A DNA stretch of 51,568 nucleotides from a virus. Location: positions 1 through 51,568 of the IMG/VR virus record IMGVR_UViG_3300028392_001790. The stretch is one strand, 5' to 3'. Below are positions 1 through 51,568 of the stretch, piece by piece (positions within the stretch are counted from its first letter, which is position 1; the number at the start of each line of letters is the position of its first letter). The translations under genes were made by a program, and so were the position numbers. The notes beneath the pieces were generated by a model. It worked only from the letters and a program-made list of their open reading frames with translations, made no database searches and was not told the origin of the DNA.

Positions 1-1482
1 TCTAAATTCTTTTGTATTTGGTGAATCAATAAAGTCTTCAAATGTATCTACTGATTTTAATGCACGATTTACTTCTTGCAATGGAACCATAAAAATGCGG
101 GCAGCATCTCTAATAACTCCTTTATCTTTAAAATAAGTATAAGTAGAAATAGAAGCCACATGTTTAAATTTTTTCTTTAAATAATCTTTGACTTCTTTGC
201 GACGACGGTCTTCAAAATCCGTATCAATATCTGGGAAATCGTTACGCTCTGGATTAATAAATCTAAAAAACAATAAATCATATTCAATTGGATCTACATC
301 AGTAATTCCCAAGGCATAGCAAACTAATGAACCTGCTGCAGAGCCACGGCCTGGGCCTACACGAATATCATTTTCTTTTGCCCAATTAATCATATCCCCA
401 ACAACAAGAAAATAAGAAGCAAAATTCTTTGAAGCAATAATAGACAATTCTTCGTCAAGACGTTCTCTGTAGACCACATCTGAAGCCTTCTGAAGCCTCT
501 CTAAGCCGTTTTCAGCCAACTCTCGTAGCTTTTCATCGGCATCTGTTTTTGGTACTGGCAGGAGGTCAAGTCCTTGATAAAAATCATATTCTTCAATTTG
601 ATCTGATATATCAGTTGTATTTGTATATATATCTGTTCTAGTAATTCCAGCAGAATTAAAATCTGTTTCAATTTCAGAACGAGATTGAATAAATAAATTA
701 TAATCTTGAAATGAAATTCGTCGATCAGGATATAAATAATTAAATCTTTCTAGCATATCTTTAATGTTTCTAGACATGTCAAAATCTGAATCTTTATCCG
801 CTTTGGGGGATGTTGAAAGAATTAACAATGCCTCTTCTAAAATTCTATCTTCTTCTTTAGCAAAATGAGCATCTCCTGTTGCAACCGCTTTAATTTTAAG
901 TTCATCGGACAATTCAAGAAGCTTTGAATTTATTTCCGCTGGGTTATGGGATTGAACTTCGACATAAAAATCTTTGCCAAATTCTTTTTTAAAGGAACTA
1001 AGCATCAACTTAGCTTCTCCAAATTCACCTTTTTCAATTGCTTTACTCATAAGACCATTTAAACATCCAGAAAGAACTATAATCCCTTCTTTATATTCAA
1101 ACAAAATTTCTTTATCAATACGTGGCTTGTGATAAAACCCTTCATTCCAAGCAAGCTCTTGAAGAATATTAATATTTTCTAATCCCTTTTTATTTTTAGC
1201 TAAAAGGATAATGTGATTATAAGCTTGAATTGATTTATCAGTTTTAGATGATCTATCAAATCTATCTGTCGGAGATATGTAAGCTTCAACTCCAAGGATT
1301 GGTTTAATCCCTAATTCTTTTGCAGCAATTTGCATTTCTCTATGTGATGCCAATGTTCCATGGTCTGTAATTGCGATGGATGTTTGACCAGCATCTAGCG
1401 CTGCTTGACACAATTCTTTTGGTGAATTAAGACCATCCATCAATGAATAATATGAATGAACATGTAAATGAGTAAAGCTCAT
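1..1482 (-). CDS. dnaE: DNA polymerase III alpha subunit-like (C-family), N-terminal part, cut by window edge
   Basis: This gene replicates the phage DNA. Translation from ATG at 1482 gives MSFTHLHVHSYYSLMDG, the PHP-domain opening of DnaE polymerases, followed by ITDHGT and GVEAYIS motifs typical of that domain. About 370 residues in comes VGPGRGSAAGSLV, and then PDIDTDFEDRRR, which carries the first two catalytic palm aspartates of C-family polymerases. The reading frame is open to base 1, so roughly the first 494 residues are present and the rest of the palm, fingers and C-terminus lie beyond the window. The start overlaps the stop of the upstream small gene by one base (TAATG), implying translational coupling. 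It is the last visible gene of the replication module. I am sure of the family; whether it is the full DnaE length cannot be seen. Confidence 0.93.
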   Translation of the reverse strand, partial: MSFTHLHVHSYYSLMDGLNSPKELCQAALDAGQTSIAITDHGTLASHREMQIAAKELGIKPILGVEAYISPTDRFDRSSKTDKSIQAYNHIILLAKNKKGLENINILQELAWNEGFYHKPRIDKEILFEYKEGIIVLSGCLNGLMSKAIEKGEFGEAKLMLSSFKKEFGKDFYVEVQSHNPAEINSKLLELSDELKIKAVATGDAHFAKEEDRILEEALLILSTSPKADKDSDFDMSRNIKDMLERFNYLYPDRRISFQDYNLFIQSRSEIETDFNSAGITRTDIYTNTTDISDQIEEYDFYQGLDLLPVPKTDADEKLRELAENGLERLQKASDVVYRERLDEELSIIASKNFASYFLVVGDMINWAKENDIRVGPGRGSAAGSLVCYALGITDVDPIEYDLLFFRFINPERNDFPDIDTDFEDRRRKEVKDYLKKKFKHVASISTYTYFKDKGVIRDAARIFMVPLQEVNRALKSVDTFEDFIDSPNTKEFR

Positions 1483-1712
1483 TACCATCCACCCAGACAT
1501 TCATTTCTAGTGTGATAAAGTCTAATCTTTATCATAGTTTTTTTATTTGGTGCAGTTAATAATTCATTACAGCACCCACAGTTCATATCCCATTCTCCAC
1601 TAAAAAAATCATAACGGTATCCGCCTTTTTGTTCCGCATATTTTTTCATACGAAAGGTTGTAAATGGATCTGGGATTTCTAAATTAATCATTTCCGCCGT
1701 TTTCTTTATCAT
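1482..1712 (-). CDS. small cysteine-containing protein, 76 aa, unknown function
   Basis: A short protein between the tRNA and the polymerase gene. The open frame runs upstream through the tRNA, but that extension is just translated tRNA sequence, so I start at the ATG at 1712, one base beyond the tRNA discriminator base. A second possible start is the ATG at 1691, preceded by GGCGGAA. The middle holds a CGCC cluster (MNCGCCNELL), which could bind metal, and the C-terminus is basic. It ends in TAATG, overlapping the polymerase start. No family is recognised. The tight placement between tRNA and polymerase suggests a real gene, but the short length and ambiguous start keep confidence moderate. 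Confidence 0.55.
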   Translation of the reverse strand: MIKKTAEMINLEIPDPFTTFRMKKYAEQKGGYRYDFFSGEWDMNCGCCNELLTAPNKKTMIKIRLYHTRNECLGGW

Positions 1713-1713
1713 G

Positions 1714-1786
1714 TGCCCAAAGTGGGATTCGAACCCACGCTGTATGGATTTTAAGTCCACTGCCTCTGCCACTGGGCTACTCGGGC
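1714..1786 (-). tRNA. tRNA with anticodon UAA (leucine by anticodon), class I shape, CCA not encoded
   Basis: The minus strand from 1786 to 1714 folds as a cloverleaf. The acceptor stem is GCCCGAG/TTTGGGC with G-U pairs; the D arm has a 3-bp stem; the anticodon stem is GTGGA/TCCAT with loop CTTAAAA; the T arm is GTGGG-TTCGAAT-CCCAC; the discriminator base is A. The anticodon is UAA, which reads the leucine codon UUA, a codon used often in these AT-rich genes. The variable loop is only five bases (ACAGC), whereas bacterial leucine tRNAs normally carry a long variable arm. The three bases after A73 are CAT, so CCA must be added after transcription. It lies between the ssDNA-binding protein gene and the small gene at 1482-1712. 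Confidence 0.9.
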
Positions 1787-1789
1787 CTG

Positions 1790-1813
1790 CAAGGGGGCAT
1801 TGCTGCCCCCTTG
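1790..1813 (-). terminator. 10-bp GC-rich hairpin between ssDNA-binding gene and tRNA
   Basis: A perfect 10-bp stem (CAAGGGGGCA paired with its complement, 4-nt loop) begins just after the stop of the ssDNA-binding protein gene and ends three bases before the tRNA. No run of U follows on the minus strand, so it is not a textbook intrinsic terminator. It could instead be a 3'-end stabiliser or a processing hairpin that helps release the tRNA. Confidence 0.5.
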
Positions 1814-1819
1814 GGACCG

Positions 1820-2494
1820 CTACCAGTCTAAATTGCTACTTGTAGAAGAAGATTCTTCTACGGCATGTCCGCCTTCGCCAGCAAAAAATGCTTCTTGCTC
1901 TGTATAAGGCAAATCACGTACTGCAGTTGTTTCTAAATCATATAGTCCAACTGCTGCAGAATCAAATGCAACTTCATCTTTTTGTAAAGGAATAATCGTA
2001 TAACTTGTATCTGTTTTTGTTCCCGAACGCTTAATGCGCCACATAAGATTAGTAATAGATCCCATTTCGCCAGCATACTCAATAAGTGTAGGCGTAATTG
2101 TTTTACCGCTAGATCCTTGTGAAAGAATTGCAACATATGGATCTTCTTTACCATCGTCAAGAAGAACATTAATATAAAGTCGTGAACGGCCCTTCCATCC
2201 CGCTTTATAATCTTTGCGGTGTTGTTCGCAACCATAGCACTTTCCTTGATCTTCCATTGTACAAAGTGCTTTGCGACGATAATCTTTTGGATTAGTATGT
2301 TCTACTGCAATAAATCCAAGCCCAGCTTTTTCATTATACGTTGGTGAGTCTGGATCTAGCTCTTGTAAGAAACGAATTTTAACGCTTTCTGCATCTTCAA
2401 GTTTTGCCCAACGTGCTTTTGTTCCATCGTTTTCTGAATAAGAAGGCTTATCCATAACCTTATTTAGGTCTTTTAGTCCTTTAACGATACCCAT
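1820..2494 (-). CDS. single-stranded DNA-binding protein, gp32-like, 224 aa
   Basis: It probably coats single-stranded DNA during replication and recombination. The protein has a basic, aromatic core (MEDQGKCYGCEQHRKDYKAG) with Cys-x6-Cys-x2-Cys-x2-His ligands resembling the zinc site of T4 gp32-type proteins. A beta-rich stretch with many Tyr and Trp follows, then an acidic/serine tail ending EESSSTSSNLDW. An acidic C-terminal tail is usual for phage SSBs, where it contacts polymerase and primase. The start ATG follows AGAGGA at good spacing. It is next to primase, helicase and polymerase genes, which supports the call. The exact family cannot be confirmed by eye; a generic OB-fold protein is the alternative. 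Confidence 0.72.
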   Translation of the reverse strand: MGIVKGLKDLNKVMDKPSYSENDGTKARWAKLEDAESVKIRFLQELDPDSPTYNEKAGLGFIAVEHTNPKDYRRKALCTMEDQGKCYGCEQHRKDYKAGWKGRSRLYINVLLDDGKEDPYVAILSQGSSGKTITPTLIEYAGEMGSITNLMWRIKRSGTKTDTSYTIIPLQKDEVAFDSAAVGLYDLETTAVRDLPYTEQEAFFAGEGGHAVEESSSTSSNLDW

Positions 2495-2538
2495 TTGTAT
2501 CCTCTTTTCTATAGTTGATGGTATATATCCATCTGTAT

Positions 2539-3546
2539 TTATATTTTATCACGAACCCAAGACTGATATTCAATATTGGATACCGCATTTTTAATGCAAG
2601 ATTTAATTTCCTCTTCGGTCATATCTCCTGCATCTTTTGCATCATGTGGATATATCTTACCATAAGTATAAGAAGCCCACAAGAGGTCTTTATTCTTTAA
2701 TCTAGCCACAACGCTATTGCCTAGCTCTCTGCCTGCTAAATCAGAATCTGTCATTATAATTATTTTATTAAAATATCTATTGACTAAATTAATATTTTCT
2801 GAGGATAGGTGGCCACCAAGCGTTGCAATAACATTTGGGAATCCAGCTTGATGAACTAATATTGCATCAAAGCTTGACTCTACAATAATTGCAGTATCAC
2901 CAATTTTTTTAGCACGGTGTATATTAAACATGGTTTTATTTTTAGGCAAATTTGTACTATTCTTAAACTTTTTTTCTAAGATTGATCTTCCAACTAATCC
3001 AACTGGTGTTCCATCTGGACTATGTACTGGCACTGTGACCATGTTCATTTTAGGAGAGTATCCTAAATCAAAATGATTTATGGACTCTAAATTAATTCCT
3101 CTAGAATTAAAATAAGATTGAGCTTCTTGACTATTAATTAAATCGGTATGTAAATTATTTAATGTATCTAAAGGAAATTCTTCAAAATCTGGTTTATCGG
3201 ATAATACATCATTTAACATTTCGTCAAAATTTGATAACATTTCTGTTTCTTTAGAATAAATAAATCGCATTGCTTGAAAATCATTTTTATGAAGTATACG
3301 CTTTACTAATTCTGTTATTGATCCAGTTTCTCCACATGATGGATTAAAACAAAGCCATGCACCAGTTGTTTTACTTATGCTACAACTTGCACTATGTCTA
3401 TTTGAATGAAATGGACAATAAAAAGATATTTCAATATCTGTTTCTCCCGCAACATCAAGTCCAATTTCTTTTACTATAGACTTTATATGCTCTGGAGCAT
3501 ATTGAGCGGTATCAGTTTTCCTTGCGTAATTCCCTCTGACTGCCAT
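2539..3546 (-). CDS. DnaG-type DNA primase (CHC2 zinc finger plus Toprim), 335 aa
   Basis: It makes RNA primers for lagging-strand synthesis. The N-terminal part has the CHC2-type zinc-binding motif (FYCPFH followed about 22 residues later by LCFNPSC). The middle resembles the DnaG N-terminal catalytic subdomain (FNSRGI, DLGYSP). The Toprim core is seen as IIVESSFDAILVHQAG, with the catalytic Glu, and IIIMTDSDLAGRELG, with the Asp-x-Asp metal site. I chose ATG at 3546, preceded by GGAAAGAAGAAAG, over a start 51 bases upstream that would lie deeper in the preceding gene. It still overlaps the end of the 3483-3794 gene by about 64 bases. It has no C-terminal helicase domain; the helicase is the separate gene upstream. 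Confidence 0.92.
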   Translation of the reverse strand: MAVRGNYARKTDTAQYAPEHIKSIVKEIGLDVAGETDIEISFYCPFHSNRHSASCSISKTTGAWLCFNPSCGETGSITELVKRILHKNDFQAMRFIYSKETEMLSNFDEMLNDVLSDKPDFEEFPLDTLNNLHTDLINSQEAQSYFNSRGINLESINHFDLGYSPKMNMVTVPVHSPDGTPVGLVGRSILEKKFKNSTNLPKNKTMFNIHRAKKIGDTAIIVESSFDAILVHQAGFPNVIATLGGHLSSENINLVNRYFNKIIIMTDSDLAGRELGNSVVARLKNKDLLWASYTYGKIYPHDAKDAGDMTEEEIKSCIKNAVSNIEYQSWVRDKI

Positions 3547-3794
3547 GCTTTCTTCTTTCCTACATATACTCCATAGAGTGTCATTAAGAACACCCAAGTT
3601 TCTCCGTCAAATTCTACCGAAAAATTGGTATCTATGTCAAGTACCCTAACATAGCCTTTGATTCTCATATCATGAGTTAATAGGCTTTCATATTGTGCCC
3701 TAACCCTGATCATGTCTGAATCGTCTCTAAAGTTAACCTTTGCTTGGAATCTTTTTATCTGTTTGTGATTCATTATTTTGGAAAGGATTCTCAT
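3483..3794 (-). CDS. hypothetical protein, 103 aa, between helicase and primase
   Basis: A small basic protein that overlaps both neighbours: its start lies in the last 60 bases of the helicase gene and its end lies inside the first codons of the primase gene. The sequence is compact and beta-rich (VRVLDIDTNFSVEFDGETWVFLMTLYGVYVGKK) with a positively charged N-terminus. No family is recognised. Two starts are possible, ATG at 3794 or ATG at 3773 (MNHKQIKRFQ), neither with a strong ribosome site. Its place inside the primase-helicase operon hints at a replication accessory role, but this is only inference from position. Confidence 0.6.
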   Translation of the reverse strand: MRILSKIMNHKQIKRFQAKVNFRDDSDMIRVRAQYESLLTHDMRIKGYVRVLDIDTNFSVEFDGETWVFLMTLYGVYVGKKKAWQSEGITQGKLIPLNMLQSI

Positions 3795-5001
3795 AAATTT
3801 CTTTTACGATACCACGGTTGATATCCCAATCTAAGTATAAACCAAACTCATGCCCATGTCGATTTTTTCTTGAAACAATCTCAATCATATTTGTTCCTGG
3901 GTATCTATGAACAGCCATAGCCATATCTGCATCGTATTCAATAGCTTTAGACCAAGCAACTTGCGACATCATTGGAGGGTTTTCTTGATCTGATACGTCG
4001 TCGGCTGTTGCAGCAGTAATATCAATAATTGGAATATTATTTGATACCGCCAGCATTTTAAATTCACGAGAAACATTTCTATTTCTTTCAACTTCAGAGT
4101 TGCTTCTTTTATTATCATTAAATAATTGATGATAATCAAGAATAACTAGGTCTGGTTTATGCTGATCTATTTTGCCTTGGATTGTGGCTGGTGTAACTTC
4201 TGTATTGCCTTCATTTGAAATAAGAATAAAACTATTTTTATCTGCAAACTTTTTTGTAGACCATGAACGGAAATCATCAATATTAATATCTCCTTTAGAA
4301 AAATCTGAAGCTTTAAATAAACCAGAACCCAACATTGTATAAATGCGATCACGCATATTTTCAGGGGACATCTCAAGGGAAACAATCATTGGTTTAAATC
4401 CTTGTTCCCAAGCCTTACATGCTAAATAAGAAGTAAACCATGTCTTACCTTTACCTGGCCAACCAATTGCAACAATTAAATGTCCTGGCGCCATACCAGT
4501 CGGGTAAGCTATATCAATAGCATCAAATCCAGTTTTAATTCCTGGGGACCCGCCCATTTCAGCAGAACGTACACGCAATAATTCCATATGCCTAATAGCA
4601 GCATCGGCATCCGTTATATCTAAATCTCTAACATTATTTGTAAACCTACTAAGTCCAGCAAGTTCACTTTGCATCTTCTCAAGAACTCTTGACGCAGCAT
4701 CTTCTTTTAATGCAGAACCACTTTTTAAAATAATATTTTTTAGCTTACTAGATAGAAATTCATTTTTTAAAGTATCTAAATAATATCCAGTTTGTCCTTT
4801 AACATCGACTGGTTCAAAATCTTTAAATTTTTCCTGAAGGATACCAGCTTCTGGTACGGCTTTAAATTTATAATAATATGATTTAAGCCCATCCCAAATA
4901 TCTTTATGAGAGGTAAATAAATCATCAACATTGTCAGCAAGCAAAGTGCTAATATCTTTATTTTTACATATTGCTGAAATTAATTCTGCTTCTGTATTCA
5001 T
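3733..5001 (-). CDS. DnaB-type replicative helicase, 422 aa
   Basis: It unwinds DNA at the fork as a ring-shaped RecA-fold ATPase. The Walker A motif GWPGKGKT is at residues 180-187 and Walker B LVILDYHQ at about 285-292. The SLEMSPENMRDRI segment (about 208-220) is typical of DnaB/SF4 helicases, and an SRKNRHG stretch near the C-terminus fits the finger region. The N-terminal 130 residues look like a reduced helical DnaB N-domain (NTEAELISAICK). The start ATG overlaps the upstream stop in ATGA. Together with the primase just downstream it forms the primosome pair. Confidence 0.93.
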   Translation of the reverse strand: MNTEAELISAICKNKDISTLLADNVDDLFTSHKDIWDGLKSYYYKFKAVPEAGILQEKFKDFEPVDVKGQTGYYLDTLKNEFLSSKLKNIILKSGSALKEDAASRVLEKMQSELAGLSRFTNNVRDLDITDADAAIRHMELLRVRSAEMGGSPGIKTGFDAIDIAYPTGMAPGHLIVAIGWPGKGKTWFTSYLACKAWEQGFKPMIVSLEMSPENMRDRIYTMLGSGLFKASDFSKGDINIDDFRSWSTKKFADKNSFILISNEGNTEVTPATIQGKIDQHKPDLVILDYHQLFNDNKRSNSEVERNRNVSREFKMLAVSNNIPIIDITAATADDVSDQENPPMMSQVAWSKAIEYDADMAMAVHRYPGTNMIEIVSRKNRHGHEFGLYLDWDINRGIVKEIYENPFQNNESQTDKKIPSKG

Positions 5002-5321
5002 TCTATACCGCCTTGCTCTACCATCTTTTTCGTTTCTTCCAATAACAAACGACGCTTTTCTTTATCTTTTTCAATTTCTGTTTTTAAAGAATCCATTTTG
5101 TCAAAATTATAAAAGAAAAATTGTAATGGATGACCATTCTTATTTAACTCAAAATAATATTCTATTAATTCTTTTGCACGATCAAATCCTACACTATCAA
5201 TTACATCTTGCATAGCCCATTTTTCACGAAATTTATTAATTGTTAGGGCTCTAGTATATTTATCTTTATATAAATTTTGATATAAAGTAAGAAGTATATA
5301 TGGCTCTCTGCTATTTGCCAT
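4998..5321 (-). CDS. hypothetical helical protein immediately upstream of helicase, 107 aa
   Basis: A charged, mostly helical protein (REPYILLTLYQNLYKDKY, then VGFDRAKELIEYYFEL, then a Lys/Glu-rich C-terminal helix). It is translationally coupled to the helicase gene through a 4-base ATGA overlap and begins within the end of the gene upstream. The position directly ahead of a DnaB-type helicase makes a helicase-loader or primosome accessory role plausible, but no Walker motif or known loader signature is visible. I treat it as a protein of unknown function conserved by context. Confidence 0.7.
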   Translation of the reverse strand: MANSREPYILLTLYQNLYKDKYTRALTINKFREKWAMQDVIDSVGFDRAKELIEYYFELNKNGHPLQFFFYNFDKMDSLKTEIEKDKEKRRLLLEETKKMVEQGGIE

Positions 5322-5514
5322 TCTTTAACTCTTCTTCTACCTCTTGGGTTTTAGAAATTAATTTGTTTTCAACAAAAGCATAAACTCTTTCTGTTGCAGC
5401 ATCGACGGTTTCTCCTTGACGAACATCATCTTCAACGCCTACGCCTATTTTAATACTTTCATAATTACCAAGATTTCTAGTAAATGATAAGTCTATTTTA
5501 ACTCTTGTTGTCAT
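5311..5514 (-). CDS. hypothetical protein, 67 aa
   Basis: A small acidic protein with an N-terminal beta-strand pattern (TTRVKIDLSFTRNLGNYESIKIGVGVEDDVR) and a C-terminal helix. It starts in an ATGA overlap with the small zinc-finger-like gene upstream and its last codons overlap the start of the 107-aa gene. The alternating hydrophobic pattern suggests a folded alpha/beta protein. No function can be assigned. The tight coupling on both sides supports it being a real gene. Confidence 0.7.
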   Translation of the reverse strand: MTTRVKIDLSFTRNLGNYESIKIGVGVEDDVRQGETVDAATERVYAFVENKLISKTQEVEEELKNGK

Positions 5515-5618
5515 TTGTGGTCCGCCTTCATGTGCCTAGATAAACTATCGTGTGCAAAAATACCCCAACGAAGTTCCCATTCTTTTTTACAAATTGAACA
5601 TATTACCATTCTGCTCAT
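5511..5618 (-). CDS. very small C2H2-like zinc-binding protein, 35 aa
   Basis: Reading back from ATG at 5618 gives a 35-residue protein with Cys7-x2-Cys10 near the N-terminus and His29-x4-His34 near the C-terminus (LSRHMKADHK), the ligand set of a single zinc finger. The spacing between the pairs (18 residues) is longer than in a classical C2H2 finger; His23 is an extra candidate ligand. It fills an otherwise empty gap, starts with a TAATG overlap with the upstream gene and ends with an ATGA overlap with the downstream gene. Those two couplings are the main evidence that it is translated. It is likely a nucleic-acid or protein-binding microprotein. Confidence 0.65.
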   Translation of the reverse strand: MSRMVICSICKKEWELRWGIFAHDSLSRHMKADHK

Positions 5619-6103
5619 TACTCCGCCTTCCATACTGGTACGAACTTCCCATCTTCTGTCTTAGTATACAATATTAAATTGTGTTTGAGAAGCCCCAATA
5701 ATTCTGTGCGTGATGGAAGCTCTAAAGAATGTCCTGAATCTAATATATGTTGATGTAAATCTAATATATCTTTTTCTTTAAACATATATTTAGACCAATT
5801 TTTATTTTCAAAATCTCCTATTGGATATATTTTTGCTGGAGTTGCAATTTTTTCATCAAGAATATAGTCTTGAATTGTTACTCTGTGTCTACCTAATAAT
5901 TTACCAACTTGTACTACAGAATAAGCTTCTTCCATATTTTTTCGTACCTGCGAATAGGCATACAAAACTCTTTTATGGTCTGGGTAGCACCAAGCAATAA
6001 GTTCATCTTTAGATCTTGATACACTTAATACTTTATGTATTTTATCGTTTAAGAAGAAATACCGTAAGCTTTTTGATTTGCCGTTTCTTTTGATTCCAGC
6101 CAT
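5618..6103 (-). CDS. DNA-binding protein with helix-turn-helix of excisionase/MerR type, 161 aa
   Basis: The N-terminal third is basic (GIKRNGKSKSLRYFF). The centre has a helix-turn-helix pattern, YSVVQVGKLLGRHRVTIQDYI, which resembles the excisionase/MerR-type reading head, followed by a wing-like stretch that ends in MFKEKDILDLHQHI. The C-terminal part is a short helical tail. It may regulate phage genes or act in replication; the target is unknown. The start at 6103 lies inside the 3' end of the upstream zinc-ribbon gene (55-base overlap), the only awkward point, since no other ATG is available near the N-terminus. Confidence 0.68.
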   Translation of the reverse strand: MAGIKRNGKSKSLRYFFLNDKIHKVLSVSRSKDELIAWCYPDHKRVLYAYSQVRKNMEEAYSVVQVGKLLGRHRVTIQDYILDEKIATPAKIYPIGDFENKNWSKYMFKEKDILDLHQHILDSGHSLELPSRTELLGLLKHNLILYTKTEDGKFVPVWKAE

Positions 6104-6234
6104 TTCCCGAAAGCACTCGTTTCTTTATTGCACATCCAGCGTTTTCCGCACATTATACAGAAAAGTTCCATATGTAGTTTTTGTGAAAAAACTCTATCTA
6201 CAAAAACTCTGCCATTACATTTTCCACACCACAT
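6049..6234 (-). CDS. small zinc-ribbon protein, 61 aa
   Basis: Starting at ATG 6234, which overlaps the phosphoesterase stop (TAATG), the protein has Cys3-x2-Cys6 and Cys26-x2-Cys29, a four-cysteine zinc ribbon (MWCGKC and FCIMCGK). A longer open frame begins 33 bases upstream but would sit inside the phosphoesterase gene. The C-terminal half (KWLESKETANQKAYGISS) overlaps the next gene. Zinc ribbons this size usually bind nucleic acid or mediate protein contacts; the partner is unknown. Confidence 0.7.
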   Translation of the reverse strand: MWCGKCNGRVFVDRVFSQKLHMELFCIMCGKRWMCNKETSAFGKWLESKETANQKAYGISS

Positions 6235-7034
6235 TATAAAGTAAACAGCTTTCCATCTACAACACAAGAATAGTCTGGTGATACATGAATCATTTGAACA
6301 TGAGGATAATCATTTACAATATGTGCAACTGCAAAACCCTTTTGCCAATCGTGATGTTGTGTATATTTCATTCCTGGACCCTTTTCATCACACATATGAC
6401 CAATCTCATATCCACGAAGAGTTTCTCCTTCTCCGTTATTTCTAAGTTCATAAGTTACCATGTGAGAAGCAATTCTGTGTGAGTGGCCACGAATTAAAGA
6501 CACTTGCATGTCTTCCATGTCTTTTCTTGCTGACCCTGTTGCTGCAATTGAAAGCCCGTGGTGTACGTGGATATCTCCAAAACGACGCTTAGGTAATTCA
6601 TCATAATAAATGTATTCATACCCTAGCGAATCTAATCCCCAAAGAGCTTCTGGGGTAACTTCATTAATATAATCAGGAAGTTTTGCATCTACATAATTAA
6701 AAATTCTAACATCATGATTTCCTAATGCTGAAAACAATTGTGCATCTGGAAGCATTTCTCTTGTTTTAGTATAAAAATCTCTTGCACCCTTTGCTTCATG
6801 ACGCATCATTGGAACAATAAGATCTCTGCTGTCTGTTTTATGAAGGTTTAAAAATTCTGCTGATCGTCCTTCTGTATACTTGCTATAACATGCTTGATCA
6901 TCTGTATCACCAAGGTAATCAACGACATCTGGTTTAAACCACTTCATAACTTTAAACCATAAAGCAATCATTTTATCATCTTGATATGGGAATTGCTGAT
7001 CGGATGACAACATCCATTTTAAATCGTTGCTCAT
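6234..7034 (-). CDS. calcineurin-like metallophosphoesterase, 266 aa
   Basis: It hydrolyses phosphoester bonds using two metal ions. The five motifs of the superfamily appear in order: SSDQQFPYQD (first Asp, with Gln where His is more common), VVDYLGDTDD, ALGNHDVRI, IHVHHGLS and IRGHSHR. The substrate is unknown; phage members may act on nucleic acids or nucleotides. I chose ATG at 7034, preceded by TTGAGGTATTTA, over an in-frame start 27 bases upstream without a good ribosome site. It is the first gene of the replication module, transcribed from the promoter at 7088-7115, with a hairpin in its leader. Confidence 0.88.
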   Translation of the reverse strand: MSNDLKWMLSSDQQFPYQDDKMIALWFKVMKWFKPDVVDYLGDTDDQACYSKYTEGRSAEFLNLHKTDSRDLIVPMMRHEAKGARDFYTKTREMLPDAQLFSALGNHDVRIFNYVDAKLPDYINEVTPEALWGLDSLGYEYIYYDELPKRRFGDIHVHHGLSIAATGSARKDMEDMQVSLIRGHSHRIASHMVTYELRNNGEGETLRGYEIGHMCDEKGPGMKYTQHHDWQKGFAVAHIVNDYPHVQMIHVSPDYSCVVDGKLFTL

Positions 7035-7050
7035 TAAATACCTCAATACG

Positions 7051-7075
7051 AAAAAAGTCACGAAGGCGTGACTTT
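7051..7075 (-). terminator. intrinsic-terminator-like hairpin in the leader of the replication operon
   Basis: On the minus strand a 9-bp stem AAAGTCACG/CGTGACTTT with loop CCTT is followed directly by further T residues. That is the form of a Rho-independent terminator for the tail operon ending at 7119. It lies downstream of the predicted promoter at 7088-7115, so it is also the first structure in the replication transcript and could act as an attenuator or a 5' stabilising hairpin. Confidence 0.65.
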
Positions 7076-7076
7076 G

Positions 7077-7115
7077 ATGTTACAATAATTGTAACATATT
7101 AATATAAACTGTCAA
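7077..7115 (-). promoter_or_regulatory. sigma70-type promoter with palindromic operator over the -10
   Basis: The minus strand has TTGACA at 7115-7110, a 16-base spacer and TACAAT at 7093-7088, close to the sigma70/sigmaA consensus. The -10 lies within a perfect 10-bp inverted repeat (arm ATGTTACAAT, one central base) at 7077-7097. The geometry, an operator covering the -10 and start site, is what a repressor-controlled promoter would show, and it precedes the whole replication module. Hairpin formation at the transcript 5' end is an alternative use of the same symmetry. Confidence 0.72.
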
Positions 7116-7118
7116 TGC

Positions 7119-7562
7119 TTAAATTGCGGAAAATGTTCCTACGGCTATCCAAGAAAGAAAACACGATAAATTGGATACTGGTGCACATGGAATTACATAA
7201 TATGTAAATCCACTGGTTGTAACTGAACCTATTGCAACAGTATATTTATAATTTGCTGGACTGGAACTTGTAAATTGTAAATTTGCAGTAACTACAGGTG
7301 CGGTAGTAAATTTATTTTTTCCCCAAGATACGGTATTAGTATAACCTTTAATTTTATCTACAGCAATTTTAGCTGTTAATGAAGCAAGGGTATCATTATA
7401 TGTTTTAGGAATAATACTTTGATTTCCCAGACTATCTCCAATAGTAACTCCGCTGGATGTGTCTCCTAAAGCTACCAACTGAACATTATTAATAATAGTT
7501 CTAATTGTATCTGCTGTTACTGGGTCTCCATCATTAATATTAACTGGTGTTAGTTGTACCAT
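7119..7562 (-). CDS. small tail-associated protein with H-type lectin-like C-terminus, 147 aa
   Basis: The N-terminal third looks like an attachment segment of a fibre or tail protein (GDPVTADTIRTIINNVQLV). The C-terminal 80 residues have the pattern of an H-type lectin or gp-like carbohydrate-binding beta sandwich (NKFTTAPVVTANL, then SGFTYYV, then LSWIAVGTF). A role in receptor recognition is a reasonable inference given its place after the S74 fibre. The ribosome site AAAGGAG lies in the last codons of the 52-aa gene upstream. It is the last gene of the tail operon and is followed by the hairpin at 7051-7075. Confidence 0.6.
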   Translation of the reverse strand: MVQLTPVNINDGDPVTADTIRTIINNVQLVALGDTSSGVTIGDSLGNQSIIPKTYNDTLASLTAKIAVDKIKGYTNTVSWGKNKFTTAPVVTANLQFTSSSPANYKYTVAIGSVTTSGFTYYVIPCAPVSNLSCFLSWIAVGTFSAI

Positions 7563-7564
7563 TT

Positions 7565-7723
7565 TTACTCCTTTGGTTGTTCCGCTGGAACTTCCTGGTT
7601 ATTTAATTGATCTGTTAATTGCGTAATTTCAGCACGAAGAATTGCCATGTTTGTCTCATACATTGAGACAAGTTGACCAATACGCTCTTGTAATGCTTGA
7701 ATTACTAATTCTGCTTTATCCAT
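7565..7723 (-). CDS. small coiled-coil protein after the S74 fibre, 52 aa
   Basis: ATG at 7723 overlaps the stop of the fibre gene by one base (TAATG). The 52 residues are almost all helical with hydrophobic heptads (LVIQALQERIGQLVS, then ILRAEITQLTDQL), predicting a coiled coil, and end in a Pro/Glu-rich tail. There is no membrane segment, so it is not an obvious holin. It may associate with the trimeric fibre encoded just upstream. No named family is recognised. Confidence 0.68.
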   Translation of the reverse strand: MDKAELVIQALQERIGQLVSMYETNMAILRAEITQLTDQLNNQEVPAEQPKE

Positions 7724-10419
7724 TATTTGCCTTTCAGTTCGGATACTTCTTGTTGTAATGATTCTACCATATTTGATAATTCTTGTACAGCTTTAATTAA
7801 TGGAGAAATAAAATCTTCGTATGCAAGGCCCTGTCTTGAATTTGGATCTGCTGGATCATCTAAAGCCCAGCCTGCAAAAGTATCTCCGACTCCATGGTTA
7901 TCTAAAACTTGTTTTACATCCTGTGCTACCAAGCCATAATGATATCTTGTTCCTTCTCTAGAAATAGTTTCTTTTATAACACGGCTTCCATCGGCATCTA
8001 ATACTACATTTTCTCCGTCCATTAAAGGAACATCTTGTTTATATACCATTTTAAATTTAGATGGATTTAAATCTTTAATAAAGTTTAATCCTAAATCTGT
8101 AGGCTGAATATCATTCTTAAGTCTTTTATCAGATGTTGAAATTGTAGTTGTTGTTGCATACAGTCTTACCCACCTATAAGAAGATAATCCTAAATTGCTT
8201 TCAGCATCTAAATAGGGATACCAATTACTTATTACGCCAGAAGTGTTAGCACTAATCATAGCTATAGCATTTATACCTAAACCATAATAAGGACCCAGGT
8301 AGGTTGTTGTTGGTGAATATCTAGGATAGTTTGTATGAAGAAAATCTGATCCAGACGAACCTATAGAAATTGATCCTCCAGATATTGTTCCTCCAGAAAG
8401 AGTTTGTCCAGTAAGAGTTCCAGCAGTAATTTTAGTTGCATCAATAGAAAAGGCGGAAATAAAATCTGCTACCACTGCATTTGCAGATATTGTTCCAGTT
8501 CTTATTAATCCACCCTCTATAGTTGTAGTATTTGTAGGATTAATACTTGTACTATTTATATATTGAACAATTGCATCTCTGTTAAAACTAGATGATGGCA
8601 AAGCATTTTGAGCTGCAGTAAATGCATTGTCTGCTTTTGTAGTAGCCGAAACAGCAGCAGCACTTGCATTATCTGCTTTTGTAGTAGCCGAAACAGCAGC
8701 AGCACTTGCATTATCTGCTTTTGTAGATGCAGATGAGGCTGTGCCACTTGCTGAATTTGCAGTAGATTGTGCTGCAACAATTGCATCCAAAGTGGCACCA
8801 GAACCAATAACAATATTTCCACTTATTTGTGCGCCTTGTGCATAAAGCACACCATTTTTGTCTACTTTAAATGATCCATAAGTTCCATTATTATTACCAA
8901 TCCAGAGTCTATAATTTGTATCAACTGCACTTAAAACAATTTGATCTGACGCTGCTGCGCCTAACGATAAATATCCAGTAGAAGATATTGTTGCACCATT
9001 TTGTGAAAATTTTGTTCCATCTATTGACCAGCCAGAAATAGATCCTTTTTGTGCAGATATTAATCCAGTAGAAGCATCTAACATAAATGTTTGTCCTGTT
9101 GAAATACTTGTACTTGTAGAATCATATCCATAAATACCGCCACTATTAAATCTTACTCTAGCCCCGCTATTTGGAGTTGGACCTGTATATAACGATCCTC
9201 CATTTAATTGTACATCCCCAGTAAAGGATCCGCCAGTTGCATTTATTTTACCTGTTGTATAAAGATTTGAACCATCCCAATATAAAAATGAAGATGAGCT
9301 TCCAACTCTAAATTGTCCAGTATTTAACCAATAATTATTTCCTTGATCAGTTGTAGATTTATTTAATATTATTCCGCTCCATGGCAATGATGCTGTCATT
9401 GTTGGAGTTGTTGTTATTGAATTATTTATAGTTTGAGTTATACCAGTTCCTATTTTAAATAGGTCTGCCGTTTTACCACCAATAGATAAAATAGACTTTA
9501 ATTGTGCCCATGCGTCTGAAGGGGCGCTGGGGTCCACTACGGGACCGAATGTGCCATTATATGGGGAGACCCACGATAGAGCATTATAAGGGCTCTTAGC
9601 GGTAACCTGATAATAATAGAGGGTATTTGGTACAAGGCCTTTGACTGTAAATGAAGTAGTGGTTTTTCCTTCTACCTGCCCATATTCCCAAATAGGATTT
9701 TGTGTTGTAATTGGATTTTGCGTAGTCCATCTAAGTACGTATCCCGAAGTATTTGAATCTGTATTTGCTGTCCAGCTAAAAGTAACTCCAGCACTAAACC
9801 CACTTTTATCATTTGCATCTATAAATGCTGTTGGTGCATTTACACTTGTTGGTGCGGATGGTGGCGTTGATGTATCTGGGTCAGAATTTTTTCCTGATAT
9901 GGGACCAGCAACAGTTCCATTAGGAGATTTGTGTAGATATTTATCTCTATAATAAACTTTAATATATCTTGTGGTATAGTCGGTGCCAGTTAATACTACA
10001 GCTTGATTTGCCGTTCCAATATAAACTACTTTTGAGCTATCATTAAAAATTCCATCTGGGCTTTCGTAAATAATTGTATCTACATAAGTTCCAAAACTTG
10101 GCTTATCCCATTTAATTCCATATGAACCAATGCCTTGTGTAACAACAACATTAGTTGGTTCTGTGCATTCATTTGGTGGGCTGTACGATAAAAAATATGT
10201 TGCTGATCTTGGGCCTTCAATTATCCCGTTTGGATCTTGATATAAATAAGAAAATGTAAATCCATATTTAGCAAATAATTTTACTTGAAGATTATCTATT
10301 GTTACAGTATAAGAATCTTGAGATTGCAAAGAAGCAGCATTATTTCCAGCAGATGTAGTTTTGCTTAGGTCTGGTGTGTTAGCAGAGGCAGCGTTTCCTC
10401 CATCTATTGCTGGTAGCAT
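7723..10419 (-). CDS. tail fibre/tip protein with FnIII domains and C-terminal S74 chaperone, 898 aa
   Basis: A large modular virion protein. Two fibronectin type III-like domains occupy about residues 80-300 (PTNVVVTQG...GIKWDKP, then FSWTANTDSNTSGYVLRW and LVPNTLYYYQVTAKSP). A beta-rich stalk follows with repeated GG/SG turns, then an alanine-rich segment with a perfect 14-residue repeat (about 565-600). The last 130 residues are a peptidase S74 intramolecular chaperone, starting STSDKRLKNDI, with HYGLVAQDV and the terminal coiled coil. S74 domains help fibres trimerise and then cut themselves off at the conserved serine. It is probably the receptor-binding tip or fibre. A related S74 domain ends the collagen-like protein at 34859-35995. 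Confidence 0.85.
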   Translation of the reverse strand: MLPAIDGGNAASANTPDLSKTTSAGNNAASLQSQDSYTVTIDNLQVKLFAKYGFTFSYLYQDPNGIIEGPRSATYFLSYSPPNECTEPTNVVVTQGIGSYGIKWDKPSFGTYVDTIIYESPDGIFNDSSKVVYIGTANQAVVLTGTDYTTRYIKVYYRDKYLHKSPNGTVAGPISGKNSDPDTSTPPSAPTSVNAPTAFIDANDKSGFSAGVTFSWTANTDSNTSGYVLRWTTQNPITTQNPIWEYGQVEGKTTTSFTVKGLVPNTLYYYQVTAKSPYNALSWVSPYNGTFGPVVDPSAPSDAWAQLKSILSIGGKTADLFKIGTGITQTINNSITTTPTMTASLPWSGIILNKSTTDQGNNYWLNTGQFRVGSSSSFLYWDGSNLYTTGKINATGGSFTGDVQLNGGSLYTGPTPNSGARVRFNSGGIYGYDSTSTSISTGQTFMLDASTGLISAQKGSISGWSIDGTKFSQNGATISSTGYLSLGAAASDQIVLSAVDTNYRLWIGNNNGTYGSFKVDKNGVLYAQGAQISGNIVIGSGATLDAIVAAQSTANSASGTASSASTKADNASAAAVSATTKADNASAAAVSATTKADNAFTAAQNALPSSSFNRDAIVQYINSTSINPTNTTTIEGGLIRTGTISANAVVADFISAFSIDATKITAGTLTGQTLSGGTISGGSISIGSSGSDFLHTNYPRYSPTTTYLGPYYGLGINAIAMISANTSGVISNWYPYLDAESNLGLSSYRWVRLYATTTTISTSDKRLKNDIQPTDLGLNFIKDLNPSKFKMVYKQDVPLMDGENVVLDADGSRVIKETISREGTRYHYGLVAQDVKQVLDNHGVGDTFAGWALDDPADPNSRQGLAYEDFISPLIKAVQELSNMVESLQQEVSELKGK
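8625..8729 (-). repeat. 42-bp tandem repeat inside the S74 fibre gene
   Basis: Two full copies and part of a third of a 42-bp unit (beginning CATTATCTGCTTTTGTAG on the plus strand) start at 8625, 8667 and 8709. Each unit encodes 14 residues (two heptads) of the coiled-coil stalk (ASAAAVSATTKADN). The near-identity at DNA level suggests recent duplication and a length-variable stalk. Confidence 0.9.
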
Positions 10420-10420
10420 G

Positions 10421-11383
10421 TTAGAAAGTCAGCCCTATTCTATATTCTATGTCCGTTGAAATTCCATATGGTTTTGATATTGGTGTAGATAACACTGAAC
10501 GGCTTATCATTCCATAAATTGTGCTAAATGCATCCTCATCATTTACTCTGAGGCCATCTAATAATACAACAGTACTGCCAGAAGATTTTGCTACAGCTCC
10601 AATAGATATTTTAATAATTGATGTTGCATCTGGTGTGCCTGAATTATATCCAGAATTATATAAACCATTAAGGCTTAATTTACTTAATTTATTTCCAGTG
10701 GTAGATTTTGCTGGGAATCTGCCCTCATAATATGAAGTTAATGAACTATAAAATCTTACAAAAATATAATCAAGATTTAAATCTTGTTGGTTAAATGCTA
10801 AAGTTAAACTATCATTTGTTGAATACCCAGACAAATCAAATGTGGTATTAACTGTGTACTTAGATGATTGAGATGCTAATGGATTTAATTTAAACCAAAG
10901 ATTTCCAATTAAAGGACTTGGTGTAGTTACTGTAACTGCTTGGTTTCCTGAATCATCTAACCAATATAAATTATTTTCAAATGTACTTACATATCTGCTA
11001 GAGTAATCCGTATTGCCTTGAGTGGTTGTATTAAATAATCCCAACTCTGAAATTGTTCCTACAATATCATTTGGAATAGTTGTTTTATATACAACAGCAT
11101 AAGTTGAGTTACCAGTAAGTGAATCTGTTTGTATATCCATAGTTCCCAAATTAACTGCTGACCTATAAATTTCAAAATCTAATTGAGTATCATTAGCTGT
11201 CGTTGAAGTACCGCCATCTAGTAATGGACCACCAATACCAACTGCAATATCTTTTTCGTTAAAATTAACAGAGCCAGCTAAATATGATGTTAAAAATCTT
11301 TTTCCAAATTTAGTTAATAAATTTGATTGACGTGCAACTTCTTTTCCATTTTGATAAATTATATACGTTCCAGTTAAATTCAT
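10421..11383 (-). CDS. minor tail/baseplate protein, 320 aa, unknown family
   Basis: A beta-rich virion protein between two tail genes. ATG at 11383 is preceded by GGGGGATAAA; an in-frame start 27 bases upstream is less likely because it overlaps the preceding gene. The N-terminus (GTYIIYQNGKEVARQSNLLTKFGKRFLTSYLAG) resembles phage proteins that begin by mentioning a free end or top of a tail fibre attachment. The rest alternates Ser/Thr-rich strands. No catalytic motif is seen. Context supports a structural role at the tail tip. Confidence 0.6.
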   Translation of the reverse strand: MNLTGTYIIYQNGKEVARQSNLLTKFGKRFLTSYLAGSVNFNEKDIAVGIGGPLLDGGTSTTANDTQLDFEIYRSAVNLGTMDIQTDSLTGNSTYAVVYKTTIPNDIVGTISELGLFNTTTQGNTDYSSRYVSTFENNLYWLDDSGNQAVTVTTPSPLIGNLWFKLNPLASQSSKYTVNTTFDLSGYSTNDSLTLAFNQQDLNLDYIFVRFYSSLTSYYEGRFPAKSTTGNKLSKLSLNGLYNSGYNSGTPDATSIIKISIGAVAKSSGSTVVLLDGLRVNDEDAFSTIYGMISRSVLSTPISKPYGISTDIEYRIGLTF

Positions 11384-11384
11384 T

Positions 11385-11759
11385 TTATCCCCCAGATCCT
11401 TTAACCCCAACGACTGAGGCCCCTACGTGATTTCTAACTACAAAAACTACTTTTACTTTATCTACACCATTAAGATCTGTGTACTTGCTTGCTGTTGCAG
11501 AAATAATATCTGCTAAATCGGGTGCATCTAATTCTAAAACATCTGGGTTATCGGGTACATCAAGATTAGTTGGATCTTCTGGTGGTGTCACAGCAGGAGT
11601 GTCTGCTGGTACTGCTCCAAGTTGTCCGTCTGACTGAAAGTCATACGGATTCATTAATTCATAATGCTCTGGCTTTAAAACGTCAGCTAAATTGCTTCCC
11701 GCTGCTAATTGAATTTTAGGTGGGGTTGTTATTTGTGAAGGTTTTATTTTATTGACCAT
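11385..11759 (-). CDS. small tail-module protein, 124 aa, proline/aspartate-rich linker
   Basis: The protein has a short N-terminal segment, a central Pro/Asp-rich unstructured region (VTPPEDPTNLDVPDNPDVLELDA) and a C-terminal beta segment ending in VVGVKGSGG. It sits between the large tail protein at 11780 and the protein at 10421. No family is recognised. The disordered middle would suit a connector between tail-tip proteins. The ribosome site is weak, but the gene fills the gap exactly and is in the operon orientation. Confidence 0.6.
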   Translation of the reverse strand: MVNKIKPSQITTPPKIQLAAGSNLADVLKPEHYELMNPYDFQSDGQLGAVPADTPAVTPPEDPTNLDVPDNPDVLELDAPDLADIISATASKYTDLNGVDKVKVVFVVRNHVGASVVGVKGSGG

Positions 11760-11779
11760 TTTAATATTTTACCATTTTC

Positions 11780-14700
11780 TTAAATATAAATCGACCTAGC
11801 AACTATATTAGTCGTTAAACCATCTTGCCAAACTTGAGTTACATCTAAAACAATATATTTTGATATAGAATATCCTGTTGGAACTGTATCCTCTGATGAA
11901 TATAAATTATTAGATAAATAAGATATTTCTACAATATCACCAATTTGTAAAAGTGGGTTACCAAATACTTCCATTGTAATAACCGCCTGTTGTTTTGACC
12001 ATTGAGTTTTCATCCAATCTGAAAGAGCTTTGGCCTCTGTTTCTTTTTGTATCCAAAGAGAATCAAATGCAATTTGGTCTTGTGCAATTACTCCAGAATA
12101 TGCTGGGTCTAAATATGTGAGTGTATCCCCAGGATTTATTGAATCTCCAATTACTGTAAATCTTTTAACGGTATCATCTGCCAAAGCAATTGGAGCAGAA
12201 GTATTATTTAAAACATATGCTTTCATTCCAAATGAATCTAATGATGATCCAACTAAAGTTACATTAGGGTTTAAAGTAACGATTGCATATTTAGGTATTC
12301 CTGGTCTAGAGGTGTATTTAGATTCTATATATTTTAATTCTCTTGCCACTGGGCCGAATTCTTCTAAGTACGCAGCGGTTTGAATTTCAGTTCCTTTGTT
12401 TAAAACAAATTTACCAAATTTTTGAACTAAATAAGAATTGCTTCCTAAAAATCCAGCATATAAATTATATGTATCATTACTTTTAAATTGAGTATCCGTT
12501 ATAGGTAATGAATATACATAATCATAATAAGCATTGCCAGACATTGATCCTAATCCAATATAATTTGTTATTGGTAAAGATTCTATTAATCCTGTTGCCG
12601 TTCCATCTTGTGCAGTTATTAAAGCATTATTTATCATTATTTTAAAAGCTGTTACATATTTACCTTTAGTGTTTAAAGCTCTTTCTGCTTTAATATCTAT
12701 TTTATATAAAGAGCCACCATAAATATTTTGAATAGAGGAGTTTTGATCTTTTTGAGAATCAGTTAATACTGTTTTAACTCCATTATCAATTCTATATAAT
12801 TGAACTGCCCTTGTAGCTAAATCTTTATTTGAAGCACTAATTTGAGTTCCTATTTCTAATATATATCCAGTTTTAAAATCAGAACTTAATGAAAAAGCAA
12901 TACATCCAATTGACGTTTGAACGCCAGAAGCTTTACCATTTTTATCGTATGTTACTGGAAAAAACATATTTGTGCCTAGTGCATATGAGGAAGTTGATCC
13001 AGTGAGTTTTGCTGTTGTTGTTGCTATTGTATGTGTTCCGCTGGTAGGTGGCTTAATACATAAAAATGATTTTGGAACCATATTATTAGATGAATCACCA
13101 GAATCTAAAGAAATTAAATTATTTGCATCTGTTAGTGTGTGAGCTTTAGTATCCAATAAATGAGTAGTCCATTTGTTTAAAATTGATGCTACATCTACTG
13201 TGTGAGTCATATCAGATGCATAAGGTGTGGACATGCTATCTAAAATATTAAATGCATTTCTTGTTTTAATTCTTAAATTACCAGTAGCTTTAAAAGACAT
13301 TGGTTTAGATAAAGATTGATATTTTGCTAAATCGATATCAGCTGTTATCCAAACATTTTTAGGATAAACAACTTGACCTTGCTGTGTGCTAATAAAATTT
13401 TGTTTTGCTGCTGTGTATTCATTTAAATCAATATATTGATATTGAACAGCATCATATTCTATAATCTCATGATTAATTACAACATATCCAGATTTTGATG
13501 AAAAAGAATTATCTAACTCTGGAATATATTCTAAATGAATTACACCTGATGGTGCGTTAGTTTCTGCGGGAGCAAATTGTAAAAGGGATTGAGTTAGCGC
13601 ACCTGCTCCTAAATATGTTATTGGTTGCTGATACAGTGGATCAGATGAATTAGAATATGCACTGTTGGACCAAGCGTTATAATTTACTTTTACAGCTTTT
13701 GAAGACGGTACATCTTCTTTTGATAAAGAAACAATATTTGCTAAAAAAGGATCTTTATTATCATGCCTAAACATATAATTGGTTAGTTGATCTTTATTAA
13801 ATAGCCATTCTCTTGTATAAAATTGCAAAATATCGTATTCATCAAATGAAGCTATCATTTGTGTATCTTTACATAAATCTTGAATTAATTGCCATACAGT
13901 TTTTGTATCGTCTGTAAACCAATAATAAGGAGATATTGTTGAAGAGTCTGTGGTAGTGGTATTAAAGTTATAATTAGTAAATCCTACTCCATCTAATAAT
14001 CTTCTAATAATTGCTTGTGAATTAGAATTTTCAATAAGAATATCTGGTGTAATTATTTCTTGTAAATATTTTGCTCCATCCAAAGCAGTAATTGTTATGT
14101 CGCCAAATTCTGACAATGTAGAAGAATCTACATAATAAACTCCTTGTGGGATAACATCTGTTTGATTTAAAATAATTGATGGAATAACTTTTATATTTTT
14201 AAATAAATTAATTTTTGAACTATTAAAAGATAAAGTTTTATCATAATCAAATCCAGTACCATCATAACAAGTTAAATTTAAACTTAATGAATTAGATGTA
14301 ACATCTCCTACTGGCATTATTTGAGTAGTTCCATTTGAAGCTTGTTTAGTAATCGTAAACCCTGATAAATAATTTGTTACATTTTGAACGTATCTAGCTG
14401 AAGCTTCTATAACTCCAAGATATGAATTAGCAACATCAATTGATGTTACATTAACATTTAATGAAGTAATTGCTACTGGCGTAGTTGGAGTTGTAAAAGC
14501 TGTAGTAGACCATGTTAATCCATTATAATAAAGTTCAACAACGCCAGAATTTGGCACGACGGCATTTGTAGATATTGTTGTTCCATTTAAACTTATTGTC
14601 CATGCTGTTGGCTTTGAGTGGGAAACTTCAAATTTAATTACTATTTTATTTGTTGCAGCAGTTTTAGCTTGCGGATAAGACACAGTTATATTCGCATTAT

Positions 14701-15073
14701 TTAAAGTATTCCCTGATGCTCGATTGCTTATCCAGTATTTATATACAGTTTTATCTCCTGGGTAGTAGAGTCTATACGGCATTGTAGATGAAGTTGAATA
14801 TGCCAATGTTGGTTCTGTTACAGATGAGTTCATTATAAAATATTTAATTCCGCCAGATTTTGGTCTTCTTGGATCAATAATAGTTGTTATTGGAAAAAGT
14901 TTAAGAAATGGAGTTGTATCTCCCGCAGGAGTTTGCGTATTCCCACCTGTATTTGTTATGGTAACACCATCAATAAGCTCATTCATATTATATTCAATTA
15001 AACATGAGGGTGCTGCAATAACAGATTGAGATGTTTCTAATTGCGTTAATGTTGTAGAAGTTGCAGAAATCAT
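11780..15073 (-). CDS. large minor tail protein (tail tip/baseplate hub-like), 1097 aa
   Basis: ATG at 15073 overlaps the upstream stop as ATGA and is preceded by GGAAGAAG; a longer frame begins 30 bases upstream but within the previous gene. The protein is beta-rich with many Asn/Ser/Thr. The region around residues 380-520 (LIQDLCKDTQMIASFDEYDILQFY) resembles hub-like baseplate proteins. A segment at about 730-870 has a concanavalin-like pattern. The C-terminus (VITMEVFGNPLLQIGDIVEISY) resembles the end of tail proteins such as gp27/Tal types. By position, two genes after the tape measure, it should be part of the tail tip complex. The domain calls are tentative; the structural role is fairly safe. 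Confidence 0.68.
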   Translation of the reverse strand: MISATSTTLTQLETSQSVIAAPSCLIEYNMNELIDGVTITNTGGNTQTPAGDTTPFLKLFPITTIIDPRRPKSGGIKYFIMNSSVTEPTLAYSTSSTMPYRLYYPGDKTVYKYWISNRASGNTLNNANITVSYPQAKTAATNKIVIKFEVSHSKPTAWTISLNGTTISTNAVVPNSGVVELYYNGLTWSTTAFTTPTTPVAITSLNVNVTSIDVANSYLGVIEASARYVQNVTNYLSGFTITKQASNGTTQIMPVGDVTSNSLSLNLTCYDGTGFDYDKTLSFNSSKINLFKNIKVIPSIILNQTDVIPQGVYYVDSSTLSEFGDITITALDGAKYLQEIITPDILIENSNSQAIIRRLLDGVGFTNYNFNTTTTDSSTISPYYWFTDDTKTVWQLIQDLCKDTQMIASFDEYDILQFYTREWLFNKDQLTNYMFRHDNKDPFLANIVSLSKEDVPSSKAVKVNYNAWSNSAYSNSSDPLYQQPITYLGAGALTQSLLQFAPAETNAPSGVIHLEYIPELDNSFSSKSGYVVINHEIIEYDAVQYQYIDLNEYTAAKQNFISTQQGQVVYPKNVWITADIDLAKYQSLSKPMSFKATGNLRIKTRNAFNILDSMSTPYASDMTHTVDVASILNKWTTHLLDTKAHTLTDANNLISLDSGDSSNNMVPKSFLCIKPPTSGTHTIATTTAKLTGSTSSYALGTNMFFPVTYDKNGKASGVQTSIGCIAFSLSSDFKTGYILEIGTQISASNKDLATRAVQLYRIDNGVKTVLTDSQKDQNSSIQNIYGGSLYKIDIKAERALNTKGKYVTAFKIMINNALITAQDGTATGLIESLPITNYIGLGSMSGNAYYDYVYSLPITDTQFKSNDTYNLYAGFLGSNSYLVQKFGKFVLNKGTEIQTAAYLEEFGPVARELKYIESKYTSRPGIPKYAIVTLNPNVTLVGSSLDSFGMKAYVLNNTSAPIALADDTVKRFTVIGDSINPGDTLTYLDPAYSGVIAQDQIAFDSLWIQKETEAKALSDWMKTQWSKQQAVITMEVFGNPLLQIGDIVEISYLSNNLYSSEDTVPTGYSISKYIVLDVTQVWQDGLTTNIVARSIYI

Positions 15074-15522
15074 ACTTCTTCCATGCCTAGGCTGATGTCC
15101 CAAAACTCCTGTGCTTCGTCTGACGTTTTGCCTTTAACATTTCGCTTAGCCAATGTCATTGAAAATTGTGTAAATGATACTAAATAAATATTATTTCTTG
15201 TTAAATTATAAGAAACTTTAACTTGAAATGTACCAGTTCCTGCGCCATGATAAAAAGACCTTAAGTCTTCTGCTCCCCAGCCACCATCAACTGTTAGAGT
15301 AGAATTAGATGGAACAGTTGACCAACTAGTAGATAATGTAGTTTTATCCGCAATAAATAATTTTCTTAATGTACCGTTTGACATTCTTTGAGTTTTTTCA
15401 ATTCTTGAGCTATCTATGGTTAATGGAGAGCGATTATGTTCGGTAATTTTTTGCCATATTGGGTTTAAAATTGTTCCAGTATTAATATATAGAAGTGATC
15501 CTACTGGCAAATAAATTGTCAT
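15070..15522 (-). CDS. distal tail-like protein, 150 aa
   Basis: Encoded directly after the tape measure gene, where siphophages place the distal tail protein. The protein is beta-rich (GTLRKLFIADKTTLSTSWSTVPSN, then GTGTFQVKVSY) and ends with an acidic tail. Start and stop both couple by ATGA overlaps with the tape measure and the tail protein downstream. It is small compared with typical Dit proteins, so it may be a minor tail protein rather than a true Dit. Confidence in the gene is high, in the exact role moderate. Confidence 0.65.
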   Translation of the reverse strand: MTIYLPVGSLLYINTGTILNPIWQKITEHNRSPLTIDSSRIEKTQRMSNGTLRKLFIADKTTLSTSWSTVPSNSTLTVDGGWGAEDLRSFYHGAGTGTFQVKVSYNLTRNNIYLVSFTQFSMTLAKRNVKGKTSDEAQEFWDISLGMEEV

Positions 15523-18500
15523 ATTTTAACCGTCCTATTAATTCCTGACATCTTAGTATTAATTTTAGCATTTTGTCCAACAGCTTTTACAGATAAATCT
15601 ACAACCTTTTTAGCAAAAGCATCCATATCCATTCCTGGTGATGGATATATATTCTGTACTATAGAAATTGTACCATTTGTTCCAGATTTCATGTCATGCA
15701 TTTGCATGCCATTTCCTTCAGTATTAAACTTAAGTTTACCAAGTGCAGCAGCCATTAATCCATTTGCACCAAATCTATTCATTAAATTCATGGCATCATT
15801 TCCTATTGATCTGACGCTAGCAGCCGTTGTTACAAATTCTCCGTTAGAAACATATGCTCCACCTCTTGCATATCCCATTGATCCTGGCATATATACAGAA
15901 TCTGAAGTTCCTGTTCCTGGTCCTTTTATTAGTCCGCCCTTTGCTTTATATGGATCGCTTGAATCAGCAGTTACTTTATGTGCACCCATTCTAACCGCAT
16001 TGCCATTTTTATCTACATAATAATCCATTCCAGCATAAGTAAAATACTGTCCTGCTTGTAATTTATTATCTTTTACTACAGCAGATTTACCAGCATCACT
16101 AAGGTATCCCTTTTTACTTGAATCCATTTTATATTTGCTTTCAGTTGCAATATCAATTGCAGTAGCAGCTGTCTTACCACCAGCAACTCCTTTACCCTGA
16201 ATTGCTCTTTCTACGTCTGCTAAGGTTTTGCCTCCGCCTAATTTTTGTATCGCTGAGGCAGTTGCATCGGCTGCATTTCCAGCTAATGCTTTTTCAGCTA
16301 CGCCAGATACAAATGGTACAACAACTTTTCCAGTTTTAGCATCTTTTACTTCTTGTGTGCCCGTTAAAGATTTTCCAGTTTTAGCGTCAATTAAAAGACC
16401 ACCAAAAGTTTCTTTAAGCATTTTAGCAAGTCCAGCATCTTTACCAGTTGCAGAAGCGCTTATTGATCCTACAAGACTGACTAAATTACCTTCAACGTCT
16501 TTAAGCGCTTGATCTTTTTCTTTTCCTGGTGCCATCAATTTAGCATTTGCTTTTTGTTGTACAAGCCCTTCATAATTACTTTGGAATCCTTGTACTGTTG
16601 CTAATCTAGTTGAAGCAGTAGCTGATGCTGCCTGTGCATCCGATAATTTTTTAGCTGCAGCGTCTGCTATTGATTGTTGTTTTTCTTTAGCTTTATTTAA
16701 AGCATCAACTTGTGCTTTTTCTTTAGCATTAATTGCATCAGTTGCAGCAGCTGATTGTTGTTCTCTGATAAGTTTTTCTTTATCTAATCTTGCTTGTTGT
16801 TCTGCTTGCGTATTTCCAGTAGCTTGTGCTGCAAGTATATCTAATTGCTTTGAAGCAATTTGATCTGCCAAATCTTGTTGTTGTTTTTGAACAGAAATAG
16901 CATCTCTTCTTGCTTGAGCTTCATCTTGAATTGCTTTAATTTTTTTATCAATTAATTTAATTTCATTTTGTACATCTATTTGCGCTTTCTGTGCAGCTTC
17001 TGCAGCTGCTTGACCACCAGCAGTTACATCTGCCTGTAAAGTTTTAACCAAAGATGCTGTTCTTCCAAGAACACCCTTACCAGTTGCTTCTTGAGCTTTA
17101 ATAGAAGACTGCATGCCAATTTCAAATTGTGCAATTGATTGTGCTTCTGTTGCCGTTATATTCTTAAGATCTGTTTGTACGCCAGCTAATTCAATTTGCC
17201 ATTTAGCAAATGTACTTGCAGTTGTATCTGTAGAATTAAGTATGGCTTCCAGTTCTGGATGAGTCTTTTTTAAACTATCTACTTGTTCTTGTGTAAGTTT
17301 AGTGTTGGCACCTTGTTTAGAATTAATATCATCCATTGTCATTGAATATGCTTTTGCTGCATCAATAACTTTGCCCATCGCATCTTTAGTTCCAACAAGT
17401 TTTTGCATTTGTGAATCAATTGCAGCGGTTGAATTTGAAAGAGCATTTCCTAAGTCCGCACCTTTAAAAGTTGCTTCTGTTGTTACCGCTAAATCTTTAT
17501 TTGTAGTTTTATATCCTTCAGCATCATACATTTGTCTTTCACTCATTTTTTTATTAAGATTTTCTACCACTGCTGTTGTTGCAGATGCTGCGTCGGTTAC
17601 TTTTATAAATCCTTTTGCAGAAATTGCATTAAATGCCATATCAGCATTTTTAGAAGCTTTAATCATTGCAAATATTTTATTAGTGGCGTCTTCTGCTGAC
17701 ATTCCAGATGAAACAAATTGTGCTTTAAGATTTGCAGCCATATCGTTTACCATTTTTTGCTTATCTTCATTTGATGTGCTTCCACGACCAACATCAGAAA
17801 ATGCTCCTACTAATTCTGTTTGATTTTTCTTAGCATCTGCGATTGCTGCTTTTAATTTACCAACAGATAAAGTTAATCCTTTAACTTGTCCGCCATCTTG
17901 CATTGCTGCAAATGCTGCTTTACCCTTAGCTCTTTGTAATTCTAATTGTGCATTTACATCTTTAATGCTTGAAGATAAATCATGATATTTAATGCCAGCT
18001 TGCTGTGCACCCTTTTCTGTCATGCTATTTGTTAAAGTAACTTGCTTAGCGTCTTGAGCACGTTCTTTTCTAAACCATTTAAATAATTGAATGGCAGCTG
18101 TTGCTGCTGCAATTACAGCAAGCAATATAATTAATGGTGATTCAGCCATTGCAGTTTTCATGGCAGCGCCAAATCCCTTTGCCATAACAGTTGCAATTCC
18201 TTCCATAACTGTTACACCTGTAAACGCAGCTTTTACTCCCTTTAATGATGTTGCAATTTTTGTAATCCCAGTAGCTGCTGCTAGTCCATTTGTTTTTATT
18301 TTTAATAAACCTTTTTCGATTCCGCCTAACAATCCCATTTGCATAGCAAGTCCAGTACCCATAGCAGCCATACCGAGTCCGCCTCCAAGAGTTCCTGCTC
18401 CCATCATCAGACCCATTCCCAATCCAGCACCAGATTTGGTTAACCTCCCGCCACCTATATCAAATCTATTATTTTTTGTATTAGATTTTACTGTTTGCCA

Positions 18501-21500
18501 AAATCCCATACCCTGTTGTTGTTCTGTCATTGGGCCTGTTGGCAAACTAATTGGCATAGCTGATCTAATTGCAGCCTGTCTAATTCTTTGTAGCGATGAG
18601 CTTAAATTAGATGCATATGTTTTTATTCCAGCACTAACTTCGGTTATTGTCGTACCTACAGTTTGTTTAAAATTATTAAACCCATTAGATAAATTTTTAC
18701 CAGCTTTAGTTAAAGCTATATCTGTTTTAAGTGTTGCGTCAAATGCAGCTTTTACAATTTTTGTTGGCATAGCTTTGATTGCAGCATTTAATTGAATTGG
18801 TGCAACTTTAATTCCAGCAGTTGCCATAAGAATTGCTGTATCTAAAGAATTAAGCATCGGTGCAAAAATATTACCTTTAAATGTTGGTATCTCTCCTGGA
18901 CCGTATACTTTTGTATTTGCTCCATTGTTTCCTACTTGATAAACTGGTCCGCCTTTGGCAAGATGTTGCATATTGGCATTAGATATAATTGATCCAGAAG
19001 ATTGTGGTGTAAATAATTCAGGACCTTTTTCTCCAACTAAATAAGATCCTCCACTCAATACTCCTCCGCCCTTTTCTCTTTGGCCATCTATAACTGCTTG
19101 TAGTTTTAACTTACCTTGACTTGCACCAACAATTCTAAATTTTCCACCCATGTAAACTTCGCTTTCATTTACATGAACTGGACCTGCTGGACCATGAAAA
19201 GTTAAATCGGGAAATATTTGTGAGGCTGGAACTGCATTTCTATTTTTAACATTTGCTGTTAATTGTACTGGGCCGAATCCTTCGGCGGTATCTTTATTAG
19301 TGCTCCATGATGATCTGCGCATAATAAATTCTTTGCCAACAAGTTCATCCCATTTACCTTGTCTAATTAATTGACTAATTACTGGCGGTAACATTTCTGG
19401 AGTTCTGATGCCTCTATGCAATGTCCCAGTAAATTTAGTTCTAATTGTAGATAGATACGCTTGTACCGCTGGATCATCTATTGCAGAATAATCACCTTGC
19501 ATATAATTAAATAATGCACTCTTTGCCCTAGATTCAATAGTACCAATTTCAAATGCAGGTGCAGATGTCTGCTTCATATAATTTCCTGAACCAGAATAAA
19601 TAACCTTTGGGGCAACATGTTGACTACGTGCTAATATTGCACCTCTATATTTTCCAATTTGAAGAGGGCCATGCAATGGGTCTGTATTTGCTAAATCTTG
19701 ATAATAAGGCGCTGGCATGGGAAATTTACCCATATTTTTTGTTGGACTATAAGTGACTGGCATTTCTCCATTTGGATGCTGCGCAAATGTATTTCTTAAA
19801 TCTTTCTGTAAACTTGGGCTAACTCCATTTTTAATCCATGATACAAAGTCTTCTGGTGATATTCCACCTTTAAGAACTCTTCCATAAATTTTTGGATTCT
19901 TTGCCATAAATGCATTGCTATTCATTATTCCATAATAATTTTTATTACTTTTTACTTTGCCACCCATGGCTAGCTGAATTGAATTTTGCCAATCTGAATT
20001 TGCTGCGTGATATGCGGAAATACCTTTTAATTTAGATCCTTTTAATTTTCCAATGTTAATTATATTTCCATTAGAATCTATTAATGATATATTTTTTAAA
20101 CCATTGCTTCCTGGTCCTGCATTCCTATTCATTTCATTTAAAGTATGTGTATTAACTGCTGATGTTTTTAATTTAAATTGATTCCATAAATTTGCAAGCT
20201 CGGGATTAGTTGCAGCATGTTGTTGAATTATTAAAGAAGAAATTTCATGATATGGATTATTTGAATCAGTAATTGGAATACCTTTACTTTTCATTTCAAA
20301 TAATTTTCTTATAAATGAAGATTGAATTTCTGATTTAATTTGTGAAGAAAGTAATGGATTAATTATTTTATTATTAGCAAGTGAATCAAGGAATAAAGAA
20401 GAAGATCCCAAAATGCTTCCTTGACCACCATTTAAATAATTTCTTATTAATTTATTAACATCTTGCCCTACAAGACCTTCTCCTGCAAGTAATTTATTTA
20501 AAGATGTAAACTCAGAACCTCTTTGTCCAAAAATTAAAGTTGCTGGTTTTGCAATTGCGCCAGGAGTTATATTGCCAGCTTTACTAATAAGTTGACCAAG
20601 GGAATTATATGATGAACCAGGTCTTGTTGCAATTCCCAACAACTTATTTATTTCTTCTGTCGACCCACGTAAAACTCCATTAGAAAAAGATGCGCCTCGT
20701 GAATAATTTAATACTCTATTTTTAGCATATCCAGTTTTAGCAAGTCTGAGCGCTTTCTGTGTTTCTAAAATTCTACTTAATGGAATAAATGCCATTCCAT
20801 AATTATTTTTTCCAGAATGTACTTTTCCACCTAATGCATGCAATTGAATTCTAGATCCGCTATTTGCTGATTCAAGGACTGGCATCATTTGCTTTGCTTG
20901 TTGTGGAGGGAAGTATGTTTCTCCTGGTGTCAATAATGCTGGAACTACTTTACCGCCAGACCCATAACCATTTTTAGCAACACCTACTAATTGTGGATTA
21001 TTTTGAGATGCTTTTTGATTTAATATAAATCCGCCTTCTTGCAATAGTGCTGGGGTGTTATCATATTTTATTGATGTATTTCCTGGAACTACGTTGCCAT
21101 CTTGAGATGGATTATATACCTTGCCACCCGAATTAAGTTTGATCGGTTTAGTTGTTTCAACGCTGTATCCACCGCCAGAAGTTCTTACTCCTAAACTACC
21201 AGCGATTTTATCTATTAATGTTGCATTTGTAGATTTATGAAAAAGCTCTTTCATATTTGATTTTCCACCAGCGCCAACAACGGATTGTGTTGTAAGTGGA
21301 ACTGTTGTTAAATTAATACTTCTTGCCATTCCAGAAGCAACTTGCGTTGCTGTTTCAGCCATCATGGCTTCTACTTGTGAATTAAGGGCAATTATTTGTG
21401 CTCGTGCCTGTGTTACGGTTACTTTACCAGCTTCTAATTCTGCTACAATTGCAGCCGATTCTTTTGCAGCAAGCGATGTTAAATTCATCATTTGTGGAAG

Positions 21501-23861
21501 CATAGCTTCATAGGCAGAAGAAAGCTCTGCAGTTATTGTTCCAGTTGCAGCAATTTCAGTTTTTAATGCAGTAATTTCAGCTTCTGATTGTGTAGCAATT
21601 GCTGCAGTCATTGCATGCCATTTTGCTGCTTCTTCTGCAACTATGCCAGTAGATACACCCTTAATAGATGTTAATCCTTGCACCGCTGGCAAGGAGTTAT
21701 TCATATAAATCTGTGGGTTATTACCTATTCTTTTATTGACTGGGCCTGGGCCTGGTACTGTGGAGAATATTGTTTGTGCTGCTTGCTCCTGTGCTGTTTT
21801 TGAAGCAGTTGGTGCCATATGAACCATATCTCTTGAATATGCTGGTCCTATTAATGGATGATCTTTATTTGCTATACGTGCTGCAGTAAGATCGCTATTA
21901 CTTGAAATTACTGGTGTCCCCGCCATTGTTGTAACGCTATTGCTTACAGCTTGCGTAGACTCTAATGCCTTTTGTTGTAACTTTTCAAATGCTGCGGTTA
22001 AAGAATATACTGCTTCTGCAAATGTTGTTGTTGCTTTTGCATCACTATAAAATGAATTTTCTACTAATGTTCCAGCTTTTGCTGCTGCCATTAATTCTGG
22101 AGTTAGAAGTTTAAATCCTTCTCCGCCTTTAAATAAGGATTTTAGATGGAATACACCTTTAATAATATACCCAAAGAAGTTACCTAGTACACCAGTTAAC
22201 ATAATAAGTGGTCCAGCTATTGCAGTAAACCCTCCAAGTAATGAAAGAATAGTTTTAACTGGGCCTGGAAGTTTATCAAAAAACTTGACAATGCCATCAA
22301 CTGTTTTTAATATAAATGTATTTATAGTTAAAAATGATTGTCCAATTCTTGCCATATCGGCTTGAACTGAGGCAAGTGCTCTTCTATATTTACCAGATGC
22401 AGATTCTGTTACTTGCGCTAATTCTCGTGCAGATATATTTGCAAGGTCTGTGGTGCTTGCTTTCATTAAATCAAGAACTTGAAGCGTCTGTGATCCCTGT
22501 TTACCAAGATTTGCAAACAATGCGTTCATTCTTGCAAATTGAAATTTACCAAATAATTGTTCAATTGCTTGTTGTTTTTTTAATGGATCAAGTTTTTCTA
22601 AGGCTGTTTGTAGTGCTGTTATTGTTCCAGTTAAATTACCAGCATTTGCCGTTACAATTCCTTTAAGATCAATACCAAATCCCTTAAACATTGTTACTGC
22701 TTTAGTAGTAGGATTAATTAATGATGCAAGTGCTGATTTTAATGCGTTAGCTCCTTGTGATGCATCAATACCTCCTTCTTTCATTGCAACAAGCATTAAT
22801 GCCAAATCTTTTACGCTTCCGCCCATTGCTTGAATAACTGGTCCAGCTTTTGGAATTGCTTGAACTAAATCATTAAGAGTTGTTGAAGTTTGGTTTTCTA
22901 CTGCGTTAAGGAAATCAATTGATTGAGTTAACTGCTCTGTCGATTGCTTAAATGTATTTTGAATAGCAAGAGTTGCTTTCATTGCATCTTGATGACTTAC
23001 TTCTCCAAGAACCGCTAATCTTGTTGTTTGAATTGTAGATTGTAGTAAATTATTTCCTTGTTTACCAGTTGCTGCTATATCTGCTGCTAGTGAGATTGTA
23101 TCTGTGTACGCAACTCCATATGCAGATGCCATTTCTTTTGCAGTCGCTGCCACGTCTTGTCTTACTTTTAATAATTCTGATGCAGAGGTTGCTGCTAATC
23201 CGCCATAAACTTTTGTTAATCTTACAAGTTCTGTATCTGCATTCATGAATGCTTTAGATGCAGCCATTCCAAATGCTGCCAGTGGGACAGTTAATCCAAC
23301 AGTAAGCTGTCTACCAGCCCATTGTGTGTTTTTACCCCAGTTAATTAATTGATTAGCACCATCTTGCATAACCTTATTCATAATCTTAGCTTCTTGTGAA
23401 GCTAAAGCCATTTTATTTTTAGTTACATCTAGCCCTTGTGCAACCATAACATTATATTGCATTAAGCCTTGAGCATTTTTACCCAAGGGTTGCATAATTG
23501 CTTGTTGCATTCTAACTTGCTGGTTTGCAAGATCTTGAATTAATGTGCTAGTTTTTTTAGCATGGCCTTGCCATGTTTGATAATATTGACTTAATGAAAG
23601 CTGTCCCTTTGCAAGGCTTTGTCCAAATTTTTGAACGTCGCCCTGTAAAGTAACAAAATGTGTAGAAAATTGTCCAGTCGAACGCATCGTTTCTGCAAAC
23701 GACCTATTCATTACAGAAACTTGATTACTTAAATTTTTATTTAAACCAATTGTTGTTTCTTGTAATCTTGTAAGGCTAGCAGTTACCGCATCAAGTTGAG
23801 CTGTTAACGCTGTGAAGTTAGCAGTTGCGGTAATGTTAGTATTAATATTTTGCTCAGACAA
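15519..23861 (-). CDS. tape measure protein, 2780 aa, with embedded extra domains
   Basis: It sets tail length and is expected to reach the host envelope during infection. It starts at a TTG at 23861, seven bases after AGGGAG. Residues about 190-390 form the TP901-type core (VYGGLAATSASELLKVRQ, GGSVKDLALMLVAMKEGGID). Hydrophobic, probably membrane-active segments lie near 535-565, 1812-1845 and 1905-1930. The glycine/PGE motifs common in tape measures recur (ALLTPGETYFP near 960, SYLVGEKGPELFTP near 1610, AYVSNGEFVTT near 2665). A long charged coiled coil spans about 2290-2435. Between the first and second PGE motifs is an inserted region of about 600 residues that includes an ADP-ribosyltransferase-like domain (listed separately). 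At 1.5 angstrom per residue the tail could be up to about 400 nm, less if inserted domains are globular. Confidence 0.93.
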   Translation of the reverse strand: MSEQNINTNITATANFTALTAQLDAVTASLTRLQETTIGLNKNLSNQVSVMNRSFAETMRSTGQFSTHFVTLQGDVQKFGQSLAKGQLSLSQYYQTWQGHAKKTSTLIQDLANQQVRMQQAIMQPLGKNAQGLMQYNVMVAQGLDVTKNKMALASQEAKIMNKVMQDGANQLINWGKNTQWAGRQLTVGLTVPLAAFGMAASKAFMNADTELVRLTKVYGGLAATSASELLKVRQDVAATAKEMASAYGVAYTDTISLAADIAATGKQGNNLLQSTIQTTRLAVLGEVSHQDAMKATLAIQNTFKQSTEQLTQSIDFLNAVENQTSTTLNDLVQAIPKAGPVIQAMGGSVKDLALMLVAMKEGGIDASQGANALKSALASLINPTTKAVTMFKGFGIDLKGIVTANAGNLTGTITALQTALEKLDPLKKQQAIEQLFGKFQFARMNALFANLGKQGSQTLQVLDLMKASTTDLANISARELAQVTESASGKYRRALASVQADMARIGQSFLTINTFILKTVDGIVKFFDKLPGPVKTILSLLGGFTAIAGPLIMLTGVLGNFFGYIIKGVFHLKSLFKGGEGFKLLTPELMAAAKAGTLVENSFYSDAKATTTFAEAVYSLTAAFEKLQQKALESTQAVSNSVTTMAGTPVISSNSDLTAARIANKDHPLIGPAYSRDMVHMAPTASKTAQEQAAQTIFSTVPGPGPVNKRIGNNPQIYMNNSLPAVQGLTSIKGVSTGIVAEEAAKWHAMTAAIATQSEAEITALKTEIAATGTITAELSSAYEAMLPQMMNLTSLAAKESAAIVAELEAGKVTVTQARAQIIALNSQVEAMMAETATQVASGMARSINLTTVPLTTQSVVGAGGKSNMKELFHKSTNATLIDKIAGSLGVRTSGGGYSVETTKPIKLNSGGKVYNPSQDGNVVPGNTSIKYDNTPALLQEGGFILNQKASQNNPQLVGVAKNGYGSGGKVVPALLTPGETYFPPQQAKQMMPVLESANSGSRIQLHALGGKVHSGKNNYGMAFIPLSRILETQKALRLAKTGYAKNRVLNYSRGASFSNGVLRGSTEEINKLLGIATRPGSSYNSLGQLISKAGNITPGAIAKPATLIFGQRGSEFTSLNKLLAGEGLVGQDVNKLIRNYLNGGQGSILGSSSLFLDSLANNKIINPLLSSQIKSEIQSSFIRKLFEMKSKGIPITDSNNPYHEISSLIIQQHAATNPELANLWNQFKLKTSAVNTHTLNEMNRNAGPGSNGLKNISLIDSNGNIINIGKLKGSKLKGISAYHAANSDWQNSIQLAMGGKVKSNKNYYGIMNSNAFMAKNPKIYGRVLKGGISPEDFVSWIKNGVSPSLQKDLRNTFAQHPNGEMPVTYSPTKNMGKFPMPAPYYQDLANTDPLHGPLQIGKYRGAILARSQHVAPKVIYSGSGNYMKQTSAPAFEIGTIESRAKSALFNYMQGDYSAIDDPAVQAYLSTIRTKFTGTLHRGIRTPEMLPPVISQLIRQGKWDELVGKEFIMRRSSWSTNKDTAEGFGPVQLTANVKNRNAVPASQIFPDLTFHGPAGPVHVNESEVYMGGKFRIVGASQGKLKLQAVIDGQREKGGGVLSGGSYLVGEKGPELFTPQSSGSIISNANMQHLAKGGPVYQVGNNGANTKVYGPGEIPTFKGNIFAPMLNSLDTAILMATAGIKVAPIQLNAAIKAMPTKIVKAAFDATLKTDIALTKAGKNLSNGFNNFKQTVGTTITEVSAGIKTYASNLSSSLQRIRQAAIRSAMPISLPTGPMTEQQQGMGFWQTVKSNTKNNRFDIGGGRLTKSGAGLGMGLMMGAGTLGGGLGMAAMGTGLAMQMGLLGGIEKGLLKIKTNGLAAATGITKIATSLKGVKAAFTGVTVMEGIATVMAKGFGAAMKTAMAESPLIILLAVIAAATAAIQLFKWFRKERAQDAKQVTLTNSMTEKGAQQAGIKYHDLSSSIKDVNAQLELQRAKGKAAFAAMQDGGQVKGLTLSVGKLKAAIADAKKNQTELVGAFSDVGRGSTSNEDKQKMVNDMAANLKAQFVSSGMSAEDATNKIFAMIKASKNADMAFNAISAKGFIKVTDAASATTAVVENLNKKMSERQMYDAEGYKTTNKDLAVTTEATFKGADLGNALSNSTAAIDSQMQKLVGTKDAMGKVIDAAKAYSMTMDDINSKQGANTKLTQEQVDSLKKTHPELEAILNSTDTTASTFAKWQIELAGVQTDLKNITATEAQSIAQFEIGMQSSIKAQEATGKGVLGRTASLVKTLQADVTAGGQAAAEAAQKAQIDVQNEIKLIDKKIKAIQDEAQARRDAISVQKQQQDLADQIASKQLDILAAQATGNTQAEQQARLDKEKLIREQQSAAATDAINAKEKAQVDALNKAKEKQQSIADAAAKKLSDAQAASATASTRLATVQGFQSNYEGLVQQKANAKLMAPGKEKDQALKDVEGNLVSLVGSISASATGKDAGLAKMLKETFGGLLIDAKTGKSLTGTQEVKDAKTGKVVVPFVSGVAEKALAGNAADATASAIQKLGGGKTLADVERAIQGKGVAGGKTAATAIDIATESKYKMDSSKKGYLSDAGKSAVVKDNKLQAGQYFTYAGMDYYVDKNGNAVRMGAHKVTADSSDPYKAKGGLIKGPGTGTSDSVYMPGSMGYARGGAYVSNGEFVTTAASVRSIGNDAMNLMNRFGANGLMAAALGKLKFNTEGNGMQMHDMKSGTNGTISIVQNIYPSPGMDMDAFAKKVVDLSVKAVGQNAKINTKMSGINRTVKI
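19100..19500 (-). other. ADP-ribosyltransferase-like domain within the tape measure protein (about residues 1455-1585)
   Basis: The segment has the three landmarks of R-S-E class ADP-ribosyltransferases in the right order and spacing: Arg1483 in GTLHRGIR, the STS-like site Ser1520-Thr1521 in RRSSWSTNKDTAEGF, and Glu1566-Ser-Glu1568 in VHVNESEVYMGGKFRIV. The GKEF strand before the STS site and the EVYMGGKFRIV strand after the glutamates also match the fold. R-S-E enzymes with an ExE motif typically modify arginines using NAD. The predicted product would be delivered with the tape measure, not made as a separate enzyme. I recognise this from motifs only; structure prediction would be decisive. 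Confidence 0.68.
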
Positions 23862-23865
23862 TGCT

Positions 23866-24524
23866 TTACTCCCTGGAGTATCCTAAACCTGCTCCTATAC
23901 CAAAGCCAGCATCTACTGCCATTGAGCCTTGTAATGAAACAACATCATCTGATGATGCTTCTATTCCTAAAGCTCTTGCTTTGATTTCATCAAAGGTCGG
24001 ACCTGTTTTTTCTTCGTTATCTTCTAGCTCTACCCCCTGCATTGCTGCAAGGAATTTTCTTTCTACATGTTCCGCCTTTTGTTTTGATTTAAGAGTTTGT
24101 ATTAACTCTGGCATCGAAAGACTATCTTCTATTTCTTCGTAATTTTTCCAATTACCTAAAAGAAATAACTCTCCTTCTAATGCAGCAAGATCTAGTTCTG
24201 ACCAGCTAGAACCGCTGCTGCTAACAAATTTGGATCGTCCATCTTAATGCCACCACAAATTTCTAGAATTCTATTAATTGTTGGTACATCTAAGGCATCT
24301 TCAAGAGCATCTCTATCTGCAACTAGTTCTGGAAGTTGCTTTTCTAGTGCTACTGCACATGCTTCAATTAAAACCGAAAGGGTTTCATCTTCTGTTGTTA
24401 CGTTAACTGTCTTTTGAATAGCTACCATAAACTTACGAAGTTCTTTAATTGTTAAAGGCTTAAGCTTAACGGTTGCACCATTTTGTAATGTAATTTCTTC
24501 TACGTCATATACTGTAGTTGCCAA
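23866..24524 (-). CDS. tail assembly chaperone, long frameshift product (gpGT-like), about 219 aa
   Basis: This is the extended chaperone made by a -1 ribosomal frameshift at the heptamer at 24225-24231. The first 100 residues are shared with the short chaperone (24192-24524). After the slip the frame reads VSSSGSSWSELDLAALEGELF and continues without a stop to TAA at 23866. The WSELDLAALEGELFLLGNWKNYEE segment is the hallmark of the T-type extension in siphophages. In such phages the short and long forms together keep the tape measure soluble and recruit tail tube subunits. The last codons contain the AGGGAG ribosome site of the tape measure gene. Internal ATG starts exist in the extension, but frameshifting explains the arrangement better. 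Confidence 0.86.
24192..24524 (-). CDS. tail assembly chaperone, short product (gpG-like), 110 aa
   Basis: A small acidic, helical protein placed between tail tube and tape measure, where siphophages encode the G-type chaperone. It starts at TTG 24524 behind AGGAGG with six bases of spacing. It begins with a short beta segment (YDVEEITLQNGATVKLKPLT), continues as helices (IKELRKFMVAIQKTV) and ends at TAG 24192 soon after the slippery heptamer. It is expected to be the major product, with a minority of ribosomes shifting to make the long form. Transcription probably begins at the promoter at 24554-24582. Confidence 0.88.
   Translation of the reverse strand: MATTVYDVEEITLQNGATVKLKPLTIKELRKFMVAIQKTVNVTTEDETLSVLIEACAVALEKQLPELVADRDALEDALDVPTINRILEICGGIKMDDPNLLAAAVLAGQN
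24225..24231 (-). other. -1 programmed frameshift site, AAATTTG
   Basis: In the zero frame the codons read CCA AAT TTG, giving the slippery heptamer A AAT TTG (pattern X XXY YYZ). A -1 slip changes them to AAA TTT and joins the short chaperone to the downstream frame, which is open for 119 further codons. The zero-frame stop is 11 codons on. A downstream hairpin or pseudoknot was not worked out. Confidence 0.88.
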
Positions 24525-24553
24525 TTTAATCCTCCTAGGATCTAGTCTTAATT

Positions 24554-24582
24554 ATTGTATCATATACAATTTATTATCACAA
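24554..24582 (-). promoter_or_regulatory. promoter for tail chaperone/tape measure operon with palindrome at the -10
   Basis: On the minus strand TTGTGA (24582-24577) and TACAAT (24559-24554) are separated by 17 bases. The -10 is one arm of a perfect 7-bp inverted repeat (ATTGTAT and its complement, 3-base centre) at 24554-24570. It lies directly downstream of the tail tube terminator, so the promoter restarts transcription for the tail assembly genes. Confidence 0.68.
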
Positions 24583-24584
24583 GC

Positions 24585-24609
24585 AAAAAGCCCCCGATTT
24601 CTCGGGGGC
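24585..24609 (-). terminator. strong intrinsic terminator after the major tail protein gene
   Basis: The minus strand reads GCCCCCGA-GAAA-TCGGGGGC followed by TTTTT, an 8-bp GC-rich stem with a stable GAAA tetraloop and a U-run. It closes the major tail protein transcript. Confidence 0.92.
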
Positions 24610-24634
24610 AATTTGAATTTAATATTAAATTAAA

Positions 24635-25291
24635 TTATGCTGATAGGACACGGTCAACAATTACACCGTATTCCTTACCTGCGTAAGCTGCGTCTGGAAG
24701 AAGACGGAAAGTTACTGGGAATACAGTAGCTGCGTTACGAGCTAATGTAAACTGTGATTGCTGTACAGAAAGTACACGACGTGCATAATATACACGCTCT
24801 GACTTCTGATTAGCTCCAGCTGAGTTTACTGTTGGTGCGTTACCAACAGCAATTAATTGACGCTCTGTTGGCTGTAAGCCAAGAGCACCTGCTGCAAGTC
24901 CAAGTTCTCCAGAGCTAAGTGTTTCTCCACCCTGTCCGAATACTGCAAGGACATTCTCAAGAGTTGCCTCTGCGAATTCTGTTGCAAGCATAACTTCCAT
25001 TGACTCCTTGAACAGCTTAGCTGTATCAAGAAGCTGATCTACTGTTACTGAACCATATGTTGGGTTATAAGTAATTTGCAAACCATTATTTGTGTAACCA
25101 ACATTTCGGTACGCTGCATTCATTGCTGAATTTGAAAGCGCTCCTGCTGTTGTTGATGATAATACTGATGTACCTGCGGTTACATTTGAACCTTCAGGTT
25201 GTACTGCTGCGTATGTTACGTCTGTTGAATCCTTTTTTGAAAGGAATAATGGTGACGCACCAACGATAATATTTCTAGCATCTAATGCCAT
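24635..25291 (-). CDS. major tail tube protein, 218 aa
   Basis: It forms the tail tube. Position (after the tail completion genes, before the chaperone/tape measure pair), length and a beta-rich sequence with alanine-rich loops fit the major tail protein of siphophages. The N-terminus MALDARNIIVGASPLFL resembles tube proteins that begin by filling the ring inner face, and the C-terminal half (VYYARRVLSVQQSQFTLARN, AATVFPVTFRLLPD) has the expected strands. It has its own AGGAGG ribosome site, a palindromic leader element at 25312-25327 and a strong terminator behind it, consistent with high and separately tuned expression. No sheath gene follows, which supports a non-contractile tail. Confidence 0.86.
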   Translation of the reverse strand: MALDARNIIVGASPLFLSKKDSTDVTYAAVQPEGSNVTAGTSVLSSTTAGALSNSAMNAAYRNVGYTNNGLQITYNPTYGSVTVDQLLDTAKLFKESMEVMLATEFAEATLENVLAVFGQGGETLSSGELGLAAGALGLQPTERQLIAVGNAPTVNSAGANQKSERVYYARRVLSVQQSQFTLARNAATVFPVTFRLLPDAAYAGKEYGVIVDRVLSA

Positions 25292-25311
25292 TTGTTTCTA
25301 CCTCCTGTATG

Positions 25312-25327
25312 AAAATTGTACAATTTT
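25312..25327. promoter_or_regulatory. perfect 16-bp palindrome in the leader of the tail tube gene
   Basis: The sequence AAAATTGTACAATTTT is its own complement and sits between a weak TATACT-type -10 (25367-25362) and the AGGAGG ribosome site (25306-25301) of the tail tube gene. Its ATTGTACAAT core matches the half-sites seen at the other predicted promoters, so it may be a shared operator. A 5' transcript hairpin is the alternative. Confidence 0.6.
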
Positions 25328-25384
25328 GCTGGCTAGGCGTTTCCTCTTAGTCTAATTTTAGAGTATAATACCCCAAAAAGCAAA

Positions 25385-25891
25385 CTAATTAAATCGACCT
25401 GCTCGGTCAGTTATTCTAGAATATTTGACCTCAATTACTATATCTGCTGATAAAAACCCCTGCAGTTCCATTGATGGGGCCGTTGGAGATATATCTAAAA
25501 TTAAAATATTATGGTATTTAAATTTACTGGATGGCATTGCCAAATTCATATCTTTAGCAGAATCATCCATTCTTCTAAATACATCAATTATTAAATTTCT
25601 AATTTCAGTTATATCATCTATATCAATTGCATATATAGTAAACATTATTTTTTCATCGCATATTGTCCATAAATTATTATAGGAAGACCCTATCTTATCA
25701 AACACTATATGCTTTTTCCCGCTTAAAAATTGATTTAGTTCTGGCTGTTGCTGTACTGGCAATATTGGAATTAGTTCCTGTCCAATATTATCGCTGTAAT
25801 ATTCTGAGGGTTCAAAAATATTTTTATCTACTAATTCATTCCATAAATGTTTTCTTATTTCATACATTGCGTCAAGTTTATAGTCTGTCAT
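25385..25891 (-). CDS. tail terminator/tail completion-like protein, 168 aa
   Basis: Located between the HK97 gp10-like protein and the tail tube gene, the usual slot for the tail terminator. The sequence has the alternation of helix (DAMYEIRKHLWNELVDKN) and beta strands (KIMFTIYAIDIDDITEIRNLIIDVFRRMDD, then KYHNILILDISPTAPSMELQGFLSADIVIEVKY) expected for that alpha/beta fold. The start ATG shares a base with the upstream stop. The family call rests on gene order more than on motifs. Confidence 0.65.
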   Translation of the reverse strand: MTDYKLDAMYEIRKHLWNELVDKNIFEPSEYYSDNIGQELIPILPVQQQPELNQFLSGKKHIVFDKIGSSYNNLWTICDEKIMFTIYAIDIDDITEIRNLIIDVFRRMDDSAKDMNLAMPSSKFKYHNILILDISPTAPSMELQGFLSADIVIEVKYSRITDRAGRFN

Positions 25892-26733
25892 TATAGTACA
25901 CCTCCAAATGATGATGTTAATGCTGCATCTGCTTCTGATCTTATTCTACCAGGAGAAAATGAATATTGTATTTTTTTAATGCTGAGTGGTACGGACAAAG
26001 CCCTGCTTATTTTTGAATTAAATATTTGTTGAAATCCTGATGCTTTTATAGAAGCATTTACCATTTGTCCACCAAAAAATTTACCATACGCTAATTCAAA
26101 TTGATGCGATGCTTTTGATCCTCCTGGATTTTTAACAATAAGCGATGCGCCTTTAGGCATAAAAACTGTTTGTCCATCAATTTCAAAAACTAATCTATTA
26201 TTTCCTTTTGGTGCAATAATGACTGGTTTTCCAGATTCCATAACTGCTGCCTTATCAACAAAATAATATTTTTTCTTTTGTTTTGAATTGGTAATTGGTA
26301 CAGGAGTTTTAGATGGTAAAAATACATAACCAACTTTAAATGCTAAGCCACTTGCAGACATCTGTCTTAATTCAAATAGCCTAGCTCCTGGGACTCCGAC
26401 TTTACCCCATTCATAAATATGATGTAATGACTTAGGCTTGACTCTTGCAGAAGCATCAATATATTCAGCAAAATCTTTGTTAATTTGATTAAAAATTGTT
26501 GTTTTAAATAATTCTTGAAATGCTGCATTTTGTTGTAATTTTGCTAAAACATTTGCTTGATAATATAAATACGCAGATATTTGCGCAACACTGCTATCTT
26601 TAATCGGTCCAATTGGACTAGATTGCATTAATTTTTCCAAACCGCTTGAGGCTTGTATGAGGGCTACGTTAGATTCCAATTGTTTGATTCTCTGATCTTT
26701 TAATTGTTGAGTTATACCCAAGTATTGAGCCAA
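25891..26733 (-). CDS. HK97 gp10-like tail completion/head-tail connector protein, up to 280 aa
   Basis: Part of the head-tail junction. The middle contains basic and aromatic patches (VGVPGARLFELRQMSASGLAFKVGYVF) like those in gp10-type proteins, and the order connector-connector-terminator-tube fits. The full frame starts with a TTG at 26733 that has no ribosome site and overlaps the upstream gene by 65 bases. Later starts are more plausible: a TTG at about 26679 behind AGAGAA, or ATG at 26628 behind GGAAA. So the first 18-35 residues may not be translated. The rest (about 245 aa) is secure as a coding region. Confidence 0.7.
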   Translation of the reverse strand: MAQYLGITQQLKDQRIKQLESNVALIQASSGLEKLMQSSPIGPIKDSSVAQISAYLYYQANVLAKLQQNAAFQELFKTTIFNQINKDFAEYIDASARVKPKSLHHIYEWGKVGVPGARLFELRQMSASGLAFKVGYVFLPSKTPVPITNSKQKKKYYFVDKAAVMESGKPVIIAPKGNNRLVFEIDGQTVFMPKGASLIVKNPGGSKASHQFELAYGKFFGGQMVNASIKASGFQQIFNSKISRALSVPLSIKKIQYSFSPGRIRSEADAALTSSFGGVL

Positions 26734-27097
26734 ATGGATCTGTTATGGGTACAGTTCCAGTAACTTCAAATACTGTGGGTGTATTGCTGGGGTAGTTTAA
26801 TTCTTCATAGATTGTTTCGCCAGACCCATTAGATATATTTGTAACTTTTTCTCTTAATGTTAATTTACGTATTGTTCTTACTTCTAAAAATTGTTGATAG
26901 CCATATTTTTGTCCAAAAGTTTCTTTGTCTCCACCCCTTGCTGTTGCAGAATTACTAATAATTCCTTTAACATGACATGGTATTGTTTCGCTGTAATTCC
27001 AGTCTTTTTTAATTGCACCAGTATTTTGATCCTGAATATCATATTGTTTATAAATATCCATTTTCATAACAAGCATTCCTGAAACTAAGTCATTCAT
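26669..27097 (-). CDS. head closure/stopper-like protein, 142 aa
   Basis: Small beta-barrel-like sequence (MKMDIYKQYDIQDQNTGAIKKDWNYSETIPCHVKGI, later YGYQQFLEVRTIRKLTL) typical in length and placing for the head closure (stopper) protein between the adaptor and the tail completion protein. Start ATG at 27097 is one base after the adaptor stop. A later in-frame ATG (MLVMKMD) is possible. The assignment is from gene order and general pattern. Confidence 0.66.
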   Translation of the reverse strand: MNDLVSGMLVMKMDIYKQYDIQDQNTGAIKKDWNYSETIPCHVKGIISNSATARGGDKETFGQKYGYQQFLEVRTIRKLTLREKVTNISNGSGETIYEELNYPSNTPTVFEVTGTVPITDPFGSILGYNSTIKRSENQTIGI

Positions 27098-28078
27098 TTA
27101 AATCACCTGCATTTGATTAAGAACATATGGAGATAGAAGCTGGTCTGCGTATAAATTGCCAGTTCCTATAGATGCTTGGCCACTGTACTCGAATTGCCAG
27201 TCAAATGTTGATATGCTTTTAATATATTTATTTCTCCAATTATCTTTGTTAAAATAATCTTTCATTAATTCAATGCATGCTAATTCAACTTCGTCTGGGA
27301 CTACGCCCCAACCAAATTTACCTTGAACTCTATAAACTGTATCTCTTGTAAAAGCACCACTAGTTAAATCATTAATTGTTGGTGGAACCATACCATTAGC
27401 AGTATAAACTGTATTATCCAACATACTAGCCCTATTGACCCTAATACCAAATTGTGAGTCTGAAATCTGAACATTATAATTCCAATTATTAATTCCATGT
27501 ATAGTATCAATTAAAAGAATATCATTTGCATATAATTCATGTAACTCAACTATTCTAAATGGTAGCGGTAATACTTCTGTACCCGCTCCATAAATAGTAA
27601 ATAATTGATCTGCTAAATAAAATCTTTGCAAAGTATAATTTTCAATTTGTTTTCTTGCATATCTTTCTGCTTCAGCTAATTCAAAATATGTTTTATAGTT
27701 TGGATCAGATGGATCTACTCCTAAATTCAAAACATCCATTGCTTGAGTAATATCAGTATATGGGGGAACAACAAAAACAGGATGGACTTTTGTCATCTCT
27801 TCACTATTTACTTCATATATCCATTTAAACTTTAATGATCTTGGATATGCTGTTTCCGAATAGGGAAGAAAAACTTGATAGACACCAGTATCTATATCAG
27901 TTTTTTCTGTATCTAATGTTAAAATTAATTTATCTGGTGTTAACTCTGGAATAAGGGCTGGATCGTCTGTAACATCATAAACTTCAACTATTGGGTTTTG
28001 ATCTGCATCTGCAATTTCACCCCTGTAAAATACTTTATGTTTTACTGGTGCGTTACTGTTAACATATATTTCAGCCAT
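27098..28078 (-). CDS. head-tail adaptor (gp6/gp15-like) with N-terminal Ig-like extension, 326 aa
   Basis: It joins the portal to the tail. The C-terminal two-thirds shows the helical adaptor pattern (YFELAEAERYARKQIENYTLQRFY, then VVPDEVELACIELMKDYFNKDNWRNKYI). The N-terminal 110 residues look like a beta-sandwich (VFYRGEIADADQNPIVEVYDVTDDPA, YQVFLPYSETAYPRSLKFKWIYEV), which adaptors of this size need not have; it may decorate the neck. The length (326 aa versus roughly 100-200 for many adaptors) agrees with an added domain. Context between capsid and connector genes supports the call. Confidence 0.75.
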   Translation of the reverse strand: MAEIYVNSNAPVKHKVFYRGEIADADQNPIVEVYDVTDDPALIPELTPDKLILTLDTEKTDIDTGVYQVFLPYSETAYPRSLKFKWIYEVNSEEMTKVHPVFVVPPYTDITQAMDVLNLGVDPSDPNYKTYFELAEAERYARKQIENYTLQRFYLADQLFTIYGAGTEVLPLPFRIVELHELYANDILLIDTIHGINNWNYNVQISDSQFGIRVNRASMLDNTVYTANGMVPPTINDLTSGAFTRDTVYRVQGKFGWGVVPDEVELACIELMKDYFNKDNWRNKYIKSISTFDWQFEYSGQASIGTGNLYADQLLSPYVLNQMQVI

Positions 28079-28090
28079 TATTTAATTCGT

Positions 28091-28486
28091 TTAGTTATAA
28101 AAGTCCTGAACTTCTTTTGGTGTCGCTAAACGAAAACCCTCCTCTGAGTCAAATATTTTTTGAGCGTCTTCTTCTGACATTGCAACAAATGGATGCTCTT
28201 TGGTAAATGTCTGTCCCATAATATCGTATCTAAAGTTATCTCTAGTCATACGAACAAGAACTGTGTCTTCTGGAACTGAGCTGATATCAAATTTTGTTGG
28301 AAGAATTTCAATTTCTTCTGTGGCATCTTCGATGTCTTTTAATGTCTTTTCATATATGGAGTAAGTTACTCCTTCTTCTGCTAATGCTGCAATTATATCT
28401 TTTTTATTTTTTAAGCTGTCTGTATCTACTGCAAAGTCTTCTGCAATTTTTTTTAGCTCAGCTACTTTTAATGTGTCAAATGACAT
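28091..28486 (-). CDS. capsid-module protein with N-terminal HeH/SAP-like motif, 131 aa
   Basis: Residues 1-40 (FDTLKVAELKKIAEDFAVDTDSLKNKKDIIAAL) match the helix-extended-helix/SAP pattern that binds nucleic acid or protein and is often attached to small phage head proteins. The second half (DTVLVRMTRDNFRYDIMGQTFTKEHPF) resembles short beta domains seen in head-neck proteins. It follows the major capsid gene behind its own promoter. Possible roles are DNA packaging or capsid decoration; I cannot tell which. The ribosome site AAGGAGAT is good. Confidence 0.7.
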   Translation of the reverse strand: MSFDTLKVAELKKIAEDFAVDTDSLKNKKDIIAALAEEGVTYSIYEKTLKDIEDATEEIEILPTKFDISSVPEDTVLVRMTRDNFRYDIMGQTFTKEHPFVAMSEEDAQKIFDSEEGFRLATPKEVQDFYN

Positions 28487-28507
28487 ATTAATATCTCCTT
28501 GTCTAGA

Positions 28508-28531
28508 TTTAACAATTATATCATTGTTAAA
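28508..28531 (-). promoter_or_regulatory. promoter for the connector/tail genes with palindrome over the -10
   Basis: A perfect 9-bp inverted repeat (TTTAACAAT and its complement, 6-base centre) contains TATAAT on the minus strand at 28520-28515. The -35 is poor (TTTTCA, in the T-tail of the capsid terminator), so activity may need an activator. The palindrome over the -10 is the same design as at 7077 and 24554. Confidence 0.58.
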
Positions 28532-28539
28532 TTAAAATG

Positions 28540-28571
28540 AAAAGCCCCCATAAATTAATATGGGGGACTTT
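28540..28571 (-). terminator. intrinsic terminator after the major capsid gene
   Basis: The minus strand carries a stem of CCCCCATA with TATGGGGG, extended by flanking AAG/CTT, followed by TTTT. It separates the highly expressed capsid gene from the connector genes. Confidence 0.88.
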
Positions 28572-28596
28572 TCCAGCTAGTCAAATTCTAATTAAA

Positions 28597-29646
28597 TTAG
28601 GAAGCGACCTTAACGTTTTTAACAACTACCCAAGCATCTGCTTGCTCAATTTGGACGCCAACACGAGTATACATAGTATATTCGATTGAGTCTTTCTTTG
28701 GCCAGAAGAAGCGGTAAACAGTTACATCACGCTTGATACCAATAACTACGTTATTAGGGAATGTCAAGTGAACATCTCCGTGTGAACCAGCTGCTCCTGA
28801 ATAAGAGCCTGTCTGAGTTTCTGGAAGCAATGGAACTTCAACAATTGGAATACCAAATGCGAATGGTGCAACGAATCCTGCTGGACCACCAAGTTGTGGT
28901 TGGTCTCCACGGATGATGCTTGAAGCAATATCCTGTGGGTTAACAAAGTTTGTTGAATTGCTTGTTGAGTATAAGTAATCCTGAATCAAGTTTGAACCTG
29001 AAAGGAAGCGCAAGTCATTACGACGTTGCTTATACTTACGTGGAAGAGCCTTTAATGCAGAGTTAAATACTGCACGGGAAATTCCTGCACCAGCTGCGTC
29101 AACTACGTGACCGCTAGTTTTTGCTTTTTTAATAGCACCATCAAATGACTTATAAAGTGCATCTGAGCTTAGGGAAGTATCTCCATTGAGGATAACATCT
29201 TCAATGTCGTTACCTGCCTGTGTTGCCATCAAACGTGCAATGTGATCTTCGAGATCAGCACCTTCAATATTGTCTTCTAGAGACTCAGTTGAAAGTTCCC
29301 AATCTAAACGAAGCTTCTTTGTTGTCAAAGAAATTTTTGAGAATGTAACTGAAGAGTTAACTCCGTCGTTGTTACCTTCAGAAGCTAAACGAACTAGCTT
29401 CTCACCGATTGACATACGGTCAATTTCGGTTGTGTCAGCCTTCATGCGAACCGTACGTGCAACTTTACCAATTACGGTAGCATCGAACATATAGTCCAAG
29501 AATCGTGCTGATTGTTCTGGGTTAAGAAGACCACCGTTACCATTTTCAGATGCGGTATGTACTCCAGCTCCACCAGATGTAGATGCAAAAGAGCCTGTAG
29601 CTGTTGTACCTGCGTCTATTGCTTTTTCTAATAATTCATTACTCAT
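28597..29646 (-). CDS. major capsid protein, HK97 fold, 349 aa
   Basis: It forms the icosahedral shell. The N-terminal region (about 1-45) is Gly/Ser/Thr-rich and probably flexible. The body has the order of HK97-fold elements, including a long helix after the acidic ESLEDNIEGADLEDHIARLMATQAGNDIED and a beta-rich C-terminus ending GVQIEQADAWVVVKNVKVAS, a common end for HK97 capsid proteins. It is directly after the protease-scaffold gene and before a strong terminator, the usual arrangement. Codon choice looks somewhat richer in G and C than its neighbours, consistent with high expression. Confidence 0.9.
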   Translation of the reverse strand: MSNELLEKAIDAGTTATGSFASTSGGAGVHTASENGNGGLLNPEQSARFLDYMFDATVIGKVARTVRMKADTTEIDRMSIGEKLVRLASEGNNDGVNSSVTFSKISLTTKKLRLDWELSTESLEDNIEGADLEDHIARLMATQAGNDIEDVILNGDTSLSSDALYKSFDGAIKKAKTSGHVVDAAGAGISRAVFNSALKALPRKYKQRRNDLRFLSGSNLIQDYLYSTSNSTNFVNPQDIASSIIRGDQPQLGGPAGFVAPFAFGIPIVEVPLLPETQTGSYSGAAGSHGDVHLTFPNNVVIGIKRDVTVYRFFWPKKDSIEYTMYTRVGVQIEQADAWVVVKNVKVAS

Positions 29647-29667
29647 TTTTATTTCACCTACCTTATT

Positions 29668-30978
29668 TTAGTTAAAGATTTCATTTACGGAACCGAGGAA
29701 AGCTCCTGACCATTTTGATTTTGATTTTGTAACTACCTCAGACCCGCCAAGGTCAGAGGACTTCTTAAATGCGGTTTCGCCTTCGACGGCATCCACACGC
29801 TTTTGAACACCATCAATGGTGCCCTTGATTTCTGTTACAGCAGCACTTAGTGCGCTGTGTTTTTCTGCAAGCTCAGAAATTCTAGCATCGACATTTTTGC
29901 TGAAAGCTTCGACAGATGTTTTAATATCTATGACCTGTGCAGCACTTGCCTCTGTAGCCTTTGTGAGTGTCTCTGAGAAAAAGCCTTTTAGATCGCCTAA
30001 CATTTTTGCAAAATCAGGTTCATCAACCGTGACTTCTGTTACTTCGGCTGCTTTTTCAACGGAGTCGGCAGTAGCGTCAGCTGCTGCATCAACTGCAGGA
30101 GCTTCTTCAGCCACAACAGTCTCTTCAACTGCTGGAGCGTCTTCTAATTCAACAGATTTTTCAATTACTGTCTCGTTTTGTGTATCTGACACTTTAGTAC
30201 CTCCTTCTACGTTTGCCTGTTTTGCTATTTGTGAATCAGGCAACGGTAATCTTGACTTCTTAAATGAAGCAAGAATTTTATCTATTTCTTTCGATTTGTT
30301 TACATCTGAACTTTCTACCCAACCAATTAGTGTCGCTGGGTTACCAGTGACTGGGGAGTCAAATGTTTTTTCTGTTGAAAGAAAAACAGAATTACTTTCT
30401 TCGCAATAAAAAATATTTTCGGTAACAACTTCTGTTGCCATTCCTTTAAAAATCATTTGTCCGTTTACTTTTTCAACGGAAAGAACATTGCATAATTCAT
30501 TTGCAGGAGAATCAACAATAGATAATTCTACAAGATCATAATTTTTAATAAACCTTACAGTCTCGCCATTAACTTTATTAACTTCATTATCTGCTTCAAT
30601 TATTTTACCGCCGATTGAAAATCCAGAAAGAGTTCCATCAAGAACTTTTTCCCATGTATCTTGTGCACCCTTTGAAACATATGTCGTTACATACACTCCG
30701 TTATAAAATGTTTTTGTTACTGCATCATAAAAAGTTTCTGGTTTAAAAGAAACAAGTTTACCAATTGCCAAAGGCTGGTGCATCTCACGAATATTGCCTC
30801 TAAATCTTTCAAAAGCTTTTACGCTTGCTTCCGCTGTAACTACGTCTCCAGTTTGATCAACATTATCTAATGTTGCAAATCCAGAAACAGTTCTATTCTC
30901 ACGATTTATTTTAGTAAAAGGTACGGAGAGATGAAGGTTGTCACCATTACTAGACCAATGGGCCTTTTCAATGTTCAT
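29668..30978 (-). CDS. prohead protease fused to scaffold, 436 aa
   Basis: Residues about 1-175 form the HK97-type (S78) prohead protease: REMHQP carries the candidate catalytic His, LSGFSIGG the nucleophilic Ser and VELSIVDSPANE the conserved C-terminal motif. A central segment (to about 270) includes a second small domain with TLIGWVESSD. The C-terminal half is an acidic Ala/Glu/Val-rich stretch followed by a coiled coil (ISELAEKHSALSAAVTEIKGTIDGVQKRVDAVEGE), which would be the scaffold. Fusing protease and scaffold places the enzyme inside the prohead, where it removes the scaffold. It lies between portal and capsid genes. Confidence 0.88.
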   Translation of the reverse strand: MNIEKAHWSSNGDNLHLSVPFTKINRENRTVSGFATLDNVDQTGDVVTAEASVKAFERFRGNIREMHQPLAIGKLVSFKPETFYDAVTKTFYNGVYVTTYVSKGAQDTWEKVLDGTLSGFSIGGKIIEADNEVNKVNGETVRFIKNYDLVELSIVDSPANELCNVLSVEKVNGQMIFKGMATEVVTENIFYCEESNSVFLSTEKTFDSPVTGNPATLIGWVESSDVNKSKEIDKILASFKKSRLPLPDSQIAKQANVEGGTKVSDTQNETVIEKSVELEDAPAVEETVVAEEAPAVDAAADATADSVEKAAEVTEVTVDEPDFAKMLGDLKGFFSETLTKATEASAAQVIDIKTSVEAFSKNVDARISELAEKHSALSAAVTEIKGTIDGVQKRVDAVEGETAFKKSSDLGGSEVVTKSKSKWSGAFLGSVNEIFN

Positions 30979-30985
30979 ATGCTTA

Positions 30986-31014
30986 ATTTTAAGGCTTTAT
31001 ATATAAAAAGGCAA
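30986..31014 (-). promoter_or_regulatory. possible promoter between portal and protease genes
   Basis: TTGCCT (31014-31009) and TAAAAT (30991-30986) lie 17 bases apart on the minus strand, in the 53-base gap before the protease start. Matches are 4/6 and 5/6 to consensus. AT-rich sequence makes chance likely. Confidence 0.35.
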
Positions 31015-31031
31015 ATAACGGTTGAGTAAAC

Positions 31032-32615
31032 CTATTTGACTTTAGGACCATCGCCTTTTGCATTTCTGCCTTCTCCAGTTTTATCTGGGGCATTTTTTGC
31101 TCTTTGCTGGTCCCTAGTTTTATTTCCAGTTGATTTAGCCTGTTGGTCTGCTGCCTGCTGTGGTTTTAATTGAACTACTTCATCTCCACCAGGAATTGGG
31201 TTTTTACCCATTCTAATTCTAACTTCATTTGGAGTAATTGTTTGCATTCTTAAATAAATTTCATCAATTTGGCTTTGAGTTAATTCATCCGTCAAACTTA
31301 ATTCATTAAATTTAATAATTAAAGCATCTGTTTTTTCACTAATAATTTGATTAACTCTTTTTTCTAATCTCATTTGAGCTGGTTTACATACTTGTTCTTT
31401 AAATGTTTTATCTGCATCTCTGGCAACTGCTAATTGAACTCCTTGAGGGGTTCCAATTTTATTAATGGGTACACGGTGAGCTAAAAGAATTTCATCTCTA
31501 TTAGTTTCACGATAGACATTAAATGATGATTCTTGAGCCCCCGCTTCAATAGGCTCCATTTTAAATTCAGTTTTAGAATCTTGAGTATCTGCTGGCAAAG
31601 GAATATATAAAGATCTATGATTTTTCCCCTTTAGCCCTACTTGAAAAAATTCAAGTAATTTTCTTTCCGATTCGGGTGAAAGCTTTGCGCCCTTTACAGT
31701 AATAATATATCTTGGCACAGCTTTATTTTCAAAATAATCTAAGTTATATCTTCCAGAAAATTCATTTCCCGCTAATGCCATTTGAGCAGCAATAATATCT
31801 GGGACTCCATAATAATTATTCATTGGAGTATACTTTTTTAAATGAATAATTTCGTTAGGTCGATCTTCAATTCCTAAAATTGGATTTGAAGTAAAATCAT
31901 CTCCAAAATTTCTAAAAAATACTGCTTTGCCATATAGTAATTGCATAAACCCATCACGCAATCTACGTACACGCATTGTTTTTGCAGGGATATGACCGAT
32001 ATATCCTATGTCGCCAGCAACTGTTCTTCCTATTTCAATATATCCATTTCCAGTAGCTTCTAAATCAGTATATACTTTAATAAGAGTTTCTGTGAATGTA
32101 TCTTCATCATTTGTGCCATCTAGCCAATCACCTAAATTTTGTTTAAGTCTATTAATTTTATTTCTTGCACGATCTAATTGAACTTCGTCAGTAATGCCTT
32201 CCATTGCGTCGTTCGTTTTTCTTGTTTCAATAAATTGATATCCTAAACCGACAATGTTTGCAACTTTTGCATTAATTGCTGCGTAGTTATACGTTGAAAC
32301 TTCATAAATTTGTGATAAATATTCTAAATTATAAACAGGTTGAATAAGGTCGAACATAGCGTAGCCAGTAATAGCTTGCGCAAGTAAATTTTGTTGTGTT
32401 TTTGCTCCATTTAAACCTTCAAAAGCTTTAGCAAAATCTCTATTAATTTTTCTTTTAAAAGTTGGCCCGAGCCCACGAAGTTTTTTAACATCTTCTGGCC
32501 CTACATTAAATGGGTCTAGGTGTTCTTTTTCTTTTTTAAACATAAACCAGTCTGCTGAATTTGAAATATCTATTGTATTCGTAGATTGATCGTCATCCAT
32601 AAATTCTAAACTCAT
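31032..32615 (-). CDS. portal protein, HK97 type, 527 aa
   Basis: It forms the dodecameric vertex through which DNA enters and leaves. The order portal, protease, capsid, the length and the internal motifs (YNLEYLSQIYEVSTYNYAAINAKVANIVGLGY, DLEATGNGYIEIGR, HRVPINKIGTPQGVQLAVARDADKTFKEQVCKPAQMRLEKRVN) fit the phage portal family. The C-terminal 60 residues are Gln/Lys/Gly-rich and disordered (QQAADQQAKSTGNKTRDQQRAK), which may sit inside the capsid. Its start overlaps the end of the upstream gene by 4 bases. The terminase that would work with it is not in this window. Confidence 0.9.
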   Translation of the reverse strand: MSLEFMDDDQSTNTIDISNSADWFMFKKEKEHLDPFNVGPEDVKKLRGLGPTFKRKINRDFAKAFEGLNGAKTQQNLLAQAITGYAMFDLIQPVYNLEYLSQIYEVSTYNYAAINAKVANIVGLGYQFIETRKTNDAMEGITDEVQLDRARNKINRLKQNLGDWLDGTNDEDTFTETLIKVYTDLEATGNGYIEIGRTVAGDIGYIGHIPAKTMRVRRLRDGFMQLLYGKAVFFRNFGDDFTSNPILGIEDRPNEIIHLKKYTPMNNYYGVPDIIAAQMALAGNEFSGRYNLDYFENKAVPRYIITVKGAKLSPESERKLLEFFQVGLKGKNHRSLYIPLPADTQDSKTEFKMEPIEAGAQESSFNVYRETNRDEILLAHRVPINKIGTPQGVQLAVARDADKTFKEQVCKPAQMRLEKRVNQIISEKTDALIIKFNELSLTDELTQSQIDEIYLRMQTITPNEVRIRMGKNPIPGGDEVVQLKPQQAADQQAKSTGNKTRDQQRAKNAPDKTGEGRNAKGDGPKVK

Positions 32616-32968
32616 TGTACTTTACCGTCCCTTAATACTGAATCTTTGTATACTCCGATGTCAAGTGGGTCTGGTGTAAGTCCCCATTTGAGTCTTTCAT
32701 GTTGATGTTGGAATTCTTCATCGTCAATTTTTCTTCTCCCCGATAAAAATTTAGGAGATCCTTCGTTAATACCATACGAGCGAACTTCTCTAGCAAGTGC
32801 ATCTATTTTTGACCTATTCCCCTTTATGGATGTAATTGATAAAAAGTTGCCATCATCATCACCTATCCAGCGCCCATCAGGCATTTCCCAAACATATATC
32901 CCTAATGTTGTTTCTTCTACAATTCTAGTATTTTTGTTTAAGATATCCATAGACATTAATGATACCAT
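32612..32968 (-). CDS. hypothetical protein upstream of portal, 118 aa
   Basis: A small protein coupled to the portal gene by ATGA. The core IYVWEMPDGRWIGDDDGNFLSI looks like a compact beta domain, followed by a helix (SKIDALAREVRSYG) and a charged tail. It may be a head-related protein because of its place; no family recognised. In-frame starts at ATG 32968 or a few codons later (MSMDIL, MDIL) cannot be separated; AAAGAATGG is the only ribosome-site-like sequence. Confidence 0.66.
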   Translation of the reverse strand: MVSLMSMDILNKNTRIVEETTLGIYVWEMPDGRWIGDDDGNFLSITSIKGNRSKIDALAREVRSYGINEGSPKFLSGRRKIDDEEFQHQHERLKWGLTPDPLDIGVYKDSVLRDGKVQ

Positions 32969-32988
32969 TCTTTAACGTCAAAGTCCAC

Positions 32989-33013
32989 ATTTTGTCATGA
33001 TTATTGACAAAAT
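32989..33013. other. 9-bp inverted repeat between the LamG protein and the head operon
   Basis: ATTTTGTCA and its exact complement are separated by seven bases. No T-run follows on the minus strand, so a standard terminator is unlikely. It lies at the boundary between the fibre module and the head module and may be an operator or a transcript-end hairpin. Confidence 0.5.
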
Positions 33014-33015
33014 AT

Positions 33016-34851
33016 TTATAGGCTGGCAGCGGATAGGTTAATATTATTAACCACGTAAGCAGTATTGTCATTTCCTGTGACAGATTCTGTTATTAAAAAT
33101 GCAGAATCAGACGTTGTGATAGTTGGAGAGGCCCCAGCATAAAGTAAATAATGAGAATTAGCTTTATTTAAATTAAATGAAGAGGAGTAAACTGCTAAAT
33201 TATTATAAGAATTTGCCATACCATATACAGATCCATCTTGATTTTGATTAAATTTAAGGTTAGATGAAATGTCGGCAGAACAAACAATTACTATATGAAA
33301 TTGAGCCCCAGGAGATAAAAAATCTGAAATATTGGTACTTGAAGTATAATCTACTCCATTTACATATATTGCAGAAATTCCAGATTTAGTTATAGCCCCA
33401 GTATTTGACCATTGATAATATGATGAGGGGGAAGAAAATAATACATTTGCCTGATATCCCATAGATGAATCATCTGGTGCAAAAATCATTTCAATTGTTT
33501 TAGCTGGCTGAGACAGTAGTAAATTAAACCCGTGCCCATTGTACATTCTTAATCCATTATATTCATTACAAGATAAAGTCGTATAGTTATATCTACCCAA
33601 AGAATAATCATATGTTGATGAAATTACTTCTCCAGAATTATCCCCGTAAAAATCTTTATTTTGAAAGAAATCTAAAGATAAATTATTTAATCTAGGAATA
33701 TCAATAGAAGTATCAGTAGATGACATTGTTACTTTTAAATATAATAAATTGCTAGAGGTGTTATCATTTTTATTAAAATAAGGTAATGGAGAATTATTTA
33801 AACAGTCCCGCCAAATGAATCCATCTAGGCTGGCCTGCACTTTAATATTATCTACGTCATCGTCCCACGAAATTTGTGAAGATTTAATATTTAAATAAGA
33901 TGGAATAAAGTATTCTTCGGTAAATGTAAATAACGCTGGGGATGGAGTTAAAGTTTTATTAAATGTTAAATACGATCCATCCGCAGAAACGTTTACATTG
34001 CTATTTGCAAGCTTTGACCAAGATTTTGTTTGTGGGTACGAATATCTTAATTGTGATCTTATTTTAGAATAGTTTAATGAAAACATTCTTCCGCCATCTG
34101 GTATTACTATTTGAGAATGATCTAGTTCATCTATTCCCGCTAAATAATGATTATATATTTGTTGCGGTGATAATACATATTTATAAAATGATGGGCAATC
34201 TACAATAAAACTATAATTAGAATTTGCTGGTCCAGTTTGTGGATTAAATAGAGTATTTGTAAATTTAAACGAATTCATTAATTTTGATTCTTTTAAAACT
34301 CCATCTATATATAAATACATATTAGATTTATCATAGGACGCAGTAATATATATAGCTTTGCTAGAACTGACTTTATGTCTTAATTGATTACTTCCTATAT
34401 TAAAAACAATATCTGAGTTCTGATAAAAAATTCCAATATTATTATCTATATCTGCAATTATGGGGCTTTGTGTAACAGATGAAGTTGGTGGCTCTACCCA
34501 TATTTCTATAGTAAAAGCATTATCGGAATATAGCTTAGATCCTATTCCTGGTACTGTATAAAATATTTTTGTAGTGTTAGTTATAAAAGTAGATCGTATA
34601 CCGCCACGAATTAAAGGCATTAAATTATTTTTTGTAAGGCCAGTACAATATCCATCAAATGCATTTCCAGAATAATCATATATTGGCTGGCCACTAATTG
34701 CCGAATAAGTTCCGCCTCTATCTTTAAGATCTTGATATGTTGTAAATTTTGATTTTAATGCAGTATAACTTACTGTGCTGGCAGATAAAACTTCATCTAA
34801 TAAATAAAATGATATCGGGCTATCTTTTAATATGGTATCTTTATATGCCAT
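33016..34851 (-). CDS. virion protein with LamG/concanavalin-like domain, 611 aa
   Basis: The region at about residues 100-240 has the LamG-type beta sandwich pattern (DNAFTIEIWVEPPT, SNMYLYIDGVLKESK, then a VLSPQQIYNHYLAG ending), a fold used by phage proteins to bind carbohydrates. The N-terminus (YKDTILKDSPISFYLLDE) is the usual lead-in to such domains in tail proteins. A second beta-rich half (about 330-600) may hold another lectin-like domain. It probably contacts host glycans. It lies between the collagen-like fibre and the head genes, an unusual place for a fibre, upstream of portal. Confidence 0.72.
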   Translation of the reverse strand: MAYKDTILKDSPISFYLLDEVLSASTVSYTALKSKFTTYQDLKDRGGTYSAISGQPIYDYSGNAFDGYCTGLTKNNLMPLIRGGIRSTFITNTTKIFYTVPGIGSKLYSDNAFTIEIWVEPPTSSVTQSPIIADIDNNIGIFYQNSDIVFNIGSNQLRHKVSSSKAIYITASYDKSNMYLYIDGVLKESKLMNSFKFTNTLFNPQTGPANSNYSFIVDCPSFYKYVLSPQQIYNHYLAGIDELDHSQIVIPDGGRMFSLNYSKIRSQLRYSYPQTKSWSKLANSNVNVSADGSYLTFNKTLTPSPALFTFTEEYFIPSYLNIKSSQISWDDDVDNIKVQASLDGFIWRDCLNNSPLPYFNKNDNTSSNLLYLKVTMSSTDTSIDIPRLNNLSLDFFQNKDFYGDNSGEVISSTYDYSLGRYNYTTLSCNEYNGLRMYNGHGFNLLLSQPAKTIEMIFAPDDSSMGYQANVLFSSPSSYYQWSNTGAITKSGISAIYVNGVDYTSSTNISDFLSPGAQFHIVIVCSADISSNLKFNQNQDGSVYGMANSYNNLAVYSSSFNLNKANSHYLLYAGASPTITTSDSAFLITESVTGNDNTAYVVNNINLSAASL

Positions 34852-34858
34852 ACTAAGT

Positions 34859-35995
34859 TTATCTTTCTTCTAAGGCTTTTACTTTTGCTGAAAGCTCTTG
34901 AACTGCTTTAATTAATGGAGCAATAAATTCTTCATATCTAAGTCCCTGCGAAGAATTTAAATTATTAACATCATCTAAAACCCAACCACCAAAATCTGCA
35001 ATTTTTGTTTTATCTATTGATGTTTTTACTTCTTGTGCAATAAGTCCATAATGCCATCTTCCGCTTTCATTTCCAACAATTTGATATTTTACTGGGTTTA
35101 AATCTTCTATAAATGATAAACCCAAATCGGACTTAGCAATATTTTCTTTAGTTCTTTCATCAGACGTTACTACTGTTGCAGATGCTAAATATGCACCTTT
35201 CCAATATTTAGCAGTACCTCCATCTGCAGAAGTTTTACCAAGATAATATGCTGATGTCGTTCCTACTGCTGTTGGATACCAATCACTTCCAACTCCAGTA
35301 GATGCAGTATTTGGTGTTGTTAACGATATTTTTGTTGCTATTGGGTCAAGTGAAGGTGTTATTCCGTCTGCTCCATTTGCCCCATTTGCTCCCGCAGGAC
35401 CCGCTGGTCCAGTTACGCCTTGCTGACCATCTGCTCCTCTTGGGATTCCAAAATTTAAAACAACTGCACTAGAAGTTCCAGAATTTGTTACAGTGGCTAC
35501 ATTTCCTGCTGAAAGTGTTGTTGTTGATGCTACGGAAATTGTTGCTGCTGCATCTCCTTTAGGTCCCGCTGGGCCAGTTGATCCAGTTGCTCCAGTTGTT
35601 CCTGCTGGTATAGAAAAATTAATTATCTGTGACGGGGAGGTTCCAGTAATAGTAACTACTGGAGTTTGTCCTGCTGGTAATGCTGTTACCTGACCTATAT
35701 TAAGAACATTTGATGGGCCTGGTCCACCCAATACTCCATCTTGACCTCTTGGAATATTAAAAGTAAGATGTTGTGATGGAGAAGTTCCAGTAATTAAAAC
35801 TGATGCATTTTGTCCTGCTGCTATAGTATTGGTAGCAATTACATCTAGGGCATTAGAAGGCCCTGCTGGGCCCGTAGGGCCTGGATGTGAATCAAGGTAG
35901 GCATCAACATCAGCAGCTAAATATCCAAGGTCTCTGGGGACGTCTGGAGTGTCTGAATATACTGGGTATCTGAACCCCTTGCCTGTTGTGCTCAT
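34859..35995 (-). CDS. collagen-like fibre protein with C-terminal S74 chaperone, 378 aa
   Basis: Short Gly-X-Y runs occur at about residues 37-46 (GPTGPAGPS), in the middle (GATGSTGPAGPKGD) and again near 200 (GVTGPAGPAGANGANGADG), separated by beta-like segments with the repeated pattern VxITGTSPSQxxxFxIPxG. The last 115 residues are a peptidase S74 domain (VTSDERTKENI, HYGLIAQEV, LIKAVQELSAKVKALEER). Collagen runs and S74 domains both fit a trimeric fibre. The prolines in the Gly-X-Y runs are at X, not Y, so they are not classical targets of vertebrate-type prolyl hydroxylase. The S74 domain is a paralog of the one ending the 898-aa fibre. Confidence 0.85.
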   Translation of the reverse strand: MSTTGKGFRYPVYSDTPDVPRDLGYLAADVDAYLDSHPGPTGPAGPSNALDVIATNTIAAGQNASVLITGTSPSQHLTFNIPRGQDGVLGGPGPSNVLNIGQVTALPAGQTPVVTITGTSPSQIINFSIPAGTTGATGSTGPAGPKGDAAATISVASTTTLSAGNVATVTNSGTSSAVVLNFGIPRGADGQQGVTGPAGPAGANGANGADGITPSLDPIATKISLTTPNTASTGVGSDWYPTAVGTTSAYYLGKTSADGGTAKYWKGAYLASATVVTSDERTKENIAKSDLGLSFIEDLNPVKYQIVGNESGRWHYGLIAQEVKTSIDKTKIADFGGWVLDDVNNLNSSQGLRYEEFIAPLIKAVQELSAKVKALEER

Positions 35996-36016
35996 TTTTT
36001 TATTATACCACCTTAA

Positions 36017-36682
36017 TTATTTTTTATATATTGATGCTGGTGACATATATCTGGTGCCACTAATTATTGGTTTTACTTCATGAATATATGGTTCTTGTGA
36101 TGGGAACATTATTAGACTCCCAGCTTCTGGTTTTAAAGTTATATTATGATTTTTAAAATGAATTTCCCCACCCTCATAATCATCATTTAAATATGTCACT
36201 AGCGAATAGGCTAATTCAGTATGACCATCTTGACCATCAAAATGAGGCCCCATTGATTGTCCAGTATTCCATTTTTTAATTTGTAATTGATCAATATCTA
36301 AATTAAATAATGATTGATCCATACCTAAACTAGAAAAATATCTTTCTGTGCACATTTCTACAGCCATAATCAAACTGTTAATTATGTATAGGGTTCTTTT
36401 ATTTGTATACTCAGAGCCAGTATCAATTTTTGTTGAATTTTTTAAAATAGTTTTAGTAGCACCATAAATTGTGTTTGGATCATCGCTTGCGGTCCATGGA
36501 TTCCATTGTGGAATTCTTTTATAAGAAAGCTGATCATTTAAATCAAGATCTGTTATTGTATTCATTAATTCTTTTGGGAAAGAAATAACATTTTTAAAAT
36601 AAAAAATTTTATCTCCAAGAACTTTTAAATCAAACATATGAAACATTTCTTCTGCATTTATTTGTGGTTTTACATTATTCAT
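36017..36682 (-). CDS. Fe(II)/2-oxoglutarate oxygenase, prolyl-4-hydroxylase type (1 of 6), 221 aa
   Basis: The enzyme family hydroxylates protein side chains, with iron and 2-oxoglutarate as cofactors. The iron ligands are His147 and Asp149 (MGPHFDGQ) and His201 (YIHEV), and Arg211 (SGTRY) would bind 2-oxoglutarate. The YLNDDYEGGEIHF strand is the family hallmark. The N-terminal 110 residues are variable and probably set substrate choice. The start overlaps the previous gene by 8 bases. It is last in the row of oxygenases and next to the collagen-like fibre. Confidence 0.88.
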   Translation of the reverse strand: MNNVKPQINAEEMFHMFDLKVLGDKIFYFKNVISFPKELMNTITDLDLNDQLSYKRIPQWNPWTASDDPNTIYGATKTILKNSTKIDTGSEYTNKRTLYIINSLIMAVEMCTERYFSSLGMDQSLFNLDIDQLQIKKWNTGQSMGPHFDGQDGHTELAYSLVTYLNDDYEGGEIHFKNHNITLKPEAGSLIMFPSQEPYIHEVKPIISGTRYMSPASIYKK

Positions 36683-37439
36683 TTATTTTTTCCACCTCTT
36701 CTGCTGGATAGTGTTCCCCTTGTGGGGTCAACCTTAATCCTTTTTCACGCACATCTTTCCATTCTTCTTGTTCATTTTTTTGATAAGCTCTTACTTCTGC
36801 TAATTCTTTAGCCCATTCATCTCTTGTTTCTTGTGGATAGTCTGATTCTTCTCTATCATCCCAAAATGAACCAATTGTATATCTTGCACTATTTTTTACA
36901 AGGCTTACCTCATGCAAATTTCTATGTCCACCATGGAAAATAGCAAGCATACCAGCTTTTGGTTGTAAATCAAATGCATTTTTTCCAAAATCAGCTTGAA
37001 ATTTTAAAAGGCCTCCTTCAAAATCATCATTTAAATATAAAAACCCAGCATAACGACTTCTTGTAAAAGCACCGTATACACCATCATTAGTTGTATTATC
37101 TGAATGTAAATTTGCAAAAGCTCCTGGAAGCCATCTTTGTGTATGATAACTAATTTTTGAAACTTTTTCTAATGGCACATTAGCAACATCTGCTGCTGCT
37201 TGCTTAAATCTTTTTTCTATATCAGAAAACCAAGTAGAAGGTAGCCCATGTTTTTCTAATAAAGGGTGATTATCTTCTGGGTATCCTGAAGAATAAGATT
37301 CATAAAATGAAATTCCTTTCCAAAAATCTGGAATAGTATCTGCGTATTCTAATAAGCATGCTATTGTTTTTTTGGATTCTTCCTCAGTAATAAATTCTTC
37401 ATAAATATCAATATCATCTTGTTTTTTTATTTTATTCAT
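36675..37439 (-). CDS. Fe(II)/2-oxoglutarate oxygenase, prolyl-4-hydroxylase type (2 of 6), 254 aa
   Basis: Iron ligands His112-Ser-Asp114 (NLHSDNT) and His176 (RNLHEV), with Arg186 (NSARY) for 2-oxoglutarate. The YLNDDFEGGLLKF hallmark is present. Unlike its neighbours the C-terminus carries about 60 extra residues rich in Glu and Lys (ETRDEWAKELAEVRAYQKNEQ), likely a helical extension. It starts in TAATG overlap with the next oxygenase upstream. All catalytic residues are intact. Confidence 0.88.
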   Translation of the reverse strand: MNKIKKQDDIDIYEEFITEEESKKTIACLLEYADTIPDFWKGISFYESYSSGYPEDNHPLLEKHGLPSTWFSDIEKRFKQAAADVANVPLEKVSKISYHTQRWLPGAFANLHSDNTTNDGVYGAFTRSRYAGFLYLNDDFEGGLLKFQADFGKNAFDLQPKAGMLAIFHGGHRNLHEVSLVKNSARYTIGSFWDDREESDYPQETRDEWAKELAEVRAYQKNEQEEWKDVREKGLRLTPQGEHYPAEEVEKINE

Positions 37440-38278
37440 TACATTGCTCCTTGTGGACCACTACGATCTCCAGTAAGATCATCATATTCTACTGGGCTTC
37501 CGTCTTGCAAGTATCTCATATTTCTTGGATCTTCATGTGAAATTCTTTCAAATTCTTTTTTCATCCAATTATATGCACCAAATTGTTTTTGATTTTTTAA
37601 CCATTCTTCGGTGCCATCAAATGGAGTCATTATAAAGTTTCTTACAAAAAATTTACGACCATTGTAAATAGTTTTTACGCCATGAAAATATGGTTCACGA
37701 GAAGGAAATACCAAAATGTCTCCTGCTACTGGTTTGTGATTAATTAACTTACCATCAACAAAAAATTCAATATCTCCGCCATCATAATCATCATTGATAT
37801 ACATTGTGCAAGTAATATAAAACTTATCTCCAGGCATATCTTTTTGAGAAGTAATGAAATCAGTATGATATTGCATTGTCATTTTATTGGATAATGAATC
37901 AATTTGATCATTATATTTAGAATATGAACAACCACTAAATCTCCATCCTTCTGGCAAATCTAACTGGTGCCTATGTACATAATCCATGAGTACGTCATCA
38001 TATGCTTTTTGTACTTTTTCAACAAAATCTTTTTCTTCAATATATCGTGGATGAGATTTAATTGATTCATCCGTTACATCAAATTGTTCATTTTTTGATT
38101 GAGTATAAGTTCCAAAATGTGACCAGGGATCCCAATTTTTTAAAAAATATTGTCCATTAGCATCTGCGTCGGATTGCTTCATAGTTTCATACATTGCTTT
38201 AGGATCTGCTAGTACATTTTTATATACATCAACTTTTGGATATAGCTCAAGATATTCTAATTTAGCTAAATTGGACAT
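37439..38278 (-). CDS. Fe(II)/2-oxoglutarate oxygenase, prolyl-4-hydroxylase type (3 of 6), 279 aa
   Basis: Iron ligands His138-Thr-Asp140 (MQYHTDF) and His199 (PYFHGV); Lys209 (NGRKF) takes the 2-oxoglutarate-binding place, as a lysine does in collagen prolyl-4-hydroxylases. YINDDYDGGDIEF is the hallmark strand. It is a close paralog of the next gene upstream (38278-39132): they share long stretches such as MPGDKFxITCTMYINDDY and FVRNFIMxPFDGT, evidence of a tandem duplication followed by divergence. TAATG overlaps on both ends. Confidence 0.88.
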   Translation of the reverse strand: MSNLAKLEYLELYPKVDVYKNVLADPKAMYETMKQSDADANGQYFLKNWDPWSHFGTYTQSKNEQFDVTDESIKSHPRYIEEKDFVEKVQKAYDDVLMDYVHRHQLDLPEGWRFSGCSYSKYNDQIDSLSNKMTMQYHTDFITSQKDMPGDKFYITCTMYINDDYDGGDIEFFVDGKLINHKPVAGDILVFPSREPYFHGVKTIYNGRKFFVRNFIMTPFDGTEEWLKNQKQFGAYNWMKKEFERISHEDPRNMRYLQDGSPVEYDDLTGDRSGPQGAM

Positions 38279-39132
38279 TACATTTTCTCCTTGTTATTGG
38301 CTGTTCCACCATCAGAAATAGAAACTTCATTATATTTTAATGGAAGATCTTCATACTTAACGGGATTTCCGTCTATTAAATAAATCATATTTCTAGTATC
38401 TTCATAATCAATGCGATCAAATTCTTTTTTGCCCCAGCGATAAGCACCATATTTTTTTTGATTTTCTAGCCATTCTAAAGTGCCATCAAATGGTTCCATT
38501 ATAAAATTTCTTACAAAATATTTATAACCATTTTGTATTGTTTTAACTCCGTGATAATATGGAGCATCTGATGGGAATACAACAACATCGCCAGCTGATG
38601 GTTTATAGGTAATGATATTTCCATCAACAAAAAATTCTAAATCTCCACCTTCGTAATCATCATTAATATACATGGTGCAAGTTATTTTAAACTTATCACC
38701 AGGCATGTCTTTTTGCGAAATAATAAAGTCTGTATGGTATTGCATTGTCATTTCATTTTTTAAAGTATTTATATCAGAATTATATTTACAAAAAGAAGAA
38801 CCGCTAAAATGCCATTCATTTTTTAAAATAATATTATGTCTTTTAACATAATCATTTAATATTAAATCATATGCTTTTTCTACACTATCAACAAACTCTT
38901 TTTCTTTTACAAACGTTAAATTATTAAAATCTTCTTGAGAATATTCATCTATCCATTTTTTTTGAGTATAAGTACCAAAATGTGCCCATTTATCCCAAGA
39001 TCTAAAATAAGAATTTTCTAAATTATTTATTTCAGAATTTTTAATTACATCATAAAATCCTTGTGGGTCAGATAATACATTTTTATATACATCAATATTT
39101 GGGTATAATTCAAAATATTCTAAATTATTCAC
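38278..39132 (-). CDS. Fe(II)/2-oxoglutarate oxygenase, prolyl-4-hydroxylase type (4 of 6), 284 aa
   Basis: Sister gene of 37439-38278. Iron ligands His133-Thr-Asp135 (MQYHTDF) and His194 (YYHGV); Lys204 (NGYKY) for 2-oxoglutarate. It starts at GTG 39132, overlapping the upstream stop as GTGA, and ends in TAATG. The C-terminal 25 residues differ from its sister. Both open with a similar segment (LEYFELYPNIDVYKNVLSDP), which may dock a common substrate. The pair probably modify related sites. Confidence 0.88.
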   Translation of the reverse strand: MNNLEYFELYPNIDVYKNVLSDPQGFYDVIKNSEINNLENSYFRSWDKWAHFGTYTQKKWIDEYSQEDFNNLTFVKEKEFVDSVEKAYDLILNDYVKRHNIILKNEWHFSGSSFCKYNSDINTLKNEMTMQYHTDFIISQKDMPGDKFKITCTMYINDDYEGGDLEFFVDGNIITYKPSAGDVVVFPSDAPYYHGVKTIQNGYKYFVRNFIMEPFDGTLEWLENQKKYGAYRWGKKEFDRIDYEDTRNMIYLIDGNPVKYEDLPLKYNEVSISDGGTANNKEKM

Positions 39133-39809
39133 GGTTGTTTTTCACCAGTATGTTTCATAATTGTCCAAAAAAATGGAGAGGTAAATCTATTTCCTGATTT
39201 AACTGGTCTTACTCCGTGAACATAATTTCTATCTCCTGGGAAAAAGTATGCTGCACCAGCTTTAGGCTGAAATTCTATTCCTTGCACTGGGAAATAAAGT
39301 TCTCCGCCTTCATAATCGTCATTAAAATAAAATAATCCTGCTATATCATAATGGGGAAAATCATTTGGTCTACCCGCTTCAATCCCAGAATGAAATTCTT
39401 TATCAGCATGTGGCTCCTGACGAGCTCCAACTGGCCAACGAACAATAGCTGGGCCTGTTTCTTTTACATCTACATTAAAAAATGCGTCAACTTCTATTTT
39501 AAGTCTACGAATCATATCATAAATTAATTCAAGAATTGAAGGATCGGATGCTACCAAAGAATCGTGTGTGCAAACTCTATCAGCCCAAACTTTAGCATCG
39601 TAAAGGACAAGACCATCTTCATCAACGCTGTCTTGAGTTATATCCCAAATTTTATTATTAAGAGCAAATGTCATTAATTTTAATTTTTCTTCTTCTGTCA
39701 AGAAGTTTTCAATTTCTACAATATTATTTAATGAATCCCCAAAAAATCCAGATGGAGTAATTGATATTGGTCTATTTTGATAAAATTCTTTGTCATTTGC
39801 AAGCTTCAT
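39129..39809 (-). CDS. Fe(II)/2-oxoglutarate oxygenase, prolyl-4-hydroxylase type (5 of 6), 226 aa
   Basis: Iron ligands His134-Ala-Asp136 (EPHADKEF) and His198 (NYVHGV), Arg208 (SGNRF) for 2-oxoglutarate, and YFNDDYEGGELYF. A loop insertion after the first ligands (EFHSGIEAGRPNDFPHYDIAG) distinguishes it from the others. The gap upstream holds a TATAAT at 39838-39833 that may be a weak promoter (no good -35). First gene of the run of five adjacent oxygenases. Confidence 0.88.
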   Translation of the reverse strand: MKLANDKEFYQNRPISITPSGFFGDSLNNIVEIENFLTEEEKLKLMTFALNNKIWDITQDSVDEDGLVLYDAKVWADRVCTHDSLVASDPSILELIYDMIRRLKIEVDAFFNVDVKETGPAIVRWPVGARQEPHADKEFHSGIEAGRPNDFPHYDIAGLFYFNDDYEGGELYFPVQGIEFQPKAGAAYFFPGDRNYVHGVRPVKSGNRFTSPFFWTIMKHTGEKQP

Positions 39810-39853
39810 TTTTTTCCTTTTCTTTGAGTTTAATTATACCATTAAGGCAATAA

Positions 39854-40558
39854 TTATTCTACCTCTTCAGTATATAATAATATTTTTTTAACCTGATGTT
39901 TTCCTAAGCTTTTGCCTAAATGATCTATTGCATTTCTATACATATTAGACCATATTCCAGCTTGTTGTTTTTCCATAACATACTTTGTATAGCCTGGGTC
40001 ATTTTGTATTTCTTCGCTATTTAATTTTAATCCATTTTTTATAAAAATTTTAGAACCCTGAATTAATTCAAGATCAATTGGCATTATTGCTATTACTGGA
40101 TCTCCTGCTTTAATTGTTATAATTTCATTTGCTTTTATTATTTTCCAAGAAGGATGTAAATCTCCTTTTAAAAATGAAGTATTTAATAATACTGATAACG
40201 GCTCTGCGCCGTCAATAAAATAATTTGGAATTGGATATACCATTAAGGTTAAATTTTCTGGTGTTTTAAACATTAGCCCAGTTTTAAATGTTATTAAATT
40301 ATTTCCTCTTTCAGTATAAACATATTCTTCACCTTCTAATATTTTTATATTATTAGGATTTGGGTCTGTATCGCCGTTCCAAATAAATGAAATATCTTTT
40401 GGAAAAGATATTCCCCATCCATAATTATTTATTAATCCTAACGGCATACATTGATAAGCATGTTTATTTGATGTATTGTCCATCCAATCTCTTTTGACCT
40501 CTAAAGGTTTAAGTATTGCTGGTTCTTTAAATAATTTATATACATCAATTTCAAACAT
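39854..40558 (-). CDS. DUF6065-like protein, copy 1, 234 aa
   Basis: The N-terminus (KPLEVKRDWMDNTSNKHAYQCMPLGLINNYGWGISFP) matches my memory of the DUF6065 pattern (a DWMD motif, then a CxPL...N..GW stretch). The end has KQQAGIWSNMYRNAIDHLGKSLGKHQVK. The body is a run of beta strands that could form a cupin-like barrel, and there is a conserved VIAIMPIDLE stretch. The function is unknown. It is a paralog of the next gene upstream and both are enclosed by oxygenase genes, suggesting a joint pathway. Confidence 0.72.
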   Translation of the reverse strand: MFEIDVYKLFKEPAILKPLEVKRDWMDNTSNKHAYQCMPLGLINNYGWGISFPKDISFIWNGDTDPNPNNIKILEGEEYVYTERGNNLITFKTGLMFKTPENLTLMVYPIPNYFIDGAEPLSVLLNTSFLKGDLHPSWKIIKANEIITIKAGDPVIAIMPIDLELIQGSKIFIKNGLKLNSEEIQNDPGYTKYVMEKQQAGIWSNMYRNAIDHLGKSLGKHQVKKILLYTEEVE

Positions 40559-41262
40559 TATTTATCTTTAACGTTTAATCTAATTGCTTTTACTTGATGT
40601 TTGCCAATCATATTGCCAAGATGGTCTACGGCATCCCTATAAAAATTTGTCCATTTACCAGTTCTATTTATTTCATAAACTATGTTTCCATATTCTGCAA
40701 CATTAAATTTTGAAGCAGGAACATTTTTTAAATCATCAAATTGAATTTCTGAATTTTGCAAATTTTCTAAATCTATTGGTAAAATTGCAATTACTGGCGT
40801 GTTGGCTTTAATTGTAATTTCAACATTTGGCTCGGTTAATCTCCATGCTGCTGGTAGGTCGCCAGCAAAAAATGATGTGCTTATTAAGGTTGTAAATGGA
40901 GAAATACCTCTTCTAAAAAAATTAGGAACGGGCATGGAAAGCAATGTAGTATTTTCATCTGAAATTAACATTACTCCAGTATTAAAGCTAATTGTAGCAT
41001 TACCTCTTTCTGCGGAAACATATTTTTCTCCTTTAAGAATTTTAACATGCTCACTACTTGAATCAGAAATGCCGTCCCAAATAAATGTTATATCCTCTGG
41101 AAATGATATACCCCATCCCAACATATTTGAAAGACTTACAGGGAAACATTTATATGCATGAGCTTCCCAAGTTTCATCCATCCATTCTCTTTTTACAGTT
41201 AATGGCTCAAGGATTCCATATCCTTCTCTAGTTTTGTATGCCGTTAGCTTTTGCAATTTCAT
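40558..41262 (-). CDS. DUF6065-like protein, copy 2, 234 aa
   Basis: Same length and layout as copy 1: LTVKREWMDETWEAHAYKCFPVSLSNMLGWGISFP, the AILPIDLENLQ stretch, then WTNFYRDAVDHLGNMIGKHQVKAIRL. It couples to copy 1 through a one-base TAATG overlap. Its start overlaps the end of the oxygenase gene 41228-41914 by 35 bases, tighter than usual and consistent with the same transcript. Tandem duplication is clear, the biochemical role is not. Confidence 0.72.
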   Translation of the reverse strand: MKLQKLTAYKTREGYGILEPLTVKREWMDETWEAHAYKCFPVSLSNMLGWGISFPEDITFIWDGISDSSSEHVKILKGEKYVSAERGNATISFNTGVMLISDENTTLLSMPVPNFFRRGISPFTTLISTSFFAGDLPAAWRLTEPNVEITIKANTPVIAILPIDLENLQNSEIQFDDLKNVPASKFNVAEYGNIVYEINRTGKWTNFYRDAVDHLGNMIGKHQVKAIRLNVKDK

Positions 41263-41914
41263 TTCTTTTCATAACAAGTCTATAAAATTCTTCGCTATGT
41301 GCATTATCATTATAATCTAACATGGTTACAATAGAATATTTTTTACCAGATTTTACTGGTCTGGCAACATGAGAAAATAAATATGTAGATGGGAATATAT
41401 AAAGGTCGCCAGCTTTTGGTTTTATGTTTAAATCTAATTTTGGAAAATATAATTCTCCGCCTTCATAATCGTCATTTGGATAAGCGACTAATGAAACTGT
41501 GGCGGAATAAGAATATCCATGATCTGCATGCTCTTGGAAATGTTGATTTGGTCCATATTTAATAAAATTCATTACTTCCCAATAATTCATTCTTACATTA
41601 TATTTAGCACAATAATCTTCAACTGCTGGCAGATGAGCATTGTAAGAATCTTTCCAAATTGAAGTTAATTCTTTTTGTAAATCATTTGATGGATATTTAA
41701 TTTCACCAATTTTAAAATCTTGACAATCTCTATAGTCTAATTTAATATCTTGATACCCAACAAGTGCATCTTGCCATTTATAGGCACCGTTACTTGATTC
41801 AATTAAATTAGAAGCTCTTTCCATTAATTTAAGCTCAGGATTAATAGCATCTCGATATACCCAGACACCAGGAAATAACATTTCCTTTGAAGACCAATTT
41901 GAAGCTGTTTGCAT
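41228..41914 (-). CDS. Fe(II)/2-oxoglutarate oxygenase, prolyl-4-hydroxylase type (6 of 6), 228 aa
   Basis: Iron ligands His129-Ala-Asp131 (QEHADHG) and His182 (LFSHVA); Lys192 (SGKKY) for 2-oxoglutarate; AYPNDDYEGGELYF is the hallmark strand. It is the first gene of the modification cluster, behind the promoter-like palindrome at 41939-41967, and is separated from the other five oxygenases by the two DUF6065-like genes. It directly follows the gene for the FFPP-repeat/Hint protein, the best candidate substrate in the neighbourhood. Confidence 0.88.
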   Translation of the reverse strand: MQTASNWSSKEMLFPGVWVYRDAINPELKLMERASNLIESSNGAYKWQDALVGYQDIKLDYRDCQDFKIGEIKYPSNDLQKELTSIWKDSYNAHLPAVEDYCAKYNVRMNYWEVMNFIKYGPNQHFQEHADHGYSYSATVSLVAYPNDDYEGGELYFPKLDLNIKPKAGDLYIFPSTYLFSHVARPVKSGKKYSIVTMLDYNDNAHSEEFYRLVMKRNEIAKANGIQN

Positions 41915-41938
41915 TTAGTTTCCTTTTCTCTAAATACA

Positions 41939-41967
41939 GTTTAACATATTGAAGTTCAGTATGTCAA
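41939..41967 (-). promoter_or_regulatory. promoter with near-perfect 27-bp palindrome ahead of the oxygenase cluster
   Basis: The minus strand has a consensus TTGACA at 41967-41962. Possible -10 sequences are TTAAAC (17-base spacing) or TAAACT (18-base). The whole of 41941-41967 is a palindrome with 13-base arms and only two mismatched pairs around a central base. The symmetry covers the -35 to -10 region, as a dimeric repressor site would. Confidence 0.66.
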
Positions 41968-41977
41968 GAAAATTTAT

Positions 41978-43384
41978 TTAATTTTCTGGATATGCATTAT
42001 AGACTAGGTGACCATTTGCAATTATTAATCCAAATGGAGACCTTAAGAAATCATATACTATAACATTTTCATCAATTATATTAATTTGTTCTACTGTTAT
42101 AATATTTATTGCATCATTTTCAAAAGATACTAATTTATCTTCTACTTTTATTTGATCAGCGCTTATAAATTTATAAACATTATCAGATAATATTAATATA
42201 TCTTCTTGTAATGAAAATTTTGTATTTTCATTATTATTAATTTGAATTGTTTGATTAACTTCATGAGTTTTAATTTCATTTACTATTGAGTGATCTTCTC
42301 TTAATAAACTAAGTTTTTCTGATTTCCAATTTTTAACAGTTTCTGCATTTCCAATTGGAATTAAATCAAATGAAATTGTTATTAAACTATCGCCCAAAAC
42401 AATGTCTTTTGCTTTTTTATATCCATCTATTGTTAATACCAACGTATTTTCTGAAATACAGAAAGATGGCGGGCTAAAGAAAAATGGTGGACTAAAGAAA
42501 AACGGTGGACTAAAGAAGAACGGCGGGAAGAATGGTGGTGAGAAGAATGATGGTGGTGAGAAGAATGCTGGTGGTGAGAAGAATGCTGGTGGGAAGAATG
42601 GTGGTGCAAAGAATGATGGTGGGAAGAACGGCGGGAAGAATGGTGGTGCAAAGAATGTAGGTGGGAAGAACGGCGGGAAGAATGGTGGTGCAAAGAATGT
42701 AGGTGGGAAGAACGGTGGGAAGAATGGTGGTGCAAAGAATGTAGGTGGGAAGAACGGTGGGAAGAATGGTGGGAAGAACGGTGGGAAGAATGGTGCCTGT
42801 GTAGTAACAGTATTGGAAGCTGCTGATGTTGCTGAATTTCCATTAGCATTTGTTGCATAAACTGTATAAGATTGTGAGGTATTTGCTGTTTCTGGAACAA
42901 CATGGGTTAATAAGGTTTCTGCATATGTTGGTCCATCAGAAGAAATTAAAGTATAGCCAGTTATAGCTGATCCTCCGTCTGATGGAGCAACCCATGTAAC
43001 AGAATCTTGATTTACTTGAGCTGTCGCTACTGGGGCTGCTGGGGTATCTGGCACTGTAGTAGCTGTTATGGAATTTGATGCAGCAGAAGAAGGGGAGCTT
43101 CCCACTGCATTTGTAGCAACAACAGTAAATGTATATGCTGTATTTGATTGTAATCCAGTTACTGATACTGGTGAAGATGCTCCAGTTCCAGTATATCCTC
43201 CTGGAGAAGATGTTACTGTAAATGAAGTAGCTGCATAGGTTGAATCTGGGGTAAATGTTACTGTAGCAATACCATTATTAAATGCTCGTCCTGTACCAGA
43301 TGTAGTTGCTGTACCAATTGTAGGTTGTTTTGGAGCCAAGAAGTCATTTGCTGACTCTGAAAATTTACCTGCTTGCTTTGACAT
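41978..43384 (-). CDS. fibre/surface protein: two FnIII domains, FFPP/FFxPP repeat, C-terminal Hint domain, 468 aa
   Basis: Residues about 15-110 and 112-198 are fibronectin type III-like (LQSNTAYTFTVVATNAVGSS; TPAAPVATAQVNQDSVTWVAPSDGGS). Residues 199-308 are an uninterrupted Phe/Pro tract built of FFPP, FFAPP and FFSPP units, with a 14-residue superrepeat. Residues 309-463 form a Hint (hedgehog/intein) domain beginning at Cys309 (CISENTLVLTIDGYKKAKDIVLGD) and ending LIIANGHLVYN, with only five residues after the terminal Asn. Compared with the intact Hint in the protein at 49145, the block B His is replaced by Asp (FSLQEDILIL) and the penultimate His by Tyr, so catalysis may be reduced or altered. 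It is a virion-surface candidate located directly upstream of the oxygenase cluster. Confidence 0.8.
   Translation of the reverse strand: MSKQAGKFSESANDFLAPKQPTIGTATTSGTGRAFNNGIATVTFTPDSTYAATSFTVTSSPGGYTGTGASSPVSVTGLQSNTAYTFTVVATNAVGSSPSSAASNSITATTVPDTPAAPVATAQVNQDSVTWVAPSDGGSAITGYTLISSDGPTYAETLLTHVVPETANTSQSYTVYATNANGNSATSAASNTVTTQAPFFPPFFPPFFPPFFPPTFFAPPFFPPFFPPTFFAPPFFPPFFPPTFFAPPFFPPFFPPSFFAPPFFPPAFFSPPAFFSPPSFFSPPFFPPFFFSPPFFFSPPFFFSPPSFCISENTLVLTIDGYKKAKDIVLGDSLITISFDLIPIGNAETVKNWKSEKLSLLREDHSIVNEIKTHEVNQTIQINNNENTKFSLQEDILILSDNVYKFISADQIKVEDKLVSFENDAINIITVEQINIIDENVIVYDFLRSPFGLIIANGHLVYNAYPEN
42461..42790 (-). repeat. 330-bp purine-rich repeat tract encoding the Phe/Pro domain
   Basis: The plus strand consists of repeating GAA/AAG and GGT/GGG/CGG units, so the coding strand is a run of TTC/TTT and CCx codons. 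A 42-bp superrepeat (starting GGTGGGAAGAACGGCGGGAA) recurs about four times between 42600 and 42750. Strong strand asymmetry makes replication slippage and triplex formation possible. Confidence 0.9.
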
Positions 43385-43412
43385 TATTTATTCCCCTTTA
43401 TTTTTTAAATTA

Positions 43413-46400
43413 TTAAGCTGATAGGTCTCCGAAGATTAACCATGTATTGGTTGCAACCTTCATTGCTGTAGCTACTGATCCAGTTGCTCTAAGCTTTAGA
43501 CCTGGTGTATTTATAAATGTTACTCCAGAATCAGCTACAAAGGCTGCTAATGAACCTGAAGCTTGATAGAAATCTATTGATGTTCCTACTGGATATGCGG
43601 TTGTAGCATTTGCTGGTATTGTAATATTTACTGTTCCAGCCACTGGAATCATTTGATCTCTTGCTGTTAAACCTATTGATGATAAGTTTGTGTTTGCAGA
43701 AATTGATGCTCCAATTGTTGTAAGTGATGCAACTCCAGCAGTTGATTGCTGTGTTCCGTCTGAGAACTGGATTAATCCACCTGATGCATATGTGACTGTT
43801 CCAGACATTGTTGGAGATGTAATTGATGCTCCTGTTGGAATTGTTACTGTACCAGTAAATGTTGGTGATGCAATTTTAGCAAATCCTGAGATATTTGCGC
43901 CTGCAGGAATTGTTACAGTTCCTGTAAATGTTGGTGAGGCAAGTGGTGCTTTTGTTCCTACTAATGTAGAAAGAGTTGCAGCGGTTGCTTCGTCAGCAGT
44001 AAGTGCTGCTGCTAATTCTCCAAGAGTATCTAAAGCAGCCGATGCTCCATTTACAAGAGCAGTTACTTCTCCTCTAACATATGCAGTAGTTGCAAGTTGT
44101 GTTGTATTTGTTCCAGCTGCTGCTGTGGGAGCTACTGGTGTTCCAGTAAATGTTGGAGAAGCTAAATCAGCTTTTAAAGCAAAACTTGATGAAAGTCCTG
44201 AAATTTTAGACTGAGCAATTGCTGCTGAGGCATTAATGTCTACATCAACAATTGTTCCATCAGCAATTTTAGCTGATGTAATTGCTGAATCAGCAATCAT
44301 TGCTGTAGAAATTGTTCCAGTGTCTGCTTGAGTTACTGCAGTTCCTGCAACCTTAGTTGCAGCTATTGCAGCTGCTGTATTTATATCAGCGTTTACAATT
44401 GTGCCATCAAGAATCATTCCAGAAGTAACTGTTCCACTTGGAAGAATTACAGTTCCTGTAAATGTTGGTGAGGCAAGTGGTGACTTAGCATCTAAAGCAG
44501 CTTGTGTAGCTGTTGATATAGGCTTAAGAGCATCTGTTGTATTATCTACATTTGAAAGCCCAACCATAGATTTTGTAATTCCAGAAACAGTACCAGTAAA
44601 TGTTGGTGATGCAATTGGAGCTAATGCTGCTAAAGCAGGAACTAAACCTGAAACTTTAGACTGTGCAATTGCAGCTGACGCATTAATATCTGCATCTATA
44701 ATTGTGCCGTCAGCAATTTTAGCTGAGGTAATAGCTGAATCTGCAATATCTGCTGATACTATAGAATTAACAAGGGCTAATTTAGAATAAGCAATTGCTG
44801 CGGATGCTGAAATATCTTCATTAATTATTGTTCCATTAACAATATCTGATGAGGTAATTGATCCAGTTAAATTTAATTTAGAATAAGCAATTGCTGCTGC
44901 TGGACTAATATCTCCATTTACAATTGAATTGTCTGCAATTTTTGCTGAATTAATGGCACCGTCTGCAATATCTATTGTTGCAATTGTTCCATTTGTAATT
45001 TTAGCAGAAGTAATTGTTTCATCTACGATAAAACTTCCTGAAATAGAACCCGATGGGAATGAAATTGTTCCAGTAAATTGTGGGTCTGCTGATGTTGCTT
45101 TAGCAGATAGCGCTGTTGTAAGTCCAGAAATCTTTGATTGTGCAATTGCAGCTGATGGGGAAATATCTACATCAAGAATTGTTCCATTTAAAATTTTTGA
45201 AGAGGTAACAGAATTATCAGCAATCATTGTTGATGTTACTGAACCAGTGTCTGCTTGAGTTACTGCAGTTCCTGCAACCTTAGTTGGGTCAATACTTGCT
45301 GAAGAGCTTATATTTACATTTGTAATTGTGCTAGGAGCAATCATTGTAGAGGTTACGGTTCCTCCTGGGAGAGTAACGGTTCCTAAAAATGTTGGTGATG
45401 AAATTGGTGCATATGTACTTGCAGCATTTGCAGTACTTAATTTTTCATCAAGTTGTGTTTGAATTGGTCTGGTTACATTGTGTAGCTGTTGAATTTCTGA
45501 ATTTGTTACTGATCCTATATTTGCTGAAGTCGCTGAAAGTAATCCAATTTCTAAATTATCTTTAGTGTGAGTTGTTAAATCAATAGCTCCACTTGCTGGT
45601 TCTGTTATAACACCAGAGAATAATTTCCAGGTTCCGTCTGAATGATCTCTTACAAGTCCTGTATGTTGATATGTGCCATCATTAAAATGTCCAACAAATC
45701 CAAGATCATTTGTATTTGCGCTATTGCTAGTACCCATATAAATAAGGGGATCTGCAATGGAAAGATTTGTTGAATTAACAGTAGTTGTAGTACCAGTTAC
45801 ATTTAAATTAGAAACATTTACTGTTCCCGCTGTTAATGTTCCAGTTATATTTGCTGTTACCGCATCAATTTCTGATGCTGTTAGTGTTCCAGAAAATGAA
45901 GGAGAATTTGCTAAAGTTATAGATAAAGTATTTGCTGCATCATCATAATTTTTAGTTAAATTTGTTCCAACTGATAATGCGCTTGCCATTGCATCTTGTG
46001 CTGATTCTACAAGCTCTGCTTTTGTAGCAAGAACTGATGTATCAGCTGAAATTGTTAATGTATTTGCTGCATCATCATAATTTTTTAAAATTCCAGTGCC
46101 AGCTGTAATTGCTTGTGCAACTGCATCTTGAGATAATTCAGTAATATCTAATTGTGAGGCTGGTACTTTGCCTGATGAGTTTAATGTGGCAACTCCATTG
46201 GCAACTCCCATATCTGATACGGGTATGTATTCTGCTAATGTATTTTGAAGGTTTGCTAAAGGTTCGTTAGCATAACCAAGGGCTGTCCAAGTATTTGTTC
46301 CGTTACCAAATTTAATAAAATTAGTATCAGACTCAAGGCCCATTTCTCCCGCTGCTAAGATTGGATTAACTGAGGCCCATTCTGCGGAGGTTCCTCTACG

Positions 46401-46424
46401 TACTTGAATTCTTACTGTTGACAT
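43413..46424 (-). CDS. long tail fibre with Mtd-like N-terminus and repeat shaft, 1003 aa
   Basis: The first 50 residues (VRIQVRRGTSAEWASVNPILAAGEMGLES, then FGNGTNTWTALGYA) match the N-terminal attachment domain found in the major tropism determinant and many phage fibres. The shaft is a long series of about 25-30-residue repeats of the type SAKIADGTIVDADINASAAIAQSKISGL mixed with SPTFTGTVxxP units, which should form a beta-helical or triple-stranded fibre. The C-terminal 80 residues end in TYPVGTSIDFYQASG-like sequence, typical of a receptor-binding tip. A promoter candidate (46451-46471) precedes the gene with the 128-aa gene between them and the window edge side. Internal DNA repeats suggest length variation. 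Confidence 0.86.
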   Translation of the reverse strand: MSTVRIQVRRGTSAEWASVNPILAAGEMGLESDTNFIKFGNGTNTWTALGYANEPLANLQNTLAEYIPVSDMGVANGVATLNSSGKVPASQLDITELSQDAVAQAITAGTGILKNYDDAANTLTISADTSVLATKAELVESAQDAMASALSVGTNLTKNYDDAANTLSITLANSPSFSGTLTASEIDAVTANITGTLTAGTVNVSNLNVTGTTTTVNSTNLSIADPLIYMGTSNSANTNDLGFVGHFNDGTYQHTGLVRDHSDGTWKLFSGVITEPASGAIDLTTHTKDNLEIGLLSATSANIGSVTNSEIQQLHNVTRPIQTQLDEKLSTANAASTYAPISSPTFLGTVTLPGGTVTSTMIAPSTITNVNISSSASIDPTKVAGTAVTQADTGSVTSTMIADNSVTSSKILNGTILDVDISPSAAIAQSKISGLTTALSAKATSADPQFTGTISFPSGSISGSFIVDETITSAKITNGTIATIDIADGAINSAKIADNSIVNGDISPAAAIAYSKLNLTGSITSSDIVNGTIINEDISASAAIAYSKLALVNSIVSADIADSAITSAKIADGTIIDADINASAAIAQSKVSGLVPALAALAPIASPTFTGTVSGITKSMVGLSNVDNTTDALKPISTATQAALDAKSPLASPTFTGTVILPSGTVTSGMILDGTIVNADINTAAAIAATKVAGTAVTQADTGTISTAMIADSAITSAKIADGTIVDVDINASAAIAQSKISGLSSSFALKADLASPTFTGTPVAPTAAAGTNTTQLATTAYVRGEVTALVNGASAALDTLGELAAALTADEATAATLSTLVGTKAPLASPTFTGTVTIPAGANISGFAKIASPTFTGTVTIPTGASITSPTMSGTVTYASGGLIQFSDGTQQSTAGVASLTTIGASISANTNLSSIGLTARDQMIPVAGTVNITIPANATTAYPVGTSIDFYQASGSLAAFVADSGVTFINTPGLKLRATGSVATAMKVATNTWLIFGDLSA

Positions 46425-46450
46425 TATGCCACCCCTATTTTTAGACTTAT

Positions 46451-46471
46451 TTGTAAATTATAGCATTACAA
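46451..46471 (-). promoter_or_regulatory. extended -10 promoter flanked by inverted repeat, ahead of the long fibre gene
   Basis: On the minus strand TGCTATAAT (TATAAT at 46462-46457) is a perfect extended -10. It is bracketed by TTGTAA (46451-46456, plus strand) and its complement TTACAA (46466-46471). No good -35 is seen (TTGTTT), which extended -10 promoters can do without. An AACAATT hairpin just upstream, at 46481-46495, may end the preceding transcript. Confidence 0.62.
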
Positions 46472-46485
46472 TAATTCAAAAACAA

Positions 46486-46872
46486 TTAAATTGTTCCTGA
46501 ATCAAAGGTTAATGCAAAAGCTTCTGTAGCTGGATTTGCTCCATCTGCAAATTTTGTTGCTGTCGTAACTACGCCATTAGCGTAAATTGTGTAGATTGGC
46601 TGCCCATTGTAATCAATGGCTAGGCCAACATCCATAAAAGAAATGGCAGTTGCATTTGAATCTATTTCTGACTTAAAAGCAATTCGCTGCCATGCATTAT
46701 TAATATAAATTTGTAATGTTTGTGTAGTTTGATCAAATTGAATTGGGGTGGAATTTAAATTTAAACTACCGACATTTACGTCTGACTCAAAAGTGGCTGC
46801 TCCTGAAATTGTTGCGGTGCCCGCTACATTAATGCCATTTTTAACTTTAAAGTTTTTATTTACTGTTGTCAT
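46486..46872 (-). CDS. small fibre-associated protein, 128 aa
   Basis: The N-terminal 22 residues (TVNKNFKVKNGINVAGTATISG) are nearly the same as those of the 521-aa fibre upstream, so they are probably a shared attachment peptide. The rest is a short beta domain (TLQIYINNAWQRIAFKSEID, then YNGQPIYTIYANGVVTT). It lies between two long fibres and may be a short fibre or an adaptor. No further family is recognised. The ribosome site is far from the ATG or hidden in the hairpin at 46885-46908. Confidence 0.68.
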   Translation of the reverse strand: MTTVNKNFKVKNGINVAGTATISGAATFESDVNVGSLNLNSTPIQFDQTTQTLQIYINNAWQRIAFKSEIDSNATAISFMDVGLAIDYNGQPIYTIYANGVVTTATKFADGANPATEAFALTFDSGTI

Positions 46873-46884
46873 TTAAGTTCACAT

Positions 46885-46908
46885 ATCCCCTAATTGTTTG
46901 TTAGGGAT
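46885..46908 (-). other. leader hairpin upstream of the 128-aa gene
   Basis: CCCTAA pairs with TTAGGG across a seven-base loop, extended past one bulged base by AT/AT. The TTAGGGGA arm is the only Shine-Dalgarno-like sequence before the ATG at 46872 and would be hidden in the folded RNA. No T-run follows, so translational control is more likely than termination. Confidence 0.45.
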
Positions 46909-46937
46909 TTTGAAAGGATCCCCAACCTTTTATTTAA

Positions 46938-48503
46938 TTATTTAATTAATGTTGCATGAACCATGATGTCAGTTGATGCATAAACTGTTGTTACTGATAC
47001 TGAAACGTTACCCGAAGCATATGCTGCTGATACTGTTCCTAGGTCGGTGCCCGTTGTAATTGAACCAAATTCTGTTATTGCTACGTTATTACTTGTATCA
47101 AGTGTAAGTAGTATTTCAGAAACTTGAGTATTTACTCCATTTTTAAATTTAACAAGGGCTTTAGCTGTACGGTAATCAGATGCTGACCATGTAAGTGCAT
47201 TTACTGTTCCCGCTGATGCTACTGTTGCAGTTGCTGCCCGAATTGCTGACACATCATTTACATTAACAGTTGTAAAAGCTGTTGTTCCATTTAATTGAGC
47301 AGTATTTGCTGCTGCTTGAGTTGTGTTTGCAGAAGAAATTGCTTCTGATTTTGCTGTAGCAATTGCTGTATCACGAGCTGTTGCTTCACCTGAAACTGCT
47401 GTTGAAATTGCTGAATTTCTTGCAGAAGCTTCTGCAGCAACTTTAGAAGTTGCATCTGAAGAGGCTGTGGAAATTGCTTCTGATTTAGCAGTTGCAATTG
47501 CTGTTGTTAATGTTGTAGATTGATTTGTATTAGCTGTATCTACATAATCTTTGTTTGTTGCATCAGCACCTGCTGTTGGGGTTCCAAGGCCAGTTACTTT
47601 ATTTGTTCCCATTGCAAGGTTGCCAGACATTGTATCGCCTGCTTTTGAAACTTTGCCTGAAACTGTGGTAGCTAATGTTGCTGCTGTTCCTTCATCTGCA
47701 GTTAATGCATCAGCAATTTCTTTAAGTGTGTCAAGAATTGTTGGGGCACCATTAATGAGATCAGAAATTTTGCCATCTGTATAAGTCTCAGATGTTGAAA
47801 TTGCCTCACCTTTAGCTGTTGCAATTGCAGTGTTACGTGCTGTTGCTTCTGCTGCTACTTTATTAGTGGCATCTGTAGCTGCTGCTGAAGTTGCTGCAGT
47901 CCGTGCAGCATCTGCTTTAGTTGTTGCATCTGTTGACGCAGTTGAAATTGCTTCAGATTTTGCAGTAGCAATTGCAGTGTTGCGATTAGTAACTTCAGTT
48001 GAAGTTGCAGATGAAATTGCTGTGTTTCTGTCAGCAACTTCTGTGGCGATTGCTGAGGCAATTGCTGAATTTCTAGCTGTAGCTTCTGCTGCTACTTTAG
48101 CTGTAGCGTCTGTTGCTGCATTTGCTTGTGCGCTTGATGCTGCTCCTGCTGCATCATATGCTGCTGCTGTTGCAGCTAATGCACGAGCATTTGTAAAATA
48201 TAGATGAGATCCTTCCGCAAGATCTCCAGTGTCATGATTTGAAAGGCTTGAAACTGTTCCAGTTACATTGCCTGTTACATTGCCAACAAGATTTGCAGTA
48301 ATTGTTCCTGCTGCAAAATTACCAGACCCGTCACGTTTTACAACGGCATTTGGTGTATTTGCAGTATCTGCTGAACCACCAATTGTGGAAATAATAAATG
48401 CTGTTGATGCTTCAGTTAATACATTGTATCCACCAACTGTGGCTGTTGTTCCATCAACAATTAAACCATTTTTAACTCTAAAATTTTTGTTTACTATTGC
48501 CAT
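46938..48503 (-). CDS. alanine-rich coiled-coil fibre, 521 aa
   Basis: The N-terminus (IVNKNFRVKNGLIVDGTTATVGG) is an attachment peptide shared with the 128-aa protein. It then has a head segment with DTGDLAEGSHLYFTNARA, a motif common in phage fibres. About 300 residues of Ala/Thr/Ser-rich heptads follow (repeated ATARNTAIATAKSEAIST units) that predict a trimeric coiled coil, interrupted by a short folded domain (KAGDTMSGNLAMGTNKVTGLGTP). The C-terminal 85 residues (SASDYRTAKALVKFKNG) form a globular domain shared with the 184-aa protein upstream. It is likely a short or side tail fibre. The start follows AAAGGAG. Confidence 0.85.
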   Translation of the reverse strand: MAIVNKNFRVKNGLIVDGTTATVGGYNVLTEASTAFIISTIGGSADTANTPNAVVKRDGSGNFAAGTITANLVGNVTGNVTGTVSSLSNHDTGDLAEGSHLYFTNARALAATAAAYDAAGAASSAQANAATDATAKVAAEATARNSAIASAIATEVADRNTAISSATSTEVTNRNTAIATAKSEAISTASTDATTKADAARTAATSAAATDATNKVAAEATARNTAIATAKGEAISTSETYTDGKISDLINGAPTILDTLKEIADALTADEGTAATLATTVSGKVSKAGDTMSGNLAMGTNKVTGLGTPTAGADATNKDYVDTANTNQSTTLTTAIATAKSEAISTASSDATSKVAAEASARNSAISTAVSGEATARDTAIATAKSEAISSANTTQAAANTAQLNGTTAFTTVNVNDVSAIRAATATVASAGTVNALTWSASDYRTAKALVKFKNGVNTQVSEILLTLDTSNNVAITEFGSITTGTDLGTVSAAYASGNVSVSVTTVYASTDIMVHATLIK

Positions 48504-48525
48504 TTATATGACTCCTTTTACTGCT

Positions 48526-49080
48526 TTACTTTAATGCTGTGCGGTAATATCTTGCGGTTACTGCGGTTGTTGTTGGGCTTACTACTAAACTAATTATACC
48601 ATTGGTTGCTTCAAAAGATATATTGGCTAAATTAGTATTTGTATTAGAAATTATATCAGATTCTGTAACATAAATATTGGTAGAATCGTGTAATGCAGTT
48701 ACATTTGAGAAATAGTATTCTGATCCCCGAGATATCTGCAATGCGTATTCCGCTGTTCGATAATCTGATGCTGGAAAACTATCAATTATAGTTGGATTTT
48801 CAATTCCATTTACTGTTAAATCGTTATTTCCATCAAGACCAAAAAGTTGTGTTATAACATCAGTTGCATTTGAAAGAGAAGTTAATGCTGTTGATAAATT
48901 ATTAACTTTATATGTTAATGAATTAGAATCTTGACTATTATTTATTCCAACTGCATCTTCTAATGCTTCAACAGCTGAATTAACTTTTATGTGAAGATCG
49001 GAATGTGATGGTGCTGACAATGCGTCTTTGGGGCCAGGATTTATAAAAGTATCTTTTGAATTTGGGTAATTGCTGGTCAT
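48526..49080 (-). CDS. virion protein with DYRTA-type C-terminal domain, 184 aa
   Basis: The N-terminal half (SNYPNSKDTFINPGPKDALSAPSHSDLHIKVNSAVEALEDAVG) is a common opening of phage fibre and baseplate-attached proteins. The C-terminal 85 residues (PASDYRTAEYALQISRGSEYYFSNVTALHD) match the end of the 521-aa fibre, a beta domain I know from fibre and baseplate proteins of aquatic phages. It starts after AGGAGG with good spacing. It probably lies at the base or tip of a fibre complex. Confidence 0.76.
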   Translation of the reverse strand: MTSNYPNSKDTFINPGPKDALSAPSHSDLHIKVNSAVEALEDAVGINNSQDSNSLTYKVNNLSTALTSLSNATDVITQLFGLDGNNDLTVNGIENPTIIDSFPASDYRTAEYALQISRGSEYYFSNVTALHDSTNIYVTESDIISNTNTNLANISFEATNGIISLVVSPTTTAVTARYYRTALK

Positions 49081-49105
49081 TTTGACCTCCTAATGAACAT
49101 ATCTT

Positions 49106-49114
49106 ATTATATCA
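49106..49114 (-). promoter_or_regulatory. extended -10 promoter ahead of the 184-aa gene
   Basis: The minus strand reads TGATATAAT (TATAAT at 49111-49106), with TTTAAA as a poor -35 seventeen bases upstream. It lies in the 64-base gap after the Hint protein gene, so it could start a fibre operon. Confidence 0.5.
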
Positions 49115-49144
49115 AACTATTTTTATAATTTAAAGCCTATTTAA

Positions 49145-51568
49145 TTATTGTTTATAAGAAGTTTGATTATGTGTCATTAACCCTCTTACAAAATAAACAT
49201 CTTTTGGATCAATATTTATACTTACAGTATTGACATCTTCAACTATTTCTTCTTTAGATACCACTGGAACAATTTCTAGGTTATCGTTCATGATCATGTC
49301 CCCAACTTCAAGACTTAATACATTTTTAAATCTCCAAACTCCATCTCTTTGGAAAGGAATTATGTGTTCCCATGTAATATTAATTAAATCATTTATTCTG
49401 TAATATCTATTGTATGTGTTTAATTCAACATTTGTAACTTCTGAGGTAGTTTTAGTGGTTGCAGATATATCTTCTGACGACCACGTTGTCATATAACTAA
49501 ATAGTGTATCATCGTCTGGTACTGTTGGAATATCTGCTGCCATAACAAGTTCGCCAACTTGAAGAGTTTCCATATTTTTCCAACTTCCATCTGCCATTAA
49601 AATTTCTGTTCCATATATTAAGCAACCACCGCCACCGCCAAATGATGGTGGGCTAAAGAATGACGGTGGTGAAAAGAATGCTGGTGGTGAGAAGAATGAT
49701 GGTGGAGTAAAGAAGAATGGTGGGGCAAAGAATGATGGTGGTGAGAAGAATGCTGGTGGTGAGAAAAAGAATGGTGGACTAAAGAAAAATGGTGGGGCAA
49801 AGAATGCTGGTGGTGAAAAGAATGCTGGTGGTGAGAAGAATGCTGGTGGTGAAAAGAATGCTGGTGGTGCGAAAAAGAATGGTGGGCTAAAGAAGAATGG
49901 TGGGGCAAAGAATGATGGTGGTGTAAATGAAGTATACGGAGCACATGCATCTGGTATTCCTAATATTGCAATAATATCGGCTGAACTAAGGTTTGCATTT
50001 GATGTAGTTCCAGTAAGAAAAGAATGACCGCTTGATGGGGTTGGAGTACCATAAGTACCAAAATAATTTCCAGAAAAACCATTACAATCTACATAAATTG
50101 AATAACTTCCAGCTTGATATTGGTATCGAACAACATTTATTGTATAAGGTAAAGTGGGGTTATTATATACTGTTCCAGCTATTGGAGATTGTGACCGTAT
50201 TTGATTATTTGATGTATGGTCTGATGTTCCGAATACTCCATTTGTATTAATAATATATGTTTCATAGTTTCCATCTGCTATAGTACTAGTGACAAGGTCT
50301 GGGACCGTGTATGTGGTACCAACATTTGTTGGTGAATTATTCCATGCATAATAATGAACAGTAATTTGTACTGGCAAGTTTAAGGTATCAATTTGAGTAC
50401 CCGATGCTGGGCTTTGTGTTGCAATTATTCCATCTAAACTTTGTACTGTTGTTGCTACTGTTGAGCCTACATAAACAGTATATCCATTTCCGCCGTTCAT
50501 AACACTGCCAACAAGTGATCCAGTTAAATCTGGAACGGAGTAATAGGTTGTAGTTGATCCTCCTCCTGAACCAGCACCACCTCCACCAGATGGGGTCGCT
50601 ATAGCATGAATTGTTTCGCTAGAAATTATGTTAACAGTTCCAATAGCATTAGTTGCAATTGAATATGCTTTAAAATAAGCATTTGCATTTACATCAGAGC
50701 TTGTTATAGTATATGATCCTGAAATCCGTGTGCCATCAGTAACAGATGTTGGAGCAGATCCATATTTAACTATTAATCCAGTATCAACAGTTGTTGCGTC
50801 TGACCAGCTTGTAGTTAAAGCACCAGATATTGGTGTTCCAGAATATTGAGTTCCTGTTGGGTATAATCCAATAACACCCTGAGATGGAAGATTTGGGGCA
50901 GTTTGAAAAGTTACATTATTACTTTGTATTACTTGAGGAGTGGAATATCCTAAAACTGTTCCAGTAACTTTAACATACCATGGTCCGCTTATTGTTGTTG
51001 GATCATAGTATTGTAAAAATTGACTTGTTCCTGTTGTGCCATAATAAGTAAGTGATGGGCTATTTGCAAATATACCAAAAGCTGCGTAAATTTCCCATGA
51101 TGTTTCAGTCATATTATTAACTGTCCAAGATGCATTACTTCCATTAGTTTGTCCACCAGGTGCAGTAAATATTACAGAAGGCTTATTTGGTCTAATATCA
51201 GCAAAAGATGAATTTGTTGCTCCGCCTTGAACTTTATATCCGCCCAATGCAGTAGTTGCTGGATTAGAATTATTGACTGGAGCTATATAAATTCCTATTC
51301 CATATTGCGGATCAAAAGCTGTTGTATCCAAAGTCCAAGAATTTGTATTTCCTAAAGAAACATTATAGTAAACATTTGATTGCCAATATTGAATTTCATA
51401 TCCAGTTGCTCCTGCTGATTGATTCCAATATAATGTTGCTGAAATATTTGAAGTAACTACTGGATAGACTCCGCTAATTGCTCGTGGTGTTATAAATTGA
51501 CCAGTATATGCTGTATCCGTTGGAAGGCTGGGGCCAGATTGATTTGTTGCAATTATTACACATTTTAT
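49145..51568 (-). CDS. surface protein: FnIII-like, two PASTA-like domains, FFxPP repeat, C-terminal Hint domain; N-terminus beyond window
   Basis: The frame is open to the right edge, with no stop upstream of the TTG near 51331, so the gene starts outside the window. Visible parts in order: FnIII-like domains (SATLYWNQSAGATGYEIQYW), two PASTA-like domains (SVPDLTGSLVGS...ATQSPASGT and TVPDLVTSTIADG...RSQSPIAGT), a short Cys-containing domain, an FFSPPA-type hexamer repeat of about 95 residues, a GGGGG linker and a 159-residue Hint domain. The Hint starts CLIYGTEILMADGSWKNMETLQVGE, has block B ITWEHIIPF and ends VYFVRGLMTHN followed by six residues. All key Hint residues are present (Cys1, block B Thr/His, terminal His-Asn). 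PASTA domains bind peptidoglycan-like ligands, so it may grip the cell wall. Confidence 0.82.
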   Translation of the reverse strand: MKCVIIATNQSGPSLPTDTAYTGQFITPRAISGVYPVVTSNISATLYWNQSAGATGYEIQYWQSNVYYNVSLGNTNSWTLDTTAFDPQYGIGIYIAPVNNSNPATTALGGYKVQGGATNSSFADIRPNKPSVIFTAPGGQTNGSNASWTVNNMTETSWEIYAAFGIFANSPSLTYYGTTGTSQFLQYYDPTTISGPWYVKVTGTVLGYSTPQVIQSNNVTFQTAPNLPSQGVIGLYPTGTQYSGTPISGALTTSWSDATTVDTGLIVKYGSAPTSVTDGTRISGSYTITSSDVNANAYFKAYSIATNAIGTVNIISSETIHAIATPSGGGGAGSGGGSTTTYYSVPDLTGSLVGSVMNGGNGYTVYVGSTVATTVQSLDGIIATQSPASGTQIDTLNLPVQITVHYYAWNNSPTNVGTTYTVPDLVTSTIADGNYETYIINTNGVFGTSDHTSNNQIRSQSPIAGTVYNNPTLPYTINVVRYQYQAGSYSIYVDCNGFSGNYFGTYGTPTPSSGHSFLTGTTSNANLSSADIIAILGIPDACAPYTSFTPPSFFAPPFFFSPPFFFAPPAFFSPPAFFSPPAFFSPPAFFAPPFFFSPPFFFSPPAFFSPPSFFAPPFFFTPPSFFSPPAFFSPPSFFSPPSFGGGGGCLIYGTEILMADGSWKNMETLQVGELVMAADIPTVPDDDTLFSYMTTWSSEDISATTKTTSEVTNVELNTYNRYYRINDLINITWEHIIPFQRDGVWRFKNVLSLEVGDMIMNDNLEIVPVVSKEEIVEDVNTVSINIDPKDVYFVRGLMTHNQTSYKQ
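49640..49926 (-). repeat. 287-bp purine-rich repeat tract encoding FFxPP hexamers
   Basis: The plus strand is a run of 18-bp units such as GGTGGTGAGAAGAATGCT, giving FF[S/A/T]PP[A/S/F] hexamers on the minus strand. It is the same type of tract as at 42461-42790 but with a different period (18 bp versus 12-15 bp units). Its position immediately before a Hint domain is the same. Confidence 0.9.

Follow-up and report, generated by a model that had tools for sequence, protein, structure and literature searches.

We consider it likely that the phage fragment analysed here encodes a prolyl-hydroxylation system for the Phe/Pro repeats of its fibre-region proteins, although this function is inferred and is backed by no chemistry. 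The window, by which we mean the whole stretch of 51,568 nucleotides, is an IMG/VR fragment from a relative of the Streptomyces phages (Stanwilliamsviridae) and carries six 2OG-Fe(II) oxygenase genes beside a gene for a Phe/Pro-tract (F/P) protein, all on the minus strand, as is every other feature of the window named below. The genes, their intact active sites and their near-perfect genomic association are established. The module offers a specific candidate substrate, the Phe/Pro tracts. An earlier note, made from the sequence alone, had suggested dedicated prolyl hydroxylation of surface proteins; genomic pairing and the prolyl-hydroxylase-like model of one enzyme now support the suggestion, but neither hydroxylation nor a place in the virion is more than an inference so far.

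Oxygenase genes of the window

Six ORFs match PF13640 (2OG-FeII_Oxy_3) in Pfam with E-values of 7e-8 to 6e-13 and scores of 33.7–50 bits, above the cut-off of 27 bits. They are oxygenase 1 (41228..41914; H129-A-D...H182...K192), oxygenase 2 (39129..39809; H134-A-D), oxygenase 3 (38278..39132; H133-T-D), oxygenase 4 (37439..38278; H138-T-D), oxygenase 5 (36675..37439; E 7.4e-9; H112-S-D) and oxygenase 6 (36017..36682; E 2.6e-12; H147-F-D...H...R). As the earlier note had claimed, all six are complete and have intact active sites, each with the iron triad HxD...H and a K or R 9–10 residues past the second His; the same motif is found in 567 of 571 homologous cluster oxygenases. With the exception of oxygenases 3 and 4, which are 59% identical, the paralogues share only 19–32% pairwise identity and so do not represent a recent tandem amplification.

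Structure was modelled for one paralogue only, oxygenase 1 (AF2, pLDDT 91.6). The best 50 Foldseek matches of this model were all prolyl hydroxylases and its best VIA match was 3gze, an algal P4H with (Ser-Pro)5 (Z 20.3, rmsd 2.2, 173 residues), while the nearest PDB sequences were the Bacillus anthracis P4H (E 6e-8) and, weakly, the PBCV-1 P4H. The modelled DSBH fold is thus nearest to that of prolyl hydroxylases, from which peptidyl-proline hydroxylation is inferred. A fibre-like protein with an Mtd_N domain (43413..46424; PF18454, E 3e-12; tail-fibre PHROGs) places the module in the fibre region, and a collagen-like (GXY) peptidase_S74 fibre gene (34859..35995) lies directly downstream of the oxygenases.

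Phe/Pro-tract proteins and their Hint domains

The gene directly before the oxygenases (41978..43384), candidate substrate 1, encodes an fn3 domain (E 1.1e-8), a 109-residue FFPP/FFxPP tract (42467..42793) and a Hint domain (41981..42460), a domain order that is kept in relatives. Candidate substrate 2 (49145..51568) is, as had been noted, a second protein of this kind, with a 95-residue FFxPP tract (49646..49930) followed by a Hint domain (49148..49624); its ORF is open at the contig end, with the start beyond it, and has at least 807 codons. Phe is encoded by 60 TTC and 23 TTT codons in the tracts, in contrast to 30 TTC and 275 TTT codons in twelve other window genes. This bias is well beyond chance and argues against a simple DNA repeat built from the codons normally used in the window. 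Repeats at the cluster loci include FFxPP, FPPFFPPHFPP, FPFFPPYFP and FGFTP, among which Phe and Pro are the sole constants. The FFxPP repeat proposed earlier as the partner of the oxygenases therefore stands as a Phe/Pro tract but not as the only repeat, as variants occupy the same place.

The Hint profile (A3) matched the BIL domain 2lwy (E 4e-8) and also the gp41-1 intein, and an Intein_splicing match was present in 12 of 22 Hint members. The first Cys, TxxH and the C-terminal HN occur together in only 7 of 62 Hint copies. Candidate substrate 2 has all three motifs (the second as TxEH), whereas candidate substrate 1 retains the first Cys but has lost the block-B His and has YN for the C-terminal HN. 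Both window proteins do carry a Hint domain, but it is optional and mostly degenerate rather than a constant partner. We rejected Hint as an essential partner on these grounds and because many F/P proteins stop shortly past the tract; 77 F/P ORFs have fewer than 60 residues after it (redundancy not removed).

A cellular origin of the repeats was likewise rejected, as a search for FFxPP in approximately 85,000 species genomes gave 11 matches, none of them close to a 2OG oxygenase. A tblastn search of cultured phages with the repeat-Hint protein gave no match, for which low-complexity filtering is a possible cause.

Association of tract and oxygenases across phages

The earlier note had stated that oxygenases without a Pro-rich protein, or the reverse, in most related phages would refute it; three selections of loci gave a near-exceptionless pairing instead. 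Where loci were selected only for the presence of an oxygenase and at least 2 kb of upstream sequence, an F/P-tract ORF lay within 3 kb upstream in 50 of 53, usually abutting (median distance about 12 bp), against a base rate in this set of 76 F/P ORFs among 1514 ORFs of at least 100 amino acids. The three misses are scoring or contig-end artefacts: in L329 the repeat ends at 2337 and the first oxygenase starts at 2341, in L347 the F/P ORF is 3.6 kb off and in L324 the upstream sequence is cut. Selection for the repeat gave a 2OG ORF within 3 kb downstream in 61 of 67 loci. Among 21 FFxPP records with no oxygenase in the piece examined, 18 carry one elsewhere on the record and the other three are contigs of 8.5–13.5 kb.

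The third selection was made by portal gene, and every record in it with a cluster and visible upstream sequence had an F/P protein (24/24), in several cases with a variant repeat instead of FFxPP at the same place. Cluster-bearing phages that seemed to lack the repeat under the exact FFxPP pattern were dismissed as counter-examples once their upstream DNA had revealed such variants. Two records with no cluster by the portal (G015 and G021) have a PASTA-FNPGFNP-Hint gene at another site, followed a few genes further downstream by a single oxygenase; several other records without a cluster next to the portal have neither feature, and all of these are fragments. It should be noted that the F/P thresholds were loosened once variant repeats had been seen, and that phages within one selection are related, so the counts are not independent.

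The same arrangement was found again in dozens of other contigs, and the module is shared by two phage backbones that are unrelated; the second of these (contigs up to 205 kb, with a terminase like that of Moorella MTATph1) carries the same pair. The T4-like major capsid protein gp23 (PF07068) was uninformative when used to mark the second backbone, with no match anywhere. BillNye, a cultured Streptomyces relative, has different genes upstream of the portal.

Candidate substrates and rival explanations

In our proposal the phage cluster encodes protein hydroxylases of the P4H/PHD type whose dedicated targets are the Phe/Pro-repeat proteins of the genes immediately upstream. Acting when the late genes are expressed, these enzymes would take up the Pro-rich tract as an extended, polyproline-II-like chain and hydroxylate its prolines with O2, 2-oxoglutarate and Fe(II), either ahead of the assembly of a virion surface fibre or while it is under way; the paralogues would probably share out the work by sequence context or by step. 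Hydroxylation might render a very hydrophobic tract soluble, stiffer, or primed for binding or glycosylation. The tract as substrate, Pro as the modified residue, a location in the virion and an effect on physical properties are all inferences.

The genomic pairing is silent on which residue is modified, and Phe or a residue of the fn3 part is not excluded. It is possible, if rather unlikely, that the tract is indeed acted on, with at least some paralogues hydroxylating Phe (or Tyr, His or Ser in the variants) and not Pro alone, given that Phe is as constant as Pro across the repeats and the six paralogues are highly divergent; the one modelled oxygenase is nonetheless closest to prolyl hydroxylases. 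A further candidate is the collagen-like S74 fibre, which adjoins the oxygenases in the window and could be hydroxylated as collagen is by collagen P4Hs. The B. anthracis enzyme (BaP4H) reportedly acts on peptides that resemble collagen (Schnicker and Dey 2016, as listed in PMC10952196), and GXY stretches of at least six triplets lie upstream of the portal in 24 of 37 cluster-bearing loci. However, the remaining 13 have no such stretch there, the loci richest in GXY (115–148 triplets; L060, L064, L066 and L071) lack any oxygenase upstream of the portal, and Pro is almost missing from the Y position, as it is nearly absent from that position in viral collagens generally (PMC3368898). GXY therefore fails to track the cluster, and we rejected this fibre as the main substrate and regard the explanation as improbable.

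Equally improbable, in our judgement, is that the oxygenases are auxiliary metabolic genes acting on host proteins or small molecules in an incidental neighbourhood. EF-Tu is a reported target of bacterial relatives of P4H (PMC10952196), which keeps host proteins in play as targets, and one of two cyanophage single 2OG genes examined lies in a replication module; yet such targets do not account for the position of clusters behind F/P-tract genes in two backbones, with varied repeats and almost always within 3 kb. Gene order is strongly kept among related phages, as would be expected had an old block of fibre-region genes, functionally untied, simply been copied from phage to phage. Against such linked inheritance, which we think very improbable, the pair survives a change of backbone, relocation, replacement of the repeat and the divergence of the enzymes (19–32% identity between paralogues).

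Comparison with known systems

Dedicated prolyl hydroxylation of the tract would have its closest structural parallel in Chlamydomonas P4H-1 (3gze), the top match of the model; algal and plant P4Hs act on hydroxyproline-rich cell-wall proteins, and simple Pro-rich repeats are likewise the candidate target here. The present system differs in that the genes are phage genes, with 3–13 enzymes per cluster and repeats that are Phe-rich rather than Ser/Hyp-rich. The PBCV-1 P4H (5c5t, Z 17.8) is also a small virus-encoded enzyme of the same fold, but it belongs to an algal virus, has no adjacent repeat partner described and has an unknown role in replication (PMC7019647). BaP4H and Pseudomonas putida PPHD have close folds (4iw3, Z 19.5) but are cellular enzymes with EF-Tu or collagen-like peptides as reported targets. 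The single 2OG-Fe(II) oxygenases of cyanophages (PHROG 61), for which EGLN3-like matches have been described (PMC12774648), belong to the same superfamily (approximately 26–38% identity, mostly over partial length); unlike the clusters, the two examined stand alone outside the fibre region and have no F/P partner annotated. The Hint domains resemble BIL domains, although the block-B His or the C-terminal HN is missing from most phage copies. No description of an oxygenase cluster paired with a Phe/Pro repeat was found in the open-access literature searched.

A broader proposal, for and against which we hold the case to be evenly balanced, is that at least two unrelated backbones of aquatic phages carry a pathway of several enzymes that hydroxylates prolines in the phages' own Phe/Pro-repeat surface fibres, with position-specialised paralogues and, in some phages, Hint processing of the hydroxylated tract; this would be the phage equivalent of the extensin system in plants and the collagen system in animals. 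If dedicated hydroxylation is confirmed, phages would hydroxylate their own surface proteins as animals do collagen and plants their cell-wall proteins, maturation of the virion would require O2 and 2-oxoglutarate, and small hydroxylases that act on simple repeats would form a new set of enzymes open to study.

DUF6065 proteins

Two DUF6065 paralogues (PF19541) had been recognized among the oxygenase genes, and Pfam agrees (39854..40558, E 1.9e-31; 40558..41262, E 3e-28). There was no oxygenase among the listed matches of the model of the latter (AF2, pLDDT 92) to solved structures, and the model gives no support to DUF6065 as a dead oxygenase paralogue. Its best matches were dUTPases (Z about 11), and the predicted fold is probably dUTPase-like.

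Results

The window, a whole linear IMG/VR virus record of 51,568 bases, is probably a fragment. Its portal protein has ~55% identity to its counterparts in Streptomyces phages, among them Muntaha and BillNye, the latter classified in Stanwilliamsviridae, and from this we infer that the host is likely actinobacterial. The genes of interest lie on the minus strand. First in transcription order, and cut by the contig end, is a gene for a Phe/Pro-tract-Hint protein (49145–51568), followed by three small fibre-region genes, an Mtd_N fibre gene (43413–46424) and the gene for an fn3-Phe/Pro-tract-Hint protein (41978–43384). Oxygenase 1 (41228–41914), two DUF6065 genes and oxygenases 2 to 6 come next, the array extending to 36017, and beyond it lie a collagen-like S74 fibre (34859–35995) and a laminin-G-like protein, with one small gene between the latter and the portal gene. 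Gene order and domain matches agree with the earlier note, which had described oxygenases and a DUF6065-like pair beside Phe/Pro-tract-Hint proteins. At the contig's replication end, a tRNA-Leu (taa) gene (1713–1786) overlaps a short ORF.

All six oxygenases pass the PF13640 cut-off, and the record yields exactly six such matches. Each has, as had been claimed, an intact HxD...H site, with Lys or Arg 9–10 residues further on, a pattern retained in 567 of 571 homologues from the fetched loci. The paralogues share only 19–32% identity, apart from one pair at 59%; despite this, their equivalents in other phages are readily recognized. Structural comparison was confined to oxygenase 1, one of the six enzymes. 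Its closest solved sequence is the prolyl 4-hydroxylase (P4H) of Bacillus anthracis (E 3e-7 alone, 6e-8 with a profile), with a weak match to the PBCV-1 P4H. The best 50 PDB matches found by Foldseek for its AlphaFold model (pLDDT 91.6) were prolyl hydroxylases only, and VIA-align placed an algal P4H with a (Ser-Pro)5 peptide at the top (Z 20.3, rmsd 2.2 over 173 residues). Larger sets occur elsewhere: the 16.7 kb locus L308 has 13 2OG ORFs and an FPPYFPP gene, and the 107 kb record G045 has 15 PF13640 matches. Of the DUF6065 pair (39854–41262), the member at 40558–41262 gave a confident model (pLDDT 92) with dUTPases as best matches (Z about 11). No mention of the family was found in the open-access literature searched; its role is unknown, and involvement in assembly or substrate presentation is a guess.

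It had been proposed to ask whether oxygenase number tracks the Pro repeat across phage genomes; the cluster and the repeat nearly always occurred together in selections made by portal, by repeat and by oxygenase alone. Among 35 whole portal-selected records, exact FFxPP occurred in 14, each with five or more oxygenases, and in none of those with 0–2. Some cluster-bearing records without it have, at the equivalent place upstream, an fn3 protein with a different repeat (FPPFFPPHFPP, FPFFPPYFP, FGFTPFGFTP), and FPTFPT was found in a second gene. A Phe/Pro-repeat protein was present in all 24 cluster-bearing portal-selected records with a visible upstream region (L008, L012, L015, L016, L018, L019, L022, L023, L026, L027, L030, L035, L039, L041, L043, L046 (assigned by eye), L049, L050, L052, L065, L068, L074, L078 and L084); in L007 the visible part was the Hint end only. 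In the repeat-based selection, among the matches listed, 61 of the 67 FFxPP ORFs with 3 kb downstream had a 2OG ORF within that distance; 18 of 21 records without an adjacent oxygenase in the fetched piece carried one elsewhere, the other three being contigs of 8.5–13.5 kb. With an oxygenase from a different phage lineage as query, a Phe/Pro-tract ORF lay ≤3 kb upstream, often abutting, in 50 of the 53 loci whose upstream sequence was long enough, such ORFs making up 76 of the 1514 of 100 aa or more. Of the three misses, L329 reflects a chain-splitting artefact, L347 has a 3.6 kb gap, and the contig of L324 is truncated. Repeats varied here too (PPFPPPFAPPF, FPPYFPP, PFFPPFFPFFPP). Thresholds for Phe/Pro tracts were widened once variant repeats were known, and counts inside one selection are not independent. 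In L046 and L221 (record G012), the cluster with the FGFTP repeat differs in its enzymes, which include oxygenase-like proteins of HDHGG type unmatched by the oxygenase profile used.

To fit the portal tree, the portal-adjacent cluster must have been gained or lost three times or more, and a deep branch (L128, L139, L148, L174) also carries the module. In some phages without a portal-adjacent module, records G015 and G021 among them, a PASTA-(FNPGFNP)-Hint gene stands elsewhere, followed a few genes later by a single oxygenase. A reduced module, made up of a PASTA-FNPGFNP-Hint gene, then several small genes and then one oxygenase, lies at L227 9368–13318 and L237 14734–18214. A second contig group (up to 205 kb), with no phrog_12 portal match and a terminase resembling those of Moorella phage MTATph1 (38%) and Bacillus phage KLEB27-3, encodes a short FFxPP protein, PASTA-like and lacking Hint, whose gene is flanked by those of oxygenases and DUF6065.

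Discussion

We hold with high confidence that the cluster is functionally paired with Phe/Pro-repeat proteins. 2OG oxygenases are widespread in phages. In cyanophages and methylophages, the genes examined stand alone outside the fibre region, in contrast to the clustered genes of the window. Phold revealed EGLN3-like structures in marine phages, with no substrate given (PMC12774648); the PBCV-1 enzyme hydroxylates Pro-containing peptides, its role being unknown (PMC7019647), and a Baltic Sea survey termed viral use of P4H cryptic (PMC9301287). No report of an oxygenase cluster paired with Phe/Pro repeats was found in the open-access literature; subscription papers and preprints were not covered.

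The obvious rival substrate is the collagen-like fibre encoded beside oxygenase 6. However, 13 of the 37 loci with the cluster lack a GXY (collagen-like triplet) stretch upstream of the portal, and the loci with the most GXY have no oxygenase there. Y-position Pro is also nearly absent from these stretches, as in viral collagens generally (PMC3368898). Because GXY fails to track the cluster and lacks this proline, we favour the Phe/Pro tract. In loci L060, L064, L066 and L071 the fibre genes are very rich in GXY, with 115–148 triplets upstream of the portal, and no oxygenase cluster lies there.

Genes, active sites and association are observed, as is the fold, from the oxygenase 1 model only; proline hydroxylation of the Phe/Pro tract is probable, with substrate, residue, virion location and effect inferred. 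Across repeat types Phe (30%) and Pro (31%) are constant and the residues between them vary freely. Gly after Pro is frequent overall (653 of the residues following Pro), with no Pro-Gly in the window's own two tracts. Phe codons in these (42467–42793 and 49646–49930) number 60 TTC against 23 TTT, whereas twelve other window genes have 30 against 275, a roughly ninefold preference for TTT. A possible explanation is selection against slippery T runs, as fewer long runs would preserve the reading frame across FF repeats.

The description of the repeat proteins as Hint proteins holds for both in the window and not as a constant elsewhere, as many Phe/Pro proteins have no Hint. A profile of 22 Hint copies (A3) matches the bacterial intein-like domain 2lwy (E 4e-8) and the gp41-1 intein. 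By regular-expression count, the first Cys, TxxH and terminal HN occur together in 7 of 62 non-redundant copies; all three are present in 49145–51568 (TxxH as TxEH), and two are missing from 41978–43384. The domain is an optional terminal part, and at most some phages would have an active one. Over many loci the C-terminal Hint may look complete (Cys, TxEH, HN), be degenerate or be missing, as if autoprocessing had been lost repeatedly.
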